Source: Bryum argenteum (Eukaryota > Streptophyta > Bryopsida > Bryales > Bryaceae). Taken from it: a stretch of 64,000 nt of DNA. Positions 1 through 64,000 of this stretch are shown in pieces; the stretch's first letter is position 1; the number at the start of each line of letters is the position of its first letter. The notes beneath the pieces were generated by a model. That model was not told the DNA's origin. It was given only the letters and a program-made list of their open reading frames with translations, and ran no database searches. The translations under genes were made by a program, and so were the position numbers. The stretch is taken from positions 15,702,648-15,766,647 of the forward strand of contig CM073329.1 in the NCBI GenBank assembly GCA_037043015.1. Reading direction: 5' to 3'.

Positions 1-2670
1 ACACGCCTCTAGCTTGTCAAATTGACCTGGTATCACTGGCCAGTTGTATTCGATGGAGTCGATGGTGGCCTCCCTTGGCCATTTGTTCCTCCTCGCGTTC
101 ATCACGCAGAAGTGTGCGTTGGTAGAAACTGCTGGTGGAGGATCTATAGTCCAATCGACCAGGGCTCCAAATCGCCCCATTTCTTTGTATACCAAGTCCC
201 AGGCGCGCTTTTCTACTCTCGAGAGCCCATAATCCTCCAGCAACCATTCAATGGCCTTCCAGGATGGCACTGGTTGCTCCGATGGTTTGTCAAATAGACT
301 CTCGTAATTTCCAAGGTATCGCTTCTTCAACTCAGAGCCTGTCACCATGGATCGTAGACTCACCCACTTCGGTGGCCTGAATGTTGCTGGCGGTGTTGTC
401 AATTTGACCTGGCTCGGCAGGGGTGCTATGTCCAATCGACCCTCTCCGAGTCCCTTTAGCGACGCCTGAATCTCACTATAAATGGTGGCCATAGCATACA
501 CATATGTCCCAGCCGAAAATTCTCCACGCAGTGCTACCGCTTCTCGTTCCAGTACCAGAGCTATTTTCCTCTGGATCTCTACTCGATCGTTGAGTTGACC
601 CTTCATCATACAGAGTATGGCCTGCCATCCCTCAAAACCTCCCATGCCATGGATCTGTGTGAGCCTTTGCAGCTCATCTGTGCTATCTCCAACTCGCACC
701 AATCGGACCTCCTCAGGTGTCTTGTCGAGTCGACGCTTAACTTGTTGCTGCTCCTCGAGTGCTAAGTAATATGCCAGCACTCTTGCTCCCAAGTGCCCAA
801 TTGGTATAAGGAACTGCCTCGGCTCCGTCAGCTCCAAGTCTTGTCTTGCCAGCATCTCACACAACAAATTCTGTTGGTTCGAAAATCGACTTGCCCTATT
901 CCAGATTCGAAGGAAAGCCTCTCCGTCTATTTGACTTCGGATCTGCAGATTGTACATAGACAAGAGGATTGAATGTTGGAGCTCGTAAGCTCGGAACAGA
1001 GAGAAGCTCGGTGGTGCTCTAGCTTCTTGCTCCCACATTGCCGTGACGAGCTGGTCCAATCGACTCATTAGAATAGTCACCTCGGCACTTAGGTGGTTAT
1101 TCTCCTCCCTTAGCTTGTCCGCTTCGCCTTCCATGTCTCCACCTCCTCGTTCGCTTTGTGTTGCTCTGTCATCCGCCATGGTGGAAATATCATGTGGCAG
1201 GGTGGTTTGAGTCGACTCGACCACATAATTGAGTTGTTTCTTTAAACTGATACATTCCTGTTTCGAGCAAGCTAAATCCCGGGCCAAGATGACGTTATCA
1301 TCCTCCTTCTCCTTCAGCTGGACCTGTAAAAGGCCAACAACTGGTCCACTTGACGGCCCTGACTCATCGGTCATGGTGGACTGCTCCCTTCTTGTTCCAT
1401 TGTCGACTTGACCTTGTTTCTCGGCCGTTTCTGCGGCTGCTTGGATGAGTTGATCATTCAATGATGTCAATTCGACCTTCTCCACCAGAGCCTGTTCAAG
1501 TTCCGCTTTTCTCCTGGCTGCATTTCCTTTCCATACATTGACATCGCCCTCCAACTTCTTGATTTGTAGCTTCATCTGGATCTCTCTTCCCAATACTTCT
1601 TGGAGCTCTTGCATCACCCTTCTTTCTTTGGCTCTGGCCTGCTTCAGCTCGCATACCAGTTGTTGCTTGGTCAAATTGTCCGGAATCTGAAGTTGAACTG
1701 GTGCGGCAGACAGGGATAAGGCTAATGCATTGGCGAATCCTCGAGCAGTTTGCGGTTCTCTCATTACTTCCTCGGAGACGTCCTCTTCTTGCTCTTCTGC
1801 ATCTCGCACCCGCTTTCCTCGTCTAATAGACTCGGTCTGACTCAGAGGTGTAACAGTTGTTGGTGCGGCCACTTGACTTCGTCTAATTGACCCAGATGGA
1901 GCGCTTGTCGTCGCGGTGGTACTCGCTGGTACTGGTGTTGCTGGGTCTACTCGACCGCTCCTCCTTTCAGCGTCAATCTGCCTCACAGTTGGAGTCGGAC
2001 TCATACATAGTTGGCACACCTCCGAGATATATACTCCACTGAACAGGATCAAAGGATTTCTCGTCCGCTTCCGATTCAACTCGACCCTTGTCTGGTTCCA
2101 GATGATGCGACCCCAGTTCAGCTCCTTGCCTTCCCACGCCATGATGGCCGCTGACAAACCATGCTCTTCAATCACCTCTACTCCGTTCAGCGCCATGAGA
2201 ATCTTCTGGTTCATGTAGTGGAGCCACTCCTTCCAGAAACCTTTTGCTTTTGAGATCACATAATTCGCACCACCTTTCGGATTCTTCCCGAAAATTTCAG
2301 CTACCTTCTTGTTAGTCAACTTGTTGACTCCTCCCAATGTGAGTCCTGTCCCTTGCAGCCCGAGCTTCTCAGCAACTACCTCTGGTGTGAATCGAACATT
2401 TTTCCCTCGCACCGTGACTTCTTCTGAAGCTCCATAGTACGAATTTTTGATGAATTCGCTCACCAGCTGCGGATCCATCTCTGGAAGTGTCTCATGAAGA
2501 AAGTTCCATAGCCCTGCATCGATCAGATTCTCCTTGTTCGATTCGATGTAGACCCAGCCTTCTGGTGAAAAGGAGAAGGTCGGTGCCTCCTCAATTTTTA
2601 ATACAGGTGCGATGCTGCCCTGTCCTCCCGCTTCTCCTGTTTGTAGTCGATTAGACACAGGAGCAAACAT
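1..2670 (-). CDS. ORF3 of the OTA element: long coiled-coil protein, open to the left edge (at least 890 aa)
   Basis: One frame stays open from an ATG at 2670 to base 1 with no stop, so the true protein is longer than the 890 codons seen. Residues about 1-230 are a compact region with LNWGRIIW and MNQKILMALNG motifs; these resemble the domain annotated in plants as a putative plant transposon protein domain (inference from pattern only). Residues about 230-290 are Ser/Thr/Pro-rich. A long Glu/Lys/Gln-rich coiled coil runs from about 330 to 530, followed by a mostly helical C-terminal region. It lies downstream of pol, the position of the extra ORF in Athila/Tat elements. It has no recognisable envelope signal peptide or membrane anchor. 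The DNA of this frame is itself dense in the GTCNANTNGAC palindrome, in at least two codon phases. Function unknown; a DNA-binding or anti-silencing role is only a hypothesis. Confidence 0.75.
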   Translation of the reverse strand, partial: MFAPVSNRLQTGEAGGQGSIAPVLKIEEAPTFSFSPEGWVYIESNKENLIDAGLWNFLHETLPEMDPQLVSEFIKNSYYGASEEVTVRGKNVRFTPEVVAEKLGLQGTGLTLGGVNKLTNKKVAEIFGKNPKGGANYVISKAKGFWKEWLHYMNQKILMALNGVEVIEEHGLSAAIMAWEGKELNWGRIIWNQTRVELNRKRTRNPLILFSGVYISEVCQLCMSPTPTVRQIDAERRSGRVDPATPVPASTTATTSAPSGSIRRSQVAAPTTVTPLSQTESIRRGKRVRDAEEQEEDVSEEVMREPQTARGFANALALSLSAAPVQLQIPDNLTKQQLVCELKQARAKERRVMQELQEVLGREIQMKLQIKKLEGDVNVWKGNAARRKAELEQALVEKVELTSLNDQLIQAAAETAEKQGQVDNGTRREQSTMTDESGPSSGPVVGLLQVQLKEKEDDNVILARDLACSKQECISLKKQLNYVVESTQTTLPHDISTMADDRATQSERGGGDMEGEADKLREENNHLSAEVTILMSRLDQLVTAMWEQEARAPPSFSLFRAYELQHSILLSMYNLQIRSQIDGEAFLRIWNRASRFSNQQNLLCEMLARQDLELTEPRQFLIPIGHLGARVLAYYLALEEQQQVKRRLDKTPEEVRLVRVGDSTDELQRLTQIHGMGGFEGWQAILCMMKGQLNDRVEIQRKIALVLEREAVALRGEFSAGTYVYAMATIYSEIQASLKGLGEGRLDIAPLPSQVKLTTPPATFRPPKWVSLRSMVTGSELKKRYLGNYESLFDKPSEQPVPSWKAIEWLLEDYGLSRVEKRAWDLVYKEMGRFGALVDWTIDPPPAVSTNAHFCVMNARRNKWPREATIDSIEYNWPVIPGQFDKLEAC

Positions 2671-4582
2671 TTTGTTAGGTGGTTTGTCTACTTGACAAGT
2701 GCTCATCCTTATCCGTGTCAATTTGACCTCCTTAATTCGATTTTATATCTTCTGTCAATTTGACACGATTTTTAGCATCTTTATCCATTTCGATTGCCTA
2801 TTAGATTCGTTTTCGAACATTCCTCATTCAACAGTATGTGAATTAGACTCATACAATACACACATTGCTTGTCAACTGGACTTCAGCCTAATTGGATCAT
2901 GTCGTTCGACATCCTACACATGGTCAATTGGTCTTTTACAACAGCTCATTCATTCAAACTTTCATTGTCAATTAGACTTTGAGATTGGTGTATTCTTTCC
3001 TTACTTACCTGTGGTATTATTTTCCTGTTTTACAGCTACTCTCGACATTGTGAAAATTCAGAAGTGTTACTTGAAAATTTGAAAGAAAAACAACTGCCAA
3101 TCCATTGCACAAAAGTTAGTTAGGCATGTATATTACTCAATTACTTAGGTCAAATGGACTCCTCCTTGTCAATTCCACGTTCATGCATTTTATTTGTCAA
3201 TTTGACACTCATCAGCATACAACAGCCTCGGTTCTTTGATTTCTTTTGTCCATTTGACCTCTTATTTTACAATAATCAACACAACATGTAGACCTTTTCT
3301 GTCCATTTGACACCAATTCATGATCTCACATGCATTATCCTCTAATTAGGTCCATTTGACAGTTTCTTCTTACTTACACCTTCGACCTTCCTATTACAGC
3401 ACAGTCCATTTGACGTTCACACCGAACACAATTTTTTCACCGTATAACACACTGTTTATTTGACCTAATTCCTTCGCTCTTCGTTCTTTACAATTTCATT
3501 CAGAGTCTACTCGACTTCCAAAACTTTGCTTCTCGCATCAAGACATCAGCTTTCTTTCTGGAAAACTTACCTTCTATGTCACGCCACTCACATGCAGCGA
3601 GCAAACCTTGTTCTCCTCGCCCTGGTCGACTTGACTCCCTGCTCCAGTCGACTCGACCTCCTGTTCGTTTTGCGAGTACTCCCACTCAGCGGCAGCGCGT
3701 GTCCACTTGACACTTAGCAGGCCGCGCGAGTCAACACAAACAACAACACGAAACACACAAAGGAGCAAAAACACGAAGGAGTGGAAGGAGCGGAAGACTC
3801 AAACTGAATGCGCAGTGAGGGCGGGAGACTCAAGAAGGAGGTAGTTTTATCAAGGTCATGAAATCATGATCATTTGGTGGCGGCGCATGACGCCGTAACT
3901 GCCAGTCTATTCGACCCCACTAACCCCAGTTAGTCAATTTGACCGGCCACCAGTATACTTATCATGATTACTTTGTTGATTTGACCATTTGTATTTTTAT
4001 TATTATTTTTAATCATTTGTGTTAAGTCTATTTGACAATATCCTTTTGTTTAATGATTAAGTCTTTGTAGACAAAATCTAGAGTTTTTATTTTCTAACTT
4101 ACTTTGTTAGTCAAGGTTTAATATTCTAATATTTTAGAATGTTTGAAATATTCACAAAATTTAGATAATTAAGACTTAAAAGTAGTGGGTATCCCTAATC
4201 CTTTTCTTAGTTAGGACTATTTGGTGTCTAAAATTGGAAGATCTTTCTTGTTTTTTACGTTTCCTTGGTTTATTACTTATTTATTGCCCACTCTCTTTAT
4301 AAGTCTAAACTCTAAATTTGTCCTTATAAGAGATTATGCGACTTCTTCTAGTTAATCCCATAATTACATCTATTTTCCTTGGGGTTAAAACTTTCTTTGT
4401 ACTATAAAGTTCATCATGGCTTGACTTCTATTTACTTCAAATCACTTCAGAAACACTTTATAATTACTTTTATAAAGAAGGTTCTAACATAATGATTCCA
4501 CTTGCTCTAACTTTTCTTGCTATCCGATTGACTTTGCTATAATTAATGCATCATTGATTACTTTACTTATACGTCTATTTGA
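16..4582. repeat. Dispersed 11-bp palindrome GTCNANTNGAC, about 33 copies
   Basis: Exact matches occur for example at 16-26, 398-408, 2717-2727, 2754-2764, 3196-3206, 3248-3258 and 3301-3311, with many more between. The eight fixed bases (GTC.A.T.GAC) are symmetric; positions 4, 6 and 8 vary freely. By eye there are about 33 copies in 4.6 kb, where chance predicts well under one. The same motif recurs seven times in the 5' LTR (12,094-12,935). It is nearly missing from the 7 kb of gag-pol and leader between. Each half-site contains the W-box core TTGAC in many copies. Confidence 0.9.
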
Positions 4583-4670
4583 CTAAAATTTAAAGAGTTT
4601 AATTTAAGATATTTTAATGTTTGGGGTTAAGTAACTTAGATTTTTCATAATTTTAAATTTGTTATTTATT
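2671..4670 (-). other. Noncoding spacer between pol and ORF3 of the OTA element
   Basis: About 2 kb with no convincing reading frame on either strand. The right half (about 4.0-4.67 kb) is very AT-rich; the left half is packed with the GTCNANTNGAC palindrome, at some places every 50 bp. It probably includes the transcription or splicing signals for ORF3, but I cannot point to one. Confidence 0.6.
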
Positions 4671-4684
4671 AGCCCCCCTCTTTA
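4671..4684 (-). other. Polypurine-like tract just after pol
   Basis: On the minus strand the bases following the pol coding region read AAAGAGGGGGGCT. This has the look of a polypurine tract. The sequence beyond it does not match the start of the 5' LTR, so it is more likely an internal tract than the boundary of the 3' LTR. Confidence 0.35.
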
Positions 4685-4699
4685 AAATATAACTTGTCC

Positions 4700-7600
4700 T
4701 CAAGTTATATATAGTTTTAGACGATGACCATTATAACGCGTTTGATGAACGTTTCCCGCAAAGTCCTGAATTTCAACTGAACCATTTGGATAGCTTTTTA
4801 AGACTCTATATGGGCCAAACCATCTCATTTTAAATTTTCCCGGAAATTTTTGGAATCTACTATCATAAAGTAAAACCAAATCATTTTCTTTTAATTCCTT
4901 TGTCCCAAGTTTACTATCATAGTACGATTTTCTATGTTTTTGTATGGCTAGCATATTTAAATATGCTTGAGCCCTTGATTCATCCAATTTTTCTAACATT
5001 ATATATCTTTGCTTTAAAGAATCCTGGTCTCCTAGTCTTTCTTCTATGGCAATTCTTAAGGACGGCAATTCTAATTCAATAGGGAGTATGGCTTCTTGAC
5101 CATAAACCAAATTGAACGGTGTGTCCTTAAGAGTAACTTTATAGGCAGTCCTATAAGCCCAAAGTGTGTCTAATACACGACTATCCCAGTCCGTAGTTGA
5201 CCCTTGTACAGTTTTTGTGATAATCTTACACAAAATGCCGTTAGTTTTCTCGGTTTGTCCATTAGTCTGGGGGTGATAAGGTGTAGATGGTCTATGTTTT
5301 ATAAGATATTTTGTAGTCAACTCTTCTATGGTTTTATTCATGAAATGTGTACCTCTATCACTCACCAATTCCTTTGGACAACCAAAGCGAGTTATTATAT
5401 TTTCATACAAGAATTTGGCTACGGTTTCTGCATCATCCTTTTTAGTGGGGATGGCCTCTGCCCATTTTGTGACATATTCCGTAGCTACAAGAATATATCG
5501 TTTTTGGCCATAACGGCTAGGGGGTTTAATTGGGCCTACAAAGTCTATACCCCACTTCTCAAAAGGTACTTGGGCTAGAATTGGGTTTAAGGGCATGGCT
5601 TTGGTTGGTGTTGGTTTGCCTACTCTTTGACACGCATCACATTTTCGAGCATGAATTGCGGCATCTTAGAACAAGGTGGGCCACCAATACCCGGCCCTTA
5701 AGACTTTTTGTGCAGTTACCATTCCTGCGAAATGGCCCCCACAAGCGTCATCATGACACGCTTTTAAGACTAATGGTACCTCACTAGGATTCACACATCT
5801 TCTTAAGATTCCGTCTTTGCCTTGATTATACAGAACCTTAGCAATTATTGTATAAGGTTGAGCTTTATAAGCTAAATTTTGCTTTTGCTTTTCGTTATAG
5901 TCTAAAGGAAAAGTGTTAGTGGTCAAATAATGAATAACATCGGCATATTCCAATGGAATAATGTCAACGTTAAAAATATGCGCATCGGGAAAGCTATCAT
6001 CTATAGGCTCGGGATTTACTTCTTTACTTATTCTAGACAAAAAATCCGCATTACCATGTTGTCTTCCCGGTCTAACATTAATTGTAAAATCAAATTCTTG
6101 TAATAGCAATACCCAACGTGCTATTCTCCCACTAAGTTGAGGTTTATTAATCATATACTTAAGAGCATCATGATCAACATAAAAATTAAATTTATATCCC
6201 AATAAATAATGTCTATACTTTTGAACCGAGTAAACCATCCCTAAGCCCTCTCGTTCAGTCACAGAATAATTCCTTTCAGCCGCACTCAATTGCCTGCTAG
6301 CAAAATAAATTGGTCTATCACGACCCTTATCATCTTTTTGACTTAGCACACTACCAATGGCTACATTTGAGGCATCCACATAGACTTCAAATATTTTATT
6401 CCAATCAGGGGGAATTAGTACGGGGGCTGTAGTAAGCCTTTTCTTAAGTTTATTAAAGGCCTTAGTGCACTCCTCCGTCCAGACTCCCGGCATTTCTGTT
6501 TGTTTGGTTAAATGAGTCAACGGGTGTGCGATTTGAGCAAAGAAATAAATATGGCGGCGGTAGTAGCCCGTACCTCCCAAAAATGACTTAACATCGGTAA
6601 TATTTTTTGGAATTTCAATTGCTAATATTGCCTTAACCTTATACGGGTCTCTGACAATACCATCTTTAGACACTATATGTCCTACAAGACGTCCATAAGG
6701 TACTATAAATTCGGATTTAGCCGCGTTTATAGAAATGCCATATTCTTGGCATTGCTCAAAACATTTTCTTAAACACTCCCCATGTTCTTCCTTTGTGCTA
6801 AAAACACAAAAATCATCCAGAAATATTTCAATAAATTTTCGCATATATTTTTGAAATGCTATAGTCATAACCCGTTGGAATGTAGCAGGGGCATTGCACA
6901 AACCAAATGGCATGACGTTATAGGCAAATGTGCCCCAATCAGTTGTAAAAGTTGTTAAAGGTCTATTTTCTGGGGCAATTTGAACCTGATTATACCCAGA
7001 AAATCCATCTAAAAAAGAGTAACATTCATGCCCAGCTACTGCATCTAATATTGCATCTGTAAAAGGTAAGGGAAAATAATCTTTCCGAGTTACACTGTTT
7101 AACTTTCTAAAATCCTGACATATCCTTAATTTCCCATTCTTTTTTGGTACAACGACGATGGGAGAAACCCATTCGCTATATGGTACAGAATAAATAAACC
7201 CACATTCTAATAATTTGTCAATTTCTTCCTTAACTAGTAATGAATATTTGGGGTTCATCCTGTATTGTTTTTGACGTACAGGTTTAGTGTCAGGTTCTAG
7301 GATTATGCGGTGTTGACAAACACGTGCAGGGATCCCTTTCAAGTCCTTATATGTCCATGCAAATGCAGTTTGATACTTTTTGAAAAATTTAAACCATTGA
7401 TCCCTTTCTTTTGGGCTTAAGTTTTCATAAATCCTTATGGTTTTTGAATTTTCGGGTGTTCCAAGTTCCATGTCAATACAAATACTTTTGGGTGATTTTA
7501 AATTTTTTAACACACTATGAGACATATTGTCTAATAATTCCTCTGAATCGGTTAAGTAAGGGGGTTCCTCCTCAGATTCCTCCTCAACCTTAACCGTATA

Positions 7601-10600
7601 AACCGGAGAATTCTGCCATGCTAATATAGCTGCATCTGAATCCTCCCCGTTTAAAGGGTTGTAATATTCTCCCGGTCTTAAGGTTTTAACTATGGTTTCC
7701 TCTTTACCCACTTGATTTGTGGTTTCATCTTCTTCTATGCTACCCGTAGTGTACTCAGAGTTTTCCTCTTGAGTTTCCCCGTGGTATTTGGATGGGTACA
7801 TAGGTATTGTAATTTTGTCTTTTCCCCTGCCTAAGGTTATTGTGCCTTTACCCCAATCATCCCTAGCTTTTGCTAAATACAACCAAGGTCGGCCCAAAAG
7901 TACCGGATAGGCGGCGATAGGTTCACTAATTTTAAAGACTATATAGTCAATTCTATAGTTCAACCCTCCTATCATTGTAAGAATTTGTTTAAGCACTCCC
8001 AAGGGTTTAACCCTTCGTTGGTCGGCCATTCTTAAAATTATAGGAGTGGTAGTCATGGTTTGTAAGCCTAACTCCTCCATAGTATCTAGATTCATTAAAT
8101 TTACACTAGACCCACCGTCAATTTGAGTATTTTCAATCAAAGTCCCATCTATAAAAATGTCTATGGTTGGTGCACCAGGATCTATAGAAATATCATGTAC
8201 CTCGACTATTTTTGGACGTTTCTTAACCAACGAGGAGCTAAGTTCGCTCCTACATTGGGGGGAAACGGCCAATAATTGCCTTAAGGATATTTGAGGTTGA
8301 ATACTATCCATATTTGTAAGGATGTTATAAGGGTTCATTCCTACCATAAGATTCATGATTCTATTATGTTTTCTCTTTTTTGTGGTAGGGAGAATTTCTC
8401 TTATAGTTTTCTTAATTATTTTCCTAGGTGGTTTGTAGAATGATGGTTGTGTTAAGGGAGCCATTTGCTCTTGATTTAACACTTTCAATGGATCTTCCTT
8501 AGGCAAATTTTCATTTATATTAGACTTGTCTAAATTGACATCTCGAGGTGTTTCTATAATAGGTGGTACATGTGTATTGTTAAGTTCATCTACGGTTTTG
8601 GGTGTAGTATTTGGTACCAAGGGTTCATTAATGATTTGATTGCCTTTTAATTCCGTCCATTCTTTAGGGGTAGATAATTGTCTCTTAACCGGTTTTCTAT
8701 AATCGGTTATCGAACTACTTTCTTGATTGGATTCAAGATTAATTCCTCTCTCCCGTGCTTTGGACCTAGTGACTACTTGACAATCCTTATCATCAAAGAA
8801 ATTGGTTGTCCTTAAAACACAATTGACCTCTTGAATTTTTTCAGGGTTTGAGAATTGCACTTGTTTAACCGGTTCCGGTGCTCGACAATCCTCAGCCAAA
8901 TGGCCAGGTTTCTTACATCGTCTACAAAACAAATCGTATCCTGTTTCTTTCTTAGGTGCAGGACAATCTCTTGCAAAATGTCCTAGTTGCCCACAATTGT
9001 AACACTCCAAAGTTCTACCTCTATTGTTCATCCCTGGCTTCCGAGGGTTAATGTTGGATGATGGTCCATTCCAACTGGTAGAGGCGTTATTCCACCTTGT
9101 CCCACCGTCTCCCGGTTTATAAGGGAGTCCGTTGTTAGGACGGGTGAACGGACGTTTTGAGGTAACATTGTAAGGAGGTTTGATATTATTGGTTTGGGGG
9201 TTTCTATTGTTATTATTTTGCATCTCACTTATTGCGGCTACAGCCTTTCCCAAATTCCAACACCTCTCAGTTGAGTGGTTACCACCACATAATTGACATT
9301 TAATGTCAAAACTAATATTTCCTACGGTAGGTGAGGGACATTCATGGGCTAAATGCCCATGTCCTTTACAGTTAGTACACCACATATTAGTCCTTTGATT
9401 TGAAGACTTAGGACGTTTCTCTCTAGCTTGGGTGAACCTAATTGTAAGATCATTTAATTTCCTTTCTAATTTTGAAATAGGATCATTCATTATCGGATCC
9501 ATTGTTGGAGGTTTTATCGCCAAGGGTTTGGGATTATATATTGGAGGTGGAGCCTCTAATCTTAAGAGTTCCTCACCCCCCCTAGAATATATATCCTTTC
9601 CTTGTGGATCAACTCCATATAAATGACTTGGGTGATGTCTAGTTGGTGGGTACAAGGATGGGTCCTCAATTTGGACATAATCATGATTGACCCTAGCTTC
9701 CTCCCAAGTTTTAGCTAATGTATAAGCAGTTGCAACATCTCCAGGGTTCTGCTCCCTTAAATAAATTCGTAACGTTTCTGGGTATACACCTCCAATAAAG
9801 GTGCTTACCAAGAAATCATCTGGCATATGATGCCCTTGCCATCTCCTTAAGAGTGTGTTCATCCGCGTATAGTAAGAATCTATTCCCTCATTCATTCCCA
9901 TTTTAATGTTTCTTATCCTATCAATTAGACCAGGTACAAACGATCGAGGTCTAAATCTTCTTAGGAAATTATCACGTAATTCATCCCATGTGGCTGGGGC
10001 AGCAGGTAATTGGGAGTACCAATCACCGGCTATGTCAATTAGAGTACTCGGGAATGTAGTTAAATATAGGGGTTCTGGTAGTTGATTTGCCCTAGCTACT
10101 ATTAAAAATCTGTCTACATGTCTATCTGGATCTGTCCCAATTATTCCATGAAACAATGGATATGGAGCCACATTTAAGACTCTTTGCTGAGCCATTGTTA
10201 CTTGGCCTACCAATGGGTTTGTAAATAATGGGAGTGGATTATTTAAGCTACTTCCAGAACTTGAACTTGAAGATGACGTTCTTGAAGTATTGTTTCCACT
10301 CCTTAAAGAGGAATCAGTACTTAAAGTAGGAGAATGTCCTTGTTCGATTCCTCCAAAGCTATCTAAAACTGATTGAATAGTTAATATTGGGGTTTCAATA
10401 TCAACATCATCAGAGTCATGTAAGGATATTTGTCCACTTGAAATTTCTGTTTTAGGAGAACTCGTTTGTCCTATGTCATAAATTTCATTTAAATCTTTTG
10501 GTCTAGAAAACAAATATTCTGTCAAGTTTCCTTCTTGAGATCTTTCCCAATTTGGAGAAGCTTGACCGGATATTGGGTCTTCTAATCCTAATAAATTAGG

Positions 10601-10810
10601 TGTTGGACTATCTATAGACTCCAAGGAAACATTTACTTTTTGAGGTTTCTTATTAACACTACGTTGTTTGGTTTTGCTCAATTGCAATTGAGATTTTTTG
10701 TCCAATAATTCAATATTAGCTAATATCTTCTTAAGCTCTCTTGTAAAAGCACGATTGGTTCTCTCTTGAGTCTGTTGTTTAATCAATAACCCCTTTCCCT
10801 TGTCCGACAT
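4700..10810 (-). CDS. gag-pol region of the OTA element (fossil copy)
   Basis: Parts in transcription order: a capsid-type retrotransposon gag domain (about 9.7-10.2 kb); four CCHC-like zinc knuckles such as [14 protein letters not shown] (about 8.9-9.4 kb); an aspartic protease with [10 protein letters not shown] (about 8.1 kb); reverse transcriptase with the active-site variant FLDDF (about 6.8-7.3 kb); RNase H (about 6.0-6.4 kb); an HHCC zinc-binding motif and the integrase core with a C-terminal GPY-type module WFGPYRV (about 4.7-5.8 kb). There is no chromodomain. The copy is close to whole, with about one break. Unlike the flanking LTR, spacer and ORF3, this region is almost free of the GTCNANTNGAC palindrome, so the motif is not a general base-composition effect of the element. 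Confidence 0.9.
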
Positions 10811-10824
10811 TTATTAGTCATACC

Positions 10825-11571
10825 TTATCGCCTAAGGTAGAAAGACTCCAATTCTAATGTCTCGGGAATGTCTGGGAATGATTTTGGATAATTGTATTCC
10901 TTAATCAAGGTTTCTACAAAGAAATTATTTCTATTAATTCCCCTAAGTTCCTCTATATGTTGAACTAATAACTGTATTAATTCCTTACAATTTTTTGTGG
11001 TATTTACATATACTACCAATAATTTTTTCAAATAGATTAAAGGTTGGACTAATTCATTTGGAATATCCATTTATGGACATAATAATCCGTAATGAATAGC
11101 CAATGGTTTCCCTCTTTCGCTATTCAGAAAATCCGGTATTAAAACTTTACTTTTGAGATTTGGTACGCCGTATTTAAATACGTAGCGTCGGGATCTGTTT
11201 GGTGATGCTAAGCTGCCATTTCATGCACCGCATCCCTTTGGAATAAGACTTTGGGTAAGGTGTTTTATTCTACCATATTGGGCAAAAAAAAATTGAAGCT
11301 TTAAGGGTAGCAATAATTCTCCTTTGTCTATTATAAAAATATTATAATTTCTTCCTTCTTCCCAAATTTTACTCAAAATTATTCCCTTAACTTCTAAGGG
11401 TAATTTATCAAATAAAATTTGAAAGTCTTTGGATAGTTTTGGTAGGTTTCCTGTTAATTGAAATCCTTGACCAAAATACGTTCCTTTGTAAGCTCTAAAT
11501 AATGCGGAAAATAAATAAGGGCCTGTGTAAAATTGAGTAACCCTTTCTCTATTTACTTCCCAAGGAAACAT
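10825..11571 (-). other. Leader region with two small reading frames before gag
   Basis: Between the primer-binding site and gag are two short frames, 11,571-11,221 (116 aa) and 11,070-10,825 (81 aa). The first contains a compact hydrophobic and aromatic stretch; the second has a leucine-rich helix. Neither matches a family I know. They could be upstream ORFs, small accessory products or relics. They share the orientation of gag-pol. Confidence 0.35.
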
Positions 11572-11871
11572 GCTTCATTCATGAGTCCTTGAATTTTTTT
11601 CTAAACTTTTTAGAGTTCTTGGTTGAATTATCTTAAGTGTTATTTAATTAAATTGGTCTCTCTTAAGATAGTTCAAAATTTAAAGAAAAAACCATTGTTC
11701 TATCTTCACTCTTTCTAGGGCTTTTTAAGTTTTAATGTGTCTTAAAAACCCACAAGAATTTTGGCGCGATAGACTACAAATTCTTTGGTTTTTCTTTCTA
11801 TTCTAATTCTTGAGTTTAAGAAAAGATAAGAACTATTTTTCTTAACATCTTAGTCGCCGTTAGCCGAACCT

Positions 11872-11889
11872 TCCCCGGCAGCGGCGCCA
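11872..11889 (-). other. Primer-binding site of the OTA element
   Basis: The minus strand reads TGGCGCCGCTGCCGGGGA directly inside the LTR end. It is complementary to a tRNA 3' end finishing in GGCGCCA, the class of primer (often reported as tRNA-Asp) used by Athila/Tat elements. It fixes the inner boundary of the 5' LTR at 11,893. Confidence 0.85.
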
Positions 11890-11892
11890 AAA

Positions 11893-13483
11893 TGTAGAAG
11901 GGTTTTTTATCTAAGACAATTATATCTCAAATAAAATCCTAGTGGGGGATCTTTGATGGAAGGTTTCATGCGTCTAACGTTTTAATCCAACTAATGTCAT
12001 ATGTTAATAAATAGTAATGTTGGGATCTTAAACTCAACCCAAGATACTCTAGATCACTTTCCACAACCACTCAATATTTAAGTGAACCCATTGGTCAATT
12101 GGACATCATGTTATAGGCTTTGGTTTGGTCAAATTGACAATGGTCACGGGTGCATTTAGTATCACGGGTGGTCAAATGGACAGAGGGTTATAGTCAAATT
12201 GACATTCGGTAATCTGAAGGTCTTAAGTCAAATTGACAACCTGCATTTAAAAGCTTTAAGTCCATTTGACTATCATCTCACTCTTCCAATTCAATGAGTC
12301 TTAAGGTTAGAGGACTTATCAAGATCTGCTTTAGTCCTTCCCTATTTGTTCCTCAAATCGCTTCTATCTTCATCATTCCATGTCCTATCTGCAAAGCATT
12401 CTTAAGATAGTATTTCTTATTAGTAGGGGTCAAATATATATAAGACAATAATATGAGGTTGATCAATCCTTACACCATTAATCTTTAAGAAAATTAGGGA
12501 CCCTCTTAAGAATATCTCTTATCGCATGTGCTTATTTCACTATTTGAAGCTAGCTAGACTTCAATAATGCTTAATGGTGTTGGCCAACCTTATCTTCTAC
12601 TCCTTAGAAGATCTATTACAACGGCAATGCTTCCAAGCATTCCTTTTTCTTAAGATTAGACTCTTCTCTAATCTTAAGAATAACAATTATATAGTGAAGG
12701 ATTTTGATTCTCCTTTCACTAAGTGTACACTTTAATAATAGCGACCATTAGACTCCTTACACTTGAACTTTCATGTCCAAGTGGTCTCTCCAGCCTAATC
12801 GACTTATTCTATATCAACCATTTCTCTTCATTCTATGTTCTATTGTCTATTCAAATCAACTTCCACATATGAATGTCATTACACATTCAATACCGAGTTA
12901 TTCATACAATTGACATTTTATGCATGTCAATTAGACAATTCTACATACTCACACAAGCATTCCATCAAGTTGACAAGTATATTAATAATTCAATAACAAT
13001 TAGAAATGCTTTACACAATTAAGTGTTTGAAATCGCCAATTGAAGCCTCTTGCTTCAATTGCTCTTCTTTGTTGGATTCCGCTTCCGGCACTATTGAAGC
13101 CTCTTGCTTCAATGGCTCTTTGTTGGAGTCCGCTTCCGGCACTCGCCTTCTTATTACTCCCGGAGTAATAAGATTTACACTTACACTTTAAACAACTATG
13201 AACAATCTTAAAGCTTGAAATGTAAAGTATATTAATGAATTAAAATTGTTCTAAGTGGAATACACGAAGAGAAGGGTGTAGACAAGAATGTCTTGTCTTC
13301 CCACACCTTTTATCTCTCTTAAGACGAAAAGGTACATATGTAGACCTTTTGAGATCCACCTTTCTATTTCTAAAACCATTTTGTCCTATTATTTCCTATC
13401 TTGTCTATTTGTCTTATCTAATTATAAACCTTTTTACATTCTATTGGACATTTGAGCCTAATTAAAGCTCTTTTCTCATCACA
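11893..13483 (-). repeat. 5' LTR of the OTA element (about 1.59 kb)
   Basis: The LTR begins with TGT next to the primer-binding site and probably ends with ACA at 13,483, where the sequence changes abruptly to GC-rich coding-like DNA. The right boundary is inferred, because the partner LTR is outside the window. It holds seven exact GTCNANTNGAC palindromes, mostly in 12,094-12,275. A direct duplication of about 60 bp lies at 13,037-13,143. No coding potential is seen. Confidence 0.65.
13037..13143. repeat. Tandem duplication (about 55-60 bp, two copies) inside the LTR
   Basis: Two adjacent units share the phrases GAAGCCTCTTGCTTCAAT and CCGCTTCCGGCACT, with small differences. It is a length-variable region of the LTR. 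Confidence 0.7.
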
Positions 13484-13512
13484 TAAACCCCTCGGTGCAG
13501 GTCTCAGCAGCT

Positions 13513-14990
13513 ATGGCTCGCGGTGCTCCCCGGGAACGCAAGCCGTTGTACATCCCGCGGCAGATTGCAGAATGGAAGAAGTACCCTGGACGTGGAGTGG
13601 CTCACCGACGCGGGGCTGTTACGTTACGCAAACCATCTCCGCAATAACATCGACCTCGGGCGCTGCAGGGCATTCATCGCGTCGATGCAGGAGCGGCAGC
13701 AAGAGGATCCCTGCAACACAGAGGTGGCCGGGGTCGTGGAGGGGGTCCTCGTGCGATACTCCCCGAGGTACTTACACCAGTTCTTCGGCTGGGACGGCAC
13801 GGGGGTCACGAGTTGGTCGCCGAAGACGAGCAACCTTCCGCAGCCAGACACCACGGTGTACACCCATGGATACCCAGTGCGAGGGGGCGGCAAGTTCGAT
13901 GTTTACGACATCACTCGTAACAACCCGAACATGCCCGACCCATGGTTTGGCAGAATCCGCGGCATACTCAGCCAAGTGTTTTTCGGAATGACTGCAATGC
14001 AGTGCATCCGGATCAAATTGCGTTGTGTGTCATGGTGGGCCGTGGCGAGAAGATCAATTGGGGGAAGCTCGTGGAAGGAACGCGGTCAACTAGATCCAAG
14101 GGCATGTCCAAAGTGACGATTATGAGAGCCCCATCGCCCCATTTCTGATACAATTCATTGGCCATTTCCTGGATTACCACCGACTAAACCATCACCCGTG
14201 GGCCATGGGTACATTCTTCGACGTGCAGCGCGAAGTGGCAGAGGCGGCGCAACCTAACGTCACGCCAACCCACCGGGTGAAACGACCACGCATCGAGGAA
14301 GACGGTGCAACAGAAGGAGGCCTCATGGAGGTCGCTAGCACGTCCACAACCACGCAGCTCGGCCCCCGCGCCAAGGAGTTCGAGGCCCAGAAACGCACCG
14401 TGGAGACATGTATGGAGGAAATGCTTAATTTCCTCCACACCACGGAGCAACAGCAGCAGACGGCCACGGCCAAGTACAAGGAATGGGAGACTCGGCACAA
14501 ACGCCATACTGCACACCTGGTGCAGACAACCCAGGCCGCGGCTCGCAAATCCATGGAAGACTACAAGCTAGAGGTCCAGCTCCACACCACCCAACTCCAA
14601 GGGCAGGTAACCTCCCTGCAGAACCAGCTCAACGCGAGAGACTTGGAACTGCAGGCAGCCACGGAGAGGTCCCGAACTTTCGAGGACCAATGCACCCGGG
14701 ACAGGGAAAGAATTGAGCGGATGGACCGCCAAAATGCCGAGCTCGTCGCTAAATGCAAGGCCTTGACCGAGGAGTTGGCCCTCAAATCCACGGCCCCGTC
14801 CTCCAACACCGTGGACATGGAGACGATGCAACGACATCGCCAGGAGGTGGAAAACGCCCGGGAGAACTTCAAAGCCAACAAGGTGGCTTGGACGAATCAC
14901 GCGGCCAGGGTGATAGCAACCACAGCATATCAAATGCTGCGGGCCACGCCACCCATGTCAGAAGAGTCTCCCACGGTGTTCTTCGACTAG
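13513..14990 (+). pseudogene. ORF3-like region of the second LTR element: compact domain plus coiled coil (fossil)
   Basis: The 5' half encodes a domain with blocks such as YSPRYLHQFFGWDGTG and GEKINWGKLVEGTRS, resembling the N-terminal domain of the neighbouring element's ORF3. The 3' half, from about 14.2 kb, encodes a long Glu/Gln/Lys/Thr-rich coiled coil (about 230 residues). It lies immediately upstream of further element-encoded frames and the 3' LTR, the usual place of an extra ORF in OTA elements. The region is broken in a few places. Confidence 0.55.
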
Positions 14991-15005
14991 TGCACAGGTG
15001 ATGCA

Positions 15006-15908
15006 TTGATGGCGTTAGACTTGGAAGGCTCGGACAACAACTGGGGCAGCCAAGGAGAGGCTTTTCTCGGGGAGGACGAGGAGGGGACACAACCGTTGCC
15101 CATGGACGAGCCAGAGCTTATACAACCACGGACTCACACACACGGGGAGGATTATGACACCACTCCAGAGGAACATCCTCACGAGCGACAAACCCACGCA
15201 CAGACCGAGGACAGGACAATGGAAGATTCCGGGGAGGGATTGTATCAGTTCGACACACAGATAGGAGAGGAGAGGGAGGACATACCGGAGGGGTTCGCAG
15301 AGCAGGAACAGACACCCCACCAATCTCTAGGGCCAAATACCTCGGCGAATTCACCACAGTACCATCTCCCGATCCTGTCACTACCACGACAGTATGAGTC
15401 CCCAGTCCGACAGAACTCTGATGGAACGTATCCATGGCCAAGGCGAACTGAATTTCCGATCGCACACGCGGATCTGCTACCCACGTATTCTCCGTTGCGG
15501 ACAAGACCCTCACCGCTGCCTTTCGCCAGACACAAATAGGCCATCCTCCAGAAGGAGGAACAGGGAGGGTGGAATGTCGACGACGTGGACGAGGAAGGGG
15601 GCGAGGCTTTAGATTCGATGCACTTCGTGCTCCAGTACTTCCACGAACAGCCCGACCTCGCCGCTCACTTCACCGATCCCGAGGCCACAGGGAGACAATG
15701 CCCGGCATGCAACAAGACGTTGGGGGGCACAGTGTTTGATGTATACACCCACGCCCTCAATTTCCGTGGAAACCACGTCTTGATACATAGAGCAGTGGCC
15801 AAGGCACTTCGGCGAATTTACAACGGCGAAGAACCCCCTCGCAGCGGTCGACAACTTCCCCGGGAGCAAGCCAGGCCGAACAGGAGGCCCGCCCCCACGC
15901 GCCGTTAA
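15006..15908 (+). CDS. Acidic and zinc-finger-like reading frames before the 3' LTR of the second element
   Basis: The first part (about 178 aa) is Glu/Asp/Pro/Gln-rich and looks disordered. The second part (about 108 aa, from about 15.58 kb) has CPACNKTLGG followed by spaced histidines in YTHALNFRGNHVLIHRAVAKAL. That pattern is reminiscent of the zf-XS type of zinc finger known from plant XS-domain proteins, but the match is by eye only. A basic Arg/Pro-rich tail follows. These frames may be parts of one protein with the upstream coiled coil in the ancestral element. Function unknown. Confidence 0.45.
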
Positions 15909-15940
15909 CTCAGCAATCCGAGGACGAATTGCACTCTGCG

Positions 15941-15953
15941 AAGGAGGGCAAAA
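15941..15953 (+). other. Polypurine tract of the second LTR element
   Basis: AAGGAGGGCAAAA directly precedes the TGTTAC start of the LTR, as expected for the plus-strand primer of a retroelement in forward orientation. Confidence 0.65.
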
Positions 15954-16675
15954 TGTTACCCGCCACGGCACGCGGGTATCATTACCGAAGACCTAGAGAG
16001 CCACGGGGAGACCAAGGAGTAACAGCGACCACGGGGCTCAAGGCCGAGAGTGCAGTGACACAGAACCACGGAGATCGAGACCGCGGACGCAGAACAGTTA
16101 AGGCAAAAGCCAGCGCAAGGAAATTAGGTTTTATTATAAATAGAGGATGGAATTACACAATAGCCACTTCCTGAATCCCACGAATGTAGTGATAGCCACA
16201 ATCGCATTGTGACACTCTTTGTAGCCATTCGGCATTCACTGATTTAATACAAAACCCAAGACTCGCTCTGATTCTATTCTACTTGCTATTTGCTTTCTAA
16301 AACCCTCCTCCCCTCTACTTGACTCTCCTAACTCCTGTATAATCAGTGGCACCGCGGAACGCCTTGGGTCGGAATACTTGTGTCTCAGGTTCCGCAATGT
16401 GATTGCAAGACTGACGTTGCCAACCTTGCCGCACCAAGGAGCAGCTTCCCCGTGGAGTAAATACCTGGACCGTGGAAGCCACAACTGAAGAGCGACGCCG
16501 CGGAACTGCAACCCCGGGACTCAGGCCGTTCAAGCCTAATCCCGGCCTCGTGGATTGACTCCCCCGACTATGCTAATCATTCCACGATTACGGTGACCAG
16601 TCAACGACTGGTCAGGCTTACCCTGACCCGCCTGGGATAATCGTGGTTCAAGGCCGCAAGCCCGGATACCTTACA
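15954..16675 (+). repeat. 3' LTR of the second element
   Basis: Starts TGTTACCC after the polypurine tract. A TATA box, TATAAATA, lies at 16,135-16,142, about 180 bp into the LTR, consistent with a U3 promoter. The end is uncertain; ACCTTACA near 16,675 gives a TGT...ACA pairing, but no target duplication can be checked. It is rich in CCACGG-like hexamers. Confidence 0.5.
16582..16646. other. Nested inverted repeats (three-hairpin cluster)
   Basis: Outer arms CCACGATTA (16,582) and TAATCGTGG (16,638) enclose GACCAGTC/GACTGGTC (16,595/16,606) and GTCAGG/CCTGAC (16,611/16,622). All stems are perfect. They could form a compact cruciform or RNA structure near the LTR 3' end. Confidence 0.7.
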
Positions 16676-16794
16676 CCCTCCTTGTCCTTGCCTCCTCCTC
16701 TCACCTCGGGCATCTCCATACCCGTACCCAACTAATAGCTATTCCGCAGACGCCGGTACCCCTTGCCTCCTACAACCCTGTTAATCAGCCTCTT

Positions 16795-17241
16795 TTGGCT
16801 ATCTGTGGGCCTGCGACTTCCACTCCACAAGTTCCACCCGAAGGCTCAACATCCCCGATTCCTTTAGTTCCTGCCGCCATTCTTCCTGCTCAGTCTCCCG
16901 CACTACCCAACATCGTTATTGAGGAGATTTGTCGTGAAGCATCTCTTCCGGAAGCTGATATCGCGACTCGGGGAGAAGACGATGGCGTTCATCCGCTCGA
17001 GACACCAGACCACCGGAACGACAATGTTGACTACGAAGTTAGCGACCACCGGCTAGCGGATGAAGATGTTCGTGACAGCGCTTCCTTGCTCTTGCTGACC
17101 CCGTCTCGATTGGTGCGGCCTCTGCGCATGAGGCTCCTGAGGGTGTTCAGGAGTTGCAAGAAGATGCAAAGAGAGCGGTTCATGGTGTCCCAATCTCCCT
17201 CGACTCTGGCAACAACAAACCTGATCAATACCTGCGACTAA
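16795..17241 (+). CDS. Uncharacterised Pro-rich then acidic coding-like region
   Basis: The frame from 16,795 encodes a Pro/Ser/Ala-rich start followed by an Asp/Glu/His-rich stretch. After about 17,080 a different frame looks more coding-like (acidic, with AHEAPEGVQELQEDAKRAV) and stops at a CAG-TGA junction near 17,250. A frameshift or a small undetected intron is likely. A poly(A)-signal-like AATAAA lies at about 17,520. It may be the 5' part of the FCP1-like locus downstream or the tail of a transposon. No family recognised. Confidence 0.3.
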   Translation: MAICGPATSTPQVPPEGSTSPIPLVPAAILPAQSPALPNIVIEEICREASLPEADIATRGEDDGVHPLETPDHRNDNVDYEVSDHRLADEDVRDSASLLLLTPSRLVRPLRMRLLRVFRSCKKMQRERFMVSQSPSTLATTNLINTCD

Positions 17242-17610
17242 TCCCACAGTGAGGTTCTTACTCAATTGTAGGAAAATTTGTTTAGCTCGGGTCGAGCTAA
17301 ATTTCTGTGCATGTTTGCGTGTTTGACTGGTTGATGAGAATTTGCTCATACTATTGCTCTGTTTGTATGCTGTTTGATCTTTGTAGTAATCTTAAAGCCG
17401 ACACTCCTTGTTTTACAGGAGTCCGGCATTGAAGGCGGCGAGTAGGTCCTGCGAGTTAGTCTTCGAATTATTGGATGGTGTGCCACGTTTTGTAGATAGT
17501 ACCATGTAGTCACATCATTCAATAAAATGAAGACTTTTTATTATATCACTTGCGTCTGGACTGCGTCCCCGTCATTCTCATTACCACTGGGCGCTAAACA
17601 TCGTCATTTA

Positions 17611-17759
17611 ACACGTAATTCGTTATAATGGTATTATTCAGTGAACTTGAGAAATGTGGGTTTAGCTCGAGTCCAGCTAAATGTACCCACACAGTACATT
17701 TGGCTCAACTCAAGCTCAATTTGATAACCTGAATATTCCCATTATAACAAATTACGTGT
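17611..17759. mobile_element. MITE, 149 bp, TA target duplication
   Basis: Terminal inverted repeats start ACACGTAATTYGTTATAATG and are flanked by TA on both sides (17,609-17,610 and 17,760-17,761), as in mariner/Stowaway-like elements. The centre contains an internal palindrome, TTTAGCTCGAG-TC-CAGCTAAA-like. A lone copy of one terminal repeat appears again at about 19,828-19,850. Confidence 0.65.
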
Positions 17760-17938
17760 TATTTCTCTATCAGGCCGCGCCTCTGAGTACCTTATTCTGT
17801 CTGCTTGCCACCAAAACCCCCACCGACCACCTTGTGTTGGGCGTTGGTGTGGCGGTCCAGTCCTCAATCACTACGAGCAGTCATTTGCATGCTTCAACAT
17901 TTCACAAGGTAACACTCTTGTTTTAATATCGTCTGCAA

Positions 17939-18793
17939 TTGTCACTTGTCGTGCTGCAAGCTAGATTGTCCAAATCTTCAGGCAGGACTTTCCCTACATC
18001 CCTCGGTCAACTCCTACCGCCTGTGCCATCTCTCAATCGACACCGGTCCATGCCCAAGTGGTTGAATGTGGTGTTGGAGTTGAACGGGGTCCTCTGTTCT
18101 ACTACCCCTATGTCTCAGGCCCCCTCCCAGTACCTTATCTTTCCCGATCCCATACACCCTGCTGTTCTTTCCTCCACTATCCCCACCGTAGTTGCTGACA
18201 CGGTAGTATACTGTCGTCCTGGACTTACCCCCTTCCTTAATGTGTTAGATCGTTTCTGCCACATCCACGTTTGGAGTACCCTTCATCCTGCGGTTGTCTA
18301 CGGTCTCTGCTATTTTCTTTTCTCTAGAGCTGCTGCCGTCCCGCAAATTATATTAGCCTCAAACTCCTGCGATGGACTCTTGCTAAAGAATTTCTTGAAG
18401 GCCATGTACCCTGGCACGACTAATCCCATCCTACTTAAATATCCGCGTCGACGTTTCTTCACTAGAAGGGATGCTAATTTCAACGCCCAGAACTTTATTA
18501 TGGTCGACAACAATCCCGCCGCTTGTATGGTTGTTCTTCCATTGAACACTCTCTTTCCCGATCCTTAGGTCCATTCACATCAGGGTCCACCCTCGGACTC
18601 TTATCCACTGAAATTAATCCACGAGTTTTATTTTGCCGTACGTTTGAGAGGTCCCCAAAACTTCCGTCAAGTTATGAGTGGCAGACCCTCTCACAATGAC
18701 ATGTCCAAGGACTCCGAGTTGTACGGCATCATGTCCCGGAATCTGCCCTATGTGTGGAACCAGCTCCTAGTGAATGGGAAAACAATGTCGTGA
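17939..18793 (+). pseudogene. FCP1/NIF (NLI-interacting factor)-like HAD phosphatase domain, degraded
   Basis: The reading contains the landmarks of the FCP1-homology domain in order: LELNGVLC where the catalytic DxDx(T/V) loop should be, VYCRPGLTPFLNVL, HVWSTLHP, ILLKYPRRRFF and FIMVDNNP. Some plant homologues carry DLNG instead of DLDE; here even the first Asp is Glu, so phosphatase activity is unlikely. The domain meets an in-frame TAG at 18,566-18,568, after which the same frame stays open for about 74 codons to 18,793. That makes it a pseudogene, a read-through, or a mis-sequenced base. Neighbouring coding-like blocks at 16.8 and 19.0 kb could be other exons of the same locus. The dispersed TTTAGCTC palindrome is found around it. 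Confidence 0.5.
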
Positions 18794-18998
18794 TTACTTT
18801 CATTTACGGTATTAGTTTAAATTGTTTTTTTGCATTTTGCTTGACCATAGCTTAATTGCAATGCTTGGGTTCTAATGCCTCGTCAGATCATTACCATTTG
18901 CTAGTCATGGATTTGCAAATTGCCACTTCCAGTAGTTCCAATGAGTCTACTATGAGAATGCCGTTTACAGACTTAGTGTTTGTTTATATGTTATTCAG

Positions 18999-19484
18999 GT
19001 TTTCAGCGATCGACGACATAATGCTTCTCTGGATGATATTTCCCCAATTTGTCCCTCTTTGGTGTCAGATCTCTCTATCAATAGTGAGGGGTCCAAGACA
19101 CTCTCGGAGTTGCAGCGAGGGCGGTACATATTTCCTGCTCGAGACGACGCATCCGCTGTGGACTACACCAAAGAGGTCATGGATAATGATGATGATGATG
19201 GTGTCGTTGATAGTTATGTCAATGTACCGAAAAGAATTGTGGCGGCTTCATGTGATGACATCCCGGTTAGGACGACAGGCACCGTGGCACAGATTAGTGA
19301 CACTCCAATTCATTCCACGGACATGGATGTACATTGCGATTTAGCTCCTGTCAAGCTAAATGATCCTTTGCGAACTACAATCGCTCGTGTGGGACTGTCC
19401 TCCGGAGGATACTATCCCCGAGTTGTTGGGAAGCGAGACAAAAATGACGCTTTTGGTGATGCACGTCCTCGTAGTACTATTTAG
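18999..19484 (+). CDS. Acidic C-terminal exon candidate downstream of the FCP1-like domain
   Basis: A splice acceptor TTATTCAG precedes an open stretch beginning VFSDRRHNASLDD that runs to a TAG at 19,484. It is rich in Asp, with a DNDDDD run, and contains LSELQRGRYIFPARDD. An AATAAA lies about 70 bp after the stop. It may be the last exon of the FCP1-like locus. No known domain. A TTTAGCTC-type palindrome lies inside this exon. Confidence 0.4.
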   Translation, partial: VFSDRRHNASLDDISPICPSLVSDLSINSEGSKTLSELQRGRYIFPARDDASAVDYTKEVMDNDDDDGVVDSYVNVPKRIVAASCDDIPVRTTGTVAQISDTPIHSTDMDVHCDLAPVKLNDPLRTTIARVGLSSGGYYPRVVGKRDKNDAFGDARPRSTI

Positions 19485-20506
19485 ATTTTAGTGGGCTTTA
19501 CTTCAGGAGGTCTACAATTACACCAATAATTTGTTTTCTGGATTTTTCCATCAATAAACTTTTCTCCTTTAGTAGATTTGTTTTATTGGGTGTTTGTATT
19601 TGGTATTAATTCCTCTGTTTATTTCAGTATAGTTTTGTATATTCATTACAGCGCCTTTTTATTTTGAGAATAGTCTGTTATATTGATAAAAGGTGCTTTT
19701 TATTTTGAGAATACTTCTCTCTATATTGATAAGCTTTGATTATTTGGTAATGTATTTGGCTTGGTGCAGTCTAAGGGCGGGCGTATTACTCTAAGTCATA
19801 TTTACCATTTTGTGTATATATTCCCATTATAATGAATTACGTGTTCCTTGGTTGGTGTGCACCAACCCAGGGATGGGTTTTGTGCCGGCCCCATAAAAAC
19901 GGAAGTTTGATCGCCGAGTCACACATCGTGTGCATCCTGGAATCTGGTTGTAGAGAAGATGCGATAAGATGCTTGCAAATACAGTAGGTTTGAAGATTTG
20001 AATGGTCTGAACATCCAGAACTTTGTGGCATCTATTTGTGAGGATGTTTTATATTGCAAAATTCTTGACTAATTCAAGCAAATTACATGACTAGGTCAGT
20101 CTTCATTATCATTTCATGCAAAGGTGTTACATGACAAGACCAAACTTAGTAATCTACATACATGCAAAAGGTGTTACATGACAAAGTCAGACTTGATTTA
20201 ACAATTCATGCAACTTGGTAGTACTTGGCAAGCGGGGCAGACTTAGAGCCTCTTTCCATATAACACACTGACTTGTCAGAGATGATGGGTTGAGCCATTT
20301 CCATGCAACAGGGAGGCAAGTAAAATATAACGGATTCAAGTATGACTGGTGTTCACTCAAATGACGGGAGGTCATGCCGCCTTGGTAGTCTCAACATCAA
20401 TTTTTGCTACCCAACATGCCTAATTATTTCCCAATAGGAACATGTTTGAGTCTCCAATGAGCATCAACTTGATTAAATTAGTAAACGGGCCAACACATGG
20501 AAGCGA
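19485..20506. other. Intergenic DNA with short GTTACATGACAAG-type repeats
   Basis: AT-rich, no convincing gene. The phrase GTTACATGACAA recurs at about 20.13 and 20.17 kb. A block starting AACAATTCATG resembles sequence at 35,615-35,650 on the other side of the hAT insertion, so both flanks belong to the same repetitive neighbourhood. Confidence 0.5.
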
Positions 20507-20514
20507 CCAGCGGC
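20507..20514. repeat. 8-bp target-site duplication of the hAT element, left copy
   Basis: CCAGCGGC, identical to 35,513-35,520. Eight-base duplications are the hallmark of hAT integration. Confidence 0.9.
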
Positions 20515-20534
20515 CAAGGTTGTCATATCGGGCG
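20515..20534 (+). repeat. hAT left terminal inverted repeat
   Basis: CAAGGTTGTCATATCGGGCG. The reverse complement of the right end differs at one base. A GC-rich palindromic zone (GGGCGTGCCCGCCC) follows at about 20.59 kb and has a counterpart near the right end. Confidence 0.85.
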
Positions 20535-20769
20535 TGTTGAGGCAATCGGGCGGACAAAACGGACGTACGAGTTGTCCCGGACGGACGGGCGTGCCCGCCC
20601 ACCTTGTTTGAAGGGGGCGTGTAATTTTTTCATGGGTAAGAAACTTTGCAGTAAAAAGCCACGTAGGATGTGACGTGTAAGTCCATCGTGGCGTCGGGTA
20701 GTGAAATCGTGCCATGGCGAGTGAACTTTTGTTAGGGCGAGTGAACTTTTGAGAGGCGGGTGAACTTTT

Positions 20770-21125
<356 letters not shown>

Positions 21126-21200
21126 GATGCGTTTTCATTTATTTTTTTTAAAAATTTTTCTTGAATTTTTCTTTCGAGAATTTTTTTAAATAGAAATATC

Positions 21201-21370
21201 GTAGTATTTACAAATTGATTCATGCATAGGTTGAGTGGTATTAGGCAAGGTATGCATATGAGCGGTTGGAAGAGTGAGGAGGGGTGGGAATAAGTAAATA
21301 TGTGCACCCAAATGAAAACAATGTAATTAAATATGTCATAGGACTAAGTACACATGCATCGAATAAGAGA
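21201..21370. repeat. 3'-flank cassette copy 1
   Basis: About 150 bp including GATTCATGCATAGGTTGAGT, repeated at 32,895-33,045. Both copies lie just downstream of a minus-strand hAT gene (transposase and kinase-like), as if a common 3' end had been duplicated with each gene. Confidence 0.75.
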
Positions 21371-21650
21371 AATTGCCTTATTTTTCATACATAAGGCGAA
21401 TGTAATGTAGTAAAAAGTAGAAAGCATGAATAATAATAATATGATATAATATAATTCATAGTGAATAACGATACAACGTAGATATAAGGAAATTATATAT
21501 ATTCTCACAACACACAATCTGAACTTCTCTATTTTTTTTTTCTTTTTCAATAAACTTATGCACTATAATAGACTAATAATAGTGTCTAATAAAGGACTAC
21601 AATAATGATGAGAAGTTCTAAAATACCCAAATAGATAATATAAGTCCGTT

Positions 21651-24600
21651 CTACTTATTAAAACGATTTGATCGCCGCACCCTTTTAGTGGATGTACCCT
21701 CCATGTTGGGATCTCGGATAAGGTCTTGGATAACAACGTCATCATCATCGGGCGCCTCATCGCAATGTGGGTCACCATCATCATCGCCGCCGTCGTTGTT
21801 GCCACGTTCAATATCATTGTCGCTCGCCGCTACCACTTGAAGAACAAGTAGACTCATTGCGAAGAAGGGCTATTTTTTTCGCCGTATAGATTTTCCTCAA
21901 GTCTAATAACCTTGTGTCTCTTTGCTCGGGACACTCCCCATCCGAATTCACCGGCGGTCCTCTAGGAACAACAAAAGTGGTGTTGATGAAGTGCGACCAG
22001 GAACATATGTGTCCACGAATGGTTCAATTACCGTGTTTGGGTTCCTCCCCTATTCCTAATGAACAACGCCTCGCTTGGCCGGAAGACAAGACATCGCCAA
22101 CATTCTCGTCCCCCTCCATCTACGAAGGTTCCGCAATGCCTCTAGGCCGTATCCATTTTGTAGTGGATGTTGAGCCTCCAAACCCTCCGCGGTCTATGCT
22201 TCCGCTAGAGTGTTAGTTCCCCACGTCCTCTAGCTCCGTTTCTTCCACGTGCTTGGTGGTATTGTCCCATTGGATGATGGATAGTGGCATAGGGATAATA
22301 GGAGGCCTCCCACGGGACCCATCAGATTGGGAAGCTCTTCCACTAGCATTTGTTGCTCCTCCACTAGTATTTGGTGTAGGTGTATTTAGCCCAGAGACTG
22401 TTCTGGCGACCGGAATATCCGCATGCATAGGGTCAACATCATCGGTGAATTCGAATGCATCGTGAATCCTACTGATATTCGGATCAAGACATTGGGGCGC
22501 AACAACGGGTGTAATAGTTCTCCCAATCCCTCCCAATCTTGATGCATTTGGGCTATTTCCCACTTCTCGCGGGGCCACATCTTCAAAACGATCCACAATT
22601 GTTGTATAGGTATTGGGAGTTCCAATAGTACCAATTGTGCCATCTTCTCCCTCGTTTTGCTCATTATCCTCATTGTTTCCGAAAGAGGGGTGGTTGTAGT
22701 TAACATCATGAGCGGGTATGGTTTGATTTGCTTCACGATCTAGCCCATGATCTGAATCTTCGTTTTCCGAATCCAATACTGTAATCCGCGCTTGATTGAT
22801 GCCGACATTAGGGCGATTGTCTGGCGATGGAATGCGACGAGTAGGACTTGTACTCCATGCTCCAAAGACCCCAACGGATTGGCTCTTGGTCATCGTCCAT
22901 TCCATCGTCTTCACCGTAATATTCCCTACTCTCCCCTAGAAGGTCCGCACCTTCAGCCCAGAGATCTGGATTTTGTCGGTACTCTCTACCTTCCCAATTG
23001 GCTTCCATGTCACTATTGTCCTCTTCTTCTAGGAACTCTCGGTTGGGCTCATCTACGAGGAGGCTGGGCCGAGGCATCAGGGTCAATCCTCCGAGTTGGC
23101 ATTGTCTTCATACGGTGAAGTGGTTCGGGCCCCTGGTCTTTTCTGTAATACACGGCCATTGGTATAGATATACACTAATGTCTCTGCCTTTTCTGGGCCT
23201 AACCGATTTCGGCTCTTATTGTGCACAAATGAGTAAGCACTCCAATTACGCTCACATGAACTAGCTGAACATGTGAGAGACAATATGCGTACCGCTATTT
23301 TGGAAAGGTACTGATCTCCAATCCTATACCACCATTGATGGGGGAGCATGTTCATTGCACGGATGTCGAAGGCAATGTCGGGGCTATATGGCCCTGTACC
23401 TTCGTCATACTCTTGTAATTCGGATATGACGTCTTCATACTTCACACCCACCACAACTTTTAATTTCTGAATTACACGATATAGCGCACGGAGGGCTACG
23501 CCATCTTGCTTTAGCGCTGCATTCTCCTTGAGATATGGATTCAAGAGGCGGTGCAGAGTGAAGATCCGTAAAACACATGGCCCTCCTCGCTTTGAATGAA
23601 TCCTCCAATATTGTTGCAATATCACGGTCGGACGCTAAATGGTGGATCCCTGAATGAAGTCACATGTTGATGCAATCCTTGTAGTATGAGCCATGCCTTA
23701 CCCATTGCGGGTTCTCGGCCATCAAACACGCGTAATGCTTTCAAAACCTCCTGCGTCATGTAAATGAAATTCTTGCATCATTGCGTAAGGCCCCATCCTC
23801 AATGGTGCGCACGATATTGCGCCGGCGGTGGCGCCCGCTCCCCTCCCATCCCGTCCCTCAAGGTATTGGTATAGTTCAACTCGGGATGGTCTTTCGGTGC
23901 CTCTAGGACAGGCTTGAGTTTGACGAGTCGGTCCATCATCAACATATTGCATGCAAAGCGCGTCTCCCCCGGCACCAGGATTGAGAGTTTAGGACTCAAT
24001 TCACGAAATGTTGCCATTGTTGCATGATGGTTCCTAATATAATGGGCACAACTTTCTTGCCCTCTCGATAAGGTCCTTGAAGATGTCGATTTTTGCCCAA
24101 TCTTCCAATAGGAGATCCAAAGCATGAGCCATGCATCCTTGCGAGAAAATCCATGGATACTCCTCGATGATACATTTCATTGCTCCAAGCATGTTTGCGG
24201 CGTTATCCGTACACACCGCGGTCACATTCTTAGGTCCCACCTTCTCAATGAATACTTTGAGTTTGTTTGCTATATACGTCGCAGATTTTGTCGCCCACCT
24301 GGTGTCAATGCTTCCTAGAAATACATCTCTCGGTGGGCACGTCATCATCACATTCATGAGGGGCCTACGATTAACATCGTCCCAACCATCGGTGCATATG
24401 GACACCCCATACGCCGGATTTTGCAAATCCGATTCTTGACTCAATCTCCTTCTCGACTACGCAATCTGCTGGGTTCTATGAGATTAGTCCTGAATTGGTG
24501 ATAAGATGGAGGAACATAGTCAAACCTCGCCTTGGAAGTTGCTAAAACCGCTTCAATAAAAAACGGGTTCCTGGCCACGTTGAATGGGATATTTGCGTTA

Positions 24601-25133
24601 TAGAAACAATCTGCCCACTTTTCATCCAATTCTTTTCTCTTCGCGGTGTTCAAAGATTCCTCCATGCTACGTTGGCGTACTGCTACGGACCTCGTAGAAT
24701 TTGATGCGCCTCGGGTAGCTGACATGGAGTGTGGATTCTCACGTCCCTCTACCACGCACGCATCCCGGCCTCCTCTGTGAGGACTTCCACCCCTCACTCC
24801 AACCCCTGTGTTTGTATCAACACCTACATGGCATGAAGAACCACTAGGAATTCCGTTGGAGGGACCATGTGTAGTAGAATCTCCACCGTACATGTCTTCA
24901 TCACTCATTCTGGCGGGAACTATGCCCCCACAATTTGCAAACCTGCTGCGAACACGATGCGGTACAAGGGAACACACACTCTTCTCGGATTTCGGCATGT
25001 AGCCTAGGTGCATGAATGCTCGAATTCGTTTGTAGGTGAATGTTGTGTTGCAAAAAACACAAGTAATGTTCCCATCATCATGAAATTCATACCACGAATT
25101 CCACTCTCTTGTTGTCCTCCGTTGGCTTCCCAT
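21651..25133 (-). pseudogene. hAT transposase gene (BED zinc finger, DUF659, hAT dimerisation domain)
   Basis: From the start at 25,133: a BED-type finger (CVFCN...H...VCSLVP) in residues about 25-60; a Ser/Gly-rich linker; the DUF659 catalytic region with SICTDGWDD and VCTDNAANM (24.0-24.44 kb); and the C-terminal dimerisation domain with ILSLTCSASSCERNWS and RNRLGPEKAE (23.1-23.6 kb). Long acidic Asp/Glu-rich tails follow (22.2-23.1 and 21.65-21.86 kb). The frame changes at about 24,440, 24,060, between 23.8 and 23.6 kb, and near 23.0 kb. Some of these could be unseen introns, but the central part (23.63-23.8 kb) is really eroded. The promoter is the duplicated cassette at 25.27-25.42 kb. 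It would cut and join the element ends; this copy is probably inactive. Confidence 0.75.
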
Positions 25134-25265
25134 CGCATTCGAGCCTAAAGGATGAAGGTTCTAGTGGCCAATTTGGTATATCAAGTAAACCCTCTTAATA
25201 ACTCTTTGCTCTATTCTCTTGCTCGAACCAATTTTGACATTACCTCCACCATTGTCCTAGCGCTG

Positions 25266-25420
25266 GTTGCCATCGTTGTAGAAAAAAATTGAAAACCTCC
25301 TCCCAATGTCTTTGAAACGCCCTTCCCAATCCCCAATCCAACCCTCACGAAGAGAAGTGGATCTTGAGAGCTAGGAGGGGCGGGTTACAAATGAGAAGTT
25401 CGCCCCTTATATAGTGGTTG
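25266..25420 (-). promoter_or_regulatory. Duplicated promoter/5'UTR cassette upstream of the hAT transposase
   Basis: About 155 bp, nearly identical to 32,164-32,317. It contains a TATA box (TATATAAG on the minus strand, at about 25,407-25,413) and ends with CTACAACGATGGC, a shared start-codon context. The same cassette sits in front of the RING cargo gene, implying co-expression of transposase and cargo. Confidence 0.7.
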
Positions 25421-25454
25421 TACTCCATGGTACATGGATGGGAAGATGGGGATT

Positions 25455-26040
25455 TCAATGGGGTAGGGCCGTAGGGGCGGGTTACGGGGCGGGGGGAGGG
25501 GGCGGGCGGAAGGAAAGGAAGGGGGGGGGGGGGAAGGGGAAGGGGCGGGGGGGGGAAAGGGAAAGGAAGGGGGGGGGAAAGGGAAGGCGGCGGGGGGGGG
25601 AAAGGGGCGAGGTGGGGGAGTGGGGCGGGGGGGGGGGGGTGGGGCGGGTGAGGGGGGGCGGGTGGGGCGGGTGGGGGGTAGAGGGAGGGATAGGGGGGTA
25701 GAAGGGGGTAGAGGGAGGGATAAGGGGGTAGGGGGTAGGGGGAAGGGGGGGGTAGGGGGATGGATAGGTTATAGGGGGGTAGGGGGGGGGGATAGGGGGG
25801 GGTAGAGAGGGGAGGGATAGGGGGGTAGAGGGAGGGATAGGAGGGGGGTAGAGGGAGGGATAGGGGGGGGTAGAGGGAGGGATAGGAGGGGGGTAGAGGG
25901 AGGGATAGGGGGGGGTAGAGGGAGGGATAGGGGGGGGTAGAGGGAGGGATAATGGGGGGGTAGGGGGAGGGGGGAAAGGGGTGGAAGGGGAGGGGGAAAG
26001 GGGGTGGGAGATGGGAGGTGGGATAGGAGAGGGAGTAAGG
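25455..26040. repeat. G-rich minisatellite upstream of the transposase promoter
   Basis: Irregular GGGGTAGAGGGAGGGATA and GGGAAAGG units, almost no C. The most regular part is at 25,680-25,960, with a unit of about 25-27 bp. Glycine-rich frames across it are artefacts of composition. Confidence 0.8.
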
Positions 26041-26104
26041 ACACGTGCTCCGTTTTTTAAATGTTGTTTAAATTTTTTAAATTTTTTTAAATAAAATGTT
26101 ATTT

Positions 26105-27412
26105 GAAGAAGAATGAATTAAACATAATACCACCCACCAGTACATTCTTTAGTCCTAATATAAATTGTGAACGTAAAATCAAATATATGATTAAACCATT
26201 AGGATGATAAATTTATTTGTAATATAGTATTGGGAAGAAGAATGAAATAAACATAATACCACCCACCAGTACATTCGTTAGTCCTAATATAAATTGTGAT
26301 CGTAAAATCAAATATATGATTAAACCATTAGGATGATAAATTTATTTGTAATATAGCATTGGGAAGAAGAATGAATTAAACATAATACCACCCACTAGTA
26401 CATTCTTTAGTCCTAATATAAATTGTGAACGTAAAATCAAATATATGATTAAACCATTAGGATGATAAATTTATTTGTAATATAGTATTGGGAAGAAGAA
26501 TGAAATAAACATAATACCACCCACCAGTACATTCGTTAGTCCTAATATAAATTGTGATCGTAAAATCAAATATATGATTAAACCATTAGAATGATAAATT
26601 TATTTGTGATATAGCATTGGGAAGAAGAATGAATTAAACATAATACCACCCACCAGTACATTCTTTAGTCCTAATATAAATTGTGATCGTAAAATCAAAT
26701 ATATGATTAAACCATTAGGATGATAAATTTATTTGTGATATAGCATTGGGAAGAAGAATGAATTAAACATAATACCACCCACCAAGACATTCTTTAGTCC
26801 TAATATAAATTGTGAACGTAAAATCAAATATATGATTAAACCATTAGGATGATAAATTTATTTGTAATATAGTATTGGGAAGAAGAATGAAATAAACATA
26901 ATACCACCCACCAGTACATTCGTTAGTCCTAATATAAATTGTGATCGTAAAATCAAATATATGATTAAACCATTAGGATGATAAATTTATTTGTAATATA
27001 GCATTGGGAAGAAGAATGAATTAAACATAATACCACCCACCAGTACATTCTTTAGTCCTAATATAAATTGTGAACGTAAAATCAAATATATGATTAAACC
27101 ATTAGGATGATAAATTTATTTGTAATATAGGATTGGGAAGAAGAATGAAATAAACATAATACCACCCACCAGTACATTCGTTAGTCCTAATATAAATTGT
27201 GATCGTAAAATCAAATATATGATTAAACCATTAGGATGATAAATTTATTTGTGATATAGCATTGGGAAGAAGAATGAATTAAACATAATACCACCCACCA
27301 GTACATTCTTTAGTCCTAATATAAATTGTGATCGTAAAATCAAATATATGATTAAACCATTAGGATGATAAATTTTTTTGTAATATAGTATTGGGAAGAA
27401 GAATGAAATAAA
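26105..27412. repeat. Satellite array, 128-129 bp unit, about 10 copies, alternating variants
   Basis: The unit starts GAAGAAGAATGAAWTAAAC and ends at a TTGTRATATAG boundary. Two main variants alternate: GAATTAAAC with CATTCTTTAG, and GAAATAAAC with CATTCGTTAG. This gives a dimeric higher-order pattern, broken once near 26.6-26.8 kb. Units are about 95% alike. AT-rich, with no coding potential. Confidence 0.9.
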
Positions 27413-29520
27413 CATAATACCCCCCCTCACCCCACCCCCCCTCACCCCACCTCCCCCCTCACCCCACCCCACCCCCCCTCACCCCACCCTCCTCATCCTC
27501 ACCCCCCCTCACCCCACCCCCTCACCCCACCCCACCCCACCCCCTCATCCTCACCCCCCATCCCACCCCCTCATCCTCACCCCCTCACACTCACTCCTCA
27601 TTCCCCTTACCATCTCCGCCCCTACCCCCCTTGGTACCCGCCCCTACCCCCTTGGTACCCGCCCTACCCCCATGGTACCCGCACCTCCCCGTAATCCGCC
27701 CCTCCCCGTAACCCGCCCCTCCTCTCTCACCCACCCCACGTAGTTTTGAAAAAAATTTGCCTTCTCTCTCACCAATCTTGTGTTTTGCAAACAAGCATCA
27801 TTAATGGGATAAACAAATCCAAACATTCCCTCATTAAAGCCGGATTTGGAGTATCCCGGATATAGTGAGGAATGTTTGGATTTCCAATGATTGGATTGAC
27901 CATCATTCCACTCCTCTTCCACTTCCTCCCCTTCTCTCCTCTTCCCTCCCCACTCCTCCCTTTCTTCTTTTCTCCTCCCCTCACACCCCCCTCATCCTCA
28001 CCCGCCTCATCCTCACCCGCCTCATCCTCACCCCCTCACACCACCCCCTCACCCCACCCCACCCCCTCACCCCACCCCCCCCCTCACCCCACCCCACCCC
28101 ACCCCCTCATCCTCACCCCCTCACCCCACCCCCTCACCCCACCCCCTCACCCCACCCCACCCCCTCACCCCACCCCACCCCCTCACCCCACCCCACCCCC
28201 CTCATCCTCACCCCCCCCCCACTCACCCCACCCCACCCCCTCACCCCACCCCACCCCCACTCATCCTCACCCCACCCCCTCACCCCACCCCACCCCCTCA
28301 TCCTCACCCCACCCCCTCATCCTCACCCCTCACACTCACTCCCTCATTCCCCTTACCCTCTCCGCCCTACCCCCTTGGTACCCGCCCTACCCCCATGGTA
28401 CCCGCCCTACCCCCATGGTACCCGCCCTACCCCCATGGTACCCGCCCTACCCCCATGGTACCCGCACCTCCCCGGTAATCCGCCCCTCCCCCCGTAACCC
28501 GCCCCTCCTCTCTCACCCACCCCACGTAGTTTTCTCGAAAAAAATTTGCCTTCTCTCTCACCAATCTTGTGTTTTGCAAACAAGCATCATTAATGGGATA
28601 AACAAATCCAAACATTCCCTCATTAAAGCCGGGATTTGGAGTATCCCGGATATAGTGAGGGAATGTTTGGATTTCAATGATTGGATTGACCATCATTCCA
28701 CTCCTCGTCCACTTCCTCCCCTTCTCTCCTCTTCCCTCCCACTCCTCCCTTTCTTCTTTTCTCCTCCCCCTCACCCGCCCCTCATCCTCACCCCCCCCTC
28801 ATCCTCACCCCCCTCACACCACCCCCTCACCCCACCCCCTCACCCCACCCCCCCCCCCACCCCCTCACCCCACCCCACCCCCTCACCCCACCCCACCCCC
28901 TCATCCTCACCCCCCCACCACCCCCCCCCCCCCCCCCCCCCTCACCCCACCCCACCCTCCCTCACCCCACCCACCCCCCATCATCCTCACCCACCCCCTC
29001 ACCCCACCCCACCCCCTCATCCTCACCCCACCCCACCCTCATCATCTCCCCCCTCACACTCACTCCCCTCATTCCCCTTACCCTCTCCGCCCTACCCCCC
29101 TTGGTACCCGCCCTACCCCCATGGTACCCGCCCTACCCCCATGGTACCCGCACCTCCCCGGTAATCCGCCCCTCCCCGTAACCCGCCCCTCCTCTCTCAC
29201 CCACCCCACGTAGTTTTTTGAAAAAAATTTGCCTTCTCTCTCACCAATCTTGTGTTTTGCAAACAAGCATCATTAATGGGATAAACAAATCCAAACATTC
29301 CCTCATTAAAGCCGGGATTTGGAGTATCCCGGATATAGTGAGGGAATGTTTGGATTTCCAATGATTGGATTGACCATCATTCCACTCCTCGTCCACTTCC
29401 TCCCCTTCTCTCCTCTTCCCTCCCACTCCTCCCTTTCTTCTTTTCTCCTCCCCTCTCTACCCCCCTTACCCACCCCCCCCTAACCCTCACCCTCCTCACT
29501 TCCCCTCTTCCCCCCCTCAC
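27413..29520. repeat. C-rich block with three copies of a 240-bp unit
   Basis: CACCCC/CTCACCCCAC low-complexity DNA surrounds three copies of a 240-bp sequence (about 27,731-27,975, 28,519-28,770 and 29,201-29,450). Each copy has a strong hairpin: ATCCAAACATTCCCTCA pairs with TGAGGGAATGTTTGGAT, around a second stem CCGGGAT/ATCCCGG. A short GGTACCCGCCCTACCCCCAT tandem precedes each copy. Long Pro/His/Ser frames here are compositional, not genes. Confidence 0.8.
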
Positions 29521-29945
29521 TTTGGATTGACATCCGCTACCGGTATGTTTATTTTTTTATTGTCCTATCATGTTTATAAGAAATTTATTAATTATTACAA
29601 GATTTAAAATAATTTTTTACTCCCACTTAACTATTTATCAAGCTAACCATACAATGACACCATGATAATTAGCATTCACATGATCATATGATTATAAACA
29701 CATGCATAGAGTGTGCCAACAAGTTTGCAAAAGAAAAGCATATGTATTTCAAAAGAGTGTTTAATGATATAGAAAAAGAGAAGTATATCTTGGTTGCTAC
29801 ATTAGAAAATCGACAATTAGTTCTCGTCCATTCTTTGACCTTTGTTTGGGCCGGCGTCGGCATCATTCGTACCCTCGGCAAATCTTCACCCCGCCCAATC
29901 GAAGTCTACGACTGCCGATCGAGTCCTCCTCGCAGCCCGTCTTCT

Positions 29946-32185
29946 TCAAGAATACCCCTCGGGAATTGCGATTGTTGCATGGCTCAAGCATGCGTCCGGT
30001 TTGGGGACTATGTTGTTCCATCGTAAAATCAATGCTTCGGTGGTGTAAAAGGTCCGCCGATCGGATTCATCCGTTGCCCAATTAATCTCGTAATCGCGGT
30101 CGGAACGCTCTTCCGACGAATACATCATTCCATCGGACTTCCATTTTAGCCCTTCTGGATGAATCCCAAATCGAAACTCCTTGTGCGCTTTGTCCCAATA
30201 CCCGTTGTAAACCTGGTAGAAGAAGTTTCGCTTGCCATTGGCATTTGAGACATTTGATGGAATTAAATGATGGCAGGCCCTCGTAATTGCCTCCGGATCC
30301 CTTTCCCAACCGAATTCCAGGGCGGCCAACTGCTTCTCTATAGAAGTTAGAGACAATTTCCAACTCCATACCAAGTCTTCTCCCCATTTCCCTTTGTGTT
30401 TAGGGGCATTGGTTTCATTATACTCCCAATGCGGTGGCATGTAATCCTCTAATCCAAAAAGATTGTACAAGCGCTCGTGGAAGGGAGATTTACATAGCGG
30501 ACATCGTCGTCGAACAACCATGAAGCCAATCAGGCAAATCGGATGAAACACGTGGCGGCAAGTGCCTACGCAAAATCCTCCTTCAGGTCCAAATGGGTTG
30601 CAACACATCGCACAATTTTCACCATCCGTCACTTAACGTTCTTTGGTGTTGGCCACAATTTGGTCGCTTTCTTGATGTCCATCGTGTTTTCAAAATCCCA
30701 CTCGCACTGGGCCCAGTCAATTGTTCCATCCGGTTTTTTTGGCAATTCGTCCGGAAACATCTCGTCTACAATTGCCCATGATGTCAAACCAAATACCCGC
30801 TCTTGGTTATGATCCTTCCATGTCCTATCGATCTTCCTCAACTCCTCAGCTATTTGGTCACCCTTGGCGACGGATAAAATGCATGTCAACTTCCACTGGT
30901 AGTATTGCTCAGCCATCTGATTCATTCGACTCTTCAAGACCTCATTATCTCGTCGAACATCTACCAAATCAACTTCAAGGGGTGTTGCAGACAAGCCTAA
31001 TACCTCATTCTCTGGTCGAACATCTACCAAATCAACTTCAAAGGGTGTTGCAGGCGAGCCTAATCCTTCGTTGAAATCTGCATTATCGAATGCCAAGGAG
31101 TCAAGCACACTTCCTATGACCAATCCGTTCGGACTAGTTAATGTACTAGGTCGTGTTTGTGATGTAGAAGCCCCCTTCCCTTTTGCCATGGCCCCCTCAA
31201 GCTCCATGATACGTCTTTGCTTAGATGAGATCTCGTCGCTAGCTCTCCGCATGTCCTCTTTTAGCCGTTGATTCTCTTCCTTCAAGCGTTGATTTTTCGC
31301 CATCAATTGTGAATCGGCCTTCTCTTCTTTCAAAATGCTCCATCTCGACAGACAAATCTACCGGTGGAATTTCATCCGGCACGCCCCCAGCCACAACAAC
31401 CTCCACTTCTTGGGGTTCAATGTTTCCCCCAACTGCATGAACCATCTCCACATCTACTATGTTGGGAAGTAGCTGCACCGGAACTGGTTGTCTTACTTGG
31501 GCCAATGAAGCCATGGGCATAGGCTCTAATGATCGAGCTAGCCTCTTTCGCTTATTCCTTTCCATCGTTTTGCGTCGAGGTAAAACTATCTCGTGGGAGC
31601 CATCGGAGTCGGAATCAAGCGGGGAGTCAGACATATGGTTATGGGGGTCTATTTCCGTAGGTCTGTCGGCTGTGGGAAACCACCCAGGATCCTCTACTGC
31701 CCAAGTTCCAAAGCCAGGGAAACCATCTTGTACTCGTGGTGCTCGAGCCTTGCCTTCTAAACCCTTCACAGTAGACCAATCGAACCTCTTCTTTAAAATG
31801 ATCTCCACATGAACGCCGCGCACTAAATATAACCCGACCTGGTTCTTGTTTGGTAACTTCTTGGCGTAAAGGAGTTGGTAAATTTGAAGACATCGGGAAA
31901 GGAACTCCGGGTTGGTGCAGTAGCGCAAATTGGCCTTGTTGCTTCTCAAGTGTAAAACATGGCGTTCAGGCTGGAAGGATTTGTCGATGTGGCACCACTC
32001 AATGTATTGCTTTGCATGGTCAAAATCCCATGGGTCAGCTACATCTTCCCAACCTCTGAATGCCAATTTTAACGGATTATTTAACACATGAAGACGGGCC
32101 CGCTGCTGTTTTCCTTGTCGCACTCGTTCTTTGTCTTTTTCTTCCTTGCGGATCGCACTGGTGTCGCCATCGTTGTAGAAAAAAT
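29946..32185 (-). pseudogene. hAT cargo gene: coiled-coil/RING-H2 protein
   Basis: Three consecutive minus-strand frames in order. First, 32,123-31,239 is an uncharacterised N-terminal domain (PWDFDHAKQYIEWCHIDKSF, YLVRGVHVEIILKKRFDWS) with a basic linker. Second, 31,333-30,629 is a coiled coil (LKEENQRLKEDMRRASDEIS) and a helical region. Third, 30,632-29,946 starts with a RING-H2 finger (CAMC...CRHVFHPIC...CPLC) and a C-terminal domain of about 170 aa. Switches between frames near 31.32 and 30.63 kb look like small indels rather than introns. The ATG of the shared promoter cassette, at about 32,177, is out of frame with the main reading. RING-H2 proteins are usually E3 ubiquitin ligases. A role in protecting transposase or countering host silencing would be speculation. 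Confidence 0.6.
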
Positions 32186-32317
32186 TTGAAAATCTCCTCC
32201 AAATGTCTTTGAAACGCCCTTCCCAATCCCCAATCCAACCTCACAAAGAGAAGTGGATCTTGAGAGCTAGAAAGGGCGGGTTACAATGGGGGAGTCCGCC
32301 TCTTATATAGTGGTTGG
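32164..32317 (-). promoter_or_regulatory. Promoter/5'UTR cassette of the RING cargo gene
   Basis: Second copy of the transposase promoter cassette. TATA box on the minus strand at about 32,303-32,310; transcription would enter the RING gene. It differs from the transposase copy by a handful of substitutions and short indels. Confidence 0.7.
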
Positions 32318-32339
32318 ACCCCCCCCCAACCGACCCTAG

Positions 32340-32800
<461 letters not shown>

Positions 32801-32894
32801 TTTATTTTATTTTTTTTTATTTTTTTATTTTTTTTTTCTTTTTGTTAAATTTTTAAAAAAATATTTTTTTGATTTTCTAAATTTTTTTTTTCAT

Positions 32895-33045
32895 GGTATT
32901 TACAAACCGATTCATGCATAGGTTGAGTGGTATTTGGCAAGGTATGGAACCAATAAATATGTGCACCCAACTCAAAACAATGCAATTAAATATGTCATAC
33001 GAAGATGTACAAATGCATCGAATAAGAGAAGTTGCTGCGTATATT
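32895..33045. repeat. 3'-flank cassette copy 2
   Basis: Copy of 21,201-21,370, directly downstream of the kinase-like gene on the minus strand. Confidence 0.75.
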
Positions 33046-33213
33046 ATATGTATGTGCACAATTGGAAGTACATATAGTATTGTAATTATCCATGCAATCC
33101 TTCTACATACAATAGGCACACGCTAACTTTGGGGACCGCTAAACTATATAGCTGAAGTACGGAAACAACACATGGGCATGGTCCAATTAAATGGATACTT
33201 TTCCAAGGCCTCT

Positions 33214-34794
33214 TTAACATCGGACACGGTCAACCTTTTGGACACATCTGGGTCCGGAGGCCTTTAATTTGAACGTGAGGTACTCGTGATTCATAGCGCG
33301 GTCTATGCGGTGTGGCAAAAAGTACTTCATATCGTACTCTTCTTGCCAAATGTGTTGCGCTAACCACCCGGCGGAGAATGCATCGGCTGCCTTGGAATAT
33401 ATGTGTTTGCATTCCATAACCTCAAGGGGATTGTCAGAACCGCGTGGACCATACAAAAACCATAATTCCGGTGCCACCCATTTTCGCCATTTGCGTTCTT
33501 CATCCAACTTCTCTTGCTTCGCAAATCCATACTTGGATGGCGCTTGTTCCACCACTCGACTTGAAATCCCCAATCACAAAGCCCGATGTAAACCGTATCC
33601 GGTTTCCAATCATCGAAATGCAATAGAACATTGGTTGGAGTAATGTCGTTGTGGAGATAATTGTGTTCATGACACTTTTCCACAATGACAAGCAACGACA
33701 ATGCCAAGTCAAGTCGTCGTTTACGGAATGTTACAACCCAACGTAGTTGTCTATCGGATAACCCTGAGTTTTGATCTTTTGGAATGTCGTCGTATTCCAA
33801 GTGATTTGGGATTTTTTGATTGATATGGATGTCAAAATCTTTGAAGCTACCTCCGTTCCACCATAGCGAAAATCCATCCATTGTTTTAGGATGCAAGTAC
33901 GATAGTCTGATGATTCCAGGGTGCTTTACTGGACATCCACCCGCCTCATTTACGATTGCCATCCGCTTCTCCCTCTCGTTCTTCACGTTCGTCAATTGTT
34001 TACGCGCGAATAGAATCCAACTAGGAATATGTTGAAGTTTTGTAAGCACCACCTTAGTAACCTTCCCATATCCACCTTGGATACGTTGTCCTGGCATAGA
34101 TACCACGGTAACGGTTGATTCTAGCCACTTGAAAGTTCCACTGTTGCAATGAGACATAAGAACATCCTCGGCTTTTAATTTCCATCTCTCATTCCTCTTG
34201 CCACGAGCTTTCGAAAAGGTTTGACCAAAACTTTTCACTAAATCTAGCTTTGGAACTAGTTCGTCATCTTCAATTGTCCATTTGCTCTTGTCTGTCAATT
34301 TCTTCCCCGAAATATACGTCCATGCGTCTACGGTGTTGGTAGTCAATTCTACCACTCTGAGGTCCAACCATGCACCGTGGTCGTAGAAGTTGGTCCAATC
34401 ACAAAGTTTGTAATTGTTTTCAAAACAACGCTCCAGGTATTGGTGAAGATCGTGACACAAATTGTGAAATCCTTCCTCATTCGCCCCAAGGTAAGACCTA
34501 TGCAAATCAGCCATAGTTCGTATCTCATAGAAATGTATACCACTCCGTCGAGCAAATTCGAGATACTCCTCGGTTGGCATAAGTGGTGTCTCTTCCTCCT
34601 GTAGCAAGATCGAATTGTTCTTTTTGACCCTTTACTTTTTTCTTTTTCCTTTCTTTTCCGTGATCCCGATGAAGAAGGGTTTGTAGATTCTGTCTCCTTT
34701 GGAATTTCCTCTATTTCTTCACGACGGTCAAGGGGGTTTCCAAATCTTGATTTCCGTGTCGCATACTCGAACCTTGGCTCCCTTCACCCTCCAT
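33214..34794 (-). pseudogene. hAT cargo gene: protein-kinase-like protein
   Basis: The main frame runs 34,607-33,360, with the C-terminal part continuing in another frame (33,573-33,214). An ATG at 34,794 could start a basic, Ser/Lys-rich extension. Kinase landmarks are visible: glycine loop IQGGYGKV, a lysine in FARKQL, a candidate C-helix Glu in VNEAGG, catalytic loop HNDITPTNVLL, the metal-binding Asp in LCDWGF (DWG instead of DFG) and VAPELW. All key residues are present, so the ancestor was probably an active Ser/Thr kinase of divergent type. About 170 residues before the kinase domain are unfamiliar. The frame change near the activation loop makes this copy doubtful. Its promoter has TATA at about 34,925. 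Confidence 0.6.
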
Positions 34795-34984
34795 TTCGAA
34801 TCGAGAAAAAACGGCGAAAAACTCCTCCTCGAAAAAAACACACCCACCAAGTGCCCACACTAACTCAATGAAGAAGTAGTGCTTGGCAACTAGTGGAGTG
34901 AGGTGAAGAATGAATCAACTTGGCTTTTATAGGGGAGGGGAGTGGAGGCACTTGGAGTGTGGTAAAGATAAAGAAGGGTGGGCC

Positions 34985-35290
34985 TCCCCCCCCCCCCCCC
35001 CCCCCCCCTCCCACCCCCGCCCGGCGCCCTCCCACCCGCCCGGCCCTCCCACCCGCCCGGCGCGCTCCTACCCGCCCGCGGCCCCCTCCCCGCCCGGCCC
35101 CCCCCGCCCCCCTCCTACCCGCCCCCCCCCCTCCCCCGCCCCGCCCTCCCCGCCCTCCCCTCCCCGCCCCCCCCCCCCCCCCCCCCCCCCCCCCCCTGCG
35201 GCCCCCCCGCCCGCCCCCCTCCCCGCCCTGCCCCCCCCTCCCCCGCCCGCCCCCCCCCCCCCCCCGCCCCTCCCGCCCCCCCCTCCCGCC
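34985..35290. repeat. C-rich tract near the right hAT terminus
   Basis: Runs of C with CCGCCC and CCTCCC. Read inward from the right end it is G-rich on the leading strand, mirroring the left terminus. Pro/Ala frames here are compositional. Confidence 0.8.
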
Positions 35291-35492
35291 CCTAACCCTT
35301 TCACCCGCCTGTCCTCGCCCTACGTGGCGCATACGTGGCGATACGTGGCGGCCAAGTGGCTTGGTTTTTACCCAAACCCTTGCCACGTCCTCGTTTTTTT
35401 ACCTAAATTAAAGTCAACAGAGGTTTGACCGTATCGGGCGAGCGAGAGCTCTATCGGACGGACAAGGCGGACGGACGGGCGGGCGGGGTGCC

Positions 35493-35520
35493 CGCCCGGT
35501 ATGACAACCTTGCCAGCGGC
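35493..35520. repeat. hAT right terminal inverted repeat and target duplication
   Basis: The element ends ...ATGACAACCTTG at 35,512, followed by CCAGCGGC (35,513-35,520), the second copy of the 8-bp duplication. Confidence 0.9.
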
Positions 35521-35824
35521 TCTTTTCCCCACATTTCATGATCGGCTTGCTACAGTGCCTTGAACCCTGGATTGGGTGTAACACGGGGACTTGCCCTTAA
35601 TCTAACAATTCATGTAACTTGGTGGTTACTTGACAAGGTCAGAATTATTTGTTTGTTAACATTATTAATTTTTGGCACCGTCTTTGTTTATCCATTCATG
35701 CAGCTTCCCTCCAAATTGCTACAGCAGCCATCTGGAAAACCTTTGGAGCCTCCCTGCTTGAAATAACCCATTCTTGGGGCCACTTCAAACTAAGGTATAC
35801 CTCCCATGACTGCCACCTTCCTAA
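35521..35824. other. Flank of the hAT insertion, no gene seen
   Basis: Moderately AT-rich sequence that continues the repetitive neighbourhood of 20.1-20.5 kb (shared AACAATTCATGYAACTTGGT). No supported coding region. Confidence 0.45.
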
Positions 35825-36226
35825 GGGCATCGTCAATGGATGCCCTGTTCAAATGGCCGCCAACGGCATTTCGCAGGGCCCCGCTCTGTTGGGCAGGCAC
35901 TACGGAGGCGCCCTCAATGGTGTGCCTGGCAGTTGCGCCCCCCATTGCTTTGGCTCGCCACTTGGCACCAGCTGGTGGACTGCAGAGGGCGATCAGGATT
36001 TGGAACAATTGATAAATGAGTAGATGTTCCATCATGGCCCTTTGACTCCTCTTGGCGTGAGTACTGCGTCTCCCTGCAAAGCCGGAAAATCTGCCGAGAG
36101 CGGGAGCTCCAATAGCGGACTAGTCAAGGTGATGGGAGCTGTAGCGTGACCGTTGGGTCGTCTTTTTGGTGAACTCACGGTTAGAGCCGTTGGCGGGACC
36201 TGTTACCTAGTCCATTGAGGATGCTC
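35825..36226. mobile_element. PIF/Harbinger (Tourist-like) MITE, 402 bp
   Basis: Terminal inverted repeats GGGCATCGTCAATGGA and TCCATTGAGGATGCTC (two mismatches), flanked by TAA on both sides (35,822-35,824; 36,227-36,229). A TWA target duplication and G(A/G)GCATC ends are typical of this superfamily. Internal GC-rich sequence, no coding. Confidence 0.8.
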
Positions 36227-36656
36227 TAATACTACTACTCTATACTTGGTCTCAATTCCACCCCATATCCACCTCATTACCACCCAATCAACTCTTTATC
36301 AGTTCCAAATTACCACTACAAGGCGATGGTCGTCTTAATTGACAGAAAAATTGACAAAAAACTGTCAACTGTAGTGTCAATTTTAGCACCCTGATTCGGT
36401 CAATAGTTGACAGACTCTTGTCGATTTCTCTGTCAATAACGTTATTCTACAGTGATTCGGTCACTTAATTGACAAGTTTTTGTCACTTGGGTTGTCAATT
36501 AGGACAAATTGCCACCTAAGAAGAAAAAAAGAAAAAAAAAAACTTTTTTTCGCTACCCGAAAACTTCGGGCAAAACTGAATTTTTTTGGCTGCCCGGCTG
36601 CTCCGGCAAAAATGAAATTTTCTGGCTGTCCAACTGTTCCGGACACACATGAACTA

Positions 36657-36732
36657 ATGAATGACCCATCCGGAATCGAACCCCTCACTTCGCATCACAA
36701 GACTGGAAACTTACCAACTCACCACCATGTTA
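36657..36732 (-). other. tRNA-like relic (RNA polymerase III boxes)
   Basis: On the minus strand GGTGAGTTGGTAAG resembles an A box, and GGTTCGATTCC (36,671-36,681) is a perfect B box about 50 bp later. Acceptor pairing is poor, so this is a tRNA-derived fossil or SINE head, not a functional tRNA. Confidence 0.4.
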
Positions 36733-36794
36733 ATTTGATGACTAATGGGGAATCCGTTTTGTACTTGTACGCTTACTCATTGGTGAAATCAAAC

Positions 36795-37143
36795 TCAGCA
36801 GACTTTGTCGGCCGTTTCGACATAGTAAAACAACTTTTTCTAGAAATCTTTAAACTAAGAAAAGTTAGTAGATCAAGTAAAGCTTCATAACCAAAAAACC
36901 GTTTTTGATTTTATGCCTCCTTTCAAAAGTTATACACAAATTTCGGAGAGGGTGTTTAAAAATATCATTGAAAATATTTGTTATTACCCTCACTTGGAAC
37001 TTTGTGTATAACTTTTAAATGAAGACACAAAATCATAAACGGTTTTTTGGATATGAAGCTTTACATGATTTCTCAACTTTTTTTAGTCTAAATGTTTTTG
37101 AAGAAAATTATTTTACCATGTCAAAATGGCCGCCAAAGTCTGC

Positions 37144-37150
<7 letters not shown>
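36795..37150. repeat. Long inverted repeat inside the CACTA element
   Basis: Arms of about 150 bp (about 36,795-36,945 and 37,000-37,150) with roughly 80% identity around a loop of about 55 bp. Shared phrases include GCAGACTTTG and AACCGTTTTTGATTTTRTG (inverted). A transcript would fold into a dsRNA hairpin. Confidence 0.75.
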
Positions 37151-37178
<28 letters not shown>

Positions 37179-39323
37179 TATGAATAAGTTAACCCCTAAG
37201 CTTTAACCCTTATAGGTCTGAGAAGCCACATTTTGGTTGCAACATGGTGTTTTTGTGTATTTGACATACAAGGTGTAAGAATTGATGTATACTCTATTTA
37301 CGAGATTTTGTACTTGTCCTGAGCCTAATCCAAGGACACATGACAATTTTAATTTAGATTGTTATCGTACCTACTACATGCTTTAAAAGCTGCAAATGGT
37401 CATGTATTCTACATGTATGGTGTCGTATTTGAGCATGATAAGGATGAGGTATTGAAAGGACCTCCAAATGAAAAATGTTCGTTGAAGAATATCCAATCCA
37501 AAAGTGTATGTCGTGCTAAATTTTAGTACATTTTGTGTATGTTAAAAGTAAGATGCGTGATCGTATATATGGTCCCTCATCGACCTTTAAGGGTTAAAGG
37601 CCCAAGGGGTTTGGACGAAAACTTAGATGTATTATGAAATATGATTTTAAAGGAAATTATGAATTTTTGCTCAAAAGACAATATGAAGATCTTAACAACC
37701 AACTATCCGAAAAAGCCAAAACGGCTTTTTGCTATTTCGGGCAGCCTAGATGAAGGTGTTAAAATCAAATTTTTGACTAAGATTTTTATAGGATATTCTC
37801 TATCTCGCAAGGTGTATGTGCAAAACATTGTAAAGTAAGATTCTAATCTTTGAGTTTTTAATCCAAATATTTGTTTTTCACCTCTAGGGAGGCAAAAAAG
37901 ATTAAAAAATTCTCAAGGTTTTTATGAATTTTTTTTTGGTAATATATTCATAATCGAATCACTACTTAAGTTCCAAAGGGTCCCAAGTCGAAACATTTAC
38001 CAATTCTACAAGGTCAACCTTCAAACTTTATAAGAGCAAGCTTCAAATTTTTTTGAAATTTCAGTGAAAACTTTTGCGCAGACTTTGGATGTTATAATCT
38101 TGCAAATGGTAAACATCCAATGGTCAATTTTTGGAGCAATGACTAAAATAGGCTTAGTTGAAAGATCATATGATTGGCTAAAATCACATATGTCATGATA
38201 ATATAGAGAAAAACCACTAATTTCCTATTAGGGAACACCATTAGTTTTCCAATATAGTAAGTTTTCTAACACAAAAAAAAGCCTTGCCCTTTTGTGTTTG
38301 AAGGTTTATTTTGAACAATTTATAAATCCAAACAAGGTTTCGTAAATTGAATGTGGTTCCCAACCCACCAAACTTTTGGAGAGAAATGAAAAATTTTAAC
38401 AAAATTCTTGATATTTTATGATATGATATACATCATATTTATATCCATATCTATGCCTAAGAATTGCAAAAGATCCCATATTTCAATATATTCCATAGTA
38501 TTCCAATAGATTCGTGAAAATCCCACAAAGATACCAAAAGATTTCAAAATATTTCAAAATATTCCAAAATATTTCAAAATATTTCAAAATATTCTAAAAG
38601 ATTCTAACAGATTCCAAAAAATTCCAAAAGATTCAAACTTGTGAATCCATGCAAGTATTGAAAAACGAACTTACGTTACTTTTTAGCATATCAAATTTTG
38701 GAATGTATTGCAAGCTTGAGGGTGAGTATGGAAACTAAATTTTCATGTTGTACTTTATGTCACAACACATTTGAGGTAAATTCCAAGTTTGAGATTTATT
38801 CATTTGTATTTTATTACTTTATGTCGTATCACACTAGGAGTGTAATCCAAGTTTGAGGCTAAAATGAAAATTAATCTATTTTATGCTACTTTATGATTTG
38901 TTTATGATGACTTTATGATTTTTATGTTAACCCTTAAGAGCCCAATCAACCATTTTATGGTCGATTCCGAATTTTAGAAGAGCTGTAACAAACTAAAAAA
39001 AGACTTTTTTTTTTTAATTTTTTTATTTTCTTCCAAAATTTTGGTGAGTAGGGAACCACATCCAATTTACGGAACGTCGTTTGGATTCATAGATTATTCA
39101 CAATAAGCCTTCAAACACAAACAGGTAAAATTAGGTGTAAAGAAAATTAAGTTGAGATCCTCGTGTAAAGTTTGTCAATTAATTGACAGAATGATGACAA
39201 AAAATTGACAAAAAAAAATTAAATTATAAAAATGACAAAAATTCACAGTTTTTAGCCTGATTTGTCATTTTGGACATTTTGCTGTCAACTTTTTGTAGGT
39301 TTTACACCTATTTCCTTGTAGTG

Positions 39324-40996
39324 TACGGCTTATTATTGCAAGACCTGTGACTTTTGGCCGGCACTGATGGGGATATCTTGTGACAGAAATAGGCTAAAGT
39401 GGTAGCTCACTTTGAAAATTCATAACTAATTCAATCTTTATCGAAAAACTCACTTGATTGAGTTTAAAACCTTAAATTCTTTCATTGAAAACATTTCAAA
39501 AAATCTTCAAAGTTTTTACTTCTCCCTTTTTCTTCTAAACCCTAAACCCTAAACCCTAAACCCTAAATCCTAAACCCTAAACCCTAAATCCTAAACCCTA
39601 AATCCTAAATCCTAAACCCTAAACCCTAAATCCTAAACCCTAAATCCTAAATCCTAAACCCTAAACCCTAAACTTGAAGGTTGTCTTTTATTTTGGTATT
39701 TCATGGTCCTTAGTGAATGGAATATTCAGATTATACATTAAGTCAAATTCAATAATTCAGTGGTTTTTTTTGTTACTACTACTATTACAACCATTATTGT
39801 AAAACAATTTCAAATTGTATAAACCATGTAGGTTATTTGTTTAGGTTACTTTATTGTTTTACACTCATTTTATCTTTAAAAGACAAAGTTATACTAATAA
39901 CATGAAGAGATCATATAAAGAAGATAGCCATATTTGTCATGTAAGAGCAAGGCTAGTGGCTTGCCTGTATCAACCCCCGGCACTGAGCCTATGCAAGGTC
40001 CCTCATGGGTCGAGGGCCCCGTTGTCGTGTCATTGCCCCAACTGGTGCCCGTTATCCTCCGACGCTGCTTGCGTGGCAGTCACTGCTTGTGTGACACTGT
40101 ACCTAGTATCCCTATCCCCCACGACAATTTATTCAGATATGGCTAGCTATAATCAAGGGCCACTCCTTGGGTTAGAAGGTTAACCCTAGAACGTCGGAGC
40201 TCATAACCGTGGCCTGAACTTTGATATGTCTTACTCTGAATCCTCCATTTTGCCACTTTACCTGAAAGTAAAATATTTTATTTTATTTTTCGTAGATGTG
40301 ATCACATGCTTTTTATATGCTGTAAAAATTTCAGATTTTTTTGGGAAGATTTGAAATTCAAGTGAATTTTCAAAGAAAAACCAAAAATAATTCATATCAA
40401 ATACAAATCACTTTCAAAAAATCTGAAATATTTAGAATAAGGGGACATTGTAGTGAAGAATAGCATGGTGTAATCCATGGTTTCGTGTCATGCTATATTT
40501 GAAAATTGAGAAAGAGACCCTATAGGCATGTAAACTTAAGGTGTCAGTAAATCACTAGATATTAGGAATTTCTTGAAATTCTAACTTGGAGTAGAAACAA
40601 GACTTGGTAAGATTCATTTTATGAATTGAGCTTGAACTCAAAAAAGATCATTTAGTTGCCTAAATTTGAGACTTAATAAAAGTAGGAAAAAGTTGCAGAA
40701 ATGCACTTTGTGGTGATTTGTTTTAACCATTCTTTCAACTTTCATACCACATGTGATCTTAGGAAATACCTTAAATGACCTCAAATGAATTCCATGATAT
40801 GCTATTATCATTCATAAATCCAATTACAAAAATCATGAATGAAATTCATCCCGCAATAATAGGTTACAGTGAAAATGTTCTGTTCATCGGACATAAAATG
40901 GCCGCTCCGACGTTCCAGGGTTAAAGTGTGGGCTGAAGGCCCCATCCCTCAAATTTGGCTCTTCAGCTCGGCCTTCCATATCGGCTCGGCATGCTC
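39324..40996. other. Intergenic DNA, no gene supported
   Basis: AT-rich, apart from a GC-rich patch at 39.95-40.15 kb with a frame of about 100 codons that I cannot assign. It contains the telomere-like array. Nothing else recognised. Confidence 0.4.
39537..39673. repeat. Interstitial telomeric repeats (CCCTAAA)n
   Basis: About 19 units of CCCTAAA mixed with TCCTAAA variants in a semi-regular order. This is the Arabidopsis-type plant telomere sequence, in the C-rich orientation on the plus strand. It lies about 215 bp from the right end of the CACTA element. Flanks are ordinary AT-rich DNA, so this is internal, not a chromosome end. Confidence 0.9.
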
Positions 40997-41359
40997 TAAG
41001 GTAGCGACACCCATTCCCGTGGCTTTAAGCTAATTATCATACTTCTGAATGAGGAGTATGAGAAATTATTATACCAGGGGAAAGGCAATTAGATTTTAAT
41101 CTGAAATGTATCGAAAAAGTCATGTTATTGGAAAATTTGTGTTCGTTCTTGATAATCAAAGTCAAAAAATTGATTTGCACATTTTGACTGTGTCTAAATG
41201 GCCTTGATTCCGTGACTTGGAGAAGCAAATTCTTGCCACTATACCTTTACTGCATTTAGTAATATTTGTTCTCAACAAATGATCAAAGTCACTCAGATTG
41301 AGGTGCCCTGTATGCTGACGCAAATGGGTACAGTAACGGGAATGGGTGTCGCTACCTTA
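40997..41359. mobile_element. MITE, 363 bp, with perfect 24-bp terminal inverted repeats
   Basis: The ends TAAGGTAGCGACACC... and ...GGTGTCGCTACCTTA match perfectly over 24 bp. If TA is the target duplication, the repeat is 22 bp and the element is mariner-like. The perfect repeats suggest recent activity. No coding. Confidence 0.7.
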
Positions 41360-41925
41360 AGGACCAAGAGTTGCATGCGCAATGTCAAGGTGTCAATCTG
41401 AAGTCCAATTGCTTTTAATACTTCAACGTCGGAGGAAAGTAGATTGATAACCTTACAAAGTCTTAAGGCTCACAACTCGGCACAAGAATTCGGTTGGCTC
41501 CTTGTGACTGAGCTGAGGTATGTCTTGCACATGTCTGGTAATTGTTCCTATCCTTTTATACTGCAAGAATTTTTACAAGTATTCTCACCTAATGCTAGCC
41601 ATATAGTTGAATATTATATCACGTCCGTGTGTCTCCTTTGTCTCAAATTCGCAAGTGGATAATTTTTTACTAGACCAGTGAGGAACCCGATGCCTTGACA
41701 ACATAATTTCTAAATTAAGGTGCGGATATCATCTTTGTTTGCTTTTGAGCCTTAAGCTCTCGTAGTAAAACTTGCTATGGTCAAAAGTTTGACGGTAGTG
41801 TTGTCGGAGACAAATGAGGATTTGTTTCATATTCTTATGGCTACTGAAATCTGTATGCGCATTCCTTCCTTTTAGCAGAACCTGGGAGCTCCAGAACATA
41901 TGCAAGCCCTGAACATAAGTCAAGG

Positions 41926-42676
41926 ATGCCCATGGCTACAAATTTTAGACAATCTTGTGCAAAGGCTCAAGACAATTTGTTTGGTAGGACAATGATGGAC
42001 CATTTTGGATCGCTGTATCAAATTCTAAGCATGCCGAGTGGTTTCATTCAGAACTCACTTGCATCCCTGCGGATACTTTTACAAGTTTCTACGTCGACGA
42101 GGAACATTTTGCTGATGATGGAGGATCGATAAGCATTGTGCCAGATCTTTCCATGAATTTTACAATTGTCAGGAACCTCGGAGCATTCTCGTGTTTAATC
42201 CGTTAACGGGCGACAAAAGAGATATTCTTCTAACAAGTTTTACTTTCAGTAAGGATAAGAATGACATACGGGCCGTTCTATTGCAACTGATAGTAGATCT
42301 AAAAACTAGATTTTACAAATTGGTTTTGGTGACTCAAAGTGGACTGAGTAAGAGAGGAGCAAAAGTATATGATTCCAAGAGCAAGCTTTGGAGTTCATTG
42401 GACTCTGGTTTTGAATTTGGAAATGGTGTTATAGATTCATTGCGTTGTGATGTTTATTTCGACTGTTTCAAAAAACACTTATATAGGGATGATCGACAAC
42501 CTTTCGAAGACGGAGAAGAAGAAGAAGGTTGGAGCAATTCCCGATCTCTCACGTTTGTGAAGGATCATCGGTTTGATGCTATTCTTGCTGTTGTTGGTGG
42601 TAAGCATTGCCGGATGGTAGAGATGTTGAAGAGTGTTTGGCAAAATGGCTGGATTAGGAGGTGGACACAAAGATAA
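41926..42676 (+). pseudogene. F-box-associated-domain-like locus, uncertain
   Basis: The clearest frame, 42,191-42,676, has FNPLTGDKRDIL and KVYDSKSKLWSSLDS, the kind of phrases found in the associated domain of plant F-box proteins. Upstream, a different frame with AVSNSKHAEWFHSELTCIP and VPDLSMNFTIVRNLGAFSC looks continuous with it, so a frame change lies near 42.19 kb. An F-box itself was not identified. F-box proteins bind SKP1 and deliver substrates for ubiquitination. It may be a decayed gene. Confidence 0.35.
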
Positions 42677-44655
42677 TGTGTGATTTGAAGTGGAACATTG
42701 TTCCTTGACGGATGAGCTTATGAAACTTGATTGTTAGGCTCGACAATGGAACTCTATTGTGATTAGAGTGTACATATTAATTCCTTTTATTCCAATTTGT
42801 GGTGGTTCAAATATGTTGAGTAGTAGATTTTAGTAATGGATAGCATATTTATAAAACAAGTGAAGTCATTCTGTGTCTGTGAGGTTTACATTGTGTTCTA
42901 TGTTCTCACTTACACTAAATTTGATAATTAGTGTTGAATGATATTTAATGTTGTCCCTTGAACTTACATTCCAACTCTAATTTTCATTTAGCATAGATTT
43001 TATGTTACATTTTATATAATAATGCATATAAAATTATAATATTGATATTATCAATATAATGATATAATATTCCTTTTTTATTTTTTTCTTAATATTCTAA
43101 TCTAAATTATAAATGGATAATCAAACAAATGCTATATTTAGACTTTTAAAATTTTTAGCATTCCATGGATATTATTTTTTTCTTCAATTTCCATATGTAC
43201 ATACACAATTGTTAATATCAATATTTTATCCAATTTCCACATTTTGGTTCCATTTAACACTAGATGTACTCTTGTAAAATGTTGAAGTGCCTAAATTTTA
43301 CCATTAAGGTTTCCCATTACCATAAAAAAGATTGCAAGTTCATCATTGATTGGTTTAAGATGCACTAATTATCATTCTACGGTCAAAAAAATTGCACTAT
43401 GAGTCTATGACTTTGGGTTACGTAGTGGGGACCAAATTTGTAATTGAATCCCAAGTGACCTTCTTATGGTAGTGCTAATCTTGAAAGGTTGCAAAAATTA
43501 GAAATAACATACTCCTAAAAGTTTTAAGTCTTTTCATTGAAAGTTTGATAAGGTGTGATATGTATGCAATTTAGGGAAGCCATTACATAGATTAGATACA
43601 TAGATTAATTGTAAATGTCTCTAAACAAAAACATGGTGAAACTGTCTTTTGTCATAAAGCTTACATTGGGAAAATGTTGGTACTCTTCTTAGGTAATTAG
43701 TGGCCTTTCTCTATTTTGATCTTATGTGTTTAACTCCAAAATGTTTTGATCCATTGGTGAAAAAAAGAGCACATTCTCAAAAAAAGTGTCATAAATGGAA
43801 ACAAAGGTAAGTTATCCAAATCTCAACTGTACAATCTTGTAATAAAAAATCTCACCATGCCATGCAAAAACTTGTAATCCATGATGTAATGAGTCTCAAA
43901 GCATTTTAGTGTGTATTCCAATAACAAGCCCAACCTTGTGCTCATGGGAAAAGTATACCTTCCATATACAATTTACTCCAAAATTATGATATTCATCAAC
44001 ACCTTGGTTATAAATACTTTGAAGAGCAACAAGAAGAGCAACCCTAATTGATTGAACACCATTTAAATATTGTATGCAAAGTAATTGAGGGTCAATGTTA
44101 GTTTATTAGTATCTTCAATAACCTATTTATATATGGACATTATGTGAATTGCAAAAAATTAGGAATTTAGCAAAAGAGTTAATAGCTATGCATTATATAC
44201 CTTATGTGGTGAGACCACCTAGTATGTTATAATAATAATTATGCAAGAAAATTGGCATAACGACATCAAATTATTGTTTTCTAGCAATAAACTACTCAAG
44301 ACTATAACTTAACAACATGCAACACAAACAACACCCAAAATAATATGTCAAAAAACTCTCAAACATTGTTATGGATCATAATTAAATCTTGACGGCTGGT
44401 GACTACATTATCAAACTTGGGCAAAAGGGGGCAGACACACACGTTCTTTTAACCTTGTCTCCTCCGAACTCTCAAAAATACAAAAAGAAAATTACTTCTA
44501 TGATTCTTCATTAAGAGAGCCTTCAAGGGTGTTCAAAACCAACTAGCCACTTGTGCAAAATTGGTATTTTTTTGTCTACTTTTCAAGCAACTACTTTCAA
44601 TAAAACCCTTCACAAAATTGCTAATAAGCTATTGATTGGTAAAAACATTACTACC
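42677..44655. other. AT-rich intergenic stretch, nothing recognised
   Basis: About 2 kb of AT-rich DNA without supported coding, repeats or RNA genes. It separates the F-box-like locus from the 3' end of the Dicer-like pseudogene. Confidence 0.5.
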
Positions 44656-47600
44656 TTAGTTCTTGTTAATATTAAACTCATCGAAAGCTTCGAGAGTGTT
44701 GAAAGCTTCAAGGACCTCAGTTGCAGCAATTTTCTTTGGTAAAATGTCTATGGTGTGACCAGAGGGCTTAGAATTTCCTCAAAGATTTCCCACACTTTGT
44801 CTAAATTGTAGTCAGAATCTAAATATATCGCTCCTGCCAACGACTCCACCACATCGCTTAACACCTGTACCACTCAACACGTCTTAGGATAGAGTTATTT
44901 TTTACAATTTTTAAAGTGCAAAACTAGTTCAAAATTGTTAAAACTTCCTTTGCATTGGAGTTATAGACCATCATAACAGATAGACTTACACTTATAAGGT
45001 TGTTATGTTTACACTAGACTTGCATCAAAAACTGATGTTGCTTACAGAAGAAATTTACTTACTTTTGGACCATAATTCCCTCTCTAGTCAAATTCAGCAA
45101 GTGTTGCTCGATCTTCTGATTGTATGGCTTGAACATATTTTTTCACATTTTCTCGTAGCACACTTGAATCATAGCGGAGGTAGTCATAAAGTTTGTGCCG
45201 AACAACAACTCGAGGTGTTGTCCTCAAGTCACAGAGTGCTCCGCGCTTTCCAAGTCTGAAATCTTTGTAGCTCAAGTGCCTTGTGATTACAAACTCAAGC
45301 AAAGCATCTCCTAGAAACTCCATTCTCTGCAACAACAATACAAGCAAATTGTCAATGCATCTAGAGGTCGAGAAAATCCCTCTCAAGATGCATGGAATAG
45401 GACTTTTATAGAGAGAAGCTTGTACCTGATAAGTTTCACCATGGTCACGTTGACAAGAATCATGTGTAAAAGCCTCCACTAACAACCCCTTATTCTTGAA
45501 AGTGTACTTTAATACCTTCTCAATTTGCGAAATTTGTTTTTGAGACAAAAGCTCTAATTGTCCATGCACACGAGTACGATGTTGTGCTTTGATACTAGGA
45601 TCAACAACGACTATACAACCAAACCAATTCATTATAGCTTATGCAGCATCCACACCACCGTGATCATAATATGCACCTACAGAGCAAATACAAAATATTT
45701 GGAATTAATAGCCTCATATATATACACTAACAACTTAAGAGATTCTTGAAGATGCACTATAAATTTCAACATTTAACAAGTACATATCTGAAGTGCTATT
45801 ATTATAGTTGTAAACAAAATTAGCGTTTAAATACGTGATTGTAATTGAGGAATATGAACCAAGATGTATGCTTTGGCGACAGTCGTGCACATGGCTGAAG
45901 CATTCTTACCAATCAAAGCCTGAAGTACATTGATAATACTCTTTCCATTAGTGGGCTTTGTCTGTTTCGAGTCAAGGACTCTCATAGTGTGAATTGCACG
46001 TCCTGGTGCAACCCATGATTTCTCTGGAGAAAATGGACTATCCCGTATATAATCCTAGTTGAAGGAAACACATGAACAACATTAGTTAGACTCAAAAGAA
46101 GAGCTTAAAATAGAAAAAATAATGTTAAAGTTATAGGTGAATACACATACAATTATTGGTCAAATTATAAATGCAATATCCTCACAATTCATACTTACCA
46201 TAATGCCTCGCTCTCTCCCAAGTTTCTCAAGTGTTGCATTAGAAATAAGACTACTCCGTAACATTGACATCATGCTTTCATTCATTTTGTTGTGAATTAG
46301 AAAGAGATGCTCGGTGATGAAAAACTTAAGGAAAGAACCCCCGAGTATCTTGAAAATCTCTAAATTGAAGCTTTCTCCACAAGTTCGTGTTGTGATTGCC
46401 TCTAGTATCTGCTCAAGATCAAACAAGGATAAACATTGATCGTTACATTCTGAAGGTGTCATAAACAATAATACGGAATTTAAGGTGCTTGAAAGGATTT
46501 GTTAGAGGTAATGCTTATAATAGAAGCTCAATTCATTATCATGAGTTACCAACAATGAAGCACTAGAGGTAAACCATTGTTACGTTTTAACTCTTAGGCA
46601 CTTAGACATTGTAACCATATATCCACCAACTAACCCTCCCGTGCAAGCCATTCTATCATATAACCTCTCTCCCTTATGAATGCACAAATCAACCAAACTA
46701 CTCAAGAGAGTAATAATGGACCTCTTAAACAAGTGTGAAAACCTTATTTCAAGTATAAAACTCACCAGATTTGGAGGCACTAGAGAAGCTCCAAGTGACC
46801 GTGGAAGAGTGTGCCGAAGTTGCAAAGCAAGAAGAAACCCTTCAAGACGATGCATAAATGATGGTAACATGCAAACTGAGTTTGCCAATTGACTAGTTAG
46901 CCCCTTCACTTTGATTCTGCACACCTCCAGTGGCAAATGCAGAAGATTCTCAGGCAAGTCCTTAACTCCTTCATCACCTCCTATAAAAGGTAATCATAAC
47001 AACTTAAGAAGTATTCTTTAAAAAAAAATAAAAAATGATTTCATCACTTTCATCAAATGAATAAGCATATGAAATTGGTGGACAACAACGAACCTATAGG
47101 CTGGAGTGGTGCTAAGAGATTAGATGCTTTGTGAAAATTCTTGGCTTCCAAGAATGGTTGTTCAACATATTCCAATCTCGTGTTGTGTCTGCAATATCAA
47201 AAGCATAAATTGTTACAAAATGAATCAATATAAATATAATGGAAAATTAGAGTAGACTTACTAATAATATCATTAATATGTCGACGTACCGTTTTTCAAA
47301 GTAGTTTGAGTAAGACTTGAATGGCCAATCGGGCTTCTCCGCTAGCACGGTCAGCATAGGGCTATTTGCTTTCACATCGAGAAGGAGCTCCATTGAACAA
47401 TAGAGGCTCCATTCTCTATCATCTATATTGTGCATGGTATGGACTAAAGAATTTGTGACATCTTCCACTGCAACATATCCACCGTATACCCTAACAAACA
47501 AGCTTCCAGGAACCTTTGGAGGAATGGCGTAGTACTCCACATTCGAAATCACTTTCTCAATAGAATTCCAATCGATTGACAAGAGTGATGTTTGTGACTT

Positions 47601-49420
47601 TTGCAAGTTCTCTTTTTCAAGTGGAAGTAAAAAATACTGGCGATCGCAACTCCAATTGCTAGAACTCTTGGTAATTGGTATGCGATCTATTAAGGAAATG
47701 AAGACACGATCTTGGAACCGCTTAGCATCCTGTAGCTGCACAACAACAAACAGACGGTTGTAAGCATTGTCTCTCTTTTGTAGCATTCTTTAAAATACTT
47801 TCTTTTTTGACAAGCCATAGACCTTAATATGTAACACTAAGCAATCATATCTTGGTCGTCTTCAAGCACGAAGTAAAAGAAAAACATAAACTCAACTATA
47901 AAATCTTTTCATTACCTAAGATGCTCAAAAGGTCAAAAATAACCCATATGTAACCAATTCCTCAATATAATACAGGTTATGAAAAATTATGGAACAAACG
48001 ACATGATTTCCATGAAAAGTACAAGTTAAACCTTTTTACAAACCGAAAAGGAACAATCCTTTTTGCATATTGCATAACAAGAGAATCAGGTGGTAACATG
48101 TTAGTACCTACTCTTAGCACGATAATTATGTCTATAGACAAGGACTATTCAAGCTGTACCATGTGAAGAAGAAACTTGCCTGATTCCGGTCGAAAACCAT
48201 GGTTCCGCATGGTAAACATTTGGCAATCACATTACTTCCTCGTCGTCCTTGTTTTCGGCTTGGGAGGTGCAATTCAACTTCTAGAAATCCTGCCTCAGGA
48301 CCGAGGTCTGTCTCCAAGAACAATCCAAAGTTCACGTAATCTGAGTCCTTGGAAATTGTCTCAAAGGTCACAGAGTAAGCATGCAATTCTACGCTCTCCA
48401 GCCCTTGCGCCCAATTTCCTTTCAAAGCATTTGGGATGATTGGTGAATGCGCCCTAGTTGGACGATTCTCTGCTGGGAAAAAAGAATCTGATCAGAACAA
48501 CACGGATATGAAGAAGAACAAAGATCTACGTAAGAAAAAATAACAAGTACTAGCAGGATTCTGAGCACCGGATGAATTCGGACCGTGACGCAAAAGTGAT
48601 GCATCCTATCATCGTCAGTAACTATATACCAACCTTATCAATCTTGGATTCTAAAATCGTGTGAAAAGCATATGATGCAATCATCCAAATTGAGTCTCTA
48701 ACCTACTAGACTGAGAATATCGCACTCTGGAAGTAAAAGTCGTAATGACGGATCGTAAACATTAAAAAGGTACTAACCTCGAGCAGCGCTCGATTCCCGA
48801 ACACCGGCATGAAACGGGTGTGAGTCTTTCGGGAGGAGGTCATGTGTGAGAGCTCCAGCCTTGTACAGAAGCTCGCAAGCAACAAAGCAAGCCCTTCGTC
48901 TTGCATCGGCCCGAGAGTCTGTTGGCAACCCCTCTGCGGTTTGGATTGCGGCATTTGTAGGAAGCTTTACAGTGCATTTCACCTCCCCATCATCCTCCGT
49001 GTAGGTGAATTCAGGCATCGGATTGTCACAACTGCATCAAGAAGATTGGATTATAAGAGGGTCGCAACATCTACGCGCTTTTCAACAATTTGTCTAACAA
49101 AGGTTGCAAAGAGCTTGCAGGTTACCATAACAAGCATTCTTTTACAAAGTCTCATAAAGAACAACAGTCTTTACAAAACATAATGCAAGATAGTAAAGCA
49201 ACAAATGGTCAAAAACATGAGATTATTGTACACATAGTTAGGTTACCTATCACGCCAGAGTCGTGAACAATAATGGTGTAGTAACAAATCGCTCAAAAAT
49301 GTCATCTCCTTCGTTCCCGTACTTTCAATCGTGGAGGTATTCAACCTTATGGTTTCATATGGTACTCTAGCATTTTTGAGGTTGACGGTCAAGTTTTTAT
49401 CTATTGCTTTCCACATTTTG
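44656..49420 (-). pseudogene. DCL: Dicer-like (DCL) gene, helicase not in view, degraded
   Basis: Eleven exons with consistent phases: 49,420-49,247; 49,031-48,778 (Dicer dimerisation domain, GEVKCTVKLPTNAAI); 48,469-48,180; 47,735-47,290 (platform and PAZ start); 47,188-47,094; 46,980-46,766 (PAZ end); 46,408-46,199 and 46,054-45,910 (RNase IIIa); 45,676-45,426; 45,326-45,063 and 44,864-44,750 (RNase IIIb). IIIa has lost its catalytic acids: EIFKILGG where families have ERLEVLGD, and NVLQALIG where DVVEALIG is expected. IIIb keeps RMEFLGD and DVVES. In-frame nonsense codons lie at 45,639-45,641 and 45,084-45,086, and the C-terminal tail (to 44,656) is in another frame. No helicase exon appears upstream. 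The intron after 48,180 uses a GC donor. Dicers process dsRNA into small RNAs; this copy looks like a dying paralogue. Confidence 0.85.
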
Positions 49421-50942
49421 CTTGAACTGCTACACGAGACGTATTTTCACGAAGCGCTTTGACCGTCAGCGCCCTGTGAAGCGTCCAAGAAAAAGAAAAG
49501 CACTTTCTAGGCTTTGCTAAGTCACGCTCCCTTCCGTTGTTTGCAATGTTGAAATGGACAATTGAAATGCACGGATTGTTTACAACAAAAAGTAACGAAC
49601 CAAATATAACCTTCGCAAACCGACCTTCGGAAATAGTAGATTGGAGAGACACGTGACAAGGTTGGAGGCGGCCGATAACTTTAGTTGGGGTTTAGGTATA
49701 GTTCACTGCCGCATCAACAAATGATCTCTGAAGTGACCCAAAATGGTCTCAAAAGGAAAAAGGAATTATCTTCTAAAGCAAAAGAAATTTGTCTTCAATA
49801 ACAATCCAAAATGATCTTTAAAGACAACTGGAGTATCGGACCTCGCCTCTAAACGCAACCCAATGTAATTGTTAGAAGCAACCCAAGGTGGCCTTTAAAG
49901 GCAACTTGATATCGCCTTTCAAGGCGACTTGATATCGCCTTTCGAGGCAACTTAATGTGGCCTCGAGGGTAACCGGACATAAAATTTGAAAGTCATGTCT
50001 TTGAGTAGAATTATAATTAATCAAATGTAAAATGGACCTTTTCAAATCCTAACATGGGATAAATGTGGATAAAGCTCAATGAGGGTGAAGAGCTATAAAT
50101 TTCTTCTGAAACTCATCTTACCTTAATTTCAACACCTTTATGGCATTTCCAACAGTGGCTAAATTTAGCCAAGGAAGAGGGGTTGCTAAATGTAACACCC
50201 CTTTGAATCCACACCCTTTTTCAACGGACTTGATAAATGACCATGTTATATCTCGGTACTTTTGTTTTTCACCACACTTTGACAAAAATGTAAAAGTACT
50301 TGTAGTTTAACAGTTTCAAGGTTTTCCAAAAGACAAATGAAATCTTCCAAAAGTCAAGTTAACTTGAGGGTGGAAGCACACTACGGTGGATCACTTAGTA
50401 CGTCTTTTTTGATTTCTGCAGGGGGTCATAAACTTCAACGGCTGGTTTATAAGTCCTCTACATGCAAAAGTACTTGTTTCTTTAGCGACGATGGTGACAA
50501 ACCCAATGAACAATATGATTCTATTGTACTTCACCTCAAAAAACATAGGGAACAAACATATATTTGTACTATTTTGCCATTCAGAAAGTACTTCATGGTC
50601 TGCTAAAAATCATCAAAAGTACGAATTGCATGTTGTTTAAGGGAGGATAGTACAAATCAACACATTGATCGTGAAACTACATGTTTAAAGCCTTCAAATG
50701 CACACTTGATATGCTAAATAACTTGTAACGATGATTGTGATTTTTCCGGTCAAAGGGCCAAAATTGTTTTTGGGCATATTTCACTCAAAAATTATCCAAA
50801 CTTCGATTTTTTTGGCTCACACAGTCATGATTAGGAAATGGGGATGTGGGTAGCATGCTGCTTTAGTTGAATAACCAGTAGTTTTTGGTAAAAAGAGACC
50901 CTTTCCATAGTCGATCTAGTACAGAATGGTACCAAAAGTACC
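49421..50942. other. Intergenic DNA upstream of the DCL exons
   Basis: No helicase exon or other gene supported. It holds the 23-bp repeats at about 49.9 kb and, from about 50.2 kb rightward, a rising density of GTAC tetranucleotides. A frame at 50,337-50,606 (89 aa) is unassigned. Confidence 0.45.
49888..49975. repeat. Short tandem repeat, 23 bp x about 3
   Basis: Units of the form GCCTTTCAAGGCGACTTGAT; each contains the small palindrome GCCTTTNAAGGC. Confidence 0.7.
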
Positions 50943-52465
50943 TGTGAGAGCGTGTAAGCTCTCTTTTGCTTAAGTGTTACTAATAATGGATTTTTATTAA
51001 TGAATTGTTTGCAAACCATGACATCTTGAGGTAATTTGATGAATTTATGATAATTGAGTTTTGAATGCAATAGGTATATTAAAGATTAGTTGTCGCAAGG
51101 CCTTTGGTAGATTATTTAGCATCAATTTTGAGCTTAGTTTAGATTAGGAGTGATTGGTTCGATAAGGAAGGACTAGAGGAGGTAAAAAGCCCCCTAGTGG
51201 ATCCTTGGTTCGATAAGGAAGGACTAGAGGAGGTAAAAAGCCCCCTAGTGGATCCTTGGTTTGATTAGCGTAAGAATTAGGGACTTGGAGTTGGGTTAGA
51301 AATTTACCATAGGCCTTGTACAAGTAGTCTTTGATGTCCTTGTTGTGTTTGAAATTTGGTTGTTAAGAGATTCATTCATCTAACCTTGTGGTAGCATGTG
51401 GGAGCTACATACATTGATGAAGTCGTTGATAGGATGGAGGCTTCAAGGACGGAGCGCATGGAGTGGCGGTCATTCATCCATGCCTTAGTTAGGGCTTAGG
51501 CCTTAGTTAGGGTTATGGTGAGCCGCCTCTTTGGCGGCTCCCATTTGGTACTTAATAGCTTGTTTCCAAGCTATCATCACCTCTTCCATTTCCTCTTAGT
51601 TTAGGTTAGAGTAGGAGAAGGGAGGCCTTGGGCCCCCTTCTCCTCCATTTTGTTCACCTACCTATTCATCTATGTAGTTAGGAGGAGGAAGGCCATGGGC
51701 CTCCTTTTTCTCTTTGTTCACCTTGATCATCTTTCTTGAAGTGTTAGTAGTTAGGAGAAGGAGAGCCCTTCTCAAAATGATCTTGTTGTTGAAGTGTTAG
51801 TAGTTAGGAGAAGGAGAGCCCTTCTCAAAATGATTTTGTTGTTGAAGTGTTAGTAGTTAGGAGAAGGAGAGCCCTTCTCAAATTGCTTGTCTTGCCTCAC
51901 TCATCTTCCTCCTCCTTATATAGTTCCTTTGTTATTAAGATAAGAGCTTGTTCTTGCCCTATGAAAGCCAGCCAGATTGTTTCCCCATAACTCACTCGAT
52001 TTTTCTTCAACTCCTTTGAGATTTCTACACTAGATAGAGCTCCAGTAGAGCTTTCCAATGGTATAAAGCATGCTCAATTCCGAGTTGTAGAGAGGGAGAT
52101 ATGAGCTTCCAAAGTCGGGGTGTTGAAAAAGTTTTCCCCCGGCAGTGGCAAAAACCGCCACAGTCAAACAGCAATCAGTCTTAGCTCGTTGATCTTCTGC
52201 CTTTGAGATTTTAGGGGCGGGTGCACATTGAGCTTAGCTTTCCAAAAAGCTATGGCACGCCCCATTTGGACCTAAGACGAAGGAATGGCAATCAAAAGAG
52301 TAGAGACCACTTCCAAGCCATCCGGCCGGTGGTTCTCTTCTTCTTCTTCCCTATTTCCTTGTCTTCTTCTTGTCTTCCTTCTTCCTCTCTTCTTTTCTCA
52401 TCTAATCTTGCTCTTCAAAACCCCTTGTGACCAAATGCCACCTCATGGTGGTTTTTGGGTTCACA
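50943..52465 (+). mobile_element. Solo-LTR-like element, copy A (1.52 kb)
   Basis: Begins TGTGAGAGCG and ends GGGTTCACA, flanked by the 5-bp duplication GTACC (50,938-50,942; 52,466-52,470). TG...CA ends, a 5-bp duplication and lack of coding make it a solo LTR or terminal-repeat-only element of LTR kin. A TATA-like TATATAG is near 51.92 kb. Internal direct repeats: two copies of about 50 bp at 51.15-51.26 kb and three of about 53 bp at 51.74-51.89 kb. It is homologous to copy B, in opposite orientation. Confidence 0.75.
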
Positions 52466-53601
52466 GTACCTTGGTTTTGCTGGGAAAGCGGACGCCGCCT
52501 CTCATAAAGGCTTCAGCGCATGGCTGGTATTTGGTTCATTTACGAGTCGTCATTTTTTCATGAGCTTTCCTGCATTCTGACAGGGCATGCAACTTAATTT
52601 CCTTATCTTCATGGCGATGGCTATCGGCGGCTGTTTCTCTTCCTCCGAGGTAGTGAGGAACAATCGAAAGCAATCCGAGTGTGTGCATGCAATTCTTGCC
52701 GTTGAGATGGTGCGAGATCCGTTGCGGTTGATCGAAGCTTGCTACAAGAGTGCGTGGAGTAACAGACGATGGAGTGTTCGGCGAAATTTTGCAAAAGAAT
52801 GTGTGTGTGCAAAGTTGACGCTGAAGAGATGGGGAACGAGCGAATGGCACAGCGCCGTCTAGGGATTTCTTGTCCAGGACCCCAAGTCCGAGCAAAGCCA
52901 AGGCTCGCTGCAGTGAAGCACAAAGATTGGTGCGCCTTGAAGGGGATCGAATCCGTCACGCAAGGAGGCGGGCAAAACTTGCGGCTACGGCTGAAACTTT
53001 GCGTAGCATACCTGAAGGTGATGGGTCCAATCGAATGATGGAGCGTTCATTGTCGAGGGTTTCTAACAAACTTGCCGACGCCATTAACAGAGAGCTGAAT
53101 TTGTGTCCAACCCTAGATTGTAGGCGTGTTGTTTTAGAAAAACTTATGAATCACATCACCATTTGGCCACAACTGCCTGAATATTATCCTAGGCCGCCTG
53201 AGGCAAAATCGCAGTTTGTGTTTCTCGAAAGTTTTAGAACTGAGCTGCAGTCTGTGAAAACTGCCCATTCGAAAGTGTTTTTAGCTAGGAAAGGAGCTCT
53301 TCTTTGACGTCTTTGTTAGCGAAGGTTGCGATGGTGCAAGGGCTCTCTCTCGTGTGTTCTGGTACATCCACGGAACATTCGGACTGCCATGGGAAGGAGG
53401 GTCGGCGTTGATCCTGTGAACCAGTTTGCTCTTCTGGAGAGGAGTAAGCGCGTTGGATTGAGCGAATATGTGAAAGAACAAGTTCGCTTGTGGTGGAATC
53501 AGAATACTCGAGTGAGCCCTAACAAAAAAGATGTCACTCGAAAGCGGATCGGACCAAAGGAATACGCGGAGCATGCTACGCAGTACCTTGTCGACACTCA
53601 G

Positions 53602-55069
53602 GTGTGCATTCTATTAGTTCCTGTGGACTTATTGTTGTTGGTCTTTATCTGGTTGTTGAGATAGTGTTTACAACCAAATGACTGTGTGGTGTGCTGCTTG
53701 CAGCCACTTTCACAATCATGCTTAAAATTGTGTTCCTCGTTAGTTTAGAAGTAGCTGTTTAGATTCTCAGCTTTCAGAACGAAATGAAAAACATGGGGTT
53801 TGTGTATAATTAGTGCATGTTTGGCGCTACTTTTGAGCTGTGAAATGTGTTAGATATCAATTGGAGTCTCCATATCGAGTCACTAGGGTTTTGCTGTGAT
53901 TCTTTGTAGCTTCAAATTGACGTAAAAGAATTTCAAGTGTTGTAAGTAGACATGTTGCGTATTAGGTAAATAAGTCGGCAGCGAGGTCACGTTAATAATA
54001 AGCTATCTGGATTCGATGTACAAATTCACCCTTCAGCACCGTTTCTGCCGTGCGTTGCTAGGTAGGGATTCATGGTGAAACTCACACATCACTTGCAGTG
54101 CATGTCCTCTAAATTTGAGTCTTAAAATTTAGGGTGATGATTGACAACTGAAACTTTGATGGTTTTATTTGTTTTCATCTTCACAGTAATCATGGTCATG
54201 TCGTCGTATTATTGAGACATTTATGTACGGTTGATACATGTATTAGAGTGTGAAATGTTGACTGTTTGCAAATGTTGTGATCACAGTAGTCTTTCGAAGT
54301 GTTGTTCAAGGTTTGAAGTACATGTGATTAAATGAAATGTGAAACGTGAGTGGGAAAAGGTGGTCAATTTACTTGTTGTCGCATAATACAATGTGCAAGA
54401 AATTGATTATGTGAGATGATTGATTTAGTACGATACGTGTACTTTACTTAATGTTTTCATACTGGGTGATAGGGATACAAAAGTGTTGACAATGTAGTAC
54501 TTTTATGTTCGTTGTCCGTAACTTACACTACCTATTAGTATTCACTTGTTGTGGTTAAGTACATACCACCTGCTTAGTGGTACAATCTGGGTAAGGAAAC
54601 TTCTCATGAGTATCATCAGTGGTAAGGCCTGAACAACTTTTGGTGACAGTGGCTCTAAGTACTTAGACTGCATCTCTTTTGTAGTAAGGCCTCTACACCT
54701 TTCGGTGACAGTGGCTTCTAAGTACTTAGACTGCATCTCTTTTGTAGTAAGGCCTCTACACCTTTCGGTGACACTGGCTTCTTAGTACATAGACTGCATC
54801 GTGCGCATTGGGTGTTCTTGGTACTAGTACAAGTCATTACTCATTCTACTTAAAGTGTTGAAATATCTAGCTAGAATAAGTACTTTTGGTGTGAAGTACA
54901 TAGTTGAATATTGCTAATCCATATGAATGTACTGAATGTGATCTAGATGTGGTATAGGTACAAGATTATATAGTATTATTTGTACTTCTTTCTTGGGCAG
55001 TGAAAATTTTTAGTTCAGGAAAGGATGTGCTTCACTTACTAATGGTTCGATGTGTTTTGGATTGGACAG
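53602..55069 (+). other. GTAC-rich intron of the transposase-like gene
   Basis: Phase-0 intron (CAG|GTGTGC ... TTGGACAG|ACC). No coding. GTAC occurs about 17 times in 54.2-55.0 kb, mostly as AAGTAC or AGTACTT. Confidence 0.6.
54620..54805. repeat. Tandem repeat, about 64 bp x 3
   Basis: Units contain CGGTGACAGTGGCT and AAGTACTTAGACTGCATC, so each carries the local GTAC motif. Inside the intron of the transposase-like gene. Confidence 0.8.
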
Positions 55070-57479
55070 ACCCAACTATTTCTGAGTTTTAAGGAAGCCC
55101 ATCCGGAGTGTCGCATCAGGCAAAGAGCGTTTGAATACTTAAAACCGTGGTATATTAAGACCCTCAAAGATCAGAATACATGTTGTTGTGTCTATCACGT
55201 AGAGATGGACTTGTTGAAAACCGGGCTAAATTCTCTTAGGTCTGCTACGAAAGGTTTGCATTCATCTCAATCTTGTAATTGCAGATGTGTTGTTTGTGGG
55301 GACGGTTTGGGGGATTGCAAGGCCCATTCTCATTCTTATGATCGATTAACCATGTTGTGGACGGCATGTCTGTGTCCTAAAGGCGATTTGGATAAATTCC
55401 ATAGGTTAGACTATTTAATGGGCCGTTGTGCTGACTGTGGGGTGAAAAAACTTGAGTTCTGTCCACAAGAATTGGATACCAGCAGTGATGAAAAATTTAA
55501 GTGGAGGTGCTTCGATCATGTAACTTACGGGGTGGATGAAGCTACGGGCCGGGACAAAAGAAGGATAGAGGAGGTTCACCGGGAGACTTCGCCGGGTAAG
55601 TTTGTTGCTTATCTGAAGTCTAAAGTTGGAACATTCATAAAACACAACTTCGTAGCAAATTGGCAAGATGGCGCATGTCGAAAGATGGTAGAGAATGTAC
55701 CACCAGGTGTATTGATATCTCATATTGACTTTGCTGAGAATTACACCTTTGCAATCCAAAATGAAATACAATCCATGCATTGGTATTCAACTGGTATCTC
55801 AATTCTGGTACACATAACCCTTTACAAGTTACCCCCTACAGAAAATGGTGAGGATGGGGGGTTGTATAAACATACACATTACTATATTTCTGATGATAAG
55901 AAACACGATAGCTTGTTTGTGCAACATTGCCTGCTTCTCCACTGGAATTGGATGTTAGCAGAAGGGATTCGGCCATCAGAGCATTGGGTGTACTCAGACG
56001 GGTGCGCTGCCCAGTTCAAGGGAGCTCGCGCTATGTACTTCGTAGCACGCTACCCTGGTTTGACAGGCTGTAAGATGATGTGGAACTTTTTTGGAAGTGA
56101 GCATGGCAAAGGTAATCTTATCTCTACCATCTTGAATCAGTATTGAGGTTGGCATTGTGTTTTTTCCATTTGTATAACTTAGTAAGTAGAAATTTAGTAA
56201 ATTTGGAGTACTAACATAATGAATGTTCAGAGACGTGTACATTATGGGAATATGGAATTGTAGGGCAGATGGTAAAGTGTACTGCTGCGGTAGATTACTT
56301 CTACTTGTAATGTAACTACTCGTCTAGTAATTGGTAGAATGTGGTAATAACCAAGTATGGTGAGTACATATAATGTACTCCTTGCGCAATTTTTATACAA
56401 TTAATACTGTAAGTCTTGTATCATTGATTTGTTTTCTACATTATATTTTGGTACATTAGGTACTCTTGCTTAAAAATTTACCTCAATTGTGCGGTCTGCT
56501 TCTATGAGAGTAGTAAGTAGTAGTAATTTATGTACTTTTTTTATATTCAGCCAGATCAAGTCATTCAAATTGGTCATTGATGACAAATTCACCAGGTGAA
56601 TGGGACGGGGCGAGTGTGGTTAAGAGGGCTCTTGAACGCATCAACTTCAAAGATCCGGAGGATGAGATGACAAACGCTCGGCATTGCGTTGATTTTTTCA
56701 AGTCTAGATTCTCACAACGCCCTATGAGTTCATACGAGCGGTCTAAGGAGGTCCGATGAAACCGCGTTACGGCTCATTGGAGTAGACGATGTGGATAGAT
56801 CTAACGGCCGGGATTGTAAAGGCATTCCGGGGTCTAGAGGGTTCCATTCCATTTTAGGGTCATCCGAAATTGACCCTACCTTACTCATGGTTCGTGATCG
56901 ACATGTTTTTGTGCTCCTTGTATAAATCGGGATCGGGTCCATTGTGAGCGACAAGCGTATGCTCCAATGTGGCGTATAGTCCGATTGAGGGCAAAAGCGG
57001 GACTGCGTACAAGTCTGATTGTTTGCCAGAGAGGAAGAGCCAGAAATTCTAGCTCACGAGGGAGGCCATGGAGGACTTGGTGACATTGTGAAGCTTGGAG
57101 ACAATTTCGTTATACCACAGAGGAGGGAAATGACGAAGGCGTTGAATTCTACATCCTACAATGCACAAAGCCCAAGTTTCTGGTGGAGGAGGATTTTGAT
57201 TGTCCTTGGGGTAGTGAGTTCACCCAAGGTGACTTTGCTATTCAAGGTACTTACTATCAGAAATACGGGAGGGCCTCTGATACGTATGTGTTGCTTGATA
57301 GAGGTGTTAAGGCTCACGTAGATGCTCACTTGGTTAGGCATTGCAAATTTGCAATGGTGTTAGCTTCCCATGTGGTTAGGGGAAATCAAGCTGTTTACAG
57401 GCTTGGCGTAGATGTGGAGGCAGTTATCAAAGAGCAGCTAAGAAATTGGTGGGCATCGGACCCAAACGCAGAAGAGTGA

Positions 57480-58505
57480 TCTCGCTTTGAGCCAACCTAT
57501 TTACATGTACTTCTCTAGTATGAAATGACAGAGTCTGGCTACGGTGGTAAATATTCATTTTCGAAGCTAAGTCCACCAATGCATGACATCTGATCTTGAT
57601 TACATTGCTCCAATTGATATATGTTGATTTTATTTTCAATTTCGGAGAGCCCCTTTTCATATGAATTTCAGAGGGCTCTATTTGATTTGAATGTGAGGGT
57701 GCCCATTTTGTTTGAGTCTAAAGTGATCTGCAGTTCCTTTACGCACCCATCACATATCATTGATGCTTACATTCAATGTAGAGAATGAAATTCACCCTTG
57801 TCACATCTGCAGTGTAATTTGCAATACACGAAGTGTGAAGGAAAACTAAACTTGTGTACAGTACATTGAAACAAAGTCTTCAGACTTATAGACTATCAAT
57901 GAACTTATACTTCTCGTATTATAATTGAATGCAAATTTTTGGACCATAACTCGCCCAACCTTACTCAGGGGTTATATCAAACTGCCGAATCCTAACCATG
58001 GAGAGGTAAAAGGAACTCAGTTTAAGGAGCATTATCAAAACCACAAGCTTCTTATACTAAATGTACAATGATATGCTTTTATTTCCCCTACTACAAAACA
58101 ATCTAGTTTCTACTCGGTTTTGATAAAATATTAAGATACAAAACTACCCTGCATAAGATACTAAACTACCCTACATAAGATACAAAAGCGCATAAGATAC
58201 TAAACTACCCTACATAACATACAAAAACCGCATAAGATACTAAACTACCCTACATAACATACAAAACTGCATAAGATACTAAACTACCCTACATAACATA
58301 CAAAACTATACATATCGGGCCCTCTATTAACACAAAAGCTGCAAAACTACCGAGTTCACCTTATTTCACTAACTGTTCTATGTATATTTTGACACTAACT
58401 AACTCGAGGACTACAAACTAACTACAGTCTGTACATAACCATATACTTTTCCAGCATTCGCCCTTGCTCATCTTCGGACACTTGGATTTGCTCGCAACAC
58501 CTCCA
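57480..58505. other. Intergenic DNA between convergent genes, with a 34-37 bp tandem repeat
   Basis: At 58,130-58,310 about five units of CATAAGATACTAAACTACCC occur in tandem. The rest is AT-rich with several GTAC sites and no gene. It is the shared 3' region of the plus-strand transposase and the minus-strand SET gene. Confidence 0.6.
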
Positions 58506-60990
58506 TTAGCTCCGTACTTTTCCTTTTCTTGAGCTGCTGCCCAGCCATCTCCCTCTGCATAACAGGCTCCCACACGCACAAGACAATCCTCCAGATTCCT
58601 CCCAGAAGGATGTCCCGTAATCCTGGTACATAAAACCGCAACCACAAACAATAAGCAAACATCAAACAAATGAGAAAAAAACCGCAACCACAAATAAGAA
58701 TTAGCAAACAAATAAGAAACTTGCTGTGAAGGCCATCGATCCTTACCCAAGTTAGCTCTTCAAGAGTACAGATGTTTCTTTTTGCAAAAAAGGCGACATG
58801 GTAAATATGGGGGTCGGATTCCTCAATCTTCACTGGAAAATCAATCAAATTAGCATCTGAGCATCGGTGGTTCACAAAGTGTGAGCCAAAAAACCACTTT
58901 GGGGTGGCAATTGGTCACAAGGATCAAGATCACAAGAGAAATGAAGAAGGGAAGAAGGGAAACAAGGAGAGGATGAAGAACAAGGGAAAGAACAAGAAGA
59001 AACCACCGGCCGGATGCATTTTTAAGTACCCTTCAGATTCTAGGCCGCCATTTCTCCATCCTAGCTCGGAATTGGGCGTGCATTAGCTTTTTAGAAAGCC
59101 AACTTAATTGTGCATCTACCCTGAAAATCTCAAAAGCATAGGACAAAAAACCTAGGACTGATTGCCATTTGACTGGGCCTTGTTTTTATACCATCCGGCC
59201 GAGAACACCTTCAACACTACTGACTTTGGGAGGTGATTTCTCCCTCCCTACAGATCGGAATTGGACGAGCCATATACCAAAAGAAAGCTACTGAGGAGAT
59301 CTACCAGCATCCTAAATCTCAATCGATTTGGACTAAAACCGAGGGACTGATGGCTATTTGACTGAGAGGCACTTCCAAGGAGATGAGCAAATGACAACAA
59401 TCTACAAGGAAGAGCAAAAACAAGGAAAGAGGGGCAAGAAGAGAGAGAAGGAGGCCCATGGCCTTCCTTCTCTTCACTAACTAAACATTAGAAGAGGGAG
59501 AGGGAGAACACCAACATGAATCAATGAACAAGAGGGGAATGGATTGATTGATTGATTATAGCTTGAAAACAAGCTCTTAAGTACAAATGGAGGAGCCGCC
59601 AAAGAGGCGGCTCACCCTAACCCTAAGGCCCTAATCTAAGGCCTCCATGGATGAATAACGCTCCATCCTCCATGGCGCTCCATCCTCCATGGCCCTCCAC
59701 CTTGAAGAACCCCTACAAACGAATGTAACTCACAATTGCCACCACAAAGTCAATTGGACAAGACCAAAACAATCAAGTCTCAAACACAAATATGAACACC
59801 CGAGGTTAATTGTGCAAGGCCAATGGTAAAACATCTAACTCTTAATCAAGCAACTAACCCTATTTCTAATTAAGGATCCACTAGGGGGATTCATTCCTCC
59901 TCTAGTCCTTCCCCATCAAACTATGGATCCACTAGGGGGATTCATTCCTCCTCTAGCCCTTCCACACTAAATCTAATCTAAAGCTTAAATAAATGCCAAA
60001 CATCCTATCCAAGGCCTTACAACAACCATCCTCAAACATGCATATTGTATTCAAAACTTAATTATCTCAATTTCACCAATCTACTTCAAAATGACATTTG
60101 CTAATTAACAATTCATTCATAAAAGTAACAAATAAACAATAACATCAAAAGAGAGCAATAACATGCTCTCACACAAAGCGCCCCACATTTCCGTAAGCTA
60201 ACCCGTCAATACATAAAGCATCTGCATCAGACACGCCCGCTTCTGTCTTCCAATCTGCATTTAAGTCTAAAGTGTAATCTCCATGGACATGTGACTTGTC
60301 ATATCGCTTAAAAAGCTCTACGTTGTTGACCACCTCCCCTACATACTCAAAAACAAATGTCCCAACCGGGATTGACTCAAAGGTCCTAACCCCTGCACTG
60401 CACTCGTCCAAAAACTCCGACCTTGACCTTCATACCTCATTTGGACGACCCTATTTGGGCAGGACAAATGACAACCACAAGTTGAATTGCACTCCCAAAT
60501 AAATTTCCTAGGCACATGCCCCTCACACTGCTGTCTTCTACCCCCCGGTTTCCCACCACCTCCTATGTAACACCCGTCCCCTCGTTCACAGAATACCATT
60601 GCAGTTCGTTTCGCAAGACACAACAAACCCACATCAACTTTTATATTCACTTAGAAAACCGTAAGAACTACCTGTAAACCTAAACTTGAAAGTACTTCAA
60701 CGTACCTCATGCAACATGTGTGAAGCCAACCGACCGAATAGTGAGTAGGCCAATTGACCACCATTTTTAACTGCACATTCACAACTGTTTCTATCGAGAA
60801 TACAACTTCTTGTACAACAAGTGCACCCCCCTTCCATACCTTTCTTTATAACCACTTCATTAGACAGAATATTTTGAGTTATGTATGTAAATGGCATCAT
60901 GGGGCAATGGCCGTCCACAGGTCCAAATACTGGAACTTGATGTTGTTCTTTGCCTTTAGATAAATCCAAGCTATTCTCTATCCATGAAAC
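58506..60990 (-). pseudogene. SUVR-type histone H3K9 methyltransferase (preSET-SET-postSET), interrupted
   Basis: Minus-strand exons: 60,990-60,706 (preSET, LDLSKGKEQ... GCTCC... CECAVKNGGQLAY); 60,527-60,174 (CGCHLSCPNRVVQ, then SET start GTFVFEYVGEV and DALCIDGLAYGNVGRF); 58,879-58,747 (NHRCSDANLIDFPV...EELTW); 58,622-58,506 (DYG..., then postSET CACGSLLC). Similarity is closest to SUVR1/2/4-type proteins as I know them. The AdoMet-binding NHRC motif is separated from GRFV by a 1.29-kb insertion with a 5-bp duplication, so the exon itself is split. A second frame change lies near 60.41 kb. The ancestral enzyme would methylate histone H3 lysine 9; this allele probably cannot. Splice phase allows fusion to the coiled-coil/RING exons upstream. 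Confidence 0.75.
58880..60173 (-). mobile_element. Solo-LTR-like element, copy B (1.29 kb), inserted in the SET exon
   Basis: Plus strand begins TGTGAGCC and ends CTCTCACA, flanked by CAAAG on both sides (58,875-58,879; 60,174-60,178). It is homologous to copy A at 50.9-52.5 kb in reverse orientation; for example CCTAGTGGATCC-containing repeats and the CTTGTGACCAA end are shared. Noncoding. The two copies differ clearly, so they are separate insertions, not a recent pair. Confidence 0.75.
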
Positions 60991-61175
60991 CTGGGCACCC
61001 AAATAGAAAAAAGGGTGAGACAATTGCTTACGGTGGAAGGAAAGATGTTATATTCATAGTAGATAAATAGATAAGCAGCCTTATCTTACAAAATTGGAAA
61101 ACTTGAAGACAGGGCTACCTATGCAGCAAATTGCTATCCTCATTCAAATACTAGAAGGCCAAGTCACCGTTTTAC

Positions 61176-64000
61176 CCCTTTCTTTTTGGTTGCGGCCTTT
61201 GTTTCCACTTGCTTCTCGTTTGCTGAAGCAAGTGACATCATCTTCTTCGTCTTTTTCCTCGGACCTTCAGACCCTGCATTGTCAACCTCCATGGCCTGTA
61301 CAGCGTCCTCCCTTAGCACATGCGCCCGTCGTGCTCCGCTCAGTCGGCGCATGCCCTGACTGCCCTCAGCATCCACCTGCATCGGCTCACTCACATCAGG
61401 CAGTGAGCTCCGCGTTTTTCGGCCCTCCACTGACTTTGGTGGAGAATTCTCCTTAGCGTCGTCATACTCCGTCGGTCCCTTTTGCCGACCTCGAGCTCCA
61501 GCACGCACCACAACAGAAAACTCTTGAGCTTCACTTGCCGGAGTCATATTAGCATCCCCCATAGAATTAGAGACAACGGGAGAAGACTGGGCATGCTGTA
61601 ATGCCTCGACTGGACATGCTGATTGCATCTTCGGTGATGCTTGTTGCGCTTGGTTGTCCTCACTCAACTCGGGCAACGTCTCGTCATCCATTGTACTCGC
61701 CCCCGGCAACGTACGCCCATGTGCATCTTCGGCTTCTACAACTTCTAACACTGGGAGTTTGTGGTTGATCACATCCGACTCCTCCTGGCGTCCATCAATG
61801 TCATCTTCTTTGTTGCCCTCGTCGATTGATTGAATCTCATTCGTTGTAGTCTGAGATGGTTGTTGGATTGGCCGCATTCCTCCTTCAACAGCAGACACTT
61901 TATGCACTGGAAGTGCTTGTTCCGGCCTTGACCTCCCAGCTATGACATCCTTCAGAGGTGTTGGAATCCCCACCTTACTCGCCTTAGTATCGGATGGACC
62001 CAGTGGTTTCTTCATGGCTGCTATGCTGACTGTAGAAGAGCCTTTACCCTCGATAGGTGGTCGAGTCAACGATGAAGTACCCACTTTTTTGGATGCTGGT
62101 CTATACGGTTCGCCGGTGACAAGCTTCGAACCCTGCACATGACCTGTTTAAGCCACCAAATTAGTTGAAAGAATTGAAACTTAAGTACCGCACAGAAAGC
62201 TAAGTATCTAATGTATAAAATCGGTAATATAAAAGCACTCCTACGTACCCCTGCTTTGGAATCAGAGTACAACACGACATAAAGCATATACAAAAAGCAG
62301 ATTAGTATTATATTTGTACACAAGCAACCAAATATACTACATATCCTACACCTAAAGCTCCATGCGCAGACATTCACACACACTAAGTACTGAGATATGG
62401 TTAACCTATGCAACTTTGTACTTGTATTATATCCATGTACTAAATATTACTCCTCTTTTTACTCTACAGTGGTAGCAGAAGTACTACTATTGGTTAATGT
62501 GTTTCTAATGTTTACAAACTCGTTTTACACTTACTAATTTGAATACTTCTAGGTACATATTCAAGTACAGACACTACAAGCATTGCATCGACAAGTACTA
62601 AATGTTACCAATACAATAAGTGTCCGAAGTTATACACAACACCAAGTACCAAAGTACCACAGGAGTTCCATTCTTTTACCTAAACTATACAACTGATACA
62701 TTCAAGTACAGACACTATAAGCCATTGCGTCGACAAGTACTAAATGTGAACAATACAGTAAGTGTTCGAAGTTTCACACAACACCGAGTACCAAAGTACC
62801 ACATGAGTTCCAGTCTTTTACATAAACTATAGAACTGATACATTCAAACAGTAAAAATCGTACCTGCGAGTAATGGTGTCTTGCCCTTCGGCTCTAATGG
62901 CACTTCCTCTATACGCGCCGGTACCTCTTGTACACAAGATAACTGACCCATCTCCTCAGGTACAAAACCCCAGCCAAAACTCATCCGCCACTCTCGCTTG
63001 GCTTCCCCCTCGCATTTCGGTTCAACGCATTTGTTCCCTTTGCTAAATACTACCACTGAGCACCATGGGTGGTATAAGTGCTGACAACTAGCGACAATAA
63101 CACCAAAATCTAGAAATTCGTTTGCACACAATGAGCAATGCGTAATCAAAATGTAACTCTTGTCTAACTTCGACCCTGTCGGTTTTGCATATGACATGGG
63201 CCAGGGCTGAATTCCCGATGGTCGGCTGCCACTCTGCAACCTCGACAATTCCTCGTTCAATGCTTGGAGCTGCCTTTGCTTGAGGGTGATGGTGGACTCC
63301 AAGGACTGAAGCTCCTCCGTCAAGTTCTCGCCGTCACGCTTGGCGTCCCTCAACTTTGCTTCATGATCACCCTTCATCATCTCCAAAATACTCCGCTTCG
63401 CCTCGAGCATGTCAACATCGTCCATGCCCACTCCTAAACTCGCTGTTACCGCCTCCAGCTGTCCCTCGAGTGAATTCACGAGTAACTCCACGCTCCTCGT
63501 CTCCTGGGCAGAGAGGTCATGCCTTGATTGGGTTGGTGCCAATAAAGCCCTTGCGTCGCTGATCTCTTTTGCGAGCACCTTTATCCTGGCGTTGAGGTGC
63601 GACACCCTCTCTCCTGTACATGAGTCCATGTCCTCCTCCATCCGTGATGGGATCCTCGATGCGCATACCTCAGACTCTTGCTGCAAGATAACCACACAAC
63701 GCAGTTAGTCAATGCAAAGACTAAAGTAACCATCAAACAAATTAGTGAGAAAGAGGTGCTAAGTTTTCTTACCCGCCTTGACGATCCAGCAAACCGAAAC
63801 CCTGTTGCACCGCCCTTTTCAAGCTTCACTTTCTTGAAGCCGTCGCGTGTCAATTCGACACCTTTCTGTTTGCAATGAAGCAACTTTGCTCTCTGCGCGT
63901 CCCACCTCCCACGCTGCGTATGGTTCGTTTCTTGACCATATGCAGCCCAGTTCACTGTCCCCAAGCCCTCAGCATGCTCCAAAGCGATACCTTGTGCAAA
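61176..64000 (-). CDS. Coiled-coil/RING-like gene, running off the right edge; may be fused to the SET gene
   Basis: Minus-strand exons with matching phases: 64,000-63,773 (partial, basic, open at the edge); 63,680-62,864 (coiled coil, about 150 residues, then a zinc finger CSLC...CQHLYHPWC...CVEPKC); 62,143-61,176 (long disordered, acidic then Lys-rich, with TPLKDVIAGRSRPEQ). The last exon can either stop at 61,164 or splice from GGG|GTAAAA at 61,175 to the preSET exon at 60,990; both are phase 0. If it splices, the product is coiled coil-RING-disordered-preSET-SET-postSET. The finger resembles RING-H2, but its last Cys pair is spaced by four residues. Introns are rich in GTAC. Confidence 0.55.
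62553..62842. repeat. Direct duplication, about 145 bp x 2, in an intron
   Basis: Two copies share ATTCAAGTACAGACACTA and AACACCRAGTACCAAAGTAC. Each carries four or five GTAC sites. It lies in the intron between the RING exon and the disordered exon. Confidence 0.75.

What the first reader, a model, noticed from the sequence alone, without database searches (positions are those of the whole stretch)
16..12935. A degenerate 11-bp palindrome, GTCNANTNGAC, saturates the LTR, ORF3 and 3' spacer of one retroelement but skips gag-pol
By eye there are about 33 exact matches in 1-4.6 kb and seven in the LTR, against well under one expected. Fixed positions are symmetric, variable positions are free, and copies sit in at least two codon phases inside ORF3, so the DNA word, not the protein, is conserved. 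Gag-pol of the same element nearly lacks it. This looks like a cis-acting code recognised by a dimeric protein, perhaps one made by the element. Arabidopsis VANDAL elements show a parallel: VANC anti-silencing proteins bind short motifs repeated in their own noncoding DNA. No such arrangement is known to me for an OTA-clade LTR element.
Basis: partly seen in the sequence, partly recalled or inferred. Interest (0 to 1): 0.92.

Follow-up and report, generated by a model that had tools for sequence, protein, structure and literature searches.

The report
Retroelements carrying lineage-specific palindromic DNA words
A group of plant-type retrotransposons carries dozens of copies of a short mirror-symmetric DNA word through its terminal repeats and its third gene, different branches of the group with different versions of the word, which suggests that each element carries a signal by which a protein, probably one it makes itself, finds its own DNA.

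Summary
GTCNANTNGAC occurs 44 times in the window against 0.61 expected; 42 lie in one LTR retrotransposon (LTRs 98.4% identical). The whole element has 62: 7 per LTR, 13 in the 3' untranslated part, 18 in ORF3, 17 in the spacer, 0 in 7.2 kb of leader plus gag-pol. The word is selected as DNA: at 52% ORF3 identity 7 of 13 sites keep every fixed base (0.24 expected), fixed fourfold-degenerate sites are 8/8 identical against 50/170 elsewhere, and all three codon phases occur. New: related elements in the same genome carry other words in the same place: B, CNANTNG with weak outer GNC; E, GNCTATAGNC; F, CNANTNG with outer C/G. Words follow the ORF3 tree. One family, C, has ORF3 but no array found. 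Best reading: a dimeric element-encoded protein, probably ORF3 (Athila-ORF1-like domain, coiled coil), reads the array, perhaps as VANC does in VANDAL elements. Binding and function are not shown. My literature searches found no equivalent.

The parts
11893..13492 (-). 5' LTR (1600 bp) with 7 exact words at 12094-12936
   Evidence: 98.4% identical over 1600 bp to L009:5400-6999; counts
11873..11889 (-). primer-binding site next to the LTR (TGGCGCCGCTGCCGGGG on the minus strand)
   Evidence: read directly; likeness to plant tRNA-Asp is recalled, not tested
10811..11892 (-). leader, 0 words
5666..10810 (-). gag-protease-RT-RNaseH frame (1714 aa), 0 words
   Evidence: Retrotrans_gag, zinc knuckles, RVT_1, RT_RNaseH, start of Integrase_H2C2; protease assigned by position only; counts
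4700..5596 (-). integrase core frame (298 aa), 0 words
   Evidence: rve 7.9e-16
2743..4699 (-). spacer between pol and ORF3, 17 words
1..2742 (-). ORF3 (stop-to-stop frame of 1059 aa; its last 145 aa lie left of the window), 18 words: N domain (weak PF20167), coiled-coil-like middle, conserved C domain
16..4583 (.). array of 35 exact GTCNANTNGAC palindromes
12094..12936 (.). 7 exact GTCNANTNGAC palindromes inside the LTR

Best explanation
The repeated palindrome is a cis-acting recognition array of a Ty3/Gypsy-type, Athila-like retrotransposon. A dimeric sequence-specific DNA-binding protein encoded by the element itself, most likely ORF3 (Athila-ORF1-like N domain, coiled-coil-like middle for dimerisation, conserved C domain), binds the words in the LTR, the 3' part and the ORF3 gene of its own family. 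Many weak sites together give family specificity. The most likely purpose is to keep the LTR and ORF3 region transcriptionally open against host silencing (VANC-like anti-silencing) or to activate it. Reader and word change together, so ORF3 lineages have their own dialects: A GTCNANTNGAC; B CNANTNG with weak outer GNC; E GNCTATAGNC; F CNANTNG with outer C/G. Shown: enrichment, layout (for A and B), selection on the DNA word, dialects, match of dialect to ORF3 clade. Inferred: that a protein binds it (about 0.95), that the element encodes it (0.75), that it is ORF3 (0.6), that the effect is anti-silencing or activation (0.45).
For: Enrichment 44 vs 0.61 and 255 vs 8 clustered pairs genome-wide. 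Of 22 ORF3 places read, 14 carry A, 2 carry B and 6 carry none; of 7 more places read, 3 carry E and 4 carry F. Selection on the word in dialect A: sites keeping all fixed bases 12/15, 9/11, 7/13, 6/7, 5/6, 2/4 (L017 against L021, L023, L025, L019, L032, L027), against 0.99, 0.67, 0.24, 1.90, 0.05, 0.21 expected from phase-matched positions; fixed fourfold sites 14/15, 13/15, 8/8 identical against 87/202, 68/167, 50/170 (L021, L023, L025). All three codon phases are used, and words also stand in untranslated DNA. Half-site asymmetric forms occur in both orientations (B 21/20 and 26/30; F 24/37, 15/23, 14/15, 12/15), as expected for double-stranded DNA rather than RNA, though F leans to one form. 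Dialects match ORF3 clades with the minimum of 4 changes on a 13-row tree, 0 of 200 shuffles as low. Sister lineages in one genome use different words, which a single host factor would not explain. Weak profile matches to coiled-coil structures (best E 0.0099). Young LTRs, 98.4% (A) and 99.6% over 786 bp (B), speak for recent activity.
Against: No binding, expression or methylation data. Family C (5 copies 93.6-98.3% identical plus L044 at about 83-86%) has a homologous ORF3 including N-domain pieces but no array found by my searches. ORF3 has no recognised DNA-binding domain: PF20167 hits are below its cut-off and in 3 of 8 members, and the only structural matches are weak coiled-coil ones; a single-sequence model of the N domain was useless (pLDDT 39). 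The synonymous-site test is strong only for A: B (6/8 vs 67/107; 11/19 vs 107/196) and E (2/4 vs 45/143; 2/2 vs 51/151) do not show it, and one A pair (L017-L029) kept 1 of 5 sites. Gag also diverges between lineages (40% A-B), so 'word tracks ORF3' does not single out ORF3. The CpG and CHG depletion proxy for methylation is mixed: the A LTR is strongly depleted although it carries words.
Confidence: 0.5

Rival explanations
1. The element encodes the reader, but the array serves another step: tethering or segregating cDNA, nuclear import, assembling ORF3 on extrachromosomal DNA, or choosing integration sites, rather than anti-silencing or transcription.
For: Same sequence evidence as the best explanation; words also sit in the LTR and the 3' part, which are present in cDNA.
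Against: No direct evidence; concentration in LTR, spacer and ORF3 rather than over the whole cDNA fits local control better (inference).
Confidence: 0.25
2. A host transcription factor or a family of host factors reads the words, and the elements have accumulated them as enhancers; different lineages use different members of a host factor family.
For: Short TGAC-containing palindromes resemble plant factor sites (an inverted W-box is GTCAANTTGAC; recalled). LTRs commonly carry host factor sites. Genome-wide the A word is about twice as frequent as its reversed control (3572 vs 1848); how much of that is due to the arrays I did not measure.
Against: The positions that would complete a W-box are nearly free: GTCAANTTGAC makes up 8 of 46 sites in L017. 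The words fill a coding gene; the E word is not enriched genome-wide (1592 vs 1494 reversed control). Sister lineages differ in word within one genome.
Confidence: 0.15
3. The words act in RNA, as small hairpins (3-bp stem, 4-5-nt loop) used for packaging or RNA stability.
For: A DNA palindrome can also fold as an RNA hairpin; LTR and ORF3 are expected to be transcribed. F half-site forms lean to one orientation (65 to 90 in sum over four loci).
Against: Fixed bases rather than covarying pairs; the symmetric A/T inside the would-be loop is conserved; asymmetric half-sites occur in both orientations; the gag-pol part of the genomic RNA has none.
Confidence: 0.05
4. Artefact of repeated protein sequence, tandem duplication or mutation bias.
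For: ORF3 has a repetitive coiled-coil-like middle part.
Against: All three codon phases, many different peptides (VELT, GQVD, SSGP, SIRR), words in untranslated DNA, no tandem array holding the words in 1-14000, fixed-base retention at saturated divergence.
Confidence: 0.02

Closest known systems
VANDAL/VANC anti-silencing system (Arabidopsis MULE DNA transposons)
   Same: A transposon family carries many copies of a short motif in its own DNA; related families carry different motifs; a self-encoded protein (VANC21, VANC6) binds them (PMC5735166, passages read; PMC10398659, passages read).
   Different: Here it is an LTR retrotransposon, and Pfam shows only retroelement domains and a weak PF20167. 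The word is palindromic, lies also in coding DNA, is scattered without tandem repeats, and shows at least four dialects with a shared C-N-A-(N)-T-N-G core. Binding and demethylation are not shown.
Athila-type Ty3/Gypsy elements with additional ORFs (PF20167/PF03078)
   Same: Sense ORF between pol and 3' LTR; the ORF3 N domain has weak PF20167 similarity (F type 6e-11), a domain reported in a sunflower Athila extra ORF and linked there to Athila ORF1 PF03078 (PMC11728184, passages read).
   Different: In the passages I read no binding array is described for these ORFs. Lineage placement by RT tree was not tested.
Retand elements with TRP28 antisense ORFs and tandem repeats
   Different: Their ORFs are antisense with another domain (TRP28, PF04195), and the repeats are tandem arrays, not scattered palindromes inside a gene.
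Papillomavirus E2 or EBNA1-type dimer-site arrays
   Same: A dimeric element-encoded protein reading several palindromic sites in its own genome (recalled).
   Different: Few sites in a control region, not dozens through a gene and terminal repeats (recalled). No comparison was run.

Membership tests
VANDAL/VANC system | Mutator-like DNA transposon carrying a vanC gene | tested here: not met
   LTRs, gag, RT, RNase H and integrase present; no VANC or MULE domain among the Pfam matches
VANDAL/VANC system | Short motif strongly enriched in own family, rare elsewhere | tested here: met
VANDAL/VANC system | Related families carry different motifs | tested here: met
   A, B, E, F words
VANDAL/VANC system | Motifs mainly noncoding, same orientation, in tandem repeats | tested here: not met
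   Palindromic; 18 of 62 in ORF3; no tandem array with the word in 1-14000
VANDAL/VANC system | Encoded protein binds the motif | not testable with these tools
   needs EMSA, DAP-seq or ChIP
VANDAL/VANC system | Binding causes loss of DNA methylation | tested here: inconclusive
   Only a CpG/CHG depletion proxy, mixed result
Ty3/Gypsy LTR retrotransposon | LTR pair, primer site, gag-RT-RH-IN order | tested here: met
Athila lineage (OTA superclade) | No archaeal-type second RNase H (Tat has it; PMC6317226 passages) | tested here: inconclusive
   Only one RNase H region found by Pfam; no dedicated model was run
Athila lineage (OTA superclade) | RT/IN phylogeny inside Athila | not tested
   no reference set at hand
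Athila lineage (OTA superclade) | Extra sense ORF with PF20167/PF03078-type domain | tested here: inconclusive
   PF20167 3.3e-4 (window, A), 2.5e-4 (L039, B), 6e-11 (L051, F); none in the L025 (A), L050 and L055 (E), L056 (F) and L042 (C) frames; all below the curated cut-off

The most novel reading that the evidence does not exclude
A whole superfamily of LTR retrotransposons carries a lineage-specific palindromic code in coding and noncoding DNA that its own ORF3 dimer reads; the long-unexplained extra ORF of Athila-type elements is a self-recognition DNA-binding protein, and reader and word co-diverge so that sister families in one nucleus do not cross-talk.
Probability: 0.5. Interest if true: 0.93.

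Novelty: new variant of a known kind. Interest (0 to 1): 0.86.

Why it matters
If right, self-recognition by a coded DNA word evolved independently in retrotransposons, not only in VANDAL DNA transposons, and gives a function to a class of extra ORFs whose role is described as speculative (PMC6317226, passages read). The dialects (a shared core, changing outer bases, a centre that loses one base, more sites where each site carries less information) form a natural data set on how a DNA-binding protein and dozens of its sites change specificity together, including inside a protein-coding gene, and they can be tested directly by in-vitro binding.

Tried and rejected
Protein homologues of ORF3: none at E<=0.001 among the 7990 scored candidates. 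Single-sequence AlphaFold of the N domain: pLDDT 39, not used for any fold search; the second job was not used because only window sequence is allowed and the window cuts the C domain. PDB profile search: weak coiled-coil hits. A suspected third-type motif CANNNNNCTC in family C: rejected, because the copies are 93.6-98.3% identical (83-86% for L044 in the main blocks) so the positions are inherited, and EM gave no sharp motif. Idea that family C lost its word because it lost the N domain: rejected, N-domain pieces are present in L038, L041, L042, L044 and L046. Helical phasing of sites: no signal (mean cosine between -0.27 and 0.28 on 15-172 distances). CpG/CHG depletion as methylation proxy: mixed.

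The number of dialects is thus a lower bound. LTR and gag-pol were read only for A and B; for E only ORF3, its 3' side and 1.65 kb of spacer (L050); for F up to part of the integrase (L051); for C no LTR. B rests on L039, L040 and the latter's neighbour L047. L052 and L053 are about 88-90% identical in DNA to the discovery loci L050 and L051, so L055, L054 and L056 are the better replicates. L021 and L036, counted as two places, may be parts of one split copy. Row L052 was too short for the tree and was left out (13 of 14 rows).
Full report
What is there. GTCNANTNGAC occurs 44 times in the window, against a mean of 0.61 and a maximum of 3 in 100 dinucleotide shuffles. Of these, 42 belong to one retroelement on the minus strand. 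Its LTRs are window 11893-13492 and L009:5400-6999, 98.4% identical over 1600 bp, so the element spans C9:15698099-15716139. Gag, zinc knuckles, RT, RNase H and integrase are recognised by Pfam. ORF3, a 1059-codon stop-to-stop frame, lies in sense between pol and the 3' LTR. Words by part: 3' LTR 7 in 1600 bp, 3' untranslated part 13 in 2514, ORF3 18 in 3177, spacer 17 in 1957, integrase plus gag-pol 0 in 6111, leader 0 in 1082, 5' LTR 7 in 1600. Zero in gag-pol is background, not depletion.

It is the DNA word that is kept. Against a second copy at 64% protein identity (622/971), 12 of 18 ORF3 sites lie at the same aligned position, in 8 of the 12 with at least one free base changed, and fixed bases at fourfold-degenerate codon positions are identical in 14/15 cases against 88/211 outside. 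Against more distant ORF3s the contrast stays: L017-L023 13/15 vs 68/167, L017-L025 (52% protein identity) 8/8 vs 50/170, L025-L027 9/9 vs 57/150. Retention of all eight fixed bases between L017 and L021, L023, L025, L019, L032 and L027 was 12/15, 9/11, 7/13, 6/7, 5/6 and 2/4, against 0.99, 0.67, 0.24, 1.90, 0.05 and 0.21 expected from phase-matched positions outside the sites. The weakest A pair, L017-L029, kept 1 of 5 sites with fourfold identity 2/5 vs 18/72. Sites use all three codon phases. In untranslated DNA, 4 of the 7 LTR words are intact in the L010 LTR, 85% identical (1217/1435) in my alignment. No tandem array in 1-14000 holds the words.

Other copies. A search of the genome with ORF3 gave 62 matches, with 50 of 291 candidates scored. 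The 30 loci cut from it are 22 places. The 14 that I assign to type A (47% protein identity or more over long stretches) all carry the word, 6 to 46 exact sites per locus. L045 also shows 55% identity, but over 132 residues only, and belongs to family C by DNA. Two (L039, L040; 37-38%) have almost none of the A word (2 and 0) but carry CNANTNG 76 and 97 times against 14.8 and 13.6 expected. In L040's neighbour L047 the density is 8-13 per 500 bp in the spacer, 1-6 in integrase and gag-pol, 3 at 9001-9500 and 12 in the last 402 bp, inside the LTR: the same layout in another word. That element's LTRs are 99.6% identical over 786 bp. Six places (L038, L041, L042, L044, L045, L046) have neither word, and de novo searches with up to 12 positions gave nothing clearly above shuffled sequence (seven-base patterns: best scores 11.8-18.8 against 10.2-14.2 shuffled, while L039, L040 and L029 reach 46-59). 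They are one family, 93.6-98.3% identical in DNA, with L044 at 83-86%.

More dialects. Two further, more distant ORF3 elements were read without a word in mind. L050 has GNCTATAGNC 20 times and the wider GNCNATNGNC 28 times, and GNCNATAGNC counted on both strands 45 times vs 0.6 expected. L051 has CNANTNG 118 times vs 20.7, and CNANTNGG 103 vs 8.9 counted on both strands. Further members confirm them: E in L052 and L055, F in L053, L054 and L056, the last preferring CCNANTNGG. Position weights carry 14.5-16.6 bits for A and E and 6.1-8.4 bits for B and F; the low-information words are denser, 18-24 core words per kb (about 3.5 expected) against 2.7-8.0 per kb for A and E. All share C-N-A-(N)-T-N-G. 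Across the 29 places read, 23 have arrays. On the ORF3 C-domain tree (13 rows) the labels need 4 changes, the minimum, and 0 of 200 shuffles are as low, though near-copies help that; F, E and C are well supported, A only 71/70, and B (one row) is sister to C.

What reads it. Dyad symmetry, and half-site asymmetric forms occurring in both orientations (B 21/20, 26/30; F 24/37, 15/23, 14/15, 12/15), argue for double-stranded DNA and a dimer; F leans to one form. Different words in sister elements of one genome argue for readers made by the elements. ORF3 is the best candidate: N domain weakly matching PF20167 (3.3e-4, 2.5e-4, 6e-11 in one A, B and F frame), a coiled-coil-like middle (weak matches, best E 0.0099) and a conserved C domain with invariant C872, R877, R878 and W881 in 8 rows. 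In sunflower a PF20167 match was reported in an Athila extra ORF and linked to Athila ORF1, PF03078 (PMC11728184, passages). No DNA-binding fold was identified, and gag diverges too (40% A-B), so ORF3 as reader is inference.

What it is for. By analogy with VANC21 and VANC6, which bind different short motifs in their own families (PMC5735166, passages; PMC10398659, passages), the likeliest role is protection from silencing or activation of LTR and ORF3. The CpG/CHG proxy is mixed: array-bearing ORF3s have CpG o/e 0.64-0.90 against 0.54-0.57 in two family C copies, but the A LTR, which carries words, is CpG- and CHG-poor.

Literature. Searches of the open-access library (listings, with passages of six papers read) showed no report of palindromic word arrays with an extra ORF in LTR retrotransposons; most subscription papers are not held. 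PMC12844716 (passages) discusses VANC as the example of self-encoded cis motif plus trans factor and gives no LTR-element equivalent of the motif array in the passages shown.

Limits. One genome, unnamed; at least 17 listed ORF3 places not read; LTR and gag-pol read only for A and B. The synonymous-site test is strong only for A (B 6/8 vs 67/107 and 11/19 vs 107/196; F 34/36 vs 192/244, 22/31 vs 124/209, 19/24 vs 82/159; E 8/8 vs 207/242, 2/4 vs 45/143, 2/2 vs 51/151). Site retention exceeds expectation in the B, E and F pairs tested too (B 21/28 vs 8.8 and 37/64 vs 18.9; F 39/57 vs 20.4, 39/52 vs 18.5, 10/43 vs 3.0; E 5/15 vs 0.9 and 5/12 vs 0.7). Between dialects few sites are shared: A to B 0 of 8, B to C 1 of 42.

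Noticed in passing
L014 (C1:229000-238900), sites 1808-2590; also C1:2534711-2535492, 6720711, 11359190: Another repeat family carries 5 A words within 0.8 kb; none of the 4 frames scanned matched Pfam at E<=0.01. Possibly an unrelated element using the same reader, possibly chance in one repeat.
   Followed up: partly
L010 with C1:2974802-2975386 and C1:2984707: A second A copy appears split by about 50 kb: ORF3 body near 2.923 Mb, its N-terminal piece at 2.975 Mb and LTR words at 2.985 Mb, suggesting nested insertions.
   Followed up: no
window 1-13492: ORF3 is 50% GC while gag-pol is 38% and the LTR 34%; element B shows the same contrast between ORF3 and gag-pol. CWG sites are strongly depleted in the A LTRs (observed/expected 0.20-0.26).
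   Followed up: partly
window 25976-27565: Tandem array of a 129-bp unit, 11 register copies, 94-99% alike in the middle.
   Followed up: no
window 27865-29164: C-rich low-complexity stretch open in overlapping frames (His/Pro/Ser-rich), probably not a gene.
   Followed up: no
window 13039-13143: A 51-bp tandem duplication inside the LTR.
   Followed up: no
window 4700-5596 and L047, L051: Integrase is far more conserved between lineages (78.5% A-B; 65.5% A-F over residues 92-297) than ORF3 (36% A-B).
   Followed up: partly
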